DNA from: an uncultured Pelagibacteraceae bacterium
GTDB taxonomy: Bacteria; Pseudomonadota; Alphaproteobacteria; Pelagibacterales; Pelagibacteraceae
DNA: 54,862 nt
Direction of reading: 5' to 3'
Assembly: GCA_902583585.1 (NCBI GenBank)
Contig: CACHWN010000007.1
Span: forward strand, 1-54,862
Both the position numbers and the translations under genes were made by a program. This document shows positions 1-54,862 of the stretch, piece after piece (the stretch's first letter is position 1; each line of letters begins with the position of its first letter). Under the pieces are notes generated by a model. That model ran no database searches and had not been told where the DNA came from. It saw only the letters and a program-made list of their open reading frames with translations.

Positions 1-756
1 AGACTTGGCGGAAATACAAACTTTATAAGTAAAATTGGTAAAGACTCATACGGAGAGTTAGCTCTTAAAACTCTAGAAAAAAATAAAATTTCTACAGAAA
101 ATATAATTCAAGATGGCAAACAACAAACTGGTGTAGCTGGAATTTTAGTTGATCAAAATAATGGAAAAAATGCAATAAATGTAATTGTAGGCGCCCCAAG
201 TTCTTTGCGAATAAGCGAAATTGAAAAACAAATTAATTTAATAAAAAGATCAAAAATTTTTTTAACTCAATTAGAGGTTCCAAAAGATGTTACATTACAT
301 TGTTTGAAAACTGCTAAAGAAAATGGATGCACTACAATTTTAAATCCTGCACCAGCATCTGAAATTTCAAATGAGTTTTATAATAATATCGATTTTTTTA
401 CACCTAATGAAACCGAGGCTGAATTTTATACAGGCATAAAGATTACTAATGATCAAGAAGCAAAGCAGGCAGCAGATAAATTAATAAATCTAGGAATAAA
501 AAAAGTAATAATTACTCTAGGAGAAAAAGGTTTATTTTATTCTGATGGAAAAGAGGAAATTTACTTAAAAGCAAACTCCGTTAAAGCCATTGATACCACC
601 GGAGCAGGAGATGCATTTAATGGAGGTTTAGCTTACGGGCTATCAAAAGAAAAACCAATAAAAGAGTGTTTAAAATTGGCAAATAAAGTTGCAGGAATTT
701 CTACTACAAAGCTCGGGGCAGGAGATGCGATGCCTTTTTCTAGTGATATAAAATGA
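1..756 (+). CDS. rbsK: Ribokinase-like PfkB-family sugar kinase, 5' truncated by the window edge
   Basis: The frame is open from the first base of the window, so the gene begins upstream. A TTG at 205 would open a shorter frame but is internal: the codons before it read as ordinary PfkB sequence (GGNTNFISKIGKDSYGE in the first 25 residues). Near the C-terminus is the family signature DTTGAGDAFNGG (about nt 589-624), which contains the anion hole and the catalytic Asp. The family phosphorylates sugars at the expense of ATP in the cytosol, and ribokinase makes ribose 5-phosphate. The C-terminal PfkB layout and the GGNxxNF-like N-terminal motif favour ribokinase, but adenosine or another sugar kinase cannot be excluded. 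The stop overlaps the next start (ATGA at 753-756), suggesting translational coupling. Confidence 0.85.
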   Translation, partial: RLGGNTNFISKIGKDSYGELALKTLEKNKISTENIIQDGKQQTGVAGILVDQNNGKNAINVIVGAPSSLRISEIEKQINLIKRSKIFLTQLEVPKDVTLHCLKTAKENGCTTILNPAPASEISNEFYNNIDFFTPNETEAEFYTGIKITNDQEAKQAADKLINLGIKKVIITLGEKGLFYSDGKEEIYLKANSVKAIDTTGAGDAFNGGLAYGLSKEKPIKECLKLANKVAGISTTKLGAGDAMPFSSDIK

Positions 757-1544
757 TAAAGGATAAAGTCTTATTTCTAATTTTTTTAATCTTTCCCAAT
801 TATTCTTTAGCATGTGAAAAGGAAGATTTTTTAACTTTTGTTTCTGCTGAAAAAAACAAGTGTATAGCACTCCAATCCATTGGTGATATAAAGCAAAACA
901 AAAAAAACTTAATTATATTTTTACATGGCGATTTATCTTCTGGCGTAAAACCTCCTGGAAAAAAGGGATATTGGAAATTAGGAAATGAATTGCTGTCAGA
1001 AAATGCTAATTTTTTCTTTCTCGGAAGACCAGGATACACTCTTGACTCAGGGCGAAAATCTTATGGAGATTACCAAGAAACTAGAAAATCAAAAACTAAT
1101 TATAAATGGGAGAAATTAGAGTTAGTTGCAAAAGCAGCTCAAAATCTCAAAGAATACTACAGAGCTAATAGTTTAATTATGATTGGCCATTCTGGAGGCG
1201 CATTTTCTTTAGCTACAATAAATAGCCGTATCCCAAATTTAATTGATAAAACAATATTAATTTCTTGCCCTTGTAATTTTGAGAATTGGAGAAAAATGAA
1301 GGGAGAAAGTGTTTTTAAACTGAAAACTTCACCTCATAGAAATATAAATGGAATCTCCAAAGACTCTCATACAATTATTATTGTTGGGAGGGATGACACA
1401 AATACATTTCCAGTATTATCAAAAAACTATCATGAAATGTTAATCACTAAAGGGTTAAAAAGTGAACTTTATATAATTGAAGGCAAACATGCCTCAGGTT
1501 CTTTAATTGATGCTTCAAAAATTATAAAAAGATTTATCAATTAA
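753..1544 (+). CDS. Exported alpha/beta hydrolase
   Basis: This 263-residue protein has a hydrophobic N-terminus ending in SLACEK, consistent with a Sec signal peptide and periplasmic location. The nucleophile elbow GHSGGA (about residues 145-150) supplies the catalytic Ser. A VGRDDTNTF segment plausibly gives the acid and EGKHASGS near the C-terminus the catalytic His, so a full Ser-Asp-His triad seems present. An HGDLSSG segment resembles the oxyanion-loop HG motif. Family knowledge supports ester, peptide or thioester hydrolysis, but the substrate cannot be read from sequence. It overlaps the ribokinase-like gene by 4 bases and is probably co-transcribed with it. Confidence 0.75.
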   Translation: MIKDKVLFLIFLIFPNYSLACEKEDFLTFVSAEKNKCIALQSIGDIKQNKKNLIIFLHGDLSSGVKPPGKKGYWKLGNELLSENANFFFLGRPGYTLDSGRKSYGDYQETRKSKTNYKWEKLELVAKAAQNLKEYYRANSLIMIGHSGGAFSLATINSRIPNLIDKTILISCPCNFENWRKMKGESVFKLKTSPHRNINGISKDSHTIIIVGRDDTNTFPVLSKNYHEMLITKGLKSELYIIEGKHASGSLIDASKIIKRFIN

Positions 1545-1606
1545 GAAATTACGTCTCACAATAATTTTAATTTTTTTCCACTATTTTTTTATTAAATAAA
1601 AGATTT

Positions 1607-2059
1607 TTATTCAGGTCTAAAAATAAGACAAAGACCATTATTACAAAATCTTTTACCACTTTTAGTTGGCCCATCGTTAAAGACATGTCCATGATGCGCG
1701 CCGCATTTAGCACAATGATATTCTGTTCTTTTCATTCCAAATTTATAATCTATCTTAGTTTTAAATGCTCCAGGTAAAGCCTCTGAAAATGATGGCCAAC
1801 CAGTGCCACTGTCGAATTTACTGGTAGAAGCAAAAAGTTTATTTCCACAATTAGCGCAATGATAAAAACCCTTTCTACTTTCTCTAAGTAAATCACTAGA
1901 AAAGGGTCTTTCAGTACCCTCGTTAAACATTATTTCTTTTTGTTTTTTTGTAAGGTTTTTATTGATAATTTTTTTTGTATTAGCAAATAGTGAGTTTAAA
2001 GGAAGAATAAAAGAAGAAAAAATTGTCAAGCTTAAATATTTTAAAAAATTTCTCCTCAT
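1607..2059 (-). CDS. msrB: Peptide-methionine (R)-S-oxide reductase MsrB, exported form
   Basis: The 150-residue protein starts with a twin-arginine-like or Sec-like leader (MRRNFLKYLS, then a hydrophobic run), so it probably works in the periplasm. It carries both zinc CxxC pairs (C68/C71 and C116/C119), the GTGWPSF motif, HHGHVFNDGP, and a catalytic Cys at 139 in the RFCNN motif. MsrB reduces the R epimer of methionine sulfoxide in oxidised proteins. An exported MsrA lies at 38296-38868 and would handle the S epimer. The start overlaps the stop of the upstream glutaredoxin gene by 4 bases, so the two are translationally coupled. Confidence 0.93.
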   Translation of the reverse strand: MRRNFLKYLSLTIFSSFILPLNSLFANTKKIINKNLTKKQKEIMFNEGTERPFSSDLLRESRKGFYHCANCGNKLFASTSKFDSGTGWPSFSEALPGAFKTKIDYKFGMKRTEYHCAKCGAHHGHVFNDGPTKSGKRFCNNGLCLIFRPE

Positions 2060-2316
2060 TTTCCATCTATTATTTTATCTAATTCGCCATTTCTATTGGC
2101 TTCCTGAAGTTTGTCATTACCACCAATGTAATGATCGCCGATAAAAATTTGAGGAATAGTTCTTGCGCCATTTGTTCTTTGTAACATTTCTTTTGCGTTA
2201 GCTGGATCTGCCCAAATATCGATTTCCTCAATTTCAACATTTTTTGTTTTTAATAACGCTTTGGCTGCTGCACAAAATGAGCATGGATTGCCAGTATACA
2301 TTGTGACTTTTTTCAT
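2056..2316 (-). CDS. grxC: Glutaredoxin 3-type GrxC
   Basis: An 86-residue thioredoxin-fold protein with a dithiol active site C12-S-F-C15 (the usual glutaredoxin sequence is CPYC), the cis-proline TIP motif around residues 53-55 and the glutathione-binding GGNDKL near residues 65-70. Length and motifs are typical of monomeric GrxC. It reduces protein disulfides and glutathione mixed disulfides in the cytosol. It sits between the TIGR03643 gene and msrB in one compact minus-strand operon, a redox-repair context. The CSFC variant is a mild departure from the common site. Confidence 0.92.
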   Translation of the reverse strand: MKKVTMYTGNPCSFCAAAKALLKTKNVEIEEIDIWADPANAKEMLQRTNGARTIPQIFIGDHYIGGNDKLQEANRNGELDKIIDGK

Positions 2317-2318
2317 AA

Positions 2319-2615
2319 TTAAAATATATCAGTTAATTTTATTTTTTCTCTTAGTTTTTTTCTACCTAATTGAAATTTTTTCCTATGTTTGATGCTAGTA
2401 TTATGCACTCTTTTTCTCCATAAGCGGAAGGAGCCTGGTTTTAAATTTTTTCGCATTATTTTGATGACTTGAGACTCATTCTTCCCAGTTTTTTCTTTTA
2501 TCTCTTCAAAAGTAATCCTATCTGCCCAAGCAGCCCAAATAATCCAATTATCATCCTTTTCTTTTGGCTCGGGATTTTTAACTCGTGTTTGAGGGATAAA
2601 ACTTTTTTTCTTCAT
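2319..2615 (-). CDS. TIGR03643 / DUF2805 family small basic protein
   Basis: A 98-residue protein recognised by WIIWAAWADRITFEEIK and a downstream PGSFRLWRKRV segment, characteristic of the TIGR03643 (DUF2805) family. The N-terminal half reads like a helix-turn-helix (FEEIKEKTGKNESQVIKIMR) and the C-terminus is strongly basic, so nucleic-acid binding is plausible. I recall the family as often being near photolyase/cryptochrome genes; here photolyase homologues lie far away at 39-42.6 kb. It heads the operon with grxC and msrB. Molecular function is unknown. Confidence 0.8.
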   Translation of the reverse strand: MKKKSFIPQTRVKNPEPKEKDDNWIIWAAWADRITFEEIKEKTGKNESQVIKIMRKNLKPGSFRLWRKRVHNTSIKHRKKFQLGRKKLREKIKLTDIF

Positions 2616-2628
2616 AAATTTATATATA

Positions 2629-3255
2629 GTGACTAATCAAATGTTTCCAACAGACTATATAATATTTTTACAAATCATTTTATTTTTATTTATTTCTCCA
2701 GGTCCGCCCAGAGTTGTAATTGTTTCACACACGTTAAACTATGGATTAAATAGATCTGTTTGGACTGCTTTAGGAGATATATCCGCAAATACTATCCAGG
2801 CTATTTTAGTAGTGTTTTTAATTGGCTCTTTTCTAAGTGATAACCCTCAAGTCCTTTACTATTTAAAGTGGGCGGGGATATTTTATATAGTTTATTTAGC
2901 CTATGACACTTTAACTTCTAAAATAAGAAGTTTTAATTCTAAAGATCAAAATTTAAAATCACCACTATCGTTTTATAAGGATGGATTATTAGTTGCAGGT
3001 TTAAGCCCAAAAGCACTTTTATTTTTTGGAACAATTTTTCCTACTTTTATAAACTTCGGATCAAATATTATTTCACAGTTTTTAATATTATTAATTACAT
3101 ATGTAGTGTTAGATTTTTTAACATTAATGATTTATGGATTGGCAGCTGAAAAAATTTCAGTATGGCTAAGAAGTAAACCAATGCTATTAAATACAATTTC
3201 TGCGTGTGTTCTTCTAATTTTAGCAGTTTACATTGCTGCGACACAGAATTTTTAA
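2629..3255 (+). CDS. LysE/RhtB-family amino-acid exporter
   Basis: A 208-residue polytopic membrane protein with about six hydrophobic segments and an N-terminal SPGPP motif in the position of the family SPGP(N) signature. The family exports amino acids and related metabolites across the inner membrane. The longest frame starts with GTG at 2629. An in-frame ATG at 2641 (MFPTDYI) is an equally good start, and neither has a clear Shine-Dalgarno sequence. The divergent gene begins only 13 bases away. Substrate unknown. Confidence 0.85.
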   Translation: MTNQMFPTDYIIFLQIILFLFISPGPPRVVIVSHTLNYGLNRSVWTALGDISANTIQAILVVFLIGSFLSDNPQVLYYLKWAGIFYIVYLAYDTLTSKIRSFNSKDQNLKSPLSFYKDGLLVAGLSPKALLFFGTIFPTFINFGSNIISQFLILLITYVVLDFLTLMIYGLAAEKISVWLRSKPMLLNTISACVLLILAVYIAATQNF

Positions 3256-3268
3256 TCACTTCTTACTG

Positions 3269-3297
3269 TTGTCAAAATCTCTATTTCTTGTTTTAAT
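3269..3297 (+). promoter_or_regulatory. Candidate sigma-70-type promoter for the ABC binding-protein gene
   Basis: TTGTCA at 3269-3274 and TTTAAT at 3292-3297 are separated by 17 bases, each close to the housekeeping consensus. The transcript would carry a short AT-rich leader containing a repeated TTAA/ATTA run and then an AAGAAGGGA ribosome-binding site just before the ATG at 3334. In such AT-rich DNA chance matches are common, so this is a candidate only. Confidence 0.4.
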
Positions 3298-3333
3298 AAA
3301 TTATTAATTAATTAATTAACAAGAAGGGAAATA

Positions 3334-4575
3334 ATGAATAAAATAGCAAAACTATTTGTTACATTTATTTCAGCAATAACTTTAGCACTTGTTTCTTTTA
3401 CTTCTTCTTTTGCAAAAGTAGAAGGTGAATACATTGTGTTAGGTTCTGCAATATCTCTTACAGGTAAATACTCTTCAAATGGTGTTCATACTCAAAATGG
3501 TTATAACATGGCCGTTGACAGAATTAACAAAATGGGTGGAGTAGAAGTACAAGGTAAGAAATATAAGTTTGAGATCATTTACTATGATGATGAGTCAAAC
3601 CCAAAAAGAGCCGCTCAGTTAGCTGAAAGACTAATTAAACAAGATGGCGTTCATTACATGCTTGGACCATACAGTTCAGGCTTAACAAAAGCCATTGCAC
3701 CAGTAACCGAGAAATATAAAATTCCTATGGTTGAGGCGAATGGTGCATCTAGATCTTTATTTACTAAAGGATACAAATATTTGTTTGCGGTGTTATCACC
3801 AGCTAACCAATACCTTGAAGTAGCTATCGATTTAGCGGTAGAAAAAAACGGTGGTAAAGGAGTAAAAATTGCTCAAGCATTTGAACAAGATGCTTTCTCA
3901 CAAGACGTGAGACTTGGTATTTTAGATGCAGCGAAAAGAACTGGATCTGAGATCATCATCGATGACAAACTACCAAAAGAACTTAACGATATGGCAGCTA
4001 CATTGGCTAAAGTAAAAGCTGTTAAGCCAGATGTACTCGTTGTATCAGGTCACACAAAAGGCGCATTAACTGCAATCAGACAAATTTCTGAAATGAAAGT
4101 TGATGTTCCTATGTTAGCGATGACACACTGTGATGCTGCAAAACTTTCTAAACAACACGGAAAGAAATCAGAATTCGCATTGTGTGCTTCTCAGTGGCAC
4201 AAAAATTTATCTTACAAAGATAAATTCTTTGGCTCTGGTAAGAAATACGCTAAAGACTTCCAAAAAGAATTTGGATATGACCCGCCATATCAATCAGCAG
4301 AGTCTTCTGCAGCATTGTTAGTGTTTAAAGATGCGTTCGAAAGAGCAAATTCTTTTGACAGAGATGCAGTTAGAGATGCGCTAGTTGATACAGAAATGCA
4401 AACTTTCTATGGAAACATTAAATTTGGACCTGGTGGCCAAAACGTTGCTAAGCCAATGATCTTGTTCCAAGTAAGATGTAAAGGCGATGATTGTGAGAAT
4501 AGAGTAGTAGCTCCTACAAAATGGGCTTCTGATAAGTTCTATCATCCAATCCCGAAATGGTCTGAAAGAAGCTAA
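3334..4575 (+). CDS. Branched-chain amino-acid-type ABC transporter, periplasmic binding protein
   Basis: A 413-residue periplasmic binding protein of the LivJ type (Peripla_BP_6). It has a clear signal peptide (residues 1 to about 27, ending SSFA) followed by IVLGSAISLTGKYS, the usual first strand and ligand loop of the family, and YYDDESNPKRAAQLAERL. It delivers amino acids, amides or related small molecules to the membrane permeases encoded just downstream. It has a strong ribosome-binding site (AAGAAGGGA) and its own promoter candidate, and is separated from the permease genes by an intrinsic terminator, suggesting higher expression than the rest. The ligand cannot be read from sequence; urea or short-chain amides are alternatives. 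Confidence 0.9.
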   Translation: MNKIAKLFVTFISAITLALVSFTSSFAKVEGEYIVLGSAISLTGKYSSNGVHTQNGYNMAVDRINKMGGVEVQGKKYKFEIIYYDDESNPKRAAQLAERLIKQDGVHYMLGPYSSGLTKAIAPVTEKYKIPMVEANGASRSLFTKGYKYLFAVLSPANQYLEVAIDLAVEKNGGKGVKIAQAFEQDAFSQDVRLGILDAAKRTGSEIIIDDKLPKELNDMAATLAKVKAVKPDVLVVSGHTKGALTAIRQISEMKVDVPMLAMTHCDAAKLSKQHGKKSEFALCASQWHKNLSYKDKFFGSGKKYAKDFQKEFGYDPPYQSAESSAALLVFKDAFERANSFDRDAVRDALVDTEMQTFYGNIKFGPGGQNVAKPMILFQVRCKGDDCENRVVAPTKWASDKFYHPIPKWSERS

Positions 4576-4592
4576 TAACTTCTGAATAATTT

Positions 4593-4627
4593 GAAAAGCC
4601 CCTAGTTTTCTAGGGGCTTTTCTTTTA
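4593..4627 (+). terminator. Intrinsic terminator between binding-protein and permease genes
   Basis: A perfect 13-bp stem (4593-4605 with 4610-4622) closed by a TTTT loop, with GCCCC/GGGGC in the centre and a T-rich tail running into 4627. It lies 18 bases after the binding-protein stop and ends about 16 bases before the permease ATG at 4644. Read-through would be needed to express the downstream genes unless they have a separate promoter, so it most likely sets a high binding-protein to permease ratio. Confidence 0.9.
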
Positions 4628-4643
4628 TAAGTTTTGAAATTTT

Positions 4644-5537
4644 ATGGACTTTCTTATTTTTAAAGCTCCAATGTTAATGGTCCAGGCATCACTGGATGGA
4701 ATTCTTTTAGGCATATTATTTGCATTGATCGCGTACGGCATGGCTCTTCAATGGGGTGTGATGAATATAATCAATATTGCTCAGGGTGATCTAGTAATTC
4801 TCGGAGGTTATATTGCATACACTATCTATCTTTGGGGAATTCATCCTGCTTGGGGAGTTATCATTTCTCCCATAATAATGTTTTTCGTGGGATGGGGACT
4901 CTATAAGTTAGTAATCAATAAAGTAGTGGATAGAGACTTATTTATTTCAATTTTAGCAACTTTTGGTATCGCTATTGTATTCCAACAATTAATGAATTTT
5001 ATTTTCGGTGCAGACGTGGTCGTGGCACAGTCTGAATATGGAACAACAATGTTATTTGATAATTCAGTAACCCTACCAAATTCAAAAATATTCTCTGCTT
5101 TTATAAGTGTTTTATATGCAATAGCTCTAGTTATTTACATGAGGAAATCTAAACTTGGAAGGGCTATAAGAGCTACAGCACAAAATGCAAGAGCTGCAAA
5201 AATTCTAGGCGTGGATACAGAAAAAGTTTATGCTGCAACTTTTGGTATCAACGCTGCTTTATGTGGGATTGCGGGAGCTTTGATTTCAATCACTCTTACA
5301 CTTCATCCTTATGTGGGACTGTCTTACACAGTTAGATCTTTCATGATAGTTATTGTTGCAGGTCTAGGTAATTTACCAGCAGTAGCAGTTTCAGGAATGG
5401 GATTGGGATTATTTGAAGAGTTTGCAGATTATATTCTAGGAACAGAATTTAGAATTGGAGCAGTATTTATGCTGCTCGTTTTAATATTAGTTTACAGAAG
5501 ATTTAAACTTTCAAAGAAAAGGGAGTATTTAAAATAA
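4644..5537 (+). CDS. livH: Branched-chain amino-acid-type ABC permease, LivH-like
   Basis: A 297-residue inner-membrane permease with many hydrophobic helices and the family motif near GLRxR/ARAAKILGVDTEKVYAATF (about residues 180-200), the loop that contacts the ATPases. GxxNxxxGDLVILGGY near residues 40-55 is typical of LivH. It forms the translocation pore with the LivM homologue immediately downstream; the gap between them is zero bases. The start is close to the terminator after the binding-protein gene. Confidence 0.9.
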   Translation: MDFLIFKAPMLMVQASLDGILLGILFALIAYGMALQWGVMNIINIAQGDLVILGGYIAYTIYLWGIHPAWGVIISPIIMFFVGWGLYKLVINKVVDRDLFISILATFGIAIVFQQLMNFIFGADVVVAQSEYGTTMLFDNSVTLPNSKIFSAFISVLYAIALVIYMRKSKLGRAIRATAQNARAAKILGVDTEKVYAATFGINAALCGIAGALISITLTLHPYVGLSYTVRSFMIVIVAGLGNLPAVAVSGMGLGLFEEFADYILGTEFRIGAVFMLLVLILVYRRFKLSKKREYLK

Positions 5538-6602
5538 ATGAATAAAGTAAAACAAAAAGATTTAATATTATATTCTGGTCTAATTATCTTAGGTCTAGCT
5601 GCACCTTATTTATTCTCGGCTTTCAAAGTTCAGCTTACATATCTTTGCGTCTTGATTGTTCTAGCAATGACTTGGAATTTACAAGGTGGAGAAATGGGTT
5701 ACAATACTTTTGGAAATATTCTTTTTTATGGTCTCGGGATGTATTTAACCGCTTCAGTTCAAGTGGGAATGTTTTTCCCATTAGCAGAATGGACAGAAAG
5801 TGGCGGTGAAAAAACTTTTGTTCATACTACAGCGCAATATTTTCAAGGAATAGGTGTCGGATTATTAGTTTCAGCAATTATTCCTGCCATCATCGCAGGA
5901 GCCATAGGTTATGCTATTTTAGGTTTGAGAGGACATTACTTTGCGATTTGTACTTTAGGTTTAGGTATCGCTGCAGGTGAAATTGCTGGAGGAATAGAAA
6001 TCATTGGAGCTGGTCAAGGATTTACTACACCACCTTTTCCTGCAGAAATAGTTGATACTGAAGCTAGAGGAAAGTTTTTCTACTTTTTAAGTTTTGCATT
6101 ATTAATCGGAACATTTGTTTTTGTTAAATATATTTACGGTTCCAGATTTAGATTAATTTTAAACGCGATAAGAGACAACGAAGATAAAGCCGAAGCAATG
6201 GGTATTCAAACTATGAAATATAAAATTGTAGGTTGGATGTGTTCCGCATTCTTCTGTGGTCTTGCAGGTGGAATTATGGGTGGATTAATTGGATATATAG
6301 ACTCTACTGATGTTGCTTTTGACGGAAGAGAGATGGGAGTATTCATGGTTCTCATGGCAATTCTTGGTGGAAAAGGAACTTTATGGGGCCCAGTAATTGG
6401 AGCAACGTTATTCCATTTCTTCAAAGAAGGTCTTTGGACATTAATATTAGGGTGGCAGTATGTTGCGCTAGGAGTTTTAATTGTTGTAATCGTAGTTTAT
6501 TTCCCAGAAGGATTAATGGGTTGGTTGCGAGAAAAATACCCTGAAAGATTTGGTGAAGTGATAGATGAAAAAGATCGAAAAGCACAGGTAGAATTAAAAT
6601 GA
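5538..6602 (+). CDS. livM: Branched-chain amino-acid-type ABC permease, LivM-like
   Basis: A 354-residue permease with around ten predicted membrane segments. It contains NLQGGEMGYNTFGNILFYGLG (the LivM GxxSFGxAxFxGxGAY-like segment) and IRDNEDKAEAMGI, the cytoplasmic coupling motif near residue 215. It partners the LivH homologue just upstream. A charged cytoplasmic tail (KYPERFGEVIDEKDRK) ends the protein. The 3' end overlaps the livG start by 4 bases (ATGA). Confidence 0.9.
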   Translation: MNKVKQKDLILYSGLIILGLAAPYLFSAFKVQLTYLCVLIVLAMTWNLQGGEMGYNTFGNILFYGLGMYLTASVQVGMFFPLAEWTESGGEKTFVHTTAQYFQGIGVGLLVSAIIPAIIAGAIGYAILGLRGHYFAICTLGLGIAAGEIAGGIEIIGAGQGFTTPPFPAEIVDTEARGKFFYFLSFALLIGTFVFVKYIYGSRFRLILNAIRDNEDKAEAMGIQTMKYKIVGWMCSAFFCGLAGGIMGGLIGYIDSTDVAFDGREMGVFMVLMAILGGKGTLWGPVIGATLFHFFKEGLWTLILGWQYVALGVLIVVIVVYFPEGLMGWLREKYPERFGEVIDEKDRKAQVELK

Positions 6603-7333
6603 GTATTTTACAAGTTAAAAACGTAAGTAAATCTTTTGGTGGAGTGCAAGCTAACGTAGATATTTCTGTTTCGGTCGAACAAGGATCAATTGTTGGTTTA
6701 ATAGGACCCAATGGTTCAGGTAAAACTACTTTATTTAATTCTATAGTTGGAACTCATCCGATCGACAAAGGATCAATTGTTTTTGATAATACAGAAGTTT
6801 CTGAAATGCCTGTGCCAGCAGTCGCTAAACTTGGTTTGTTAAGAACCTTTCAACAAACAAGAATTTATTCAAAACTTAATTGTGTAGAGAATATGCTTAT
6901 AAGTCACAAAGCTAGTGATTCAGGATTTATTTTTGCAAAAGTACCTGTAGAGCTTACTGAGAAAGCAGAAAATATTTTAAACTTTGTTGGCCTTTACCAA
7001 AAAAGAAATTTGAGAGCAGGAGATTTATCATTTGGACAACAAAAATTACTTGAGTTAGCAATGGCTCTAATGAATGAACCTAAAATGCTTTTGTTAGATG
7101 AGCCTACAGCTGGAATTAATCCAACTTTAATCAATGGAATCATAGATAGATTGATTAAAATAAATAAAGATTACGGAATTACTTTATTAGTCATAGAGCA
7201 CAATATGAAAGTAATTATGAGTTTAGCACAAAAAATTTTCTGTTTAGCGCACGGTAAAATGCTAGCAGAAGGTTCACCAGATCAAATTAAAAATGATAAG
7301 CGTGTTGTTGACGCTTATTTAGGGGCGCAATAA
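6599..7333 (+). CDS. livG: ABC transporter ATPase, LivG-like
   Basis: A 244-residue ATP-binding subunit with Walker A GPNGSGKTT (about residues 36-44), the ABC signature LSFGQQKLLELA, Walker B MLLLDEPTAGI and the switch His in VIEHNM. The Q-loop region LLRTFQQTRIY is also recognisable. It pairs with LivF to drive import through LivH/LivM. The signature reads LSFGQ rather than LSGGQ, as is common in LivG. It shares one base with livF. Confidence 0.93.
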   Translation: MSILQVKNVSKSFGGVQANVDISVSVEQGSIVGLIGPNGSGKTTLFNSIVGTHPIDKGSIVFDNTEVSEMPVPAVAKLGLLRTFQQTRIYSKLNCVENMLISHKASDSGFIFAKVPVELTEKAENILNFVGLYQKRNLRAGDLSFGQQKLLELAMALMNEPKMLLLDEPTAGINPTLINGIIDRLIKINKDYGITLLVIEHNMKVIMSLAQKIFCLAHGKMLAEGSPDQIKNDKRVVDAYLGAQ

Positions 7334-8118
7334 TGGCAAATCAATACGATGTTTTAGGTAAAGCACCTGGTTTAGAAGATTTAAATAAATTATCTCCTAA
7401 CGACGTTCATCTAACCATAAGAGGCCTAAATGCAGGTTATGGAAAAATGGAGATACTCCATAATTTTGATTTAACAGTCAGTAAGGCTCAATCGTTATGT
7501 TTAATAGGTCCTAACGGAGCAGGAAAATCTACAATACTTCACTCCATATACGGATTTACGAATATTTTTGATGGGAAAATTGAATTAGAGGGAAATGAAA
7601 TTACGACATTAACTCCTGCTCAGAAACTTAGTAAAGTGGGCATAGCTTATATCTTACAAGATAACTCGGTATTTCCAGATATGACTGTTGAGGAAAATCT
7701 TTTAATGGGCGGATACATCAAAGATAAACAGGACGAAGCCTATGAGGAAGCTGAGAGAATTTTTCAAAAATATGAGAGATTAAGAAATAGAAGGAATCAA
7801 CCTGCAAAAGTTTTATCAGGCGGTGAGAGAAGGTTATTAGAAATCTCAAGAGCATTAGTTATGAAGCCATCTGTTTTATTAGTAGACGAGCCATCAATAG
7901 GCTTGGAACCAAAATATATAAATATGGTTTTTGAAATTTTAGACGATCTTCAAAAAGCAGAGAAGAAAACAATAATACTTGTAGAACAAAATGCAAAAAA
8001 AGGTTTAGAGTTTGCAGATATAGGATACGTTTTAGTATCTGGCCAAACAGCTATTGCAGGTAAAGGGGATGATCTTTTAAAAAATCCAGACGTAGGAAGA
8101 TTATTCCTTGGTGGATGA
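7333..8118 (+). CDS. livF: ABC transporter ATPase, LivF-like
   Basis: A 261-residue ATPase with Walker A GPNGAGKST (about residues 58-66), the Q-loop IAYILQDNSVFPDMTVEENL, signature LSGGERRLLEI, Walker B VLLVDEPSIGL, and Gln in the switch position (LVEQNAKKG), all typical of LivF. It has roughly 25 extra residues at the N-terminus compared with the usual LivF, of unknown meaning. It overlaps azlC by 4 bases (ATGA), tying importer and exporter-like genes into one transcript. Confidence 0.93.
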   Translation: MANQYDVLGKAPGLEDLNKLSPNDVHLTIRGLNAGYGKMEILHNFDLTVSKAQSLCLIGPNGAGKSTILHSIYGFTNIFDGKIELEGNEITTLTPAQKLSKVGIAYILQDNSVFPDMTVEENLLMGGYIKDKQDEAYEEAERIFQKYERLRNRRNQPAKVLSGGERRLLEISRALVMKPSVLLVDEPSIGLEPKYINMVFEILDDLQKAEKKTIILVEQNAKKGLEFADIGYVLVSGQTAIAGKGDDLLKNPDVGRLFLGG

Positions 8119-8819
8119 TTAATTCACAAGCTTTCTTTACAGGTTTAAAATCTTTAAAAGGCGCAAGAAGTCCGGCGTTACCTTTAGCTGCTTGTTTTAT
8201 TGCTTTAGGAGCTTTACTTAAGGATGCTGGATTTAACATTCAACAAAGTGCAGCATCAAGTTTTTTTACTTATGCCTTACCAGGACAATTAGTAATGGCA
8301 GAGTCATTATTATTAGGCGCATCTATAGTAAATATTTTTTTAGCAGTATGGTTAGTTAATTTTAGACTTTATCCAATGACAGTTTCCTTATTTCCTTTAC
8401 TTGAGCACAAATCCCAACCTAAGTGGAAATATTATTTGTCTTGTCATTTTCTTGCAGTTTCATCGTGGTTAATTGCTAAAGACACTTACAAAAAGATTAA
8501 TGCCAAATATAGAATAGATTTTTGGATAGGTATTGGCACGGGAACTTGGTTAACAGCTGTTCTAATGACAGTTATTGGTTACCTAGCAGCAGATCTCTTA
8601 AATAAAGAAATGTTAATTGGATTGGCAATTGTAAATCCAATTTATTTTTTTTGTATGATGATAGGCGCCATGAAAAACATAGCCATATCTATTTCGGTAA
8701 TTTTAGGAACAACTTTAGGACCAGTTATTTATTTGTTTTCTACTGAGTGGTCATTATTATTTGCTGGATTGATAGCAGGCACTATTGCTTATTTATTTGG
8801 AGAAAAAGATGGTAAGTAG
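8115..8819 (+). CDS. azlC: AzlC-family branched-chain amino-acid permease subunit
   Basis: A 234-residue membrane protein with seven or so hydrophobic segments and the AzlC features LPLAACFIALGALLKDAGF near the N-terminus, LPGQLVMAESLLLGAS, and NFRLYPMTVSLFPLL. With AzlD it forms a two-component exporter (BrnFE/YgaZH family) usually linked to branched-chain amino acids or methionine. It follows livF with a 4-base overlap, so import and export genes share an operon. Confidence 0.88.
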   Translation: MINSQAFFTGLKSLKGARSPALPLAACFIALGALLKDAGFNIQQSAASSFFTYALPGQLVMAESLLLGASIVNIFLAVWLVNFRLYPMTVSLFPLLEHKSQPKWKYYLSCHFLAVSSWLIAKDTYKKINAKYRIDFWIGIGTGTWLTAVLMTVIGYLAADLLNKEMLIGLAIVNPIYFFCMMIGAMKNIAISISVILGTTLGPVIYLFSTEWSLLFAGLIAGTIAYLFGEKDGK

Positions 8820-9135
8820 TCAAATTATAATTTTTGCTATTATAGCAACTTCAATTGCTACATATATATCTAGATTCATGGGAGCACTTACTTCAGAAAA
8901 AGTTAGTGTGAAATCAAAAATATTTAAATGGTTTAATTGTGTTGCTTATTCAACTTTGGCCGCATTACTTGGAAGAATGATAATATTTCCTGCTGGAGTT
9001 TTAGCTGAGTCAGAGCTTACAATTAGACTAATAGTATTCCTCACTTGCATTGCAATATTTATAATATCTAAAAAAAACTTAGTAATACCTACGGTCACTT
9101 CTGCAATTTTATTAAGCTTTTTGACTAACATTTGA
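8809..9135 (+). CDS. azlD: AzlD-family small permease subunit
   Basis: A 108-residue protein from the ATG at 8809 (MVSSQII), with four hydrophobic segments and the TYISRFMGAL motif near residues 16-25 that is usual for AzlD. A longer frame from 8785 would add eight residues that merely read through azlC. The chosen start gives an 11-base overlap with azlC. It is the small partner of the AzlC exporter. Confidence 0.85.
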   Translation: MVSSQIIIFAIIATSIATYISRFMGALTSEKVSVKSKIFKWFNCVAYSTLAALLGRMIIFPAGVLAESELTIRLIVFLTCIAIFIISKKNLVIPTVTSAILLSFLTNI

Positions 9136-9154
9136 TTTATGGTAAAATTAAAAA

Positions 9155-9211
9155 ATGGAACCAATACTAGCAATTTTTATTGTTTTGTGGATTATGGGCA
9201 CTATTGAGTAA
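9155..9211 (+). CDS. Possible 18-residue hydrophobic leader peptide before glaH
   Basis: An ATG at 9155 opens an 18-codon frame, MEPILAIFIVLWIMGTIE, whose TAA (9209-9211) directly abuts the ATG of glaH at 9212. The peptide is one short hydrophobic helix, so it could be a membrane micropeptide or only a coupling leader. In AT-rich DNA, frames this short also arise by chance. A second out-of-frame ATG at 9139 opens a 22-codon frame over the same bases, which lowers confidence. Confidence 0.25.
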   Translation: MEPILAIFIVLWIMGTIE

Positions 9212-10108
9212 ATGAGCTTTTCATTATCACATCATAATAATTCTAAGAGAGTTCGAGTAATTAAGTTAAACGAAAGTGATCTTGATAGGTTGATTTTTCC
9301 TTTTAAAAAACATTCAATTTTATCTTTAGAATACAAACCATTTTCTAGATTTAGCTTGGCAAAAAGCTTGGATGAAGTATTTCAAAATAAACTGAGCAAA
9401 ACCTTAAGTGAAATTCTTAATGATCGAGAAACCGGGACCGCTATAGTTGAGCCTGATATTAAAAATAAGAAATTTGACAAAGATTTTTTAGTCAAGCTTT
9501 CAACAGGTCTTGCTTATCTAATTGGCAATCCTAACTTTGACTCAATGACAGGTAAATACTATGCAAGATTTTATGTAAAGCATCAAGATAGTAGCGATTC
9601 TTATCTTAGAAAAGCCTATACAAATTTAGATCTTCATACGGATGGAACATATGTAAAAGAAAAAACTGATTGGATTATAATGACAAAAATGGAAGAACAA
9701 AATGTCGGTGGAGGAGAAAGTGTAATTTTACATTTAGATGATTGGGAACATCTGGAAGATTTAAGTAATGATCCTGTGGGTCAAGAAGATTTTGTATGGG
9801 GATCACCAAAAAGCAAGAATGTTGATTATAAAGTCGAACATCCAGTATTTTCAAAAGATAAAAATGGTAAGCCAGTTATTTCATATATTGATCAATTTCC
9901 TGAACCAAAAAACATGAAACAAGGTTTATTTTTGCAAAAATTATCAGATGCTTTAGAACAAAGTAAAAATAAAATAAGCTTTCCACTACCTGTGGGGTCG
10001 ACAATTTTCTCTAATAACTATTTTTGGTTGCATGGAAGAAAAGCTTTTAAAGAGCATTCTGGGTTATCAAGAGAATTACTTAGAATTAGAGGAACTTTTT
10101 TTCATTAA
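9212..10108 (+). CDS. glaH: Glutarate 2-hydroxylase, CsiD/GlaH family
   Basis: A 298-residue Fe(II)/2-oxoglutarate oxygenase. The metal triad is visible as H142-T-D144 in LHTDGTYV and H274 in WLHGRKAF, with a 2OG-binding Arg in the C-terminal RELLRIRG segment. GGGESVILHLDDWE and the YYARFYVK stretch are diagnostic of CsiD. The E. coli enzyme, about 325 residues, converts glutarate to L-2-hydroxyglutarate with succinate and CO2 release. The usual partner lhgO is not in this window. It lies just upstream of a tripartite carboxylate transporter, which suggests, but does not prove, that the transporter brings in glutarate or a related diacid. Confidence 0.85.
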   Translation: MSFSLSHHNNSKRVRVIKLNESDLDRLIFPFKKHSILSLEYKPFSRFSLAKSLDEVFQNKLSKTLSEILNDRETGTAIVEPDIKNKKFDKDFLVKLSTGLAYLIGNPNFDSMTGKYYARFYVKHQDSSDSYLRKAYTNLDLHTDGTYVKEKTDWIIMTKMEEQNVGGGESVILHLDDWEHLEDLSNDPVGQEDFVWGSPKSKNVDYKVEHPVFSKDKNGKPVISYIDQFPEPKNMKQGLFLQKLSDALEQSKNKISFPLPVGSTIFSNNYFWLHGRKAFKEHSGLSRELLRIRGTFFH

Positions 10109-10115
10109 TACTCAG

Positions 10116-10144
10116 TTGACTCTAGATTAGTTATTTATTTAAAT
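10116..10144 (+). promoter_or_regulatory. Candidate promoter for tctC
   Basis: TTGACT at 10116-10121 is followed after 17 bases by TTAAAT (10139-10144); a TATAAA-like run at 10144-10149 is an alternative -10. The tctC ribosome-binding site, AGGGGG, stands just before the ATG at 10175. A separate promoter here would allow tctC to be expressed independently of glaH. The -10 element is weak. Confidence 0.35.
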
Positions 10145-10174
10145 ATAAATAATTAATAAACACAGGGGGAAATA

Positions 10175-11167
10175 ATGTTCAATAAGTTCAAAAAACTTAT
10201 CAGCCTAGTTTTCGCAACTGTTCTTTTAACTTCAGTCTCAAACATATCTTTCGCTGCTGACAAATTACACTTCGTAATTGGTGGTGGTGCTGGTGGTGGT
10301 TGGGATGGAACTGCTAGAGGAACTGGTGAAGCTTTAACTAAAGCTGGTTTTTTAAATAGTGCATCATTTGAAAATATGTCAGGTGGTGGTGGAGGAAAAG
10401 CTTTATCATACATGATAAATACTAAACCTTCAGATACGATTTTAGTTCAATCTACTCCATTAGTTCTTAGATCAATAACTAGACACTCTGGTTATGTAGA
10501 TAAAAAGAACGCAGCAAAGGTTACATCTTATAAAGATGTAGTGCCAATAGCTGGTGTAATAGGTGACTACGGCGCAATTGTTGCTGCAAAAAATTCACCA
10601 TACAATTCTTGGAAAGATGTAGTAGCTGCTTACAAAGCAAATCCAAAGTCAGTAAAAATGGCTGGTGGATCTGTTAGAGGAAGTATGGACCATTTGATTG
10701 GCGCATTAGCATTTAAAGAAGCTGGTGCTAATCCAAATGATGTTGTTTACATTCCTTACGATGCAGGTGGTAAAGCATTAGCAGGATTATTGTCAGGAGA
10801 AACTCAAATTCTTTCAACTGGTTTGGGAGAAGTAATGGGTGCTAGAGATCAAGTAAAAATTCTTGGTATCACAGCGCCTAAAAGAGTTGCTGACGCTCCA
10901 GATGTTCCAACTTTAAAAGAGCAAGGTACTAACGCAATCTTCGTAAATTGGAGAGGTTTCTTTGGCCCTCCAGGTATGAGCGATGGTGAGAGAAAGAAAA
11001 TTGCAAAAATGTTGGGCGATGTTCAAAAAACACCTGAATGGGAAGCAGTCAGAAAAAGAAATGCTTGGGTAAATATTTACAACCCAGATAAAAAATTCGT
11101 TAAATTTTTAGAAAAACAAACAGTCGAGATGACTGGATTGTTAAAAAATTTAGGCGTAATTAAATAA
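10175..11167 (+). CDS. tctC: Tripartite tricarboxylate transporter substrate-binding protein (TctC/Bug)
   Basis: A 330-residue periplasmic protein with signal peptide (cleavage near ISFAADK, residues 24-27) and the Bug-family opening LHFVIGGGAGGGWDGTARG, which contributes to the ligand pocket, and later VYIPYDAGGKALAGLL. The family binds citrate, other carboxylates, amino acids or aromatic acids. It is the extracytoplasmic receptor of a TTT system with TctB and TctA downstream. A strong ribosome-binding site and a hairpin after the gene suggest it is made in excess over the membrane subunits. The neighbouring GlaH makes C5 diacids a reasonable guess for the ligand. Confidence 0.9.
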   Translation: MFNKFKKLISLVFATVLLTSVSNISFAADKLHFVIGGGAGGGWDGTARGTGEALTKAGFLNSASFENMSGGGGGKALSYMINTKPSDTILVQSTPLVLRSITRHSGYVDKKNAAKVTSYKDVVPIAGVIGDYGAIVAAKNSPYNSWKDVVAAYKANPKSVKMAGGSVRGSMDHLIGALAFKEAGANPNDVVYIPYDAGGKALAGLLSGETQILSTGLGEVMGARDQVKILGITAPKRVADAPDVPTLKEQGTNAIFVNWRGFFGPPGMSDGERKKIAKMLGDVQKTPEWEAVRKRNAWVNIYNPDKKFVKFLEKQTVEMTGLLKNLGVIK

Positions 11168-11173
11168 ATAGTT

Positions 11174-11227
11174 AAGGAAAGAGCAGTGAAAATAAGTCCT
11201 TCAAAGATTATTTCACTGCTCTTTTTT
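11174..11227 (+). terminator. Terminator-like hairpin overlapping the tctB ribosome-binding site and start codon
   Basis: A perfect 14-bp inverted repeat, 11178-11191 with 11211-11224, followed by a T run to 11227. Allowing one bulged A the stem extends inward by three more pairs, and outward through two G-U pairs. The left arm holds the GTG start of tctB (11186-11188) and most of its AAGGAAAG ribosome-binding site; the right arm encodes the first membrane helix of TctB. Formation would both end transcription after tctC and hide the start site. Confidence 0.82.
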
Positions 11228-11656
11228 ATTTTTTCTGGTTTTTATCTTTATACAGCGCATCAAATTCAAGTTTTTACTTTTGATGAGAATGCTGCATTCA
11301 ATGCAAAAACGTTTCCAATTTACTTAGGCTATGCAGGTTTAATATTTTCAGCGCTTTATATTATTTTACCAGAAACAAAACCTTCAAATGTAGATTTAAC
11401 AGTTCTAGATTATAAAAAAACAATCACGTTGGTTATACTTATGATTTTGTATGGACTAACAATTTTAAGAGTAGGATATTTTCTATCAACTTCAATTTTT
11501 TTAGTTCTATCTTACATTGTTTTAGGTGAAAGGAAGTGGTTATGGATATTTCTTTTATCATTTCCTTTTGTAGCGATATTTATGTATCTCTTACATGGAC
11601 TATTAAATATTTATCTTCGTGACCCATTTTTACAATTAATTGGAGTTATGGGATGA
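11186..11656 (+). CDS. tctB: Tripartite tricarboxylate transporter small membrane subunit TctB
   Basis: A 156-residue protein with four hydrophobic segments, matching the TctB four-helix topology and size. The FDENAAFNAKTFPIYLG segment after helix 1 corresponds to the conserved loop of the family. The GTG start is fixed by the AAGGAAAG sequence 5 bases upstream and because the first helix begins about ten codons later. The start lies within a strong hairpin (11174-11227), so translation is probably limited or coupled to upstream events. It overlaps tctA by 4 bases (ATGA). Confidence 0.85.
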   Translation: MKISPSKIISLLFFIFSGFYLYTAHQIQVFTFDENAAFNAKTFPIYLGYAGLIFSALYIILPETKPSNVDLTVLDYKKTITLVILMILYGLTILRVGYFLSTSIFLVLSYIVLGERKWLWIFLLSFPFVAIFMYLLHGLLNIYLRDPFLQLIGVMG

Positions 11657-13152
11657 TAGAAGGAATACTCATCGGATTAGAAACAGCTTTTTCATTAAAA
11701 AATTTAATGATGGTTATGATTGGTTGTTTTGCTGGAACAATAATCGGAATGCTACCAGGTTTAGGACCAATGACTGCAATAGCATTAATGATTCCTATTA
11801 CTTACGGCTTCGAACCGTCAACAGGTTTAATTTTAATGGCAGGCGTTTATTATGGCGCAGTTTTTGGAGGATCCACATCTTCAATTTTGATTAATGCACC
11901 TGGAATACCAGGGACAGTAGCAACTTCATTTGATGGGTATCCAATGGCACAACAAGGAAAAGCTGGTAAGGCACTAGCAATAGCAGCTTATAGTTCTTTC
12001 GCAGGCGGGACGATCGCAGCTATATTTCTTTTGATCGCAGCACCAAGTTTATCAAAAGTTAGTTTAGCGTTTAGGTCCCCAGACTATTTTGGTTTAATGA
12101 TTTTAGGCTTAACTGCAGTATCAGCATTTTCAGCTAAAGGCCACTTTTTAAAAGCGATGATGATGGTAGTACTTGGATTAATGCTAGCAAGTGTTGGCCA
12201 AGATACTCTCTCAGATATTCCAAGATTTACATTTCAAAATATGAATTTGTCAGATGGTATAAGCTTTGTTTTAGTAGTAATGGCAACTTTTGCGATGAGC
12301 GAGGCTTTAACTATAATCTTTAAAGCAAACGATCCAACAAGAGTGGCTAAACAAATTTCATTATCTCAACTTGGCTCAATTAAATTAGATAAGACAGAGA
12401 CAAAAAAGATGGTGACCACCATTCCTCGTTCGTCAGTCCTAGGTTTTATCATTGGAGTTCTTCCTGGCGCGGGTTCAACAATAGCATCTTTTTTAGCATA
12501 TGGAATGGAGAGAAATTTTGTAAATGATGAGGAAAAGCAAAAATTTGGAAAAGGAAGTGTGAATGGATTAGCTGCACCAGAAACAGCCAATAATGCAGCA
12601 TGCTCTGGATCTTTTGTTCCCTTGCTTACGTTAGGTATACCTGGCAGTGGAACAACAGCAGTGATGCTTGGAGCATTACTTGGTTTTGGAATTCAACCTG
12701 GACCTAGATTGTATCAAACAAACCCTGAAATTTTTTGGTCAGTTATAATGTCGATGTATATTGGAATGGTAATACTTTTAATTCTAAATCTTCCTTTAAT
12801 ACCTTATATTGCAAGAGTTTTAGCTACACCTAGAACATTTTTAATTCCCTTAATTTTATTTTTTTCAGTTACGGGAATTTATCTGATGTCATTTAATAAT
12901 TTCGATATTTACATGATGATTGGAATAGCAGTAGTTGCAACTATACTACGTTTATATGATTTTCCCATGCCGCCATTAATTCTTGCTTTTGTCCTAGGAG
13001 GGTTAATGGAAGAGAATTTAAGGAGATCTCTATTAATTAGTGATGGATCATGGACATTTCTTTGGGATAGACCATTAACAATGATAATAATGCTGACTAT
13101 TTTATTTATAGTAGGATGGCAAATATATAAAAGTTTTTTTAAAAAACTATAA
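11653..13152 (+). CDS. tctA: Tripartite tricarboxylate transporter large membrane subunit TctA
   Basis: A 499-residue polytopic permease, the normal TctA length. GxxxGMLPGLGPMTAIALMIP near residue 35 and VLPGAGSTIASFLAYGMER near residue 275 are the two repeated family motifs, and GVYYGAVFGGSTSSILINAPG and LLTLGIPGSGTTAVMLGAL are further TctA signatures. With TctB it moves substrate handed over by TctC, driven by an ion gradient. The gene end overlaps the convergent doxX-like gene by 6 bases. Confidence 0.92.
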   Translation: MIEGILIGLETAFSLKNLMMVMIGCFAGTIIGMLPGLGPMTAIALMIPITYGFEPSTGLILMAGVYYGAVFGGSTSSILINAPGIPGTVATSFDGYPMAQQGKAGKALAIAAYSSFAGGTIAAIFLLIAAPSLSKVSLAFRSPDYFGLMILGLTAVSAFSAKGHFLKAMMMVVLGLMLASVGQDTLSDIPRFTFQNMNLSDGISFVLVVMATFAMSEALTIIFKANDPTRVAKQISLSQLGSIKLDKTETKKMVTTIPRSSVLGFIIGVLPGAGSTIASFLAYGMERNFVNDEEKQKFGKGSVNGLAAPETANNAACSGSFVPLLTLGIPGSGTTAVMLGALLGFGIQPGPRLYQTNPEIFWSVIMSMYIGMVILLILNLPLIPYIARVLATPRTFLIPLILFFSVTGIYLMSFNNFDIYMMIGIAVVATILRLYDFPMPPLILAFVLGGLMEENLRRSLLISDGSWTFLWDRPLTMIIMLTILFIVGWQIYKSFFKKL

Positions 13153-13533
13153 CCTAACGTATTTTTTTTCTTTATCTACAGCCCAGTCTTTTGTTCCGTT
13201 TGCAACAATAAATAAAAACCCACCCGCTAATCCAATATTTTTGAGAAAAGATACTAACTGTGATTGATTTGCAAAATCAAAGTGAAAAAGAAAAGCAGTC
13301 ATTAAGCAGAAAACTGCAAGAACTCCCGCAGCTATTCTTGCCTGATAACCTACTATAACAAGAACAGGTAAAATAATTTCAACAGCTATTGCAGGATATA
13401 TTAAAAAACCAGGTACCCCGTATCCTTCCATCCAGCCTATAGACCCATCTAAATTAAAAATTTTATTAAAGGCAGAAATTAAAAACAATGCCGAAATAAA
13501 AATTCTACCAACTAAATCTAAAACATTTGCCAT
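13147..13533 (-). CDS. DoxX-family small membrane protein
   Basis: A 128-residue protein with four hydrophobic segments and the DoxX-type start GRIFISALFLISAFNKI, then a Gly-rich second helix (IYPAIAVEIILPVLVIVG). The family is broad and membrane-bound, in some cases linked to quinol or thiosulfate metabolism, but no specific role can be assigned here. It converges on tctA with a 6-base overlap and has about 50 bases of AT-rich spacer from the next minus-strand gene upstream of it. Confidence 0.75.
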   Translation of the reverse strand: MANVLDLVGRIFISALFLISAFNKIFNLDGSIGWMEGYGVPGFLIYPAIAVEIILPVLVIVGYQARIAAGVLAVFCLMTAFLFHFDFANQSQLVSFLKNIGLAGGFLFIVANGTKDWAVDKEKKYVRL

Positions 13534-13585
13534 AAGAAAAAATTAGATCGAATAAAGGTCAATGTCAAAAAATAGATAGTTTAAT

Positions 13586-14659
13586 TCAGGTTTTTCTCAA
13601 AAACCTTAATATTAAGGGTACAATAAATAATATCATTAGTAAGCGAATGATATGATGAAAAGACACAAACTCTGGATCGAGATTAAAAAAAATGGCAATC
13701 ACAGCTACCTCATAAATACCCCCAGGACAATAGGAAAGTAATAAAGTAAAAAAATTTTTGTCGATTATTAAACTTGCAGCAAAAGCTGCTATCACCCCTA
13801 AGAACACAAGTAAGAAAGTTGCAATAAAACTGTGAAACGCATTTTTTGCAACTTCATTAAATGTTTTATCTGCAAACCTACAACCCACTGATGCTCCTAA
13901 TATTAAAAGACAGTAATCTACAATTTTTGGAGATATTTGATAAGAAGCAATTTCAGTTATTTGAAGAAAACCACTAGCTACTAAAGTTCCAGACAATAAA
14001 GCAGCCGGTACTTTGAGTCTGTCAAATATCATAATGAAAATAATTGAAAGAATAATTAAAATAAAAAGATTTGAGATATCTTGATTTTTCAAAGTCTCTT
14101 GTACAAACTCCCCTAGGTCAGCATCGTAATAGCTATTAACAAAAAAAGGAAAGACCGTTACAATTATTATAAGTCGAATTAAATGAGCAGTTGCTACATG
14201 ACTCAAATCAGTTTTTTGATCTTCAGCTAAAATCATAAGAGGCCCCAAAGCTCCTGGTGCAGCAGAAAAAATAGAAGTTTTTTTCTCATATTTAGAAAAT
14301 TTTTGTAAATAAATTGACACAATAAAAATACTTAAAATTATGTAAATTAACATAATCAAAGAGGTCAACACCCATTCATGGATTTGAGAGAAAAGATCTT
14401 TATCAATATAGTTCCCTATATAGAGTCCTAACAAAATTAATATCGAGGACAAAACAATTCTAGGTATTTTAATTTTCAAACCCATCAAAGCACCAACTGA
14501 AGTAGCTAGCATTGGGCCCAAAAACCACGCTAAAGGTAATTTAATATAATCGGCTATAATTGCACTAGGTATCGATATAGCTATTACTAGAACAAATTTG
14601 ACAGAAAAGATTTGCTTAAAATTATCTTTATTAAATGGAATAGCTTGGTTATTCTGCAT
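13586..14659 (-). CDS. AbrB-family (PF05145) membrane transporter
   Basis: A 357-residue polytopic protein with two homologous halves, typical of the AbrB/AmoA-duplication family: LPLAWFLGPMLATSVGALMG near the N-terminus and LKVPAALLSGTLVASGFLQ in the second half. APGALGPLMILAEDQ and SYCPGGIYEVAVIAIFFN are the paired Pro-Gly loops. The family is annotated as putative ammonia monooxygenase-linked or as a carboxylate/regulator permease, without firm biochemistry. Its start codon is only 5 bases from the divergent proC start. Confidence 0.8.
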   Translation of the reverse strand: MQNNQAIPFNKDNFKQIFSVKFVLVIAISIPSAIIADYIKLPLAWFLGPMLATSVGALMGLKIKIPRIVLSSILILLGLYIGNYIDKDLFSQIHEWVLTSLIMLIYIILSIFIVSIYLQKFSKYEKKTSIFSAAPGALGPLMILAEDQKTDLSHVATAHLIRLIIIVTVFPFFVNSYYDADLGEFVQETLKNQDISNLFILIILSIIFIMIFDRLKVPAALLSGTLVASGFLQITEIASYQISPKIVDYCLLILGASVGCRFADKTFNEVAKNAFHSFIATFLLVFLGVIAAFAASLIIDKNFFTLLLSYCPGGIYEVAVIAIFFNLDPEFVSFHHIIRLLMILFIVPLILRFLRKT

Positions 14660-14664
14660 ATTTT

Positions 14665-15432
14665 ATGATTTTAGGATTCATCGGAACTGGGAAAATATCT
14701 TCATCTATTGTTTATGGTATTTTTAAATCTAAATTTAAAGTTAAGAAGATATATATATCCTCAAGAAATATAAATATAGCTAAAAAACTAGCTAAAAAAT
14801 TTAAGGTAATAAAAGTTTTAAATAATAATCAAGATATTATTAACAAATCCTCAGTAATATTTTTAGGAGTTACACCAAATGTAGGAAATAAAATTTTACC
14901 AAAATTAAAATTCTCAAAAAACAAAAAAATAATCAGTCTAATTTCTACTATTAATTTAGAAAAATTAAAAAAGCTCACAAAAGTCAAAAATATAGTGAGA
15001 GCTACACCCTTACCTCCAATTGAAATTAAAAAAGGACCGATAATTATTTGCCCTCCAAGCAAGTTTGCAAAAAATATATTCAAATACTTGGGAAAAGTTT
15101 TGGAAATTAGAAATGAAAAACTTAGTTATAAATTTTGGTCTACTGCATCTTTAATGGCTGCATTTTACGAAATTCTTAATACAAGCTCTAAGTGGCTTGT
15201 TAAAAAAGGAATTAACAAAAAATTAGCAGATACTTACACTGCTGAATTATTTTTAGCTTTAAGTCAGGACGCGTTAAATAAATCATCACAAGGTTATAAA
15301 AAACTTGTAGCGGACTCTCAGACGCCGAAGGGTTTAAACATGCAGGTTCTTAATGAATTGAAAAAAGGAAAGTTCTTTACCAAGTTCACTAAAGCTCTTG
15401 AAAATGTTAACAAAAGAGTAAGTAAAAAATAA
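14665..15432 (+). CDS. proC: Pyrroline-5-carboxylate reductase-like protein
   Basis: A 255-residue NAD(P)H-dependent reductase with the Rossmann motif GFIGTGKISSSI at residues 4-15, VIFLGVTPN at the second strand, and RATPLPPIEIKKGP corresponding to the ProC MPN segment. The C-terminal helical dimer domain ends with DSQTPKGLNMQVLNEL, the equivalent of the family signature before the last helix. It would reduce 1-pyrroline-5-carboxylate to proline. The N- and C-terminal motifs diverge somewhat from E. coli ProC (MRATPLPP instead of MPNTP), so a related imine or ketimine reductase is possible. Confidence 0.75.
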   Translation: MILGFIGTGKISSSIVYGIFKSKFKVKKIYISSRNINIAKKLAKKFKVIKVLNNNQDIINKSSVIFLGVTPNVGNKILPKLKFSKNKKIISLISTINLEKLKKLTKVKNIVRATPLPPIEIKKGPIIICPPSKFAKNIFKYLGKVLEIRNEKLSYKFWSTASLMAAFYEILNTSSKWLVKKGINKKLADTYTAELFLALSQDALNKSSQGYKKLVADSQTPKGLNMQVLNELKKGKFFTKFTKALENVNKRVSKK

Positions 15433-15434
15433 AT

Positions 15435-15872
15435 ATGAGTTCTGAAACATTTAATTGGAGTTGTAAACATACTTGGTCAAGAAGTGCTAAAAATACATTT
15501 TGGTGTTTGCTCGGTTGCTCAATTGGGGATTTTGGAACTATATTATTTTTTCAATTAACGAAAATTCCTTTTCCTGTTTTAGCAATTATGATTCTAGCAA
15601 TAATCAACGGGATCATTACAAGTATAATTTTAGAAACGATAATCTTATTAAGACAAAATTTTACTCTTAAGCTAGCTTTTAAAACAGCTGTTGGAATGAG
15701 TTTAATCTCAATGGTGAGTATGGAAATTGCCATGAATGCTACTGACTATTTTCTTACTGGAGGAGCTATTTTAACTTGGTGGGTTGTGCCAATAATGTTA
15801 GCTGTTGGTTTTGTTACGCCTTGGCCATATAATTATTGGAGACTAAAAAAATTTAACGAAGCTTGCCATTAA
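15435..15872 (+). CDS. DUF4396 family membrane protein
   Basis: A 145-residue protein with four hydrophobic segments. The N-terminal SWKH-like SCKHTWSRSAKNTFWCLLGCSIGDFG and the C-terminal GFVTPWPYNYWRLKKFNEACH identify the DUF4396 family. Paired Cys, His and Met residues (several in METxxxN and MSMEIAMN) hint at metal contact but this is speculation. It starts 2 bases after proC and converges with the cytochrome b gene, overlapping its stop by 4 bases. Confidence 0.75.
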   Translation: MSSETFNWSCKHTWSRSAKNTFWCLLGCSIGDFGTILFFQLTKIPFPVLAIMILAIINGIITSIILETIILLRQNFTLKLAFKTAVGMSLISMVSMEIAMNATDYFLTGGAILTWWVVPIMLAVGFVTPWPYNYWRLKKFNEACH

Positions 15873-16399
15873 GTAATTTTGTTTAAGATTTTATCTTTAA
15901 AAACAAAATGATGAACAATCACTGCAAGTATATGTAGACTTACAAGTGCTAATAATAAGTAATTAGCATAAATATGAAATTCATAATAAGCATCCGCTAA
16001 AACAAAATTATCTTTTTCAAATCCATATTTAAAAAATATGAAATTTAGCCTTTCTCCCATATAAAGTTTTTTAAGAATTCCAGAAATAGTTATGGAAAAA
16101 ATAGTTACATAAAGCAAAAAATGGTTAGCCTTTCCAATGAAGACTTGTCCTTTAAAAAAACTTTTAGTTTCAGATGGACTTTTGTTAAAAAATTTCCAAA
16201 TTAGTCTAAACAAAGTAAGATAGAAAATGGTTATTCCAACTAGGATATGTATATTTTCAAGTTCAATTCTTTCGTCAGAAAATTCAAGCCCTACTAAATA
16301 AAATCCAAAAGGAACTTGGGCTATTAAGACAATAAATGTTAACCAGTGGAACAATTTGGCCAATAGGCCATATTCATTATGACTGTTAAAAAATCTCAT
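15869..16399 (-). CDS. Cytochrome b561-type membrane cytochrome
   Basis: A 176-residue protein with four hydrophobic helices and His residues placed for two b hemes: H18 in KLFHWLTF, H51 in NIHILVG, then FHIYANY and LHILAVIVHH in the last helices. This matches the Ni/Fe-hydrogenase/cytochrome b561 family (YodB/YceJ type), which moves electrons between quinol and periplasmic acceptors. A cytochrome c' and a DUF411 copper-type protein are divergently encoded next to it, a plausible respiratory or detoxifying redox cluster. Confidence 0.85.
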   Translation of the reverse strand: MRFFNSHNEYGLLAKLFHWLTFIVLIAQVPFGFYLVGLEFSDERIELENIHILVGITIFYLTLFRLIWKFFNKSPSETKSFFKGQVFIGKANHFLLYVTIFSITISGILKKLYMGERLNFIFFKYGFEKDNFVLADAYYEFHIYANYLLLALVSLHILAVIVHHFVFKDKILNKIT

Positions 16400-16417
16400 T
16401 ATTAATTATTATTAGAC

Positions 16418-16900
16418 ATGTCATTTAAAAGGACCATATCTAAATTTATTATTTTTACAGTAGTATTATTCTATGCTTTTTATATCTTTAATTTTGTCAC
16501 AGATAAAAAAGACGCTTTAGCTAATATTAACAATAAACAAATCGTTGAAGTTTTTAAAACTCCCTCATGCGGATGTTGTTATGGATATGTTTTATTTTTA
16601 GAAGAAGAAAAATTCAAAGTAAAACAAACAGATATGAGAAGCCTTCATACAATAAAACAAAAATATAATATTCCAGTAGAAATGCAGTCTTGCCATACTA
16701 CTATTATGGGTAAATATTTTATAGAAGGTCATGTCCCGTTTGAAGCAGTTAACAAATTATTAAAAGAGCAACCTGATATAGATGGCATAGCTTTACCGGG
16801 AATGCCAATTGGAACGCCTGGTATGCCAGGTGACAAAGATGAACCCTATGTTATTTATCAACTTAAAGATGGGAAATCATCAGTTTTCATGACAATATAA
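16418..16900 (+). CDS. DUF411 family metal-binding protein, membrane-anchored
   Basis: A 160-residue protein. Residues 1-28 form an uncleaved anchor or signal segment. The DUF411 domain follows with VEVFKTPSCGCC (C51, C53, C54) and EMQSCHTT (C92, H93), the family metal-site residues, then the GIALPGMPIGTPGMPG loop. The family is usually near copper-handling genes and is predicted to bind metal in the periplasm. It starts 18 bases from the divergent cytochrome b gene and precedes cytochrome c' by 5 bases. Confidence 0.85.
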   Translation: MSFKRTISKFIIFTVVLFYAFYIFNFVTDKKDALANINNKQIVEVFKTPSCGCCYGYVLFLEEEKFKVKQTDMRSLHTIKQKYNIPVEMQSCHTTIMGKYFIEGHVPFEAVNKLLKEQPDIDGIALPGMPIGTPGMPGDKDEPYVIYQLKDGKSSVFMTI

Positions 16901-16905
16901 ACCTC

Positions 16906-17355
16906 ATGATAAAAAAGATAAAAATAATAAAAACACTTATTATTATTTTTTCTTTGTGCTTTCCTTTTACTGCTAACGCCCAAACTGTAGAAGAAATTAT
17001 AAAAGGCAGGAAAGCAATGTTTAGCGAAAACTACCAAAACGCCAAAAAAATATCTATTCTATTGAAGTCTAAAAAAATTGAGGAGGCGAAACCTCTAATG
17101 AAAAAAATTTCAGGTAATTACAAAAAACTTTTAGATTATTTTCCTGAAAATACAAAAGAAGGTTTTAAAACTGAAGCGCTACCCAGTATTTGGGAAAATA
17201 AAGATGAGTTCAACGCTTTAATGCAAAAAGCTTCAGATGATATGATAAAGCTAGCTAAAGCAATAGATACTGCAGAGGACCTTCGAGCAGTTCAAAAAGA
17301 ACTCATGTGGAATAATTGTTCAGCTTGTCATAGTAGATTCAGAGCGCCACATTAG
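16906..17355 (+). CDS. Cytochrome c' (class II cytochrome c)
   Basis: A 149-residue exported protein. The signal peptide ends at FTANAQT (about residue 26), the body is helical (four-helix bundle expected), and the heme site C138-S-A-C141-H142 lies seven residues before the C-terminus, which is the class II arrangement. LPSIWENKDEFNALM is the usual CytC' core segment. The family binds NO, CO or O2, or serves as an electron carrier, in the periplasm. It is co-directional with the DUF411 gene and the LysE gene 6 bases later. Confidence 0.88.
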   Translation: MIKKIKIIKTLIIIFSLCFPFTANAQTVEEIIKGRKAMFSENYQNAKKISILLKSKKIEEAKPLMKKISGNYKKLLDYFPENTKEGFKTEALPSIWENKDEFNALMQKASDDMIKLAKAIDTAEDLRAVQKELMWNNCSACHSRFRAPH

Positions 17356-17361
17356 ATTTAA

Positions 17362-17949
17362 ATGCAACTTCTACCCTTAATATTATTTGGTATAGCCACA
17401 GCTTTTTCTCCTGGGCCTAATAATATTATGACATCTTATACAGCTTTTAATTTTGGTTTTAGAAAAGCCATTCCTACAATGCTAGGAGTTATAATTGGAT
17501 GGACGCTTTTAATTATTCTTTTACAGCTAACTTCTGGGGCTATTTTTCAAAAGTATGCATTTATTCAAACTACAATTAAAATATTAGGATCAATTTATTT
17601 GTTATATATGGCATACAAGTTATCTTTTGCAGGACAAACAAAAGATAAAAAAATTGATCCAAAACGAGTAACTTTTTTAAACACTTTTTGGTTTCAATTC
17701 GTAAATCCCAAAAGTATTATAGTTGGACTAGCCTCAATTTCTTTATTTATTGATACACAAAATAATTACTTAAGAGACTCGATTATTTTAACATTAGTTT
17801 GGTTTTTAATGGCTGTTGGAAGCCAAACAGCTTGGTGTTTAATGGGTAAATACATGAGAAAATTCGCCACAACTGATAAATTTATTAAGAATTTTAATTA
17901 CACAATGTCTTTTTTACTTATCGTTTGTGTGATTTTGTTCTATGTATAG
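17362..17949 (+). CDS. LysE/RhtB-family exporter
   Basis: A 195-residue membrane protein with six hydrophobic segments and the canonical SPGPNNIM motif (residues 16-23), FNFGFRKAIPTMLGVIIG and later FWFQFVNPKSIIVGLA, all typical of the LysE family. It probably exports an amino acid or a small cation-type metabolite. It is the second LysE homologue in the window, with the normal SPGPN signature, unlike the SPGPP of the one at 2629. It precedes acnA by 3 bases. Confidence 0.88.
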   Translation: MQLLPLILFGIATAFSPGPNNIMTSYTAFNFGFRKAIPTMLGVIIGWTLLIILLQLTSGAIFQKYAFIQTTIKILGSIYLLYMAYKLSFAGQTKDKKIDPKRVTFLNTFWFQFVNPKSIIVGLASISLFIDTQNNYLRDSIILTLVWFLMAVGSQTAWCLMGKYMRKFATTDKFIKNFNYTMSFLLIVCVILFYV

Positions 17950-17952
17950 CCC

Positions 17953-20625
17953 ATGAAATTTAATAGTAAAAATTCCTTCAAATCATTAGACAATATTTCA
18001 TCATCAGGCAAAGATTATAAATTCTTCAATTTAAAAAAAGCCGAAAAGAATGGTTTAGACGGAATTTCAAAGCTACCAAAATCTCTTAAAGTTTTATTAG
18101 AAAATTTACTCAGATACGAAGACGATATAACTGTAGATAAAAAACAGATTTTAGCTATTAAAGAATGGTTAAAAAATAAAAAATCTAATACTGAAATAGC
18201 TTACAGACCAGCTAGAGTTTTAATGCAAGATTATACAGGAATTCCAGCAGTAGCGGATTTAGCCGCGATGAGAGATGCCGTAAAAGATAAAAATAAAGAT
18301 CCAGAAAAAATAAATCCTTTATCAACTGTAGATTTAGTAATCGATCATTCAGTAATGGTTGATGAATATGCTTCAGGAAAATCATTTGACAAAAATGTAG
18401 AAAGAGAATTTTCTAGAAACGGAGAACGATACTCTTTCTTAAAATGGGGACAAAAAGCTTTTGATAATTTTAGAGTTGTGCCACCAGGAACAGGTATTTG
18501 CCATCAAGTAAACTTAGAATATTTGTCCAAAGTTGTCTGGTCATCTAAAAGTGGGCATGATTTATATGCTTACCCAGATACTTTAGTTGGAACAGACAGC
18601 CACACAACAATGGTTAACGGTTTATCAGTATTAGGCTGGGGAGTTGGTGGTATTGAAGCTGAAGCTGCTATGTTAGGACAACCAATCTCAATGTTAATTC
18701 CAGAAGTTGTTGGAGTTGAAATAAAAGGTAAACTTAAAGAGGGCACAACTGCAACTGATTTAGTCTTAACAATTGTGGAAATATTAAGAAAAAAAGGCGT
18801 AGTAGGAAAATTTGTAGAATTTTATGGAGAAGGACTTAAAAACTTAACTTTAGCTGATAGAGCAACTATTGCAAACATGGCACCTGAGTATGGAGCAACA
18901 TGTGGATTCTTCCCTGTTGATGATGAGTCATTAAAATATTTAAAATTATCTGGAAGAGATGATGCTACGATTGCTTTAGTAGAAAAATATTCTAAAGAGC
19001 AAGGGCTATGGGCAAGTAATGAAGTAGAATTTACTGATACAGTTTCTTTAGATGTAAGTACTGTTGTAACAAGTATCTCTGGACCTAAACGACCTCAAGA
19101 TAAAGTTTTACTAACTGAGGCAGCAAGTTCTTTCGCTAAAGTTTATAAAGAAAACGCTAAAAGATCTAAGATTGTAGAGTCTGACGTTACAGGAGCTGAT
19201 TTTAAATTAAAAGATGGAGATATTGTTATTGCAGCAATCACTTCATGTACCAATACCTCAAATCCAAGCGTTCTAATCGGAGCTGGACTTCTCGCTAAAA
19301 AAGCTTTTGAGAGGGGATTAAAAGTGAAACCGTGGGTCAAAACTTCTTTAGCACCAGGGTCTCAGGTTGTTACTGACTATCTAGAAAAAGCTGGCCTAAA
19401 TAAATATTTAGATGAATTAGGTTTTAATCTTGTAGGATATGGCTGTACTACATGTATTGGAAATTCAGGACCATTAAATGATAATATATCAGATGCAATT
19501 AACAATAAAGATTTGTATGCAGTTTCAGTTTTATCTGGAAACAGAAACTTTGAAGGTAGAATAAATCCTGATGTAAAAGCAAATTATCTAGCTTCGCCTC
19601 CTTTAGTTGTTGCTTATGCTTTAGCTGGGAATATGAATTTTGATTTATACAAATCTTCTTTAGGCAAAGATAAAGATGGAAAAGATGTTTTTTTAAAAGA
19701 TATCTGGCCAAGCAATAAAGAAATTGAGGATATAATGCTTACCTCTTTAAATGCAGATATGTTCAAGAAAAGATATTCTAATGTTTCAGAAGGTCCAAAA
19801 GAATGGAAGGAAATAAACACAGTTGACAGTGATATTTATAATTGGGAACAAAACTCAACATATGTAAAAAGGCCACCTTTTTTCGATAATCTTCCTGATA
19901 AACCTGAGGGTTTTAAGCCAATCAATGATGCTAGGATACTTTTGTTATTAGGAGACACAGTAACTACGGACCACATTTCACCAGCAGGAAGCATTAAGAA
20001 AGATAGTCCTACAGGAGATTATTTTATGGAGCATCAAATTCAACAAAAAGACTTTAACTCTTATGGATCGAGAAGAGGAAATCATGAAGTAATGATGAGA
20101 GGAACATTTGGGAATATAAAAATTAGAAATGAAATGGCGCCTGGAACAGAGGGTGGATTTACTACTTTACAACCTGATGGCAAGGTTATGAGTGTTTATG
20201 AAGCTGCAATGGAATATAAAAAAAGAAAAAACGATCTAGTTGTCATTGCTGGTAAAGAATATGGAACAGGCTCCTCGAGAGACTGGGCAGCAAAAGGAAC
20301 AAAACTTTTAGGTATTAAAGCTGTTTTAGCTGAAAGTTTTGAAAGAATTCATAGATCAAATTTAGTAGGTATGGGTGTTTTGCCACTACAATTTAAAGAA
20401 GGTTTTGATAGAAAAAAATTAAAAATAACAGGAGCTGAACTCATCACAATAATTGATATTGAAAAAGGAATTAAACCGAGAGCTGAGGTATTTTGTGAAA
20501 TAAAATATAAAGATGGAACAATTAAAAAGATTCAAGCTCTGAGTAGAATAGATACTGAAAATGAAATAGAATATTACAAAAACGGAGGAATTCTTCAGTA
20601 TGTTTTACGTAACATGCTGAATTAA
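17953..20625 (+). CDS. acnA: Aconitate hydratase A
   Basis: An 890-residue aconitase of the AcnA/IRP type. The three [4Fe-4S] cysteines are C432 in TSCTNTS and C498/C501 in [34 protein letters not shown] and [11 protein letters not shown] are the active-site regions, and the C-terminal swivel domain carries [15 protein letters not shown] and [18 protein letters not shown]. It interconverts citrate and isocitrate, and may also hydrate 2-methyl-cis-aconitate. It directly precedes a PrpD/MmgE gene by a one-base overlap, so both may share an operon. Aconitase is oxidant-sensitive through its cluster. Confidence 0.95.
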
Positions 20626-22130
20626 TGAGAAATATAACAGTAAAAGTTCACCCATCTAAAGCGAATTTAAAAAAGAAAGAACAACTAGCATGGAAAATTG
20701 CAGAAATTTCATCTGACAAAGCAAAATTAAATAAAGATGCAATTGAGATGGTCATTAATAGAATTATTGACAATGCATCGGTTGCAATAGCGTCTTATAA
20801 TAGGAAGCCCGTTGTTTCTGCAAGACAGATGGCTTTAGCACATCCTAGAAAGAATGGAGCAAACGTTTTTGGATTAAATCCTAGAGTAAAAGTAGATTGT
20901 GAGTGGGCTGCTTGGGCAAATGGTACAGCAGTAAGAGAACTTGATTATCATGATACTTTTTTAGCAGCAGATTACAGCCATCCCGGAGATAATATACCTG
21001 CAATTTTAGCAGTGGCTCAACAAAAAGGATGCAATGGATTGGATCTTATAAGAGGAATTTTAACTGGATATGAAGTTCAAGTTAATTTAGTTAAAGGGAT
21101 CTGTTTACATGAACATAAAATAGATCACATAGCACATTTAGGACCAAGTGTTGCAGCAGGTTTAGGAAGTTTATTAAGATTAAATACAGAAACGATCTTT
21201 CAATCAGTACAACAAGCATTACACACTACAATCTCAACTAGACAATCAAGAAAAGGAGAAATTTCAAGTTGGAAAGCTTTTGCTCCTGCACATGCCGGCA
21301 AATTAGCAATCGAAGCAGTTGATAGATGCATGAGAGGTGAGGGTGCGCCTAGTCCAATATATGAGGGTGAAGATAGTGTTATAGCTTATGTTCTATCAGG
21401 CCCAGGAAAAAAATATATTGTTCCTTTACCAAAAGTTAACGAGCCAAAAAAAGCAATTTTAGAAACTTACACCAAAGAGCATTCTGCTGAGTACCAGTCA
21501 CAGGCTTTAATTGATTTAGCAAGAAGTTTAAATAAGAAAATTAAAAATTTGAATAATATAAAAAAAATTACAATCGAAACTAGTCACCATACACATTATG
21601 TAATAGGAACCGGTGCTAATGATCCTCAAAAAATGGATCCTTATGCAAGCAGAGAAACTCTAGATCACTCTATAATGTATATATTTGCTGTAGCTTTAGA
21701 GGATGGAGCTTGGCATCATATTAAATCTTACACACCTCAAAGAGCTAGACGAAAAAGAACAGTTCAACTTTGGCGTAAAATTGTAACTAAAGAGAATAAG
21801 AAATGGACAAAAAAATATCATAACAGAGATCCTAAAAAAAAATGTTTTGGCGGAAAAGTGATTGTCAAAATGAAAAACGGCTCAACAATATCAGAAGAAA
21901 TCAATGTTGCAGATGCTCATCCTGCCGGTAAACGACCATTCGGAAGAGAAGAATATATTAATAAATTTAAAATTCTTACAAAAAATATTATTTCAAAAAA
22001 AGAGTCACAAAGATTTTTAAAATGCGTTCAAAATTTAAGAAAATTAAAACCTAAAGATCTAAAAGGACTTAATGTTGAAATTTTACCTAAAATGAGAAAA
22101 AGAATTAAAAATAGTAAAAGTATTTTTTAA
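20625..22130 (+). CDS. prpD: MmgE/PrpD family, probable 2-methylcitrate dehydratase
   Basis: A 501-residue protein, the normal PrpD length, with the family features [49 protein letters not shown] and [22 protein letters not shown] spread over the helical domain. In the methylcitrate cycle PrpD dehydrates 2-methylcitrate to 2-methyl-cis-aconitate, which aconitase then hydrates, so the pairing with acnA is biochemically sensible. prpB and prpC are not in this window. Other MmgE/PrpD members act on different substrates. It overlaps acnA by one base (TAATG). Confidence 0.88.
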
Positions 22131-23093
22131 TTATTTTATTTTCTTAGCTAAATCAATTGCACTTAACCAAGCATTTTCAACTTTAGGTCCGATAAACCAA
22201 TCAGCACACAATCCTAACCTTAATTTTTTATTCCAATAACTCTTAAAAGGTGAACCGTTGAAATTATAGGAATATTTCCATCCGTGTGTTTTTTTAAAAA
22301 TGATTTTATTTTTTTTATATCCTGTAAAATTTAAAAATTTTGATATTAAAGTGTTTTCTACTTTTTTACTTTTTTTATATTTATTTATGTTTTTTCTGGC
22401 CCACCCTGCAGAAGATTGTAACGTCCAAAGTGAATTTGAAGAATTAAACCTATTTTTACTATTTTCATTAGCTGCCCAAGTTAAAATGTCATCATTAAAT
22501 TTTATACTACTCACAGGAACGGTTTTTTGATTTTTAAAAGCCAACATTGTGGTAATGTTAGGTTCCATATTAATCTTTAAATTTAAAATTTTTTTTTCAA
22601 AATATTTACCTGCAATTTTTTTTGTTTGAGGAAATGGACAAGTTAAAATAACCGATCTAGCTTGAATATTTTCGTCATTATCTAGTTTTATCTCCCAAAA
22701 GTATTTGTTTTTAAAGATTGATCTAACTGAAGATTGAAAACTTTTTTTAATTTTTTTGGTATAATATTTTGAAATAAAATTATTGCCTTTCATACCAATA
22801 AATTTTTCTGTAATTTCTTTTTTTTCAAATGTAAAATCTAAATGATTTCCGGTCCAAATTTTTGCTTCTTTTTTTTTACAAAGAGTTTTTATAATCTTGT
22901 AAAACTGTTTAGATTTTGGAGATATATATTGAACCCCATGGTCAAAACTTAAATTTTTTTTAAATCTTTTATTAGATGCGCGTCCACCAGGACCTCTTGC
23001 TTTATCAATAATATGTACTGAATATTTTTTTGAAAGTTGGTGAGCTATTGTAGAGCCAGATACACCTGACCCTATAATACAAAAATCTAACAT
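22131..23093 (-). CDS. Renalase-like FAD-dependent amine oxidase family protein
   Basis: A 320-residue flavoprotein with the Rossmann motif GSGVSGSTIAHQL at residues 8-20 and KARGPGGRASNKR following, as in renalase/COG3380 proteins. The C-terminus has the second FAD contact GLCADWFIGPKVENAWLSA. The family oxidises dihydropyridine or amine-type substrates, but the true substrate here is unknown. It shares one base with the TerC gene upstream and probably forms an operon with it. Many lysines and long poly-A/T tracts reflect the AT-rich background. Confidence 0.82.
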   Translation of the reverse strand: MLDFCIIGSGVSGSTIAHQLSKKYSVHIIDKARGPGGRASNKRFKKNLSFDHGVQYISPKSKQFYKIIKTLCKKKEAKIWTGNHLDFTFEKKEITEKFIGMKGNNFISKYYTKKIKKSFQSSVRSIFKNKYFWEIKLDNDENIQARSVILTCPFPQTKKIAGKYFEKKILNLKINMEPNITTMLAFKNQKTVPVSSIKFNDDILTWAANENSKNRFNSSNSLWTLQSSAGWARKNINKYKKSKKVENTLISKFLNFTGYKKNKIIFKKTHGWKYSYNFNGSPFKSYWNKKLRLGLCADWFIGPKVENAWLSAIDLAKKIK

Positions 23094-23710
23094 TATAAGA
23101 ATAAAAATTTATACTTTTCATTAATTGAAAGAACTTCATAACTAACAAGTCCTCCAATTATTAACTGTATTGAAATTACTAAAATTACAAATAAGCCCAA
23201 ATACCCCAACCACATGTGTTTTTTGATATAATCAGCAAAATAACTTGCAAGAGTCGCTATTAAAAATACCGATAGCAGTAATCCTATAACCATTAAATGA
23301 AAATTGCCTTTCGAGGCAGCTACTACTGCTATAGTATTATCAAAACTTAATGTAAGGTCAGCAATTAAAACTTGATAAACCCCAACACTAAAGCTTTTAG
23401 TTTCAGCTGATTTCAGTTGAGGTGTTTTTATTTTATTTTTACCAAAAAAGTCTTGTCTTAAATTATTTATAACCCATAAAAGCAAAACCCCGCCCAGGAT
23501 TTTAATCCAAGCAAATTCAAATAAATAATTAGCTCCAGAAGCAAAAATAATTCTAAATAAGAATGCTGCAGCAACACCCCACGCTATAATCTTTCTTCTA
23601 TTTTCTGTTGCAAATCCTGCAGCAATTAAACCTATTATGATCGCGTTATCCGCAGCCATAACTATGTCAATGAGGATAATTTGTACTGAGATAATTACTT
23701 GCTCTAACAT
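23093..23710 (-). CDS. TerC-family membrane protein (YjbE type)
   Basis: A 205-residue membrane protein with about seven hydrophobic segments and the paired acidic motifs VMAADNAIIIGL (residues 18-29) and DLTLSFDNTIAVVAA, which mark the TerC superfamily. The family is tied to manganese or other metal ion export and tellurium resistance, with Mn2+ export the best supported role in related YjbE/YkoY proteins. It is the first gene of a two-gene minus-strand unit with the renalase-like gene. Confidence 0.87.
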   Translation of the reverse strand: MLEQVIISVQIILIDIVMAADNAIIIGLIAAGFATENRRKIIAWGVAAAFLFRIIFASGANYLFEFAWIKILGGVLLLWVINNLRQDFFGKNKIKTPQLKSAETKSFSVGVYQVLIADLTLSFDNTIAVVAASKGNFHLMVIGLLLSVFLIATLASYFADYIKKHMWLGYLGLFVILVISIQLIIGGLVSYEVLSINEKYKFLFL

Positions 23711-23757
23711 TCGAGAATCAATGTATATAAGGTTCTTGGGATATATTAAAGAATAAA

Positions 23758-25083
23758 ATGGAACTGTTTAAAAGCACATCAAAATTTTCAAAAAAACAAA
23801 TAATTTTGTTGTCTATTCCGGTTTTTTTTTCAAACATAGCCATTCCTCTAGTAGGAATGGTGGACACAGGTTTAATGGGAAATTTGGGTGAAACAAAGTA
23901 TTTAGCTGCAACTAGTATAGCCACCTCAGTAATGACAATGATAATTTGGAGTTTTGGTTTTTTACGGATGGGCACTGTTGGCATTGTAGCACAAGCTTAT
24001 GGAAGAAGTGATTATAGAGAAATAATTAAAACAATACTAAGAAATTTATTAATAGCATTGATAATTGCATTTATAATACTTATTTTTTCACCATCCTTAA
24101 AAATTGCAATAAAATATTTTTTTTCTCCCAGTGACGAGACGGAAGTTTTAATAAACACATATTTGAATGTAAGAGTTTTTTCTGTTCCTGCTGAATTAAT
24201 TATTTATGTTTTAGTAGGTTTTTATTTAGGAATTCAAAAAACTAAGATATCAAGTTTTTTATTAATTGTTTTATCGAGTCTTAATATTGTTTTCAGTTCT
24301 TTATTAGTTCTAACTTTTGACTTAAAAGTATTTGGTGTTGCTCTCGGAACACTAATTGCAAGTTATATAACACTAGCAATATTTCTTTTATTTACTTATA
24401 ATTTTATAATCAAAAATTTTAAAGTTATACCTAAATTTGAAAATTTGTTTGTTAAGTCCAAATTATTTAAACTTTTAAATATAAATTTAGATATTTTTAT
24501 AAGAACTATATTTCTCACTTTTGCTTTTCTATGGGTCACTTATCTCGGATCAAAAATTGGAGAAGATTATTTAGCTGTTAATACAATTTTAATGCAATTT
24601 ATAATTTTATCTTCTTTTTTTTTAGATGCCTATGCTTTTTCTACAGAGGGAGTAGTTGGTTTTGCAATTGGTAGGAGAAATAAAAATTCTTTTTTAGAGG
24701 TAGTCAAAAATTCTATTCAAGTAAGCTTTTTTACTGCAATGATAATATCATTTTTATTTTTAATCTTTTTTAAAGATCTAATTTTTATTTTTACAGATAT
24801 TGAAATTTTAAGATTTATAGCTTTTCAGCATATACTATGGATAATCATTATACCGCCAATTGCTTGTCTTTGTTATCAATTAGATGGAATTTTTATAGGA
24901 GCATCTCAAACAAAAGAAATTAGAAATGCGATGATACTTTCTGTATTAACTTATATCGGATTTTCAATTTTTTTAACTAGACACTTAGATAACCACGGAA
25001 TATGGTTTTCTCTTTTACTTTTTATGATATTAAGATCTTTAACTTTAGGGTTTTATTTCAAGAATATTCTTAAAAAATTTTAA
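23758..25083 (+). CDS. MATE-family efflux transporter (DinF type)
   Basis: A 441-residue protein with 12 hydrophobic segments. MVDTGLMGNLGETKYLAATSIA near residue 35 is the DinF-like MATE signature, and later ALGTLIASYITLAIF and AFSTEGVVGFAIGRRN are also typical. MATE proteins use sodium or proton gradients to expel organic cations and other compounds. The gene is followed with no gap by a DMT exporter, so both are likely co-transcribed. Substrate unknown. Confidence 0.88.
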   Translation: MELFKSTSKFSKKQIILLSIPVFFSNIAIPLVGMVDTGLMGNLGETKYLAATSIATSVMTMIIWSFGFLRMGTVGIVAQAYGRSDYREIIKTILRNLLIALIIAFIILIFSPSLKIAIKYFFSPSDETEVLINTYLNVRVFSVPAELIIYVLVGFYLGIQKTKISSFLLIVLSSLNIVFSSLLVLTFDLKVFGVALGTLIASYITLAIFLLFTYNFIIKNFKVIPKFENLFVKSKLFKLLNINLDIFIRTIFLTFAFLWVTYLGSKIGEDYLAVNTILMQFIILSSFFLDAYAFSTEGVVGFAIGRRNKNSFLEVVKNSIQVSFFTAMIISFLFLIFFKDLIFIFTDIEILRFIAFQHILWIIIIPPIACLCYQLDGIFIGASQTKEIRNAMILSVLTYIGFSIFLTRHLDNHGIWFSLLLFMILRSLTLGFYFKNILKKF

Positions 25084-25947
25084 ATGCAGATACTATATAA
25101 AGTACCAGGTTATATTCTTGTTTGCTTTGGAGGCTTTTGTTTAAGTTGGGGGGGATTTATAATTAGATCTTTTGAGCAAGCCTCAGTATGGCAGATTTTA
25201 TTTTTGAGATCTTTTTTCTTTTTACTAGGATTAATAGTCTTTTTACTTATAGTTTATAAGAAAAATACATTAACAAAAATTAAAACTTCTGGACTACCTG
25301 CTTTATTAGGAGGATTTGTACTATCTTTTAGTTTTATAGCTTTTGTCGTTGCTATGAGCAATACCACTGTTGCTAATGTTGTTTTCATAATAAGTACTCA
25401 AACAATGTTTCTCGCTTTATTTGGTTTTTTTTACCTTAAAGAAAAAGTTTCATTAATCGGCAGTTTATCGATTTTTCTAGCCATGAGTGGAATATTTATA
25501 ATGGTAGGAGACTCTGTGTCATCAGGTTCGCTATTTGGAAATCTTGTAGCTCTGGCTATACCAATAAATTTTGCAATATTAGTGATGATAATAAGGAAAT
25601 ATAAAAACCTAGATATGGTTCCTGCTGTTTTTTACTCTGGTATTTTTAGTTGTTTATATGGATTAATTTTATCTAACTCTTTTAGTTTTACATTTCACGA
25701 TATTTTTATGGGTTTTTTACTTGGAGTCCCTCAATTGGCCCTTGGGTTTATCTGTATAACAATTGGTTCAAGAACCACACCATCAGCAACTATTGGATTA
25801 TTAATGCTATCAGAAACATTGTTTGCACCTATTTGGGTTTGGATTTTTTTAAATGAAGTTCCTCCAATGAGTGTATTTTTTGGAGGCTTAATTATCATTT
25901 TAGCAATAATTTTAAAAAGTTTTGATAAAAGTAAATTAAAAACGTAA
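25084..25947 (+). CDS. EamA/DMT-family transporter
   Basis: A 287-residue protein with ten hydrophobic segments in two EamA repeats. LSWGGFIIRSFEQASVWQIL and LRSFFFLLGL mark the first repeat, and PQLALGFICITIGSRTTPSATIGLLMLSETLFAPIWVW the end of the second. The family moves metabolites or drugs in either direction. It starts directly after the MATE stop. Confidence 0.87.
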   Translation: MQILYKVPGYILVCFGGFCLSWGGFIIRSFEQASVWQILFLRSFFFLLGLIVFLLIVYKKNTLTKIKTSGLPALLGGFVLSFSFIAFVVAMSNTTVANVVFIISTQTMFLALFGFFYLKEKVSLIGSLSIFLAMSGIFIMVGDSVSSGSLFGNLVALAIPINFAILVMIIRKYKNLDMVPAVFYSGIFSCLYGLILSNSFSFTFHDIFMGFLLGVPQLALGFICITIGSRTTPSATIGLLMLSETLFAPIWVWIFLNEVPPMSVFFGGLIIILAIILKSFDKSKLKT

Positions 25948-25955
25948 ATAATTTT

Positions 25956-26663
25956 GTGACACTAAAACAATTATTTTTTAAAACCCATTTGACTTATAAA
26001 TTATATCTTTATTATAACTTATATATTCGTCATAAATGTTTTGTTGATAGATCTAGATATTCACAATGGGGAGAAGATTTATCGATTATTGAATTTTTTA
26101 GAGAAAAGAAAAACGGTGTATATTTTGACGTAGGCTGTTTTCATCCATTAATGTATAGCAACACATGTTTACTTTTTAAAAATGGATGGAATGGTATAAA
26201 TATTGACATCAACCCGACATCAATTGATTTATTTAATATAATTAGACCAAATGATTTAAATTTGTGTACCACTATAAATGAAAATGAGAAAGAGTTTAAA
26301 GTATATTTTGATCATCCGTTTAGCCCTATGAACACCTTAGACCAAACTTTTTATGACTCTTTTAAATCAGAATTTTTTAAAGAGGTTTCATTCAAAACTA
26401 TAAAATCAAAATCTATCGATGAAATTTTAAAATTGAGTAAATTTAAAGATGTAGATTTTCTCAATATAGATGTTGAAGGTAAAGATTTGAGTATCTTAAC
26501 TCAATTAGTACCTTACAAACTTAAACCAACTCTTATTTCAATAGAAACGCATAATGTGGATGGTACAAAAACTAGAGATTGTGACAAAATTAACGATTAT
26601 TTAAAAAATTATCAATTTAACGCCTACAAAAGGGTTGGCCCATCAACACTTTTTTCAAAGTAA
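25956..26663 (+). CDS. FkbM-family methyltransferase
   Basis: A 235-residue protein with a GTG start at 25956. The SAM-binding strand reads YFDVGCFHPLMYSNTCLLF (about residues 57-75), with the FkbM GWNGINIDINP strand following and DVDFLNIDVEGKDLSIL at about residues 165-181, the family NID(V)EG motif. FkbM enzymes O-methylate sugars, polyketides or other compounds, and in bacteria often surface glycans. The neighbours give no further hint. A full-length domain is present. The substrate is unknown. Confidence 0.8.
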   Translation: MTLKQLFFKTHLTYKLYLYYNLYIRHKCFVDRSRYSQWGEDLSIIEFFREKKNGVYFDVGCFHPLMYSNTCLLFKNGWNGINIDINPTSIDLFNIIRPNDLNLCTTINENEKEFKVYFDHPFSPMNTLDQTFYDSFKSEFFKEVSFKTIKSKSIDEILKLSKFKDVDFLNIDVEGKDLSILTQLVPYKLKPTLISIETHNVDGTKTRDCDKINDYLKNYQFNAYKRVGPSTLFSK

Positions 26664-26692
26664 TAAAATTTTAGTTTTAAAGGCATTTATTT

Positions 26693-26720
26693 TTGATTGA
26701 CTTTTTAATTCATTTATATC
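26693..26720 (+). promoter_or_regulatory. Candidate promoter of the glycine-riboswitch/gcv operon
   Basis: TTGATT at 26693-26698 and TATATC at 26715-26720 are 16 bases apart, which would start transcription close to 26727, a few bases before the first aptamer at 26733. The position suits the riboswitch; the sequence match is only moderate. Confidence 0.4.
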
Positions 26721-26732
26721 AAAGTCCAGTTT

Positions 26733-26803
26733 GTAACGGGAGAGACCAATATGGCGCCGAAGGAGCAACCACCCCGGAAACTCTCAGGCAAAAGGACCGT
26801 TAC
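26733..26803 (+). promoter_or_regulatory. Glycine riboswitch, aptamer 1
   Basis: P1 is GTAACGG (26733-26739) with CCGTTAC (26797-26803). Inside are the conserved glycine-aptamer blocks GGGAGAG, GGCGCCGAAGGAGCAA and AAACTCTCAGGCAAAAGGAC. It forms a tandem with a second aptamer that starts four bases downstream, the arrangement known for glycine riboswitches before gcvT operons, where ligand binding generally turns expression on. Confidence 0.95.
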
Positions 26804-26806
26804 CGT

Positions 26807-26894
26807 AATAACTCTGGAAAGCAGGCGGAAGCCTCACCGAAGGATTAAATCTCTCAGGTACATAGACAGATGGGGTTAGAAAAGAAGAGTTATT
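26807..26894 (+). promoter_or_regulatory. Glycine riboswitch, aptamer 2, abutting the gcvT start codon
   Basis: The second aptamer carries ACTCTGGAAAGC, CACCGAAGGATTAA and ATCTCTCAGGTACATAGACA blocks. Its P1 is formed by AATAACTCT (26807-26815) and AGAGTTATT immediately before the ATG at about 26895. There is no room for a terminator or separate expression platform, so control is probably at translation initiation, with P1 and the AGAAGAG ribosome-binding purines sharing bases. Confidence 0.92.
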
Positions 26895-27989
26895 ATGGAA
26901 GTACAAAAAACAGCTTTATATAATTATCATAAAAATCTAGGAGCAAAATTTGTTCCGTTTGCCGGCTATGAAATGCCAATACAATACAAAGATGGTATTG
27001 TGAAAGAACATATTTCTACAAGAACTCACGCTGGATTTTTTGACGTATCTCACATGGGGCAATTTTTTTTAGAAGGCGATGACACATTAATAGAAGCTTT
27101 AGAAAAAATAATACCAGCAGATCTAAAAAATTTGAAAATTAATCATTCAAAATATTCTTTTTTACTTAATAATGAGGGCGGAATAATTGATGATTTGATC
27201 ATCACAAGAACAGAAAAAGGTTTCTGTATAATTTTAAATGCGGCTTGCAAGGAAAACGATATAAAACAAATCTCACAATTTTTAAAAAAAAATCACAAGC
27301 ATCTTTTAAATAATGATTTATCTCTAATAGCTTTACAAGGACCGAAATCTGTAGAAATTTTAGAAAAATTAATTCCGGGTGTAGCTAATTTAAGATTTAT
27401 GACAGGAAGTAATTTTGAGTATGAGGGTGAAAAACTTTACGTAACAAGATCTGGATATACAGGAGAAGATGGTTTTGAAATCTCAATTTCTAACACAAAA
27501 GTTGAAAAGCTAATTGATTACTTGATTTCAAATGAAGTTAAACCGATAGGCTTAGGAGCTAGGGATACATTAAGATTAGAAGCCGGACTATGTTTATATG
27601 GTCACGATTTAAATGAAAAAATAAATCCAGTTGAAGCTAATTTAAAATGGGCTATAGCGAAAAAAAGAAAAGAAGTTGGTGGATTTAATGGATGGGAAAA
27701 AATAAAAAATTTATTAGCAAATGGAAGTGAAAAAATTAGAGTTGGTATAAAGCCAGACGGAAAGGTTATAGCAAGAGAAAATACGAAAATCTTTTCGTCA
27801 GATAATAATGAAATAGGATTCGTCACTAGCGGTACTTTTGGCCCGAGTGTGAACGCTCCAGTTGCAATGGGATATGTTAAATCAGAATTTTCTGAAATAG
27901 GTACATCTATTCAGCTCGAGGTAAGAGGAAAAAAATATGGGGGTAAGATTTCTGAACTTCCATTTTATAAAAAAAGTTATGTTAAATAA
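26895..27989 (+). CDS. gcvT: Glycine cleavage system T protein (aminomethyltransferase)
   Basis: A 364-residue protein with the GcvT hallmarks GFFDVSHMGQF (about residues 47-57), IIDDLIITR with the conserved DD, GYTGEDGFEI and GLGARDTLRLEAGLCLYGHD. T protein transfers the methylene group from aminomethyl-lipoyl H protein to tetrahydrofolate and releases ammonia. It follows a tandem glycine riboswitch directly and begins the gcvTHP operon, so the pathway is induced by its substrate. The lpd gene for the L protein is not in this window. Confidence 0.97.
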   Translation: MEVQKTALYNYHKNLGAKFVPFAGYEMPIQYKDGIVKEHISTRTHAGFFDVSHMGQFFLEGDDTLIEALEKIIPADLKNLKINHSKYSFLLNNEGGIIDDLIITRTEKGFCIILNAACKENDIKQISQFLKKNHKHLLNNDLSLIALQGPKSVEILEKLIPGVANLRFMTGSNFEYEGEKLYVTRSGYTGEDGFEISISNTKVEKLIDYLISNEVKPIGLGARDTLRLEAGLCLYGHDLNEKINPVEANLKWAIAKKRKEVGGFNGWEKIKNLLANGSEKIRVGIKPDGKVIARENTKIFSSDNNEIGFVTSGTFGPSVNAPVAMGYVKSEFSEIGTSIQLEVRGKKYGGKISELPFYKKSYVK

Positions 27990-28001
27990 GGGGAAACAAA
28001 T

Positions 28002-28382
28002 ATGAGTGAAAAAAAATTTTCTAAAAAACATGAATGGGTTTCACTAGATGGAGATGTTGCTACAGTAGGAATAACTAAGCATGCAACAGAAATGCTCGGT
28101 GACATTGTTTTTGTGGAGGTTCCTGATGCAGGTAAAGCTGTTGAAAAAGAGGGTCAAGCAGCAGTTGTAGAATCTACTAAAGCTGCGAGTGATGTTTATT
28201 CTCCTATTTCTGGAGAAATTACTGAGGGAAATAAAGCCATTGCAGATGATCCTGGGAGCGTAAATACTGACCCTGAAGGCGCAAGCTGGTTTTTTAAGTT
28301 AAAGATAAAAGATAAAGGTGAGTATGACTCCCTAATGTCAAAAGATGAATATGATAAATTTTGTAAGGAGAACCCTAGCTAA
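28002..28382 (+). CDS. gcvH: Glycine cleavage system H protein
   Basis: A 126-residue lipoyl carrier of standard length. K60 in [14 protein letters not shown] is the lipoylated lysine, and [16 protein letters not shown] and [13 protein letters not shown] are the flanking beta strands. It shuttles the aminomethyl intermediate between P, T and L proteins. The ATG follows an AAGGGGAA ribosome-binding site and the stop abuts the gcvP ATG with no gap. Confidence 0.97.
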
Positions 28383-31250
28383 ATGATTGACGATAATTCA
28401 AAAGAATTTATTAAAAGACATATTGGTCCTTCTGAAGAAGATCAGTCCAAAATGTTACAATATGTTGGGTATAAATCATTAGAGGATTTAATGAGCAATA
28501 CTGTACCAGAAAAAATCTTATTAAAAGATGATCTTAAAATCGATCAGCCAATGTCAGAGAACGATGCTTTAAAAAAATTAAAATCTATATCTAAAAAAAA
28601 TAAAATCTTTAAAAATTTTATTGGAATGGGATACTATAATTCTATTACACCTAATGTAATTCTTAGAAATATTTTAGAAAATCCAGGATGGTATACATCT
28701 TATACACCTTACCAACCTGAAGTGGCGCAAGGTCGTCTTGAAATGCTTTTAAATTTTCAACAATCAATAATTGACTTAACGGGTATGGATATAGCAAATG
28801 CTTCTTTGTTAGATGAAGCAACAGCAACAGCAGAGGCAGTAGGATTAAGCCAGAGATTAGATAAGACTAATTCAAAAAAAATATTTATTTCAAGCAATTG
28901 TAATCCTCAGACAATTGATCTCATAAAGACTAGAACAAATCCTTTTGGTTTAGAATTGATCATTGGTGATGAAAAAAAAGAACTTTCAAAAATTAATGAA
29001 GATATAATTTGCGGTGTTTTATCTTATCCGGGAACTTTAGGTGAAATAAATGATCCTAGTGAAAGCATCAGTCAAATTCACAAAAAAAACGGAAAAGCTA
29101 TTTTGGTTTGTGACTTGTTGTCTTTAGCTAGATTGAAAACTCCAGCTGAACTTGGAGCTGACATTGCTGTCGGTAGTGCTCAAAGATTTGGTATCCCAAT
29201 GGGTTACGGCGGACCTCATGCTGCATTTTTTGCCACAAAAGAGGAATTTAAAAGATCAATGCCAGGAAGAATAATAGGCGTTTCAAAAGATAGACACGGA
29301 AAAAAAGCTTACAGGCTTTCTTTACAAACTAGGGAGCAACATATTCGAAGAGATAAAGCAACAAGCAATATTTGTACTGCTCAAGCTTTATTGGCTATCA
29401 TTTCTGCTGCTTTTGCAATTTATCATGGACCTGAAGGAATACTTAAAATTGCGAATAGAACTTCTAAATTAGCAAAAATCTTTGCTGATAATATTAAAGC
29501 AAGCAGTTATAAAATTCTATCAGATCATTTCTTCGACACTGTTACGATTAAAACCAATGAAAAAACAAATTCTATTTTTGAGGCTGCACTAAAAGAAAAT
29601 ATAAACCTCAGAAAAGTTGATAAAGATCATTTATCTGTTGCGTTTGATGAAGCAAAAAAGCTTGACGATGTAAACTTATTGTTAAAAATATTTGGAATAA
29701 CTAAAGTAATTAAACAAGACGTTAAGGTTGAACTAGATAATCTTCCAAAAAATCTTTTAAGAACTTCAAAATACTTAACTCATCCAGTTTTTAACAAATA
29801 CCATTCTGAAACTGAGATGTTAAGATACCTAAAGAAACTAGAAGATTGTGATATTGCACTTAATAGATCAATGATTGCTTTAGGATCTTGTACAATGAAG
29901 CTCAATGCAACAGCAGAATTAATTCCTATTACTTGGAAAGAGTTTTCTCTTCCACATCCTTTCGTTCCAACAAATCAGATGGAAGGATATAAGATTCTTT
30001 TTAATGATCTCATAAATGATCTGAAAGAGATAACGGGTTATGACGCAGTCTCTTTACAGCCAAATTCTGGGGCTCAAGGAGAGTACGCTGGTCTTATGAC
30101 TATAAGAAAATTCCATAAGAATAATAAACAAGAAAACCGTAACGTTTGTTTAATTCCAGACTCAGCTCATGGAACTAATCCAGCAAGTGCCCAAATGTGT
30201 GGGATGAAAGTGGTTGTAGTCAATTGTGACGATGATGGAAACGTCGACATAGACGATCTTAAAAATAAAGCTGAAAAACACTCAAAAGATTTAGCTGCAT
30301 TAATGGTTACCTATCCTTCTACTCATGGAGTATTTGAGGAAAAAATCATGGATATTTGCGAAGTTATTCATAAACACGGTGGGCAAGTTTATATGGATGG
30401 AGCCAATCTAAACGCACTTGTGGGTGTTGCAAAACCAGGAAAATTTGGACCTGATGTTTGTCATATTAATTTACATAAAACATTTTGCATACCTCACGGC
30501 GGAGGTGGACCAGGAATGGGCCCAATCGCTTGTGCTAAGCATCTAGCTGATTTTTTACCAACACACGAAATTATTAAAGAGGCAGGCCCTAAGAATGGAA
30601 TGGGAGCTGTATCAGCTGCACCTTGGGGTAGTTCAAGCATACTTCCAATATCCTGGATGTATATCAAGATGATGGGTGCTGAAGGATTGAAAAAAGCCTC
30701 GCAAGTTTCAATTTTAAATGCAAATTATATTTCAAAAAAATTATCCAAAGATTACAAAGTTCTATATACCGGCAAAAATGGAAATGTTGCACATGAATGT
30801 ATAATTGATATCCGACCAATAAAAGCAAGTTCAGGTATCTCTGAGGAGGATTTAGCAAAAAGACTGATTGACTTTGGCTACCATGCTCCAACAATGTCAT
30901 GGCCTGTTGCTGGTACAATTATGATTGAGCCGACTGAAAGCGAAAATTTGGAGGAGATTGATAAATTTTGTAATGCACTTATAAAAATTAAAAAAGAAAT
31001 TAATTTGGTGGAGTCATCCAAGTTTGACAAAATTGATAACCCCCTGAAAAATGCGCCTCATACTTATATCGAATTAGCTTCCAGCGAGTGGAAGCATGCC
31101 TACTCAAGAGAGGAAGCGGCTTTTCCCACTGAGTATGTAAAAAACAATAAATATTGGGCACCAGTTGCTAGAGTAGATAACGTTTTTGGAGATAGAAATT
31201 TAGTATGTTCATGTCCTTCAATGGATGAATATAAAGATGAAGCTGCTTAA
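28383..31250 (+). CDS. gcvP: Glycine dehydrogenase (decarboxylating), single-chain P protein
   Basis: A 955-residue P protein, both halves fused as in proteobacteria. The PLP lysine is at about residue 699 in NLHKTFCIPHGGGGPG; the N-terminal half includes FKNFIGMGYYNSITP and YTPYQPEVAQGRLE, and GSCTMKLNA starts the C-terminal half. It decarboxylates glycine and loads the aminomethyl group on H protein. The gene completes the gcvTHP set under the glycine riboswitch. Release of CO2 and one-carbon units links it to folate metabolism. Confidence 0.97.
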   Translation: MIDDNSKEFIKRHIGPSEEDQSKMLQYVGYKSLEDLMSNTVPEKILLKDDLKIDQPMSENDALKKLKSISKKNKIFKNFIGMGYYNSITPNVILRNILENPGWYTSYTPYQPEVAQGRLEMLLNFQQSIIDLTGMDIANASLLDEATATAEAVGLSQRLDKTNSKKIFISSNCNPQTIDLIKTRTNPFGLELIIGDEKKELSKINEDIICGVLSYPGTLGEINDPSESISQIHKKNGKAILVCDLLSLARLKTPAELGADIAVGSAQRFGIPMGYGGPHAAFFATKEEFKRSMPGRIIGVSKDRHGKKAYRLSLQTREQHIRRDKATSNICTAQALLAIISAAFAIYHGPEGILKIANRTSKLAKIFADNIKASSYKILSDHFFDTVTIKTNEKTNSIFEAALKENINLRKVDKDHLSVAFDEAKKLDDVNLLLKIFGITKVIKQDVKVELDNLPKNLLRTSKYLTHPVFNKYHSETEMLRYLKKLEDCDIALNRSMIALGSCTMKLNATAELIPITWKEFSLPHPFVPTNQMEGYKILFNDLINDLKEITGYDAVSLQPNSGAQGEYAGLMTIRKFHKNNKQENRNVCLIPDSAHGTNPASAQMCGMKVVVVNCDDDGNVDIDDLKNKAEKHSKDLAALMVTYPSTHGVFEEKIMDICEVIHKHGGQVYMDGANLNALVGVAKPGKFGPDVCHINLHKTFCIPHGGGGPGMGPIACAKHLADFLPTHEIIKEAGPKNGMGAVSAAPWGSSSILPISWMYIKMMGAEGLKKASQVSILNANYISKKLSKDYKVLYTGKNGNVAHECIIDIRPIKASSGISEEDLAKRLIDFGYHAPTMSWPVAGTIMIEPTESENLEEIDKFCNALIKIKKEINLVESSKFDKIDNPLKNAPHTYIELASSEWKHAYSREEAAFPTEYVKNNKYWAPVARVDNVFGDRNLVCSCPSMDEYKDEAA

Positions 31251-31259
31251 TCTCTTTTA

Positions 31260-32486
31260 ATGAAAATCGCTGTTATCGGCTCAGGTATCTCAGGATTATC
31301 TTCCGCATATTTTCTCTCAAAAAAATATAAAGTTGATCTATATGAAAAAGAAGATCACTTTGGAGGTCATTCTTTTACCTACGAGATAAAAGAAGATGAT
31401 AAGATTGTTCCAGTAGATCTAGGTTTTATTGTTTTTAATGAGGTAACTTATCCAAATTTAGTAAATTTTTTTAATGAATTAAAAGTTCCTTATGAAAAAA
31501 GCGACATGTCATTTTCTGTATCAATTAAGAATAGCAATGTTGAATATAGCGGAAGCGGTTTAGGAGGTATTTTTGCTAATAAATTAAATCTTCTTAATTT
31601 AAAATTTTTATATATGATTAGAGAGATAATTTCATTTTATAAAACTGCTCCAAAATTACTTGAAAGTGAAATTAAAGAAGAGACTCTAGGAAATTTTCTT
31701 AATAAAAAAAAATTATCAAAATATTTTATCGAGTATCACTTAATTCCCATGGTAGCTGCTATCTGGTCAATGCCATTTAATAAGGCAAAGGAAATGCCAT
31801 TAAAATTTTTTTTAAATTTTTTTACTAATCATGGTTTATTTAAATTTAGAAATAGACCGCAATGGTACACAGTTTCAAATAGAAGTAGAGCTTATGTAAA
31901 AAAAGTAACAGATAAAATTAGTGGAGAAATTTTTAAAAATTATAAAGTGGATAAATTAATTAGAAGCGATGACAATATCAGGGTAATTATTGGCAATGAA
32001 TATGTTGACTATGATCAAGTAGTTCTAGCTTCCCATGCAGACCAAAGTTTAAGAATGATAGAAAAACCAACGGAACAAGAAAAAAATATATTGGAAAAAT
32101 TTAATTACGTGGAGAATGAGGCTTATTTACATACCGATAAGAGTTTCATGCCTCACAAAAAAAGGGCCTGGTCTAGTTGGAATTCTGTTTCAGATGGAGA
32201 AAAGACATGCATTACTTATTGGTTAAATAAACTACAAAATTTAGATACATCTAAAGACTATTTTTTAACTTTAAACCCTATTTGTAAAATTAACGAAAAT
32301 TCTATTATTAAAAAAGTTGATTTCACTCACCCATATTTGAATTCAAAGAATACCGCACTTCAAAAAGATCTTAGATTGATACAAGGAAAAAAAAGAACTT
32401 GGTTTTGTGGGAGTTATTTTGGTTACGGATTTCATGAAGATGGATTAAAATCATCTATAGATTTGATAAATAACTTTAAAATTTGA
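31260..32486 (+). CDS. FAD/NAD(P)-binding oxidoreductase of the CFA-synthase cluster (COG2907 type)
   Basis: A 408-residue amine-oxidase-fold flavoprotein with GSGISGLSSAYFLSKKY (residues 7-23), EKEDHFGGHSFTY and DLGFIVFNEVTYPNL following, a pattern of COG2907 proteins. The C-terminus has CGSYFGYGFHEDGLKSS, the second FAD contact. These proteins recur with DUF1365 and cyclopropane-fatty-acid-synthase-like genes, just as here, and probably modify membrane fatty acids, but their chemistry is not established from sequence. It begins 9 bases after gcvP and overlaps the DUF1365 gene by 4 bases. Confidence 0.85.
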   Translation: MKIAVIGSGISGLSSAYFLSKKYKVDLYEKEDHFGGHSFTYEIKEDDKIVPVDLGFIVFNEVTYPNLVNFFNELKVPYEKSDMSFSVSIKNSNVEYSGSGLGGIFANKLNLLNLKFLYMIREIISFYKTAPKLLESEIKEETLGNFLNKKKLSKYFIEYHLIPMVAAIWSMPFNKAKEMPLKFFLNFFTNHGLFKFRNRPQWYTVSNRSRAYVKKVTDKISGEIFKNYKVDKLIRSDDNIRVIIGNEYVDYDQVVLASHADQSLRMIEKPTEQEKNILEKFNYVENEAYLHTDKSFMPHKKRAWSSWNSVSDGEKTCITYWLNKLQNLDTSKDYFLTLNPICKINENSIIKKVDFTHPYLNSKNTALQKDLRLIQGKKRTWFCGSYFGYGFHEDGLKSSIDLINNFKI

Positions 32487-33244
32487 TGAATTCCTGCATT
32501 TACAACGGCGAAGTAACTCATACAAGATTTAAACCTGTAAGACATTTTTTAAAATATAAAACTTTTTCATTTTTAATTGATTTAAATGAAATCAATCAAT
32601 TAGACAGTTCAATAAATATTTTCTCTCATAATAAATTTAACATTTTTAGCTTTTACGATAAAGATCATGGAGAACGTGACGGAAGTGATTTAAAAAAGTG
32701 GGTTCTTAAAAACATTAGCAAGTTCAATATAAAAGGTGAAATAAATAAAGTTAAAATACTTTGTTATCCAAGAATTTTTGGCTATGTTTTTAATCCTTTA
32801 AGTATTTTTTACTGCTACGAGGATAATCAATTGAAGGCAATTTTTTATGAAGTAAAAAATACTTTTAATGAGCAGCATACATATATTTTTAAAATTAAAG
32901 ATAATGAAGAAATAGCTCAAAAATGTAGAAAAAAGTTTTACGTTTCACCATTTATGGATATGGAAACTTACTATAATTTTAAATTACTTAACCCCAGCGA
33001 TAAACTCTCAGTATTTATAAAACAAACAGACTCGAAAGGAACAGTTTTAACAGCTACCCAAACAGGAGAAAGAAAAGAATTCAGCTCAAAACAACTCATG
33101 CTTAACTTCTTTAAGTATCCTTTAATGACAATTAAAATTATTAGTTCGATACATTTTGAAGCATTACTTTTATGGAAAAAAGGGGCAATATACAGAAAAA
33201 GAAATACTAAATTAAAAAATAATTTAAGTTACGAGGAATATTAA
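32483..33244 (+). CDS. DUF1365 family protein
   Basis: A 253-residue protein recognised as DUF1365 (COG3496) by IYNGEVTHTRFKPVRHFLKYKTF at the start, DHGERDGSDLKKWVL, YPRIFGYVFNPLSIFYCY and KKFYVSPFMDMETYYNF. Biochemical role unknown; the family is almost always found between a COG2907 flavoprotein and a CFA-synthase-like methyltransferase and so should act in the same lipid modification. It overlaps both neighbours (ATGA and TAATG). Confidence 0.88.
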   Translation: MMNSCIYNGEVTHTRFKPVRHFLKYKTFSFLIDLNEINQLDSSINIFSHNKFNIFSFYDKDHGERDGSDLKKWVLKNISKFNIKGEINKVKILCYPRIFGYVFNPLSIFYCYEDNQLKAIFYEVKNTFNEQHTYIFKIKDNEEIAQKCRKKFYVSPFMDMETYYNFKLLNPSDKLSVFIKQTDSKGTVLTATQTGERKEFSSKQLMLNFFKYPLMTIKIISSIHFEALLLWKKGAIYRKRNTKLKNNLSYEEY

Positions 33245-34434
33245 TGAGTTTAATAAAAATTTCAGAAAGATTCGTCCTAAATAAATTGAAAAAAATCTCA
33301 CAAGGAAATCTTAAGCTCATAAATTATGATGGAAAAGTTTTTCATTTTGGTGACTTAGAGAGTAAATTATCTTCAGATATCAAAATTAATAAACCTAATT
33401 TTTACCTAAATGTTATTATGGGTGGAAGCTCAGCTTTAGGTGAAGCTCACATGAAAAAAGATTTTTATTCCTCAAATTTAACAAATTTAATCGAACTTAC
33501 AGCGAGAAATATTAATACAATCTATTCTTTTTCAGGAAGTTTAAAATTACAAAAAATCAAAAATTTTCTAAAAAAAATATTTGCATCAAATACAAAATCT
33601 AAAAGTAAAAAATATATTTCAAAACACTATGATTTAGGGAATGAATTTTTTTCGTCATGGCTTGATAAATCTCTTACTTATTCAAGCGCAGTCTATAAAA
33701 ACGAGAAAGATGATTTAGAAATCGCTCAAAGAAATAAATTTCAAGAGCTTATAAATTTAATGCATATCAAAGATGGAAACAAGGTTTTAGAGATAGGGTG
33801 TGGTTGGGGCGGATTTGCTGAATTTTTAGCTAAAAATTATGATGTGAGTGTAGACTGTATCACAATTTCTAAAAATCAATATGAGTTTACTAAAAAGAGG
33901 ATTTTCAACTCAGGACTAAACAATAAAGTTAATGTTAAATTTTTAGATTACAGAGATCTCAAGGAAAAATATGATAACGTAGCTTCGATAGAAATGATAG
34001 AAGCTGTTGGTGAAAAATACATGGACCAATATTTTGGTACAATTAAAAATGTTCTTAATTATGGTGGAACTGCTGCAATTCAAGGCATCGTAATAAAAGA
34101 TGACTTATTTGAAAGATATAGAGCTAATGAGGATTTTATTCAAAAGTACATATTTCCAGGTGGGTTTTTACCCTCAATCCAATTTATGGAAAATCTAATT
34201 AAAAAAAATGACCTAAAACTAGAAAAAATTAATACATACTCTGACGATTATGCCAGAACTTTAGCAACTTGGAGAAAAAATTTTTTAAGTGCATGGGAAA
34301 AAATTAGCCCACTTGGTTTTGATGAATATTTCAAGCGTATGTGGGAATTCTACTTATCTTATTGTGAAGGCGGTTTTAAGTCTAGAAACATTAACTTGAT
34401 TCAATTCTCTATGTCTAATAGATATTCGTCATGA
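33244..34434 (+). CDS. Cyclopropane-fatty-acyl-phospholipid synthase-family methyltransferase
   Basis: A 396-residue protein of the CFA synthase family (COG2230). The SAM-binding motif VLEIGCGWGGFAEF is near residue 183, preceded by KYISKHYDLGNEFFSSWLDKSLTYSS (the family substrate loop) and followed by SIEMIEAVGEKYMDQYF. These enzymes add a methyl or methylene group to unsaturated acyl chains of membrane phospholipids. Related genes in Rhodobacter sphaeroides lie in the singlet-oxygen (RpoE/ChrR) response and in furan fatty acid synthesis, which fits this neighbourhood. The precise product cannot be told from sequence. Confidence 0.88.
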   Translation: MSLIKISERFVLNKLKKISQGNLKLINYDGKVFHFGDLESKLSSDIKINKPNFYLNVIMGGSSALGEAHMKKDFYSSNLTNLIELTARNINTIYSFSGSLKLQKIKNFLKKIFASNTKSKSKKYISKHYDLGNEFFSSWLDKSLTYSSAVYKNEKDDLEIAQRNKFQELINLMHIKDGNKVLEIGCGWGGFAEFLAKNYDVSVDCITISKNQYEFTKKRIFNSGLNNKVNVKFLDYRDLKEKYDNVASIEMIEAVGEKYMDQYFGTIKNVLNYGGTAAIQGIVIKDDLFERYRANEDFIQKYIFPGGFLPSIQFMENLIKKNDLKLEKINTYSDDYARTLATWRKNFLSAWEKISPLGFDEYFKRMWEFYLSYCEGGFKSRNINLIQFSMSNRYSS

Positions 34435-34955
34435 AAAAATTTATAGTACTATTTTTACTAATTTTAACAACAGGATGTGCAAATAAAATGAAACCGACAG
34501 ATTTTAAAGATCAAAAACCAAGACTAGTCATTGAAAATTATTTATCGGGTAATGTCAAAGCTTGGGGAGTATTACAAAATAGATCTGGAAAAGTTACAAG
34601 ACAATTTAAAGCTGATTTAAATGGAAAATGGGATGGTTCTCAATTAATTTTAGACGAAGTTTTTGATTGGAATGATGGGGAAAGACAAACTCGTCAGTGG
34701 ACTATTAAAAAAATTGATGAACATCACTATGAGGGAACAGCCTCTGACGTAGTTGGCACAGCTAAAGGATATTCATATGGTCCAGCTTTCAAATTCGAAT
34801 ATGTATTGCTGGTGCCGATTAAAGGCAAAAATATTAAAATTACTTTTGATGATTGGATTTTCATGCAGGATGATCGTGTGGCAATAAACAGAGCGACAAT
34901 GACAAAATTTGGAATTAAAGTAGCTGAATTAACCGTAATGTTTGTAAAAGATTGA
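34431..34955 (+). CDS. DUF3833 family lipoprotein
   Basis: A 174-residue protein whose lipobox LTTGC (cysteine near residue 17) predicts lipid anchoring. The body matches DUF3833: AWGVLQNRSGKVTRQF, LNGKWDGSQLILDEVFDW and DDWIFMQDDRVAINRATMTKFGI. It overlaps the CFA-synthase-like gene by 4 bases and probably belongs to the same lipid-modifying operon. It may present or transfer lipid at the membrane; that is inference. Confidence 0.88.
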   Translation: MKKFIVLFLLILTTGCANKMKPTDFKDQKPRLVIENYLSGNVKAWGVLQNRSGKVTRQFKADLNGKWDGSQLILDEVFDWNDGERQTRQWTIKKIDEHHYEGTASDVVGTAKGYSYGPAFKFEYVLLVPIKGKNIKITFDDWIFMQDDRVAINRATMTKFGIKVAELTVMFVKD

Positions 34956-34956
34956 T

Positions 34957-35541
34957 ATGTTTGAGCTTCCTAAACTAGATTATAGTAATTCAGCTCTTTC
35001 TCCAATAATGTCAGAGCAAACTTTGGATTTACATCATGGCAAACATCATCAAACATACATTACGAATCTAAATAACTTTATAAAAGATTCTGAATATGAA
35101 AAATTGTCTTTGGAAGATATAATTAAAAAATCATCAAACGAAAAAAATGCAGGAATTTTTAACAATGCAAGCCAACATTGGAATCACAATCTTTTTTGGA
35201 AGTGCATGAAACCCAATGGCGGAGGAAATGTCCCATCTAAACTTGAAAATAAGATTAAACAAGATTTTGGAAGTTTTGAAAAATTTAGGGAGGAATTTAT
35301 CAATGCTGGAGTTACTCAATTTGGATCTGGATGGTGTTGGTTGTCTTTAAAAGAGGATAAGCTTGTAGTAACTAAATCACCAAATGCTGAAAACCCAATA
35401 ATTCACAGTATGAAACCTATATTAGGTTGTGATGTGTGGGAGCATTCATATTACATAGATTACAGAAATAAAAGACCGGCTTATTTGGAAAATTTTTTTG
35501 ATAAATTAATCAATTGGGAATACGTTAACTCTCTTCTTTAA
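34957..35541 (+). CDS. sodB: Superoxide dismutase, iron type
   Basis: A 194-residue Fe/Mn superoxide dismutase. The metal ligands are visible as H26 (LHHGKHHQTYI), H77 (SQHWNHNLFW), and the Asp and His of DVWEHSYYIDY. Q73 in the ASQHWNH stretch is the position occupied by the active-site Gln of the iron type. Length and motifs match SodB. It lacks a signal peptide and works in the cytosol. It follows the lipid-modification operon by 1 base and precedes other redox genes, which makes an oxidative-stress cluster likely. Confidence 0.95.
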   Translation: MFELPKLDYSNSALSPIMSEQTLDLHHGKHHQTYITNLNNFIKDSEYEKLSLEDIIKKSSNEKNAGIFNNASQHWNHNLFWKCMKPNGGGNVPSKLENKIKQDFGSFEKFREEFINAGVTQFGSGWCWLSLKEDKLVVTKSPNAENPIIHSMKPILGCDVWEHSYYIDYRNKRPAYLENFFDKLINWEYVNSLL

Positions 35542-36294
35542 TTATCGTTTGATAAGTTTATCTACTAAAAATAAATAAAGTTTATAAGGTAATATTCTTA
35601 AAAATTTTAAAGTTAAAGTTAATCCTTTTGGGAAATGAATTTCAAAAGCATTTCCATTAACCAAGCCATTATAAATTTTATCTGCGGCGTATTCAGGAGT
35701 TTTTAAAAATGGCATAGGAAACTCATTTTTATCGGTCAAGGGAGTTTTAATGAAACCTGGTGATACAACTGAGACCCTCACTCCAAATTTTTTAAAATCA
35801 AAATAAATACTTTCACTAAAATTAGTCAGAGCAGCTTTTGAAGGACCGTAACCACTTGAATTTGGTAGACCTCTGTAACCTGCAATCGAAGAAACTATTG
35901 AAATGTGTCCAGATTTCTTGTTTTTAAAATAATCTTCAACAACTTTCACACAATCAATAACCCCTAAAAAATTAACATTAATTACATTTTTAATTTTATC
36001 TGGATCTATATTTTGTTCATCTTTTGGCTCGTAAGTTCCACTGGAGAATAAACAAATGTCAATATCACCAAAAGCATTTAAAATATCTTTAAAAACATTA
36101 TTTATTTGAGATTGGTTGGTTACATCTAGGGGAAATGAACTTATGTTGTTATGTTTAGCTAACTCATCTAAAAGTTCTTTTCTTCTTGCAGATACAGCAA
36201 CTTTCCATCCCTCGTTAGCGAATTTTTCAGCTGCTGCCTTTCCAATGCCGCTACTTGCACCTGTAATCCATATTTTTTTCTGATTTTCAGACAT
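35542..36294 (-). CDS. Short-chain dehydrogenase/reductase
   Basis: A 250-residue classical SDR with TGASSGIG (residues 11-18), NVNFLGV, and the YGPSK active-site Tyr-x3-Lys after the SIVSSIAGYRG serine segment. The C-terminus is basic and hydrophobic, as in SDRs that sit near membranes. SDR genes of this type occur in the Rhodobacter singlet-oxygen cluster near DUF1365/CFA genes. The stop meets the convergent sodB stop without spacer. The substrate is unknown. Confidence 0.85.
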   Translation of the reverse strand: MSENQKKIWITGASSGIGKAAAEKFANEGWKVAVSARRKELLDELAKHNNISSFPLDVTNQSQINNVFKDILNAFGDIDICLFSSGTYEPKDEQNIDPDKIKNVINVNFLGVIDCVKVVEDYFKNKKSGHISIVSSIAGYRGLPNSSGYGPSKAALTNFSESIYFDFKKFGVRVSVVSPGFIKTPLTDKNEFPMPFLKTPEYAADKIYNGLVNGNAFEIHFPKGLTLTLKFLRILPYKLYLFLVDKLIKR

Positions 36295-36315
36295 AAATTA
36301 GTTATACCTTAATTT

Positions 36316-36780
36316 ATGACTAAGAATAAATATTTATCTCTTACATTCATTCTTTTAATAACATTTTTAGCATCTGGAATTGGTGGATTTACTACTGCGA
36401 CTTTTAAAGAGCCCTGGTATTCTCAGATAATTCTTCCAAATTTTAATCCTCCGAGCTGGGTGTTTGGGCCAGTATGGACAGTTTTGTATATCTTAATGTC
36501 AGTAGCAATTTGGCGTATTTGGATAAACTACTATGATAATAAAATTTTAAATTTATATTTTTTACACCTCTTTTTTAATATGATTTGGAGTATTATTTTT
36601 TTTGGTTTTCATCAAATAGGACTAGCATTACTAGATTTAGTTTTAATTCTCATATTTATAGTTCTCTTAATGAAAATTTATTATTCGAAGGATAAGATTA
36701 GTTTTTCTTTGATGGTTCCTTACTTTTTATGGAGCGGTTACGCTTTAGTTTTAAATTTTAATATTTTTATTTTAAACTAA
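36316..36780 (+). CDS. tspO: TspO/MBR family protein
   Basis: A 154-residue protein with five hydrophobic helices and the TspO signature PNFNPPSWVFGPVWTVLYILMS (residues 41-62), then WSIIFFGFHQIGLALLD and WSGYALVLNFNIFILN. TspO binds porphyrins and, in photosynthetic bacteria, relays oxygen and light signals. Its place among light- and oxygen-stress genes is consistent. It starts 21 bases from the divergent SDR gene. Confidence 0.9.
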   Translation: MTKNKYLSLTFILLITFLASGIGGFTTATFKEPWYSQIILPNFNPPSWVFGPVWTVLYILMSVAIWRIWINYYDNKILNLYFLHLFFNMIWSIIFFGFHQIGLALLDLVLILIFIVLLMKIYYSKDKISFSLMVPYFLWSGYALVLNFNIFILN

Positions 36781-36798
36781 ATTAAGCTATACACACGC

Positions 36799-37593
36799 AT
36801 GAACTACAAAAAAACTTTTAATTTTTTGAAATCTTTACCTGTAAAATTAAATTCATTTTACAAAAAAAAATCAAAATCTGGAATTAAAGTAAAAAACAAA
36901 TCAAAAGATAAAAAAGGTTTTGATCCGGTAACTAATTTTGATAAATCTTTTGAAAAATATATAAGATCATTAATAATAAAAAAATTTCCTAAGGATTCTA
37001 TTATCGGAGAAGAGTTTGACGATAAAAAGTCTGATAATCATTTTCAATGGTCAATCGATCCGATAGACGGAACAAGAGCCTTTGTTATTGGAGCGCCGAC
37101 TTGGTCCAACTTAATAGGCCTTTCCTTTAACGAAAAATCAAAAATTGGTTTAGCAAATTTTCCAGAATTAAATAAATTTTATATAAACGATCAAAAAAAA
37201 TCCTATATTTTCAAAAATAATAAAAAAAAAATTCTCAAATCTTCTAATAATAGGGATTTAAAAACAGTAAAAATTATCGGAAATTTTCATGGAACCTTAA
37301 GCTATGAAAGGCAAAGAAAAGTTATAAAGAAATTTGGTTGGTCATTTAGGTTAGCTGGGTTTGATGCTTTAAATTATTGTTTATTAGCTGAGGGAACAGT
37401 AGATGCTGTGATAGAAGCTAACTTAAAGCCTTATGATATTTTACCTTTAATACCCATCATCAAAAACTCAGGCGCAATAGTAACTAACTGGAAAAATGAA
37501 CCCGCAGAAATAGGAGGTAATATCATTGCTTCATCTAATAAAGCTTTACATAACAAGATTCTAAGATTACTAAAACCTTTTACAAAAAAATGA
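36799..37593 (+). CDS. Inositol-monophosphatase-family phosphatase, possible HisN-type histidinol-phosphatase
   Basis: A 264-residue phosphatase. GEEFDDKK (about residues 71-78) and WSIDPIDGTRAFVIGAPTW (residues 90-108) carry the metal ligands Glu and Asp of the family, and AGFDALNYCLLAEGTVDAVIEANLKPYDILPL closes the active site. The size and the DPIDGTRAFV sequence resemble HisN, which dephosphorylates histidinol phosphate; inositol phosphate or nucleotide phosphatase (CysQ) is the alternative. hisI lies at 44894, not adjacent. It overlaps the YIP1 gene by 4 bases. Confidence 0.8.
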   Translation: MNYKKTFNFLKSLPVKLNSFYKKKSKSGIKVKNKSKDKKGFDPVTNFDKSFEKYIRSLIIKKFPKDSIIGEEFDDKKSDNHFQWSIDPIDGTRAFVIGAPTWSNLIGLSFNEKSKIGLANFPELNKFYINDQKKSYIFKNNKKKILKSSNNRDLKTVKIIGNFHGTLSYERQRKVIKKFGWSFRLAGFDALNYCLLAEGTVDAVIEANLKPYDILPLIPIIKNSGAIVTNWKNEPAEIGGNIIASSNKALHNKILRLLKPFTKK

Positions 37594-38111
37594 TTAATTT
37601 ATTTATAAATAGAGTTTTTAGAGCTATCAAAATAGACATAGACCTATACGAAGAAGTTGAAAAAGATAAAAAAGCGACTTTTCAAGCAGGTATTGTAGTT
37701 GTGTTATCAAGTCTTGCTGCCGGTGTTGGATCTTTGCATTTGGGAGCATCAAATTTTCTAATTGCTCCTGCGATTTCTCTTTTAAGCTGGTATGTGTGGG
37801 CTTATATAATTTATTTTGTTGGTGTAAAACTCTTTGGGGATATTAAAACCAAAAGTGATCACGGTGAACTTTTAAGAACAATTGGGTTCTCAAGTGCACC
37901 TGGATTAATCAGAGTCTTTGGCGTCACACCAGAGTTAATGACAGTAACATTTGTTGGCTCAGCGTTCTGGATGCTTGCTTGTATGGTTGTTGCAGTTAAA
38001 TCTGCATTAGACTACGATAGCCTTTGGAAAGCATTTGGAGTTGTAATAGTTTCTTGGCTAGTGCAAGCATTCTTTTTATTTTTAATAATTGTTTTATTTA
38101 AAGGTTTTTAA
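37590..38111 (+). CDS. YIP1-family membrane protein
   Basis: A 173-residue protein with five hydrophobic segments and the YIP1 outline VEKDKKATFQAGIVVVLSS, SWYVWAYIIYFVGVKLFG and IGFSSAPGLIRVFG. Family functions in bacteria are poorly known. Its stop overlaps by 4 bases with the end of the small convergent CxxC gene at 38108-38272. Confidence 0.75.
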   Translation: MINLFINRVFRAIKIDIDLYEEVEKDKKATFQAGIVVVLSSLAAGVGSLHLGASNFLIAPAISLLSWYVWAYIIYFVGVKLFGDIKTKSDHGELLRTIGFSSAPGLIRVFGVTPELMTVTFVGSAFWMLACMVVAVKSALDYDSLWKAFGVVIVSWLVQAFFLFLIIVLFKGF

Positions 38112-38272
38112 AGAGGAAAAATTCTTTTTGAAAGGTTGCAACTGTTACAAATTTTGTAGCTATGCATAATTAAGTTTTGTTTTACACTTTCGTCTTCTTT
38201 TCTACATTCTTCGCAGATATTATCTGCAGCATCTTTGTTATCGTCTATGACAATATGATCATCGTTTTTCAT
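38108..38272 (-). CDS. Small double-CxxC protein, 54 residues
   Basis: An unlisted frame read directly on the minus strand: ATG at 38272-38270, TAA at 38110-38108. The product is 54 residues, starts MKNDDHIVIDDNKDAADN, and carries CEEC (C20, C23) and CNSC (C42, C45), the spacing of a small zinc ribbon or a redox pair. It is acidic at the N-terminus. Its stop overlaps that of the YIP1 gene by 4 bases and its start lies 23 bases from the divergent msrA start, so it fills the only gap here. I do not recognise the family. Confidence 0.6.
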   Translation of the reverse strand: MKNDDHIVIDDNKDAADNICEECRKEDESVKQNLIMHSYKICNSCNLSKRIFPL

Positions 38273-38295
38273 AAATATTAATATATCATTTAAAT

Positions 38296-38868
38296 ATGAA
38301 AAAATATTTATTTATGATTTTAATTTTTTTAATAAGCACGTCTGCCCAATCAAAAAATTTTAAAAAAATATATTTTGCTGGAGGATGCTTTTGGTGTATG
38401 GAGGAGTCCTTTGATGGAGTTGAAGGTGTTTTATCAACAGTTTCAGGCTATTCAGGTGGGCACTTAAAAAATCCTACTTACCATGATGTTATTTATAAAG
38501 ACACTGGCCACGTAGAAGCTTTAGAAATAACTTATGATCCAAACATAGTAAACTATGAAAAATTACTTAATATTTTTTGGAGAAATATAGATCCCTTCGA
38601 CTCAGAAGGTCAATTTTGTGACAAAGGCAAGAGCTATAGATCAGTAATTTTTTTTCAAAATCAACTAGAAAAAGAATTTATTGATAAATCCTTTAAAAAT
38701 TTAGAAAAGAAATTTGATAAAAAAATTGTCACTTTAGTATGGAAATTTGAGGAATTTTACCAAGCAGAAGATTATCACCAAGATTATTATGAAAAAAATT
38801 TTATTCGTTATCTAATGTATAAAAAGGCGTGTAAAAGAGAAGATACCTTGAGAGAAATATGGAATTGA
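38296..38868 (+). CDS. msrA: Peptide-methionine (S)-S-oxide reductase MsrA, exported form
   Basis: A 190-residue MsrA with signal peptide (to about STSAQS, residue 19) and the catalytic GGCFWC (C31, C34), SGGHLKNPTYHDVIYKDTGHVEAL and FYQAEDYHQDYY, all diagnostic. It reduces methionine S-sulfoxide in exported proteins. Its partner MsrB is encoded at 1607-2059, also exported, so both epimers can be repaired in the periplasm. It overlaps the following gene by 10 bases. Confidence 0.93.
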   Translation: MKKYLFMILIFLISTSAQSKNFKKIYFAGGCFWCMEESFDGVEGVLSTVSGYSGGHLKNPTYHDVIYKDTGHVEALEITYDPNIVNYEKLLNIFWRNIDPFDSEGQFCDKGKSYRSVIFFQNQLEKEFIDKSFKNLEKKFDKKIVTLVWKFEEFYQAEDYHQDYYEKNFIRYLMYKKACKREDTLREIWN

Positions 38869-39314
38869 AAAAAATAATTTTAGCAATTTTTTTTGTGAGT
38901 TTCGTTAGTTCAGCAAATGCAGAAATGATAAAACCAGCTGAAAATTTATCTGCTTATGATGTTATCAAAATACAATTAGATGCTTTAAAAAATAATGACG
39001 ATAAAGATAACGGCATAAAACAAACATGGATCTTTGCTCATCCTGATAATAAAAAAATGACCGGCCCATATCCCAGATTTAGAATAATGCTTTACGATGT
39101 ACATTATAGAATATTGTTAAACCATTTTTCACATAAGATAGATTTAATTACAAATACTGAAAATAAATTTGTTTATGGAGTAAAAGTTTTAAGCGATAAG
39201 AAACAACAATTTTTTTATGAATGGCATGTAAGTAAAGGTAATGAGGAAAATTGTACAAATTGTTGGTTTACTACAGCAGTTTCGATGCCACTTGATCAAG
39301 GAAATTCAATTTGA
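38859..39314 (+). CDS. Exported hypothetical protein, DUF4864-like
   Basis: A 151-residue protein with signal peptide (to about SSANAEM, residue 23). YDVIKIQLDALKNND, FAHPDN and PYPRFRIMLYDVHYRIL suggest a DUF4864-like fold, but I am not certain. A CTNC pair lies near residue 135-138. It overlaps msrA by 10 bases and is followed by a TTG-start gene with 4-base overlap, placing it in one operon with msrA and the photolyase-like gene. Confidence 0.6.
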   Translation: MELKKIILAIFFVSFVSSANAEMIKPAENLSAYDVIKIQLDALKNNDDKDNGIKQTWIFAHPDNKKMTGPYPRFRIMLYDVHYRILLNHFSHKIDLITNTENKFVYGVKVLSDKKQQFFYEWHVSKGNEENCTNCWFTTAVSMPLDQGNSI

Positions 39315-39511
39315 AAAGACCTCCCTTTGCAATACGCTATTTAATTATTGGTGCAATTTTAGTTGTGCCTCCAATACTAAGTACTCATTATGGATCAATA
39401 TATTTAGGTAAGCATAATGGTGTACTTCTTGGTTTTTGTGTCGGAATAGTTTGTGTATCTTTTGCGTGTTGGAAACTTTTTATTGATGAGTGGAGGGATG
39501 ACGAGGACTAA
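39311..39511 (+). CDS. Small membrane protein, 66 residues
   Basis: A frame starting with TTG at 39311 and overlapping both neighbours (4 bases on the left, 1 base on the right). Two hydrophobic segments, around residues 10-22 and 35-52, with a charged tail DEWRDDED. I do not recognise a family. The tight coupling to the exported gene before and the photolyase-like gene after argues it is translated. Confidence 0.6.
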   Translation: MKRPPFAIRYLIIGAILVVPPILSTHYGSIYLGKHNGVLLGFCVGIVCVSFACWKLFIDEWRDDED

Positions 39512-40647
39512 TGAAATTCGAAATCTCAAGAGACGGAGCCTTAAAACGGCTCGATGCTTTTATAAACAGTGAGTTAGTTAATTATAGTTTTAAAAGAAAT
39601 TTTGATTTAGGGCCAAAAGATAAATCAAATGTATCTTGCTTATCACCTTACATCTCTCACAGATTAATAACTGAGTATGAAGTTGCAAAAACAGTTTTAA
39701 CAAAGTTTCCATATCAAAAAGTTGATAAATATATCCAAGAAATATTTTGGAGAGTTTATTGGAAAGGTTGGTTAGAACTTAGACCTCAAGTTTGGACTGA
39801 CTTTATAGAAGATTTAAAAGGATTGAAGGAAGATGACAATTATAAAAAAGCAATCAATGGTGAAACTCAAATTGAATGTTTTAATGATTGGGTGAAAGAG
39901 CTTAAAGAAAATAATTATTTACATAATCATACAAGAATGTGGTTTGCTAGTATTTGGATATTTACTTTAAATCTACCTTGGCAAAAAGGTGCAGAATTCT
40001 TTATGAAACATTTATTTGATGGTGATGCTGCTTCTAACACATTGAGTTGGAGATGGGTTGCTGGACTTCAAACTAAAGGAAAGCACTATGTTGCTCAATC
40101 ATGGAACATAAGCAAGTTTACTAATAATAAATATAAGAATGTTAAATTAAATGAGAACGCTTTACCTGCAATAGACAAAAGAGAATATAAATTAAATCCA
40201 CTTAATTTTATTACAGAAGATAATTCAAATGAAAATTTATTACTATTTGAGAACGAATTAAATTTAGAAAATAGAAATTTAAAAAAATATAAAAATATTT
40301 ACTTATTTTTATTGAGTAATAATGCTCGAAGAATAAAGCTTGGACAAAAGGTACTAGATTATAAATCAGAAATAATTAATGACCAAAAAAAAAGATTTGA
40401 AGATTTACAAATCATAGATGAGGTAAAATTTCAAACTCTTGCAGATGAAATTAACTCATTTGATGTTGTTCACCCATGCATTGGAGAGAATTTTTCTTTT
40501 TTAAATTCTATAAGAAAAAAGCGAAATTTAAAATTAAACTTCGTTTTGAGTGAGGAAGATAAATTTTCTTGGCAGTTTTCCAACAAAGGATTCTTTAATT
40601 TTAAAAACAATATTCCTAAAATTTTGACTAATTTTAATTTACAATAA
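39511..40647 (+). CDS. Photolyase/cryptochrome FAD-domain protein without the N-terminal antenna domain
   Basis: A 378-residue protein. The FAD-binding domain starts within the first 50 residues (CLSPYISHRLITEYEV), followed by EIFWRVYWKGWLELRP, MWFASIWIFTLNLPW and DGDAASNTLSWRWVAGLQT, then KGKHYVAQSWNISKFTN. These are the conserved flavin-pocket segments of FAD_binding_7. The usual N-terminal alpha/beta photoantenna domain (about 130-200 residues) is absent. The C-terminal 130 residues (about 245-378) look alpha/beta and might be a displaced domain. Photolyase-like proteins lacking the antenna are known. Activity may be photorepair or light sensing. It lies in the operon with msrA. Confidence 0.78.
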   Translation: MKFEISRDGALKRLDAFINSELVNYSFKRNFDLGPKDKSNVSCLSPYISHRLITEYEVAKTVLTKFPYQKVDKYIQEIFWRVYWKGWLELRPQVWTDFIEDLKGLKEDDNYKKAINGETQIECFNDWVKELKENNYLHNHTRMWFASIWIFTLNLPWQKGAEFFMKHLFDGDAASNTLSWRWVAGLQTKGKHYVAQSWNISKFTNNKYKNVKLNENALPAIDKREYKLNPLNFITEDNSNENLLLFENELNLENRNLKKYKNIYLFLLSNNARRIKLGQKVLDYKSEIINDQKKRFEDLQIIDEVKFQTLADEINSFDVVHPCIGENFSFLNSIRKKRNLKLNFVLSEEDKFSWQFSNKGFFNFKNNIPKILTNFNLQ

Positions 40648-40648
40648 T

Positions 40649-40774
40649 TTATTTAGAGGAACACCTCTTTGAACAATATTTTACTTTATCCCAATTAAGT
40701 CTCCATTTTTTTCTCCAAGTAAAAGGTTTATTACAAACTGGACAAGTTTTTTTGGGCAAATTAGCTTTTTTCAT
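40649..40774 (-). CDS. DUF2256 family small zinc-ribbon-like protein, 41 residues
   Basis: Unlisted but clearly recognisable on the minus strand: ATG at 40774-40772, TAA at 40651-40649. The product contains [16 protein letters not shown] (C11, C14) and [12 protein letters not shown] (C34, C38), the DUF2256 pattern CPVC...FTWRKKW...YCSxxC. It overlaps the DCC gene by 14 bases (its start lies inside that gene) and its stop is one base from the convergent antenna-less photolyase-like gene. DUF2256 proteins commonly neighbour photolyase/cryptochrome genes; their function is unknown. Confidence 0.9.
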
Positions 40775-41120
40775 TTTTCAGAAGGTGTTTATTTTTTATA
40801 AATAGAAAATAAGCTGCAATCTCATAGAAAATATTTAAAATGAAAAATAAAGGTTTAATTTTAAATATTTTATATAAAAAATTATATTTAGGAACATTTT
40901 TCCAAATTATTAAAAAAGACTCTGCTCCATCAATTACTTTACCGTCTTGTATAACATGCATTCTTCTTAAAAGTTCTTTATATGATTTTGAGGTAACTTT
41001 CTGAGCTTCTTCATTAGAAGTTACATCTATCCATTCTACACTGTTATCACTATGTTTTTTGTAATGATTGATTTCGGCTCTACAAATATTACATGAATTG
41101 TTAAAAAAAACTTTAACCAT
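40761..41120 (-). CDS. DCC-family (DUF393) thiol-disulfide oxidoreductase-like protein
   Basis: A 119-residue protein with the DUF393 start [19 protein letters not shown], where the family DGDCPLC (DCC) site is C10-x2-C13 (NSCNIC). [25 protein letters not shown] and [14 protein letters not shown] are typical of the family. The C-terminus is hydrophobic. It lies between the photolyase homologue and the DUF2256 gene, overlapping both, and probably acts in the same process. Confidence 0.85.
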
Positions 41121-42594
41121 TAGTATTTTCTTTTATAAAATTATTGGCAGCTTTAAAAATTCTTATTTTTCTCTCTTTATTCATTTTTTCAGAAACTCTA
41201 ACCATCATTGCAAGACGTGGATTTTTTAAAAAGAATTTTTTATGTCTATCTATAAATTTCCAATATAATCCGTCCATTACATCACACCAAGGACCTTTTT
41301 TAAAATGCATCATTTTAAGAAAATAACTAGAGCCACAAATATAAGGTTTAGTTGCAAATATTCCGCCGTCACTAAATAACCCCATTCCATAAACATTTGG
41401 CGCCATTACCCAGTCAGATGAGTCTACGAACATTTCCATAAACCATTTATAAACTTGTTTAGGATTTATCTCACAAAGATTCATTATGTTTGCCAATATC
41501 ATTAGTCTTTCAATGTGATGAGACCAGCCGTAGTTTTTAGCATTATTGATTGCATGGTCTAACGGATCTAAACCTGTATTTCCCTCATACCAAGATTTTT
41601 TCATTTTTCTTTTATGATTAAAAAAATTAGTATTATCTAATCGTTGATCATAGTTTTGATAAATTCCTCTCATAAACTCTCTCCAACCTATAATCTGCCT
41701 GATATAACCCTCAAAGGAATTCATAGGTACTTTATTTTCAATCTTTCTTAACTTCTCTATTATCTCTTCTGGGGCTATTAAACCTAAGTTTATAAGTGGA
41801 CTTAGCGCGCTATGAAAAACAGTATTTGATTTATCTGTTACCGCGTCCTCATAATCCCCAAACAGCTTTATTCTATCTTTCAAAAACTCATCAAGCCACT
41901 TATTTGCGTCTTTTCGTGTTGTTGGAAACCAAAATTTATCAGTATTTCCTGGATGATCTTTAAAATTAGAATTTATAAATTTTTTAAGAGTAATAGTTTC
42001 CTTTGTCTCTTTTACCTTAGAAATAACAGGAACTTTAATAGTATTCGGAAGTTTTTTTCTATTTTCTTCATCAAAACTCCATTTATTTCCTTTTGGAGTT
42101 CCATTTTTATTCATCAATAAATTCATTTTTGTTCTTACAATTTTATAAAAATTTGCCATGAAAGGCCGTTTATTTTTAGAAAGGTAATCTTTAAATTCTT
42201 GCCTCTCTATTAAAAACATTGGAGATCTAACTTGGTTAATCTTAAGTAAATTTTTTTTTCCTAAATTTAATATTCTTTTTTCAAAAAATTTATCTTCAAT
42301 TTCAAAAAAAGTAATTTCTTTTATCTTTTTTTCTTTAATAGTTTTTTCTAATTTTTTTTCGTAAGATAATTTAAAATCTTTATTTACATCTTTATATATT
42401 AAATTAAAATTTTTTGATTTAAGCTCATCTTTGAATGATCTCATTGAAGATAAAAATAACAGTATTTTCAGTTTGTGATGTTTTTCAAAGGTGCATAGAC
42501 CATAGTCTTCTGCCATAAAAAAAGTATGGTCTTTATAATCAGAGAGATATTTTGGGTTAAAAAGTTGATTTCCTAAAATTATAAAAAGCTTCAT
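41113..42594 (-). CDS. Cryptochrome/photolyase family protein (FeS-BCP / PhrB type) lacking the usual cluster cysteines
   Basis: A 493-residue protein of the COG3046 (bacterial (6-4) photolyase PhrB/CryB) family. IILGNQLF at the start, KKMKKSWYEGNTGLD, YGWSHHIERLMI, VDSSDWVMAPNVYGMGLFSDGG and TKPYICGSSYFLKM mark the antenna and FAD domains. In PhrB the cluster ligands include an upstream Cys before the HHIERL block and a YCKGC pair; here those positions read PLD and FKKGP, leaving only an isolated Cys (GPWC). It probably repairs (6-4) photoproducts or senses blue light. It heads an operon with DCC and DUF2256 genes. Confidence 0.85.
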   Translation of the reverse strand: MKLFIILGNQLFNPKYLSDYKDHTFFMAEDYGLCTFEKHHKLKILLFLSSMRSFKDELKSKNFNLIYKDVNKDFKLSYEKKLEKTIKEKKIKEITFFEIEDKFFEKRILNLGKKNLLKINQVRSPMFLIERQEFKDYLSKNKRPFMANFYKIVRTKMNLLMNKNGTPKGNKWSFDEENRKKLPNTIKVPVISKVKETKETITLKKFINSNFKDHPGNTDKFWFPTTRKDANKWLDEFLKDRIKLFGDYEDAVTDKSNTVFHSALSPLINLGLIAPEEIIEKLRKIENKVPMNSFEGYIRQIIGWREFMRGIYQNYDQRLDNTNFFNHKRKMKKSWYEGNTGLDPLDHAINNAKNYGWSHHIERLMILANIMNLCEINPKQVYKWFMEMFVDSSDWVMAPNVYGMGLFSDGGIFATKPYICGSSYFLKMMHFKKGPWCDVMDGLYWKFIDRHKKFFLKNPRLAMMVRVSEKMNKERKIRIFKAANNFIKENTNG

Positions 42595-42678
42595 AAGTAA
42601 TAAAATACATATTTTATTTAGATATTACACGCGTCATTATTTGCATGTAAATAACCTTTAATAATGTTATTTTTAATT

Positions 42679-43389
42679 ATGAAAAAAGTAATTTTAGGAG
42701 CAACTGGATCAATTGGTTCCTCTTTGGCAAAAAAATTAGTTGACAGTGGAGAGCAGGTGCACTTAGTCGGCAGAGATGAAAATAGTTTATCGGAGTTAGC
42801 AAAAAATTTAAACTCTACATTTACAGTTTGTGATGTTTTAGAGGAAAATTTTTCTGAAAAAATACTAAATGATTTGAAAGACGAGCCAATTAATGGTTTA
42901 GCTTTTTGTGTAGGATCAATTGATTTAAAACCATTAAAGTTAACAAAAAAAAGTGACTTCATGCAATCATTCAATTTAAATCTTATTTCTGCAACTGAAG
43001 TAATTAAAACTTTAGCAGATAACTTAAAAAAAAATAAAGGTTCAGTTGTTTTATTTTCAACCGTAGCAGTGAAACAAGGCTTTCCAAACCATGCAATAGT
43101 TTCATCAGCAAAAGGTGCCATAGAAGGTTTGACTCTAGCTTTGGCAGCTGAGTTCGCTCCAAATGTGAGAGTTAATTGTATAGCACCTAGTTTGACAAAC
43201 TCTAAAATTTCGAATTTTTTACTTAAAAATGAAAAAGTTGCAGAGGGTATCGCCAAAATGCACCCAATGAAAAGAATAGGTGAGGGTGGTGACTCGGCAT
43301 CAGTTGCAAAGTTTCTCCTAACAGATGAAAGTTCTTGGATAACAGGCCAAATATTAGGTGTTGACGGAGGAAGATCATCTGTCGCATGA
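42679..43389 (+). CDS. Short-chain dehydrogenase/reductase
   Basis: A 236-residue SDR from the ATG at 42679 (MKKVILGATGSIG). An upstream in-frame ATG at 42664 adds five residues before the first strand and is less likely. The NAD(P) motif is GATGSIG, the catalytic segment is VLFSTVAV with the Tyr replaced or shifted (SSAKGAIEG gives the Ser-x3-Lys position without a clear Tyr), and the C-terminus has the GQILGVDGGR signature of FabG-like SDRs. The missing Tyr makes a non-classical catalytic site possible. Substrate unknown. Confidence 0.82.
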   Translation: MKKVILGATGSIGSSLAKKLVDSGEQVHLVGRDENSLSELAKNLNSTFTVCDVLEENFSEKILNDLKDEPINGLAFCVGSIDLKPLKLTKKSDFMQSFNLNLISATEVIKTLADNLKKNKGSVVLFSTVAVKQGFPNHAIVSSAKGAIEGLTLALAAEFAPNVRVNCIAPSLTNSKISNFLLKNEKVAEGIAKMHPMKRIGEGGDSASVAKFLLTDESSWITGQILGVDGGRSSVA

Positions 43390-43420
43390 CAATTTTTAAA
43401 AAAACAACTAAATAAAGTCT

Positions 43421-43912
43421 ATGAAATACTTAACTGTAATAATTTTTACCCTTTTGTTAAGCACAAGTTTAATGGCTGCGGGAAGTGATAGTAGTAGTGG
43501 ATCATCTTCTGATAAAGAATCTTTATATGAGGATGCAGTAAAATTAGTTAAAAGAGCTGGAAAATTAGAAAAAAAAGATAAGACTGATAAAGCTCAAAAA
43601 TTGTACTCACAAGCTTTTAATAAATTAGAAAAAGCATATAAATCAGATAAAAAAAATCCTGATATTCTTAATTACATGGGATTTACAACAAGAAAAACTG
43701 GAAACTTTGAAAAAGCTGAAAAATTTTACTTGGAAGGTTTAAGTTTAAAACCTAATCATAACGGTATAAATGAATACTTAGGTGAACTTTACGTGCAGAC
43801 TAATAGAATAGATAAAGCTAACGAAAGATTAGAAGTTCTAAAGAGTTGCAATTGTAAAGAATATAGTGAACTTGAGTTAATTATTAAAACTAAAGGCTCT
43901 AAAGTTTACTAA
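43421..43912 (+). CDS. Exported tetratricopeptide-repeat protein
   Basis: A 163-residue protein with signal peptide (ending SLMAAGS, residue 20), a Ser-rich linker, and at least two TPR units (about residues 50-85 and 86-125: PDILNYMGFTTRKTGNFEKAEKFY, HNGINEYLGELYVQTNRIDKANERL). It should mediate protein contact in the periplasm. CNCKE near residue 141 adds a vicinal-type Cys pair. Its stop overlaps that of the convergent DUF2237 gene by 4 bases. Confidence 0.8.
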   Translation: MKYLTVIIFTLLLSTSLMAAGSDSSSGSSSDKESLYEDAVKLVKRAGKLEKKDKTDKAQKLYSQAFNKLEKAYKSDKKNPDILNYMGFTTRKTGNFEKAEKFYLEGLSLKPNHNGINEYLGELYVQTNRIDKANERLEVLKSCNCKEYSELELIIKTKGSKVY

Positions 43913-44286
43913 GATAAATCTACAGCAAACTTTTTTAATTTTTCAATTGGTATAAGTTCTAAGGTCTTAATATTTGTTTTTTTTAAATAAACTGAGCAGG
44001 CCTCATCCTCTTCGATAGCTCTAGCGTACCAAGTTGCACAAACACACCAGCTGTCACCCTCTTTCAAACCTGGAAATCCAAATTCAGGATGAGGTGTAAT
44101 CAAATCATTACCTACCTTCTTTGACCAAAGTAAAAATTTATCTGTCACTTTTGCACAAACTGTATGAACCCCTCTGTCATTTTTATCTGTATTACAACAT
44201 CCATCCCTAAACCAACCTGTTAATGGATCATTAGAACATGGCTCTAAAGGTTCACCGAAAACATTTTTTTGAATTTCATTACTCAT
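43909..44286 (-). CDS. DUF2237 family protein
   Basis: A 125-residue protein recognised as DUF2237 by NVFGEPLEPCSNDPLTGWFRDGCCNT, GVHTVCAKVTDKFLLWSKKVGNDLITP and GDSWCVCATWYARA. The conserved cysteines (C17, C30, C31, C44, C81, C83) may bind metal. Function unknown. Its start overlaps the end of the 2OG oxygenase gene by 4 bases, so the two are coupled. Confidence 0.9.
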   Translation of the reverse strand: MSNEIQKNVFGEPLEPCSNDPLTGWFRDGCCNTDKNDRGVHTVCAKVTDKFLLWSKKVGNDLITPHPEFGFPGLKEGDSWCVCATWYARAIEEDEACSVYLKKTNIKTLELIPIEKLKKFAVDLS

Positions 44287-44891
44287 CTTGAAAAAACATT
44301 GGCAATTTTTTTATCTATTTCTAGATTAAATGAAAAGGATCTTCTCTCTCCACTTGATTTAAATGGATATGCTGTATGCATTAAATAATGTGGAAAAAGA
44401 ATTACATCACCTTCTTTGGGCTGATGATTGTAAATGCTATCACTTAAAAACATTTTGTTTCCATTTATAAAATCTATTGTGCCATCAATTTTTGATTTTT
44501 TATGGCCCTTTGGAACAAATTTTGGAATTTTTAAGTAACCCACACCAGATATATGTCCATCATGGTAATGTATTGGGTTATATTCATTATTAAATTGTCT
44601 CACTATCCAAAAATTTTTAATTGAAATTTTCTTTACATTTTTTCCAATAGTTTTAAAAACATATTTTTTTACTTCATTAGAAATTACTTTTTCCAAATTT
44701 TTTTTTACAAAAGATTTCGGTAATTGAAATTCTTGTTTAACCTGCCCGACTAATTTTTTCGAATAATCCAGTTTTTTTAATAAACTCTTTTTATTTAAAA
44801 TTTGGTCAACCTCATTATTAATTTTTTTTATCAATTGATTTGAAAATTTTAATTTAGCTATTTTTGGACCAAAAGGGCTTATTACTTTCAT
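44283..44891 (-). CDS. Putative 2-oxoglutarate/Fe(II) oxygenase (TIGR02466-like)
   Basis: A 202-residue protein with an HxD motif in YNPIHYHDGHISGVGYL (about residue 117) and a later H in LFPHYLMHTAYPF, followed by GERRSFSFNLEI, whose Arg would bind 2OG. This matches the small hydroxylase family TIGR02466/2OG-FeII_Oxy_5. The substrate is unknown. It lies between hisI and the DUF2237 gene. Confidence 0.78.
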   Translation of the reverse strand: MKVISPFGPKIAKLKFSNQLIKKINNEVDQILNKKSLLKKLDYSKKLVGQVKQEFQLPKSFVKKNLEKVISNEVKKYVFKTIGKNVKKISIKNFWIVRQFNNEYNPIHYHDGHISGVGYLKIPKFVPKGHKKSKIDGTIDFINGNKMFLSDSIYNHQPKEGDVILFPHYLMHTAYPFKSSGERRSFSFNLEIDKKIANVFSR

Positions 44892-44893
44892 AA

Positions 44894-45361
44894 TTATAGC
44901 TTAGTTGGATTAGGTTGACCTTTATAAACTTTTTCAGGATCAAATTTTTTTTCTTTTTCTTTAAATTCTAATTTAATTTCTTCAGAATTTTCAATTTTTC
45001 CTAAAGGTATTGATCTGTAAAAGCATGATTTATATCCTACATGGCAACTTGCCCCGTTTCCTATATCTACTGACATCCACAATGCATCCTGATCATCATC
45101 TATTCTTAAATCAATAACTTTTTGCACAAAACCGCTTGTTTTTCCTTTGTGCCATATATCTTTTCTAGATCTACTCCAATAATGAGCCTCTTTAGTTTCA
45201 ATTGTTTTTTTTAAAGCTTCCTCATTCATGTAACCGTGCATTAATAATTCACCGGAGCCACTGTCAGAGGTGGTTACTGGAATAAGTCCATCTTTATCAA
45301 ATTTAGGTGATAGAAATTTTCCTTCTTCTACCTCAAAAACGCTTTCTCTCTTTTTGAACAT
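44894..45361 (-). CDS. hisI: Phosphoribosyl-AMP cyclohydrolase
   Basis: A 155-residue HisI from the ATG at 45361 (MFKKRESV). An in-frame ATG at 45403 would add 14 hydrophobic residues and is unlikely. VTTSDSGSGELLMHGYMNEEAL, HYWSRSRKDIWHKG, the metal-binding DDDQDALW and the Zn cysteines in ASCHVGYKSCFYR are diagnostic. It opens the purine ring of PR-AMP in histidine synthesis, as a stand-alone gene without hisE fused. It is outside any his operon seen here. Confidence 0.92.
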   Translation of the reverse strand: MFKKRESVFEVEEGKFLSPKFDKDGLIPVTTSDSGSGELLMHGYMNEEALKKTIETKEAHYWSRSRKDIWHKGKTSGFVQKVIDLRIDDDQDALWMSVDIGNGASCHVGYKSCFYRSIPLGKIENSEEIKLEFKEKEKKFDPEKVYKGQPNPTKL

Positions 45362-45435
45362 GAGGGTAAAATAATGAAAAAAAGACAAAATAGCAATTTG
45401 CATTAATCAAATATGTCCTATAAAACCTTTAAACA

Positions 45436-46044
45436 ATGAAGTTAGTTAAAGACGCAGATAAAACATCCTCAAAAAAGCCTGAAGTTTCCGATAAACAGGC
45501 TGAAGAGGCGTTTAAAACTATTCTTAAATGGATAGGAGAAGATCCAAACAGAGAAGGTCTTGTTGAGACACCAAAAAGAGTAATTAAAGCATTTAAGGAA
45601 TATTTTAAAGGTTATCATCAAGATGCTGAAGCTGATTTATCCAAAACGTTTGGAGACGTGGAAGGATATGACGATATGGTAGTGGAAAAAAACATCACAC
45701 TTGAAAGTCATTGTGAGCATCACATGGCACCTATAATTGGAGTAGCACATGTAGCTTATATTCCTAACAATAAAGTTGTGGGTTTAAGTAAATTAGCGAG
45801 AACGGTAGAAATATTTTCCAAAAGACTTCAAACTCAAGAAAGACTTACAATGCAGATCGCTAAAACTTTAATGAATTCATTAGACGCGAAAGGAGTAGCA
45901 GTTACCATTGATGCTGCTCATCAATGTATGACCATGAGAGGCGTCAAAAAGGAGAGAGCGACAACAGTTACTAACTATTTTTTAGGTTCTTTCAGAGAAG
46001 ACTTAGGTATTCAAAATAGATATTTAAGATATATTAAAAAATAA
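45436..46044 (+). CDS. folE: GTP cyclohydrolase I
   Basis: A 202-residue FolE of the standard length. ESHCEHHMAPIIGVAHVAYIP holds the zinc Cys-His and catalytic His, KVVGLSKLARTVEIFSKRLQTQERL is the diagnostic stretch, and HQCMTMRGVKK supplies the second zinc Cys. It converts GTP to dihydroneopterin triphosphate, the first step of folate synthesis, a cofactor needed by GcvT. A photolyase antenna role for folate is possible but not shown. It directly precedes the acuI-like gene with no gap. Confidence 0.96.
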   Translation: MKLVKDADKTSSKKPEVSDKQAEEAFKTILKWIGEDPNREGLVETPKRVIKAFKEYFKGYHQDAEADLSKTFGDVEGYDDMVVEKNITLESHCEHHMAPIIGVAHVAYIPNNKVVGLSKLARTVEIFSKRLQTQERLTMQIAKTLMNSLDAKGVAVTIDAAHQCMTMRGVKKERATTVTNYFLGSFREDLGIQNRYLRYIKK

Positions 46045-47046
46045 ATGTCTCAAAAATTTAAAGCCGTAGTAATAGATAATCAAAACGAAAAATTTACAAG
46101 AGAAATTAAAGAAATCGACACAAGTCATCTTAAAGATGGAAATGTTTTAGTCAAAATAGATTATTCAAGTCTGAATTATAAAGATGCATTAATCTTAAAT
46201 AATGGAGGCAAGATTGTAAGAAAATTTCCCTTCGTTCCAGGTATAGATTTTTCAGGTGCTGTAGTTGAAAGTGAAGATAATAAATTTAAAAAAGACGATA
46301 AAGTAATTTTAACTGGCTTTAGGGTAGGAGAGGCTTTCTTTGGTGGTTTTGCTCAGTACGCTAAAGTTGACGCTAACTTTTTAATCAAAATACCTAAAGA
46401 CTTAGATACTCATAAGTCTATGATGCTCGGCACAGCAGGTTTTACAGCTCTTTTGTGCTCTTTTGCAGTCAAAGCTAAAGAAGAATTGTTGTTAGGTGAA
46501 AAAGTAAAAGATGTTTTGGTTACTGGCGCTACAGGGGGCGTTGGAAGTATTGCCGTAATGATCTTATCTAAAATGGGATATGATGTACACGCTGTAACAG
46601 GAAAAAAAGATAAAAATGATTATCTAAAAGATTTAGGTGCGAAAAACATTCTAGACAGAAAAGAATTTGAGGGAGAAAGTAAACTTCTAGAAAAAGGAGT
46701 ATGGGACGGAGTTGTTGACACTGTAGGAGGTGCTGCCTTAACAAAAATATTTGCACAAACAAAACCCGGCGGAATAGTTGCTGCGTGTGGAAATGCAGGG
46801 GGAATAAAAATCAACACAAATGTAATGCCTTTTATTATAAGAGGAGTAAAACTATGGGGCATCGATTCGTCTGGTTCCTCAATAAAAAGAAGAGAGTTTG
46901 TCTGGGGCGAAGCAGCGAAATTGATTGATTTTTCAAAAGTTCAATCATTTACTAAAGAGCTCTCGTTTTCTGAACTTTTAGATACTTATCCTATGCTTTT
47001 AAAAGGTGAGTTTTCTGGAAGAGCTATAGTAAATCCAAATAAATAA
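46045..47046 (+). CDS. acuI: Acrylyl-CoA reductase-like MDR oxidoreductase (YhdH/AcuI family)
   Basis: A 333-residue medium-chain dehydrogenase without structural zinc. The NADPH-binding motif is VTGATGGVGSIAVMIL (about residue 157), and YSSLNYKDALILN, FPFVPGIDFSGAVV and GIDSSGSSIKRREF identify the YhdH/AcuI group. AcuI reduces acryloyl-CoA to propionyl-CoA, relevant to 3-hydroxypropionate and DMSP breakdown in marine alphaproteobacteria. dmdA is not in this window. AcuI and YhdH cannot be separated by motif alone. Confidence 0.82.
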   Translation: MSQKFKAVVIDNQNEKFTREIKEIDTSHLKDGNVLVKIDYSSLNYKDALILNNGGKIVRKFPFVPGIDFSGAVVESEDNKFKKDDKVILTGFRVGEAFFGGFAQYAKVDANFLIKIPKDLDTHKSMMLGTAGFTALLCSFAVKAKEELLLGEKVKDVLVTGATGGVGSIAVMILSKMGYDVHAVTGKKDKNDYLKDLGAKNILDRKEFEGESKLLEKGVWDGVVDTVGGAALTKIFAQTKPGGIVAACGNAGGIKINTNVMPFIIRGVKLWGIDSSGSSIKRREFVWGEAAKLIDFSKVQSFTKELSFSELLDTYPMLLKGEFSGRAIVNPNK

Positions 47047-47064
47047 ACTATAATCATTTAAATA

Positions 47065-47955
47065 ATGGATTGGGATAAATTAAAAATTTTTCATACTGTT
47101 GCTGAGGCATCAAGTTTCACTAAAGCATCTACAATCTTAAACTTAAGCCAATCAGCAATTAGCCGCCAAATTCAAGGTTTAGAAACTGATTTAAAAGTTC
47201 AATTATTTGAACGTCATGCTAGAGGTTTAGTGCTTACCGAAAATGGTGAGTATCTTTTTAAATCAGCACACGAGGTTATTTCCAAATTGAAAGATGTTGA
47301 GTCAAACTTAAGCGGTCACAAAGATAAACTAAACGGAAAACTTATTGTAACTACCGTTGTAAGTTTTGGAACTACTTGGCTTACACCTAGAATTAAAGAA
47401 TTCATGGATCTTCATCCAGGTATAGAAATTGAATTAATTTTCGACGATAGAGAGCTAGATTTAGCAACTCGTGAAGCTGATGTAGCCATCAGAATGAGGC
47501 GACCAAAACAATTAAATTTAATACAGAAAAAATTCGTAGACTTCAATTATCACATATATGGTTCAAACGAATATTTAGAAAAAAACGGTTATCCGAAAGC
47601 TCTTAAAGATTTAGATAAACACAAATTTATTACTTATGGTAAAGGAGCTCCTTCTCCTGTTTATAATCCTGATTGGGTATTGAAGGTTGGTTCAAAAGAT
47701 GGAAAGAAAAGAAGATCTTTGATGAAAGTAAATAGCGTTTACGGCCTGTTATTAGCTGTTCAAAGCGGCGTTGGTTTAGCTGCGCTTCCAGATTACATAG
47801 CCCATAATATTAGTGGTATCTCCAAAGTTTTACCAAACGAACCTGGTAAGCCGACCGAAACACATTTTGTTTATCCATCTTCTCTAAAAAATAATGCAAG
47901 ACTTATGGCTTTTAGAAACTTTCTTTTTAGTAAGGTAAACGAGTGGAAATTTTAA
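47065..47955 (+). CDS. LysR-family transcriptional regulator
   Basis: A 296-residue LysR protein. The winged helix-turn-helix is at residues 1-65 (FTKASTILNLSQSAISRQIQ, then LFERHARGLVLTENG), and the substrate-binding domain follows from about residue 90 with the DVAIRMRRPKQLNL turn. One of the few regulators in the window. Its target is unknown. The 3' end overlaps rseP by 13 bases. Confidence 0.9.
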   Translation: MDWDKLKIFHTVAEASSFTKASTILNLSQSAISRQIQGLETDLKVQLFERHARGLVLTENGEYLFKSAHEVISKLKDVESNLSGHKDKLNGKLIVTTVVSFGTTWLTPRIKEFMDLHPGIEIELIFDDRELDLATREADVAIRMRRPKQLNLIQKKFVDFNYHIYGSNEYLEKNGYPKALKDLDKHKFITYGKGAPSPVYNPDWVLKVGSKDGKKRRSLMKVNSVYGLLLAVQSGVGLAALPDYIAHNISGISKVLPNEPGKPTETHFVYPSSLKNNARLMAFRNFLFSKVNEWKF

Positions 47956-49061
47956 TTTCTTTTATCATACCGTTTATAATACTACTTACAGTTGTAGTAT
48001 TTATTCATGAATATGGTCATTATTACTATGCTAAGAAGTATGGAGTAGGTGTCACAGATTTTTCCATAGGATTTGGTAAAGAAATATTTGGCTTTAATGA
48101 CAAATCTGGAACAAGGTGGAAATTCTGCGCAATTCCTCTTGGCGGATATGTAAAATTTTTTGGCGATAGAAACGTTTTTAGTCAAGCAGAGCAAGAAGAA
48201 TTGTTAAAAAAATATAGTAAAGAAGATCAAGAGAAATTATTTGTGGTCAAACCTTTATATCAAAGGTCAATAATAGTAGCGGCTGGACCTTTTGCAAATT
48301 TTTTATTAGCAATATTTATTTTTGCATTCATCTACATGTTCGCTGGAAAAGATTTTACTCCTGCTCAAATACAAGAGGTTCAAGTGGAAAGTCCTGCTGA
48401 AGAGGCAGGCATTAAACCAGGTGATATTATCCAATCTATAAATGGCAAAGATGTAAATAGCATTATGGAAGTTTCAGCTTTCATTAATTCCTCTTCTTCA
48501 GAGATAATAGATATCGGCATATTAAGAAATAACAGTGAAATTAAATTTTCTGTAAAACCTGAGGTAATTAAAGGGGAGGACACTTTAGGGAATAAAGCAA
48601 ATAAAAAGATTATCGGTATAAAGATAGCACCTTTAAATGATGAAATTTATAGAGAAAGATTAGGCCCAGCAACCGCTTTATTTTATGCTTTTAAAGAGAC
48701 TTGGTTTGTAATTGATGCTTCATGGAATTTTATTATTTCAATGTTTAAAGGCACAGGAGACACCACTCAACTTGGTGGCCCTATAAAAATAGCTAAAATA
48801 ACTGGTCAGGTTGCAAAAATGGGTTTTATAGCCTTTCTAAGCATTATGGCTTACATATCGATTAGTTTAGGATTTATTAATTTGTTGCCTATTCCTATGT
48901 TAGATGGAGGACACTTAATGTTTTATGCTTTTGAAAAGGTTTTAGGCAGACCTCTAACTCAAAAGACTCAAGAAGGATTCTTTCGAATCGGTCTTTTTTT
49001 ACTACTTTCTTTAATGTTTTTTACAACATTTAATGATTTAAGAGATTTAGGCTTATTTTAA
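47943..49061 (+). CDS. rseP: Site-2 protease RseP
   Basis: A 372-residue membrane zinc protease with HEYGH (H22, E23, H26) in the first helix, a YVKFFGDR loop, one PDZ domain (about residues 140-215, AEEAGIKPGDIIQSINGKDV) and PMLDGGHLMFYAFE near the C-terminus with the third zinc ligand. It cleaves anti-sigma factors and other membrane peptides. The GTG start overlaps the LysR gene by 13 bases. Usually the gene sits with dxr/bamA; here it follows a LysR gene. Confidence 0.92.
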   Translation: MEILISFIIPFIILLTVVVFIHEYGHYYYAKKYGVGVTDFSIGFGKEIFGFNDKSGTRWKFCAIPLGGYVKFFGDRNVFSQAEQEELLKKYSKEDQEKLFVVKPLYQRSIIVAAGPFANFLLAIFIFAFIYMFAGKDFTPAQIQEVQVESPAEEAGIKPGDIIQSINGKDVNSIMEVSAFINSSSSEIIDIGILRNNSEIKFSVKPEVIKGEDTLGNKANKKIIGIKIAPLNDEIYRERLGPATALFYAFKETWFVIDASWNFIISMFKGTGDTTQLGGPIKIAKITGQVAKMGFIAFLSIMAYISISLGFINLLPIPMLDGGHLMFYAFEKVLGRPLTQKTQEGFFRIGLFLLLSLMFFTTFNDLRDLGLF

Positions 49062-49084
49062 GCCATTTTTTAAGTCAAAAAAGT

Positions 49085-49165
49085 CAATAAAATCAACGAT
49101 TTTTGACCACACAATATATTGTGTTGATATTTACGTGAAACACCAAAAAAATGTTGATTTTATTG
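49085..49165. repeat. Palindrome and 13-bp inverted repeat in the HU upstream region
   Basis: A perfect 16-bp palindrome ACACAATATATTGTGT is at 49109-49124. It lies between the two arms of a perfect 13-bp inverted repeat, CAATAAAATCAAC at 49085-49097 and its complement at 49153-49165. All fall in the 142-base gap before the HU gene. The layout suggests operator sites or an RNA hairpin in the leader of the HU transcript. Confidence 0.7.
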
Positions 49166-49203
49166 GATTTTTATTGAAATTAGAAAATAACTAAGGGGCA
49201 TAA

Positions 49204-49479
49204 ATGAACAAAAAACAACTAGTAGCAAAAATATCGTCCACACTGGGTCAAAGCAAAGCTGATGCTGAAAGAACTTTTGATTCAATAACGACTATTATTT
49301 TAGATGCTTTAAAGAATGACGACACTGTAAAAATAGCTGGATTTGGTACTTATAAAGTAGCAAAAAGAAAAGCTAGGGTAGGAAGAAACCCTCGTACAGG
49401 AGAGTCTATTCAAATTGCAGCATCTCAAAAAGTTAAGTTTTTACCAGCTAAAAGCTTAAAAGAAATGTTTAACCGATAA
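49204..49479 (+). CDS. HU-family DNA-binding protein
   Basis: A 91-residue HU protein with KKQLVAKISSTLGQSKADAERTFDS at the start, VKIAGFGTYKVAKRKARVGRNPRTGESIQIAA covering the beta-arm and its DNA-contacting Arg-Asn-Pro-Arg tip, and VKFLPAKSLKEMFNR at the end. It compacts and bends DNA as a homodimer. It is expressed with a short leader carrying the palindromes noted. A 16-bp hairpin follows the stop. Confidence 0.96.
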   Translation: MNKKQLVAKISSTLGQSKADAERTFDSITTIILDALKNDDTVKIAGFGTYKVAKRKARVGRNPRTGESIQIAASQKVKFLPAKSLKEMFNR

Positions 49480-49487
49480 ACGTTAAA

Positions 49488-49524
49488 TTTAGCCCTTATT
49501 TGAGATTATCAAATAAGGGCTAAA
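49488..49524 (+). terminator. Hairpin after the HU gene, possible terminator
   Basis: A perfect 16-bp stem (49488-49503 with 49509-49524) and a 5-base loop, 8 bases after the HU stop. No T run follows, so intrinsic termination is weaker than at the other sites, but the placement and stability fit an mRNA 3' end or a processing/stability element. Confidence 0.6.
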
Positions 49525-49618
49525 CTACTTGCAAAAACTGCATAGCTCAAATTAAGACAATTCAATTCATTTTCAATAGTTAAAACCCTATAACGCACGC
49601 TTAACAAGGGAGTTAGTA

Positions 49619-50911
49619 ATGAAAAAATACTTAGGATACTTTCTAGCAGGTACAGCCATTTACTTTGGCTTTGCTGGTCTTGGATATGCTGAGACTACAG
49701 TGTCTGCAGAAGTACAATACATTTTTAATACCCTATTATTTTTAATGTCGGGTTTCTTGGTCATGTGGATGGCCGCAGGTTTCGCAATGTTAGAGTCAGG
49801 ATTAGTAACATCAAAATCTGTATCAGCAATCTGTGCTAAAAATATAGGTTTATATTCAATCGCCGGAGTTATGTTCTGGTTGGTTGGTTACAATTTAGCT
49901 TACGGTATCCCAGAAGGCGGATATATAGGTTCATTCACACCATGGAGTGACAATTCATCATTAGAAACAGGATATTCTGATGGTTCCGATTGGTTTTTCC
50001 AAATGGTGTTTTGCGCCACTACAATGTCAATTGTGTCTGGTACATTAGCTGAAAGAATTAAGATCTGGCCATTTTTCTTATTTGCCGCAATTTTAACTGG
50101 AATTATCTATCCAATTTCTATGGGTTGGCAGTGGGGTGGCGGATGGTTATCGGTAGCTGGATTCTCAGACTTTGCTGGTTCAACATTAGTACACGCTGCT
50201 GGAGGAGCTGCGGCTCTTGCAGGTGCGATCGTATTAGGTGCTAGAAGTGGCAGATTCTCAGGAAAAGGAGAGGCTAAACCGATGGCACCATTTGCTGCAT
50301 CATCAATTCCGTTAGCAACATTAGGAGTATTTATACTTTGGTTAGGTTGGTTCGGATTTAATGGTGGATCTCAGTTAGCTTCTGGAACGCTAGAAGACGT
50401 TTCAGCAGTTGCAACAATTTATATCAATACGAACTTAGCTGCAGGTGGCGGTGTATTAGCTGCTGCAACAGTATCTAGAGTGATTGGTGGAAAAACTGAC
50501 GTTGTAATGATGCTAAACGGCGCAATTGCTGGATTAGTAGGTATTACCGCAGAACCATTAACACCAAGTCCGTTAGCTGCAATATTCATTGGAGCAATAG
50601 CAGGAGTATTAATGTACTTCTCAACAAAACTATTGTTCAAAATGAAAATTGATGACGTAGTTGGAGCCATCCCAGCACACTTAGTAGCTGGAGTATGGGG
50701 TACATTAGCAGTACCATTAACAAATGGAGATGTTACTTTCGGAGCACAATTCTTAGGAACTATCTCAGTTGTGGTATTCGTATTCATAGTCTCGTTTATT
50801 GTTTTCCAAATTATCAAAAGTACAATTGGATTAAGAATAAGCAAGGAAGCTGAAAGACTAGGAACTGACAAAGCAGAAGTCGGTGTAATAGCTTACGGTA
50901 TTAGAGACTAA
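49619..50911 (+). CDS. amtB: Ammonium transporter, copy 1
   Basis: A 430-residue Amt protein with signal peptide (ending GLGYAET, residue 25). GGWLSVAGFSDFAGSTLVHAAGGAAALAG includes the first pore His, DDVVGAIPAHLVAGVWGTLAVPL the second, and GWQWGGGWLS and FNGGSQLASG are pore segments. It moves ammonium into the cell. The next gene is a close paralogue. No glnK lies next to it. The C-terminal tail (ISKEAERLGTDKAEVGV) is conserved in both copies and could contact GlnK. Ribosome-binding site AAGGGAG precedes the ATG. Confidence 0.95.
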   Translation: MKKYLGYFLAGTAIYFGFAGLGYAETTVSAEVQYIFNTLLFLMSGFLVMWMAAGFAMLESGLVTSKSVSAICAKNIGLYSIAGVMFWLVGYNLAYGIPEGGYIGSFTPWSDNSSLETGYSDGSDWFFQMVFCATTMSIVSGTLAERIKIWPFFLFAAILTGIIYPISMGWQWGGGWLSVAGFSDFAGSTLVHAAGGAAALAGAIVLGARSGRFSGKGEAKPMAPFAASSIPLATLGVFILWLGWFGFNGGSQLASGTLEDVSAVATIYINTNLAAGGGVLAAATVSRVIGGKTDVVMMLNGAIAGLVGITAEPLTPSPLAAIFIGAIAGVLMYFSTKLLFKMKIDDVVGAIPAHLVAGVWGTLAVPLTNGDVTFGAQFLGTISVVVFVFIVSFIVFQIIKSTIGLRISKEAERLGTDKAEVGVIAYGIRD

Positions 50912-50945
50912 TTAAAATTCCCTCCCTCGTTAGTTGGGAAAAATT

Positions 50946-50987
50946 ATAAGGCCTGGTCGGTTCCCCCGTCCAGGCCTTATTTGTTTT
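50946..50987 (+). terminator. Intrinsic terminator between the two amt genes
   Basis: An 11-bp stem, ATAAGGCCTGG (50946-50956) with CCAGGCCTTAT (50970-50980), a 13-base loop and a TTGTTTT tail. It ends the first amt transcript and makes independent control of the second copy likely. Confidence 0.85.
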
Positions 50988-51064
50988 ACAAAGCTCGTAT
51001 GCATTAAATTCATGCTTCAAACCTCTGAAATTTGATATCAAGTCTTCAAAAAAAAGGGGGAAAC

Positions 51065-52354
51065 ATGAAAAAATTAACTTTCATTTTATTAGGTTGTATT
51101 TCTGCTCTACTAATTAGCTCTCAAAGCTTTGCAGAAACTACAATGTCTCAAGAAGGACAATATATTTTTAACTCTTTAGGGTTTTATTTAGGTGGAGTGC
51201 TAGTGGCTTTCATGGCAGCAGGTTTCTGTATGCTTGAGAGTGGATTAGTGACTACAAAAAGCGTATCGACAATTGCCGCGAAAAATATAGGTAAATTCGC
51301 TATATGTTCACTGATATTTTTCTTAGTAGGTTATAATTTGGCTTATGGCGTGCCAGAGGGAGGCTACGTGGGCTCATTTACGATTTGGACAGATTCATCT
51401 GACGCTGAAACAGGTTATTCAGGTTACTCAGACTGGTTCTTTCAAACTATGTTCGTATGCGCGACAGCTTCTATAGTGTCAGGAGCAGTTGCAGAGAGAA
51501 TTAAGATCTGGCCATTCTTTATTTTTGCAGCAATTATGGCAGGAGTAATTTATCCAATTTCTATGGGTTGGCAATGGGGAGGCGGCTGGTTAGCTACTGG
51601 CGGATTCTCAGATTTTGCTGGTTCAACTTTAGTTCATGGTTGTGGGGGTGCAGCAGCACTTGCAGGAGTTATAGTTTTAGGTGCTCGTGAAGGCAGATTT
51701 GGAAGAAAAGGTGAAAAGAAGTCTATGCAACCATTTGCGGCATCTAGTATTCCACTTGTTACACTTGGAACTTTTTTACTTTGGTTTGGATGGTTTGGAT
51801 TTAACGGTTTCAGTCAATTAGCAATGGGAACTTTTGATGATGTAAATGCAATTTCAAAAATTGCAGTAAACACACATTTAGCCGGTGCAGCTGGAACCTT
51901 CACTGGAGCAGCTATCACAAGATTAATTGGTGGTAAAACCGATATTGTGATGATGCTTAATGGTGCATTAGCTGGCCTAGTAGCGATAACTGCGGAACCT
52001 TTAACTCCAGGACCAATAGCAGCAATGTTCATTGGATCGATTGGAGCGATCATAATGTATTTTGGAACTAAAATGTTAGAAAGTTATGGTTTAGATGATG
52101 TAGTTGGAGCTATTCCAGTACACATGTTCGCTGGTATATTTGGAACACTTGTGGTTCCACTAACTAATCCAGACACATCCTTTGGAACTCAATTTATAGG
52201 TACAGCATCTGTATGTATATTTAGCTTTGCATTATCTTGGGCAACTTTTACTGCTCTCAAATCAACAATTGGTTTAAGAATAAGTAAAGCTGCCGAAAAA
52301 TTAGGAACAGATAAAGCTGAAGTAGGCGTAACAGCTTACTCAATTAGAGATTAA
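51065..52354 (+). CDS. amtB: Ammonium transporter, copy 2
   Basis: A 429-residue Amt protein starting at the ATG at 51065 (MKKLTFILLG) after an AAAGGGGG ribosome-binding site; a TTG at 51032 opens a longer frame but is implausible. It has its own signal peptide (to SFAETT, residue 24), the pore His segments GSTLVHGCGGAAALAG and DDVVGAIPVHMFAGIFGTL, and the same C-terminal tail type. It differs from copy 1 in the first pore region (FVCATASIVSG against FCATTMSIVSG). Two copies suggest different affinity or a sensor role for one. Confidence 0.95.
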   Translation: MKKLTFILLGCISALLISSQSFAETTMSQEGQYIFNSLGFYLGGVLVAFMAAGFCMLESGLVTTKSVSTIAAKNIGKFAICSLIFFLVGYNLAYGVPEGGYVGSFTIWTDSSDAETGYSGYSDWFFQTMFVCATASIVSGAVAERIKIWPFFIFAAIMAGVIYPISMGWQWGGGWLATGGFSDFAGSTLVHGCGGAAALAGVIVLGAREGRFGRKGEKKSMQPFAASSIPLVTLGTFLLWFGWFGFNGFSQLAMGTFDDVNAISKIAVNTHLAGAAGTFTGAAITRLIGGKTDIVMMLNGALAGLVAITAEPLTPGPIAAMFIGSIGAIIMYFGTKMLESYGLDDVVGAIPVHMFAGIFGTLVVPLTNPDTSFGTQFIGTASVCIFSFALSWATFTALKSTIGLRISKAAEKLGTDKAEVGVTAYSIRD

Positions 52355-52364
52355 ATTTTTTGAT

Positions 52365-52391
52365 AAAAAGCCCGAGAAATCGGGCTTTTTT
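52365..52391. terminator. Bidirectional intrinsic terminator after amt copy 2
   Basis: An 11-bp stem, AAAAAGCCCGA (52365-52375) with TCGGGCTTTTT (52380-52390), a GAAA tetraloop and T/A runs on both sides. It ends the amt transcript and, in the other orientation, the converging glycosyltransferase-like gene whose stop lies at its edge. Confidence 0.92.
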
Positions 52392-53403
52392 AAATCCTGT
52401 TATTTTCCCACAACTTTTTAATATCAATGAAAGGAGAAAGTCCAAAAACCGAGTTAATGTTTGTACAATGTATAGCCAATGAAGGAATTGGCGATAAACA
52501 TGGATGAGACTTGTAGATATTATGAAGTGGTTTTTCCCAAGGATCTTCCCAAACTTTACCCATTTTTTCTAAATCTTTAAAATACTTATCAATTAATTTT
52601 TTATTAAGCATAAACGTCACAAGACTCTCGGATACTAGTCTCCAATGATTTTTTTCTCCAAGATAAACTTTTGTTTGCTCATCTTTTGAGTACAAATAAG
52701 GATAATCCGAGGGTAAAAGAATAATTTCTTTATTAAATATAGAGTAAAACTTTTCGTAACTGAAAATCATTTCTGTTATTGAATTTAAGGTGTGTAAGTA
52801 ATCATCCTCAACAAAGTATAATAAATCTGCCTCTTCATTTTTCGCAATCAATAAAGAATTGTAAAAATTTGCCATATTCGCAAACTTTGCTTTAGAGTAT
52901 CCATCTTCAATCTTATTTTTAAAATTATCTAAATCAATAGAGGCGAGTTTATTACTAGCTCTTGAAATTTTTAAGATTTCGCCAATTTTATCCAAATCTG
53001 CTTGTGTAGAATTAGTATCAGAAACAATTAGTTCAAAATTTATATTATTAAAATTTTCGATAGCTTTATTTAAAGATTTAACTAAGGACTTCAATGATCT
53101 AAAAGTATATTCATTTTTTTCACAATCAAAAATTCTTCTTTTATTTTGATCCATTATTAACTCAGAGGTACAAGTACGCACTATAATTTTTAGTGACTTT
53201 ATTTTTTTTTTTATTTTAATCTGACCCAGCGGAACAGTAATTGATCTCTTTCCTTGTTCGCTAAGCGTTTCGTTTAGGTCCTTTCCAATTGTTGGTGAGC
53301 TAAAGCTAGACTGATCAATTATTTCAAAACCAAGTATTCTGCAAATTTTGATAAATATTTTTTTTAAAAAATTGCTTTTTTTTGTGTTTTTTATTTTTTT
53401 CAT
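52390..53403 (-). CDS. Glycosyltransferase-like protein
   Basis: A 337-residue protein from the ATG at 53403; an in-frame TTG at 53412 adds three residues. The N-terminus is very basic (MKKIKNTKKSNFLKKIF). After about residue 75 an alpha/beta region begins (LKIIVRTCTSEL), with FELIVSDTNS and LLYFVEDDYLHT carrying an EDD motif like the DxD metal site of GT-A enzymes. ENPLHN- and LSPIPSLAIHCTN-like segments follow. A role in surface glycan or lipopolysaccharide assembly is likely but not proven. Confidence 0.6.
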   Translation of the reverse strand: MKKIKNTKKSNFLKKIFIKICRILGFEIIDQSSFSSPTIGKDLNETLSEQGKRSITVPLGQIKIKKKIKSLKIIVRTCTSELIMDQNKRRIFDCEKNEYTFRSLKSLVKSLNKAIENFNNINFELIVSDTNSTQADLDKIGEILKISRASNKLASIDLDNFKNKIEDGYSKAKFANMANFYNSLLIAKNEEADLLYFVEDDYLHTLNSITEMIFSYEKFYSIFNKEIILLPSDYPYLYSKDEQTKVYLGEKNHWRLVSESLVTFMLNKKLIDKYFKDLEKMGKVWEDPWEKPLHNIYKSHPCLSPIPSLAIHCTNINSVFGLSPFIDIKKLWENNRI

Positions 53404-53441
53404 TATGGTCAATTTTATATAATAGTTTATATTCTACTTCT

Positions 53442-53840
53442 ATGAACATAAAATCATCTCAAAAACTAGTAGAAGAAGCTAACAAATCGATAGAAACACT
53501 TCATCCTACAGAGGTAAAGAACTTAGTGGAAAAAGATGAGATTACTTTAATAGACGTAAGGGATATTAGAGAACTTTGGAGAGATGGCACAATAGAAAAT
53601 TCAAAACACATTCCAAGAGGGATGCTAGAATTCTGGCTAGATCCTAGTAGTACTTACTACCAAGAAAACAAGATTAAAGAGTCAAAAAAAATGGTTTTTT
53701 TCTGCGCGATGGGTTTTAGATCCGCGCTTGCAACAAAAACTTTAGTTGATATGGGTTTTGAAAACGTAGCTAATGCTGATGGTGGTTTTACTGCTTTAAA
53801 AAAAGCAGGTTTGAAAGTAGTTCAAAAAGAAAAAAAATAA
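53442..53840 (+). CDS. Rhodanese-like sulfurtransferase
   Basis: A 132-residue single-domain rhodanese from the ATG at 53442. An upstream frame from 53382 would add 20 residues unlike the family. ITLIDVRDIRELWRDGTI is the first CH2-type motif, and FFCAMGFRSALATKTL carries the active-site Cys (C88) with the AMGFRSA loop. It transfers sulfane sulfur to thiophilic acceptors. The divergent glycosyltransferase-like gene starts 38 bases away. Confidence 0.9.
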   Translation: MNIKSSQKLVEEANKSIETLHPTEVKNLVEKDEITLIDVRDIRELWRDGTIENSKHIPRGMLEFWLDPSSTYYQENKIKESKKMVFFCAMGFRSALATKTLVDMGFENVANADGGFTALKKAGLKVVQKEKK

Positions 53841-53841
53841 T

Positions 53842-54429
53842 TTATTTATTCGCCTCTTTTAAAACGAATTCAATTCTATCCTGACCCCAAAATAATTTAT
53901 TATTTGAGATAAAAGTTGGCGCACCGAATATACCTTTTTCATAAGCTTCACTTGTTTTAATTTTTAAAGAGTCTTTTATTGATGAAGAAGTTGCTCTTAA
54001 GGCAAAAGTTTTTGGATTTACATTCAAGTTTTTTAATACTTTTTGGACTATGTTGTCGTCATTCATATTTAGACCATCTTGCCATATAGCATCAAATATG
54101 TTGTCAATGTAATAACTTTTAAAGTTATCTTCTTCTGCAACAAAAACTCCACGCATTAAATTTAAAGTTCTGATTGGAAAATAAGAATTAAACTTAAATT
54201 TAACATTATTTTTTTCAGCAATTAATTTACAATCTCTAATCATATGTTTTGCTTTTGCTGGTATAAAAGCTGGTGCCTTTATCCCATGTAGGTTATGTAA
54301 ACCACCTAACAAAATTGGCTTGTACCTCACTTTTATGGATGCCTTATGCTCAATTTTTCTTATTTCTTTATGCGCAAGAAAAGAATAAGGACTTATAAAG
54401 TCAAAATAAAAATCAAAAGGCTTAATCAT
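53842..54429 (-). CDS. 2-hydroxychromene-2-carboxylate isomerase-like (DsbA-family) protein
   Basis: A 195-residue protein from the ATG at 54429; a TTG at 54450 gives seven more residues. FYFDFISPYSFLAHKEI at the start has the FDFxSPYS motif of the HCCA isomerase family with the catalytic Ser, KYKPILLGGL follows, and GIFGAPTFISNNKLFWGQDRIEFV is the family C-terminal. The fold is thioredoxin-like, glutathione-dependent. In marine bacteria it may serve a wider isomerase or transferase role. It overlaps the ABA4-family gene by 8 bases. Confidence 0.86.
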   Translation of the reverse strand: MIKPFDFYFDFISPYSFLAHKEIRKIEHKASIKVRYKPILLGGLHNLHGIKAPAFIPAKAKHMIRDCKLIAEKNNVKFKFNSYFPIRTLNLMRGVFVAEEDNFKSYYIDNIFDAIWQDGLNMNDDNIVQKVLKNLNVNPKTFALRATSSSIKDSLKIKTSEAYEKGIFGAPTFISNNKLFWGQDRIEFVLKEANK

Positions 54430-54862
54430 TAAAACTGATTTTTTTTGCAAAGAAAATTCTTAAAAACCAATAAATTACTAATCCAACCGGTCCCGAAAAA
54501 TAAGTTAATAAAAGTGATGGTATGGTAATAATTTTAGGAACTAGATATTTTCTAGAATCCCTTACAATCCAAGCTCCTGCGAACAAACTTATTGAAAGAA
54601 AATGCAACCAAAAAATTAATAATAATATCTCATTAGCAAACATTGAGTATAAGCCATCTAATCCACTATATAACTCAAAACCGTCGAAAATATTTGTTTC
54701 TATATAAAGCCCGTAAGATAAATAAATATAGGCAATAGCTAAAAGCAATGGCGCTACAACAGATTGTGTAAAAAAGTTTGTAAACCCATTATTTGGAGCG
54801 AAAATTAATAATAACCAAAATGGTATTACACCCCAATTGGCGGTTAAATAAATATTTTCTGG
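54422..54862 (-). CDS. ABA4-like family membrane protein, 5' truncated by the window edge
   Basis: The minus-strand frame is open to the last base, so the gene continues beyond the window; the TTG at 54748 is internal. The visible residues include LTANWGVIPFWLLLIFAP upstream of that codon, LDGLYSMFANEILLLIFWLHFLSISLFAGAWIVRDSRKYLVPK, and FSGPVGLVIYWFLRIFF, with four hydrophobic segments. WxHFLxxDLFxGxWI- and GPVGLxxY-type motifs match the ABA4 (DUF4281) family, associated with carotenoid chemistry in plants. It overlaps the next gene by 8 bases. Confidence 0.75.
   Translation of the reverse strand, partial: PENIYLTANWGVIPFWLLLIFAPNNGFTNFFTQSVVAPLLLAIAYIYLSYGLYIETNIFDGFELYSGLDGLYSMFANEILLLIFWLHFLSISLFAGAWIVRDSRKYLVPKIITIPSLLLTYFSGPVGLVIYWFLRIFFAKKISFND

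Follow-up and report, generated by a model that had tools for sequence, protein, structure and literature searches.

The window, i.e. the whole stretch of 54,862 nucleotides that was analysed, contains a tctCBA operon of the TTT type in which tctC, encoding the solute-binding protein, is the first gene and is followed by the genes of the small (tctB) and large (tctA) membrane subunits (Table 1). The gaps are 18 nt between tctC and tctB, instead of the 19 bases from stop to GTG given in the original prediction, and -4 nt between tctB and tctA; according to Pfam and these gaps, the binding-protein gene lies ahead of its membrane subunits in one predicted operon. Among the named genomes, the TctC relatives with 95-100% identity belong to Pelagibacteraceae, i.e. 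SAR11, a group of very abundant ocean bacteria. The gene upstream of tctC is csiD, which we take to belong to the glutarate 2-hydroxylase family, and the TTT system here may carry glutarate. The csiD gene was also found upstream of tctC in 54 of the 68 named loci with full 3-kb flanks.

Table 1. Genes and hairpin elements of the tctCBA region and the second hairpin example in the window.
Feature	Position	Strand	Basis
csiD	9212-10108	+	ORF, Pfam
tctC, TTT solute-binding protein, first gene of tctCBA	10175-11167	+	ORF; Pfam TctC PF03401, E 2e-18
tctC stop TAA	11165-11167	+	sequence
Shine-Dalgarno-like site of tctB, AAGGAAAG	11174-11181	+	sequence; partly in left arm; pairs with the T run in the RNA fold
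Hairpin left arm, GTG start within (11186-11188)	11178-11191	+	sequence, fold, covariation in 73 distinct junctions
tctB, small membrane subunit, GTG start within hairpin	11186-11656	+	Pfam TctB PF07331, E 9.8e-15
Loop, from tctB codon 3 into codon 9 (first base)	11192-11210	+	alignment columns 22-26/39-43
Hairpin right arm, tctB codons 9-13; Leu11-Leu12 as CTG-CTC at 11216-11221	11211-11224	+	codon counts
U-rich tail TTTTTTATTTTTT, encodes part of FFIF	11222-11234	+	sequence
tctA, large membrane subunit	11653-13152	+	Pfam TctA, E 2.3e-149
Second window example, terminator-like hairpin, -23.2 kcal/mol	4593-4622	+	between LivK-type binding-protein gene 3334-4575 and permease gene 4644-5537

The tctC-tctB junction shows a hairpin that had been described as a perfect 14-bp stem placed inside tctB and followed by a T run, and all of this holds: the two arms are fully complementary, the left one contains the GTG and part of the Shine-Dalgarno site, the right one corresponds to tctB codons 9-13, and T residues occupy 11222-11227 and, after one A, 11229-11234. 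Part of this T run is expected from Phe codons. Past a 1-nt bulge, the inner pairs 11191-11195/11208-11212 are mostly kept and two of the five covary, and in the RNA fold the stem extends through the Shine-Dalgarno site, to which the T run contributes G-U and A-U pairs. The fold of 11150-11240 has an energy of -23.8 kcal/mol, compared to -12.8 ± 2.7 in shuffles (z -4.1, equalled in 0 of 200), and when tctB codons 2-25 were recoded synonymously behind the same leader, the observed energy was reached in 21 of 20000 random versions. Both the Shine-Dalgarno site and the start codon are paired, as in structures that sequester the ribosome-binding site, and the unpaired probability of the tctB start (0.078) is the lowest of the 59 window starts, which were picked mechanically and have a median of 0.458. 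As in an intrinsic terminator, a GC-containing stem of 14 bp is followed by a U-tract; the loop, of 19 nt or 12 nt with the inner pairs, is outside the short range of 3-8 nt, and a simple terminator scan for loops of 3-8 nt listed 16 sites without the tctB hairpin among them. This long loop is a mark against strong termination at the window hairpin. When 8000-14000 was scanned with E values up to 1, the hairpin at 11174-11227 gave two overlapping Rfam matches (E 0.41 and 0.97), both below threshold, and none at a gathering score. The whole window was scanned at gathering scores, and its sole match is a glycine riboswitch (RF00504, 26727-26809, 66.4 bits).

Within the window, six of the 59 ORFs show such a hairpin behind them. 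Pfam was run on 13 of the 59, and both binding-protein genes among these 13, tctC and the LivK-type gene, belong to the six. Tandem ammonium transporter genes (49619-52354) also show a strong hairpin (-25.1) in their 120-nt gap, which is not a binding-protein case, and a terminator-like hairpin readable from both strands is found between convergent genes at 52354-52390.

TctC has matches in 121 of the 169 genus genomes and in 223 of 397 genomes drawn from the family, and junctions were read from part of these matches: 30 loci of the genus, including that of the window, and 80 named loci kept of 453. Further junctions came from 20 stretches and from four close relatives among 30 loci, giving a total of 134 loci whose TctC is over 70% identical; some of them stand for one genome that occurs both named and unnamed. 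After removal of duplicates, 102 tctB genes (101 of them free of N) and, with N-containing ones left out, 73 junctions of 64 nt remain. In all 134 orthologous loci, tctB has 156 codons and starts with GTG at the same stem position. The 20-pair structure, with the Shine-Dalgarno pairs and the one-base bulge, is kept in 93.2% of the 1460 base-pair cells of the 73 junctions, compared to 43-64% in slid controls, and RNAalifold predicted nearly the same helix with 18 pairs. In a shuffle control that is inflated by the relatedness of the sequences, two-sided changes (56 cells versus 10.8 ± 2.9) and the pairs that carry them (five versus 2.2 ± 0.4) were each reached in 0 of 500 shuffles, while further pair types in the window-type family were not beyond the shuffles (14 versus 13.4, 211 of 500). 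The Shine-Dalgarno base and the third base of Phe13 appear as GC in 25 junctions, GU in 19, AU in 18 and unpaired in 11; the third bases of codon 2 and Ile9 as AU in 34, UA in 13, GC in 9 and unpaired in 17; and those of Ile3 and Ile8 as AU in 47, UA in 13, UG in 1 and unpaired in 12. The outermost pair is unpaired in 29 of the 73 junctions. The U-rich tail has at least seven T in ten positions in every one of the 73.

Codon choice in the right arm is also held. Leu11 is CTG in 101 of 101 distinct tctB genes and Leu12 is CTC in 100 of 101; in the remaining one, L093, CTC is replaced by CTT and the matching base on the opposite arm is changed. These are the two rarest Leu codons, with 1.4% (CTG) and 3.2% (CTC) of Leu elsewhere in tctB and 1.8% and 3.3% among the 1701 Leu codons of the window. 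Of 17 conserved Leu columns, Leu11 and Leu12 show a diversity of 0.00 and 0.03 of that expected and the other 15 range between 0.51 and 1.15; among 80 columns tested, only Gly156, at the tctA overlap, is equally invariant. The comparison across SAR11 relatives that the original prediction had proposed shows what it anticipated, in that stem bases covary and the pairing persists without loss of the TctB residues, and the hairpin at 11174-11227 is a real RNA element under selection. Nine of the ten genus-4 loci lack GGA in the left arm yet retain the core stem and the T run, so burial of the Shine-Dalgarno site is not the constant element. Among distant TctC loci (24-34% identity), a junction hairpin was seen by eye in 15 of 16, the exception being L137, and ten further loci gave no match in the same script as these 16. 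Several relatives, among them L111, L116 and L122, show a small TCC...GGA hairpin directly past the tctC stop and before the main hairpin.

A second TctC family was represented by 47 loci with at least 75% identity to the query, of which 31 distinct sequences were used for covariation. Its terminator-like hairpin lies within tctB codons ~8-18, has loops of 4-8 nt (mostly 4-7) and in most cases precedes a run of eight or nine T. Pairing is kept in 98.6% of 279 cells, with 17 two-sided cells (2.5 ± 1.4 in shuffles, 0 of 500) in five pairs (2.1 ± 1.1, 7 of 500), and further pair types were not beyond the shuffles in this family (467 of 500). In this family the arms compensate through amino acid changes, as in RANKSLP, RANKSRSP, GTNKSLS, GTKSNSS and KGRFNSA. 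Furthermore, all 28 distinct sequences contain another short hairpin around the ATG, for which shuffles expect 54%, and this start-enclosing hairpin is a weak lead. The third TctB group (10 loci, 30-39%) shows a long coding hairpin with a weak or absent U-tract, the T runs behind it having at most five T, and one further locus, L312, shows an intergenic hairpin. The tctB frame is open from the first ATG in 55 of 58 loci (not in L277, L302 and L312), and none of the loci listed contains an in-frame ATG between the hairpin and codon 36. L277 and L302, from genomes of the second TctC family, have broken tctB frames, by a shift in an A-run ahead of the hairpin and by a stop after codon 84, respectively, which are either real or assembly errors. 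In five tested members of the second and third groups, Pfam TctB begins at residues 24-28, compared to residue 8 in the window type, as if the tctB start had moved upstream over the hairpin.

The occurrence of hairpins past other binding-protein genes was analysed in five single-contig SAR11 genomes with six binding-protein families. Of 89 loci, 14 were dropped as duplicates or for having no same-strand ORF within 100 nt, and 75 were used, three of which (L222, L235 and L237) are matches under the family cut-off. Each junction was scored by the best 48-nt hairpin within 100 nt past the stop, and the controls were 234 further co-directional junctions, taken from 400 kb of these genomes. A hairpin of -12 kcal/mol or lower was found at 70 of the 75 binding-protein junctions and 16 of the 234 controls, and one of -16 kcal/mol or lower at 69 and five, respectively. 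Separated by gap length, the counts are 1/1 versus 10/158 for gaps of -30 to 4 nt, 14/19 versus 1/52 for 5-40 nt and 55/55 versus 5/24 for 41-100 nt. Orthologues across the five genomes are not independent; when collapsed at 40% identity they form 34 clusters, 32 of which have the hairpin. The z value is -2.5 or lower at 71 of the 75 junctions. Because pairing of the A-U tract hides U residues, the U-tract was counted from the GC core, and at least five U in the 8 nt past it were found in 59 of 75, compared to a background of 13.6%, or 17.8% over the 100 nt after these stops. Pfam was run on 30 of the 75 next genes, and 26 of them encode membrane or ATPase subunits of transporters; L164 and L198 match other families, and L192 and L234 have no Pfam match. 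Five of the 75 binding-protein junctions lack a strong hairpin. L186-L189, four loci that belong to one SBP_bac_3 cluster, show only a weak hairpin (median -11.3), and the GTG of their next gene lies within a AAGTGAAAA / TTTTTACTTTT-like stem.

By automatic placement, the hairpin is purely intergenic in 41 of 64 junctions of the five non-TctC families, and 10 of the 11 TctC hairpins are placed on the ribosome-binding site or start of the gene that follows, or within its coding sequence. One of these 10, L213, touches the start through its outer pairs only, and the intergenic case, L222, precedes tctA. The TTT hairpin is mostly across or inside the tctB start because tctB begins so close to tctC.

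Outside SAR11, a class sample of 190 genomes gave 66 with TctC, from which 30 loci were fetched and 26 placed, 13 of them with a TctB-like next gene; ten of these 13 were tested with Pfam and all ten are TctB. In this sample, which is small and made up of the best-scoring TctC genes, mostly from GC-rich genomes, a hairpin with z of -2.5 or lower was found at two of the 13 tctC-tctB junctions and at five of the 13 remaining loci, so the pattern does not extend to tctC-tctB junctions of Alphaproteobacteria in general.

The reading that we consider probable is that a leaky terminator or 3'-end barrier past tctC keeps the binding protein above the permease and, at this locus, also buries the tctB start. 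The selected RNA hairpin would mark the 3' end of the binding-protein message, both by intrinsic termination that is leaky and by hindering 3'-5' decay, and more RNA would end past tctC than run on into tctBA, with TctC exceeding the membrane subunits. In the operon of the window, with the Shine-Dalgarno site and the GTG buried, initiation at tctB on the read-through RNA is probably lowered. Termination or stabilisation, an excess of binding protein and reduced tctB initiation are all inferred from the sequence. The anatomy is compatible with the double role of a 3' end after tctC and a buried tctB start, and the recurrence past binding-protein genes in five SAR11 genomes is compatible with an excess of binding protein. 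What recurs is a strong hairpin shortly past the stop of the binding-protein gene, usually with a U-tract, at varying positions with respect to the following start, and this suits the leaky terminator and 3'-end barrier.

Some of the same observations could be accounted for without termination, by a hairpin that shields the tctC message from 3'-5' exonucleases once the unstable tctBA part has been degraded, as in the SRPS operons described in Clostridium (PMC8219983). Sixteen of the 75 binding-protein hairpins have fewer than five U in the 8 nt past the GC core and the hairpins of the third TctB group have a weak U-tract or none, so termination is perhaps not the whole story, and these cases suggest that the hairpin itself matters. 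Stabilisation alone, however, would have no need of the U-tracts at the other 59 junctions (background 13.6%), nor of the T-rich tail of every window-type junction, which Phe codons explain in part, and we give it a modest chance. A brake on translation only, with the ribosome-binding site and start of tctB buried and transcription unhindered, would suit a start that is the least accessible in the window and a GTG that is invariant and paired. It appears improbable in view of the genus-4 loci that keep core stem and T run in the absence of GGA, of the second and third TctB groups, where the main hairpin is downstream of the start codon, and of the purely intergenic hairpins that prevail in the other five families. 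The position of the hairpin near both the tctC stop and the tctB start, together with the ATG-enclosing hairpin of the second family, would also suit a regulated attenuator, in which a ribosome finishing tctC or starting tctB decides the folding and the output of the transporter answers a signal. The original prediction had suggested control by the ribosome finishing tctC, and this part finds no backing, as the stop-to-GTG gap varies between 17 and 34 nt across loci while the hairpin stays; at 18 nt, the footprint of a terminating ribosome would reach the outermost pairs only. With this variable gap, with no Rfam family at gathering score at the hairpin, and with no alternative fold, ligand or leader peptide noticed in the course of the analyses described here, we regard the regulated attenuator as quite improbable. 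A related form, specific to the TTT operons, is an attenuator embedded in the coding sequence, in which the first tctB codons are the terminator and are melted by ribosomes that load at tctB or arrive from tctC; the TctB N-terminus would be its own leader peptide and transcription of the permease genes would depend on permease translation. The arrangement, which occurs in three TctB groups, could then have emerged repeatedly through shifts of the tctB start upstream across the hairpin. We hold this form to be unlikely.

A DNA site for a dimeric protein could explain a perfect 14-bp inverted repeat with constant spacer length in the 73 aligned junctions. This chance is very slight, and the reading was rejected, on account of the frequent G-U pairs (alignment pair 11-53 with 18 GU, 18-46 with 18 UG and 16-48 with 8 GU), which a DNA site does not need; the arms at other binding-protein genes also look unrelated in sequence. 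Since G-U pairs are tolerated alongside covariation, an RNA element rather than a DNA element is indicated. The segment KIISLLFF is a conserved membrane segment, and the stem might in principle arise by chance or as a by-product of TctB protein conservation. This can scarcely be entertained and was also rejected: synonymous recoding rarely gives an equal fold, the rare Leu codons are held, shuffles did not reach the two-sided changes, and in the second family the stem persists through amino acid changes.

Hairpins in comparable positions are known from the malE-malF REP and the pufBA-pufLMX operon, which follow a gene whose product is needed in excess; these are intercistronic, while the window hairpin lies inside the next gene. 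The closest likeness to the leaky terminator or barrier proposed here is found in cellulolytic Clostridia, where internal terminators past the binding-protein genes of ABC importer operons were shown experimentally (Wu et al. 2022, PMC9045158), and according to the discussion of that paper E. coli has at least 15 stem-loops downstream of binding-protein genes. The two systems share the order of genes, with the binding-protein gene first, the stem-loop right after it and the membrane genes downstream, as well as a long stem and a U-tract partly paired with 5' sequence. The clostridial stem-loops are intergenic and belong to ABC operons; in contrast, the SAR11 hairpin belongs to a TTT operon, reaches from the ribosome-binding site of tctB over its start into its first codons and holds codon choice for the stem. 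The window junction has a stable stem-loop downstream of the binding-protein gene, but it is not intergenic, its left arm holding part of the Shine-Dalgarno site and the GTG and its right arm tctB codons 9-13, so it is a variant and not a member of the type of Wu et al. The ratio within SRPS operons depends on a stem-loop that lies at the 3' end of a selected gene (Bhaskar et al. 2021, PMC8219983); this position is shared by the window hairpin, although the SRPS stem-loops are described as acting through the processing and stability of the RNA. Naville and Gautheret (2010, PMC2965389) report for E. coli 18 candidate attenuators less than 15 nt from a start codon, three of them annotated as sequestering the ribosome-binding site. 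As in those, one hairpin could serve both termination and a block of translation; unlike those, as they are described, the window hairpin follows a binding-protein gene within an operon, and one of its arms is coding sequence. Smith et al. (2010, PMC2864753) report inductions under iron limitation of 16.0-fold for sfuC, 10.4-fold for sfuB and 5.0-fold for sfuA, an order that is suggestive only, as these are inductions and not levels. The available text of Meyer et al. (2009, PMC2704228) contains no word beginning with tct, that of PMC5069961 contains nothing on the point, and the top-ranked matches listed from the open-licence PMC literature include no report of such a junction for tct genes or for SAR11. 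A hairpin past the binding-protein gene is already known from Clostridia as a means of setting stoichiometry. Among the matches listed, neither a hairpin embedded in the start and coding sequence of its downstream neighbour, with rare codons held and compensating amino acid changes, nor its frequent use in TTT, TRAP and ABC operons of SAR11 is described, and the embedding and the use in TTT and TRAP operons look like a variation not reported before.

A hairpin past nearly every binding-protein gene examined in five genomes would be a simple and testable answer to the question of how bacteria with streamlined genomes keep binding protein in excess of permease. In the TTT cases, the RNA structure constrains the codons of the next protein and, in one family, its amino acids, and the embedded hairpin bears on the annotation of start sites and on codon-based tests of selection.
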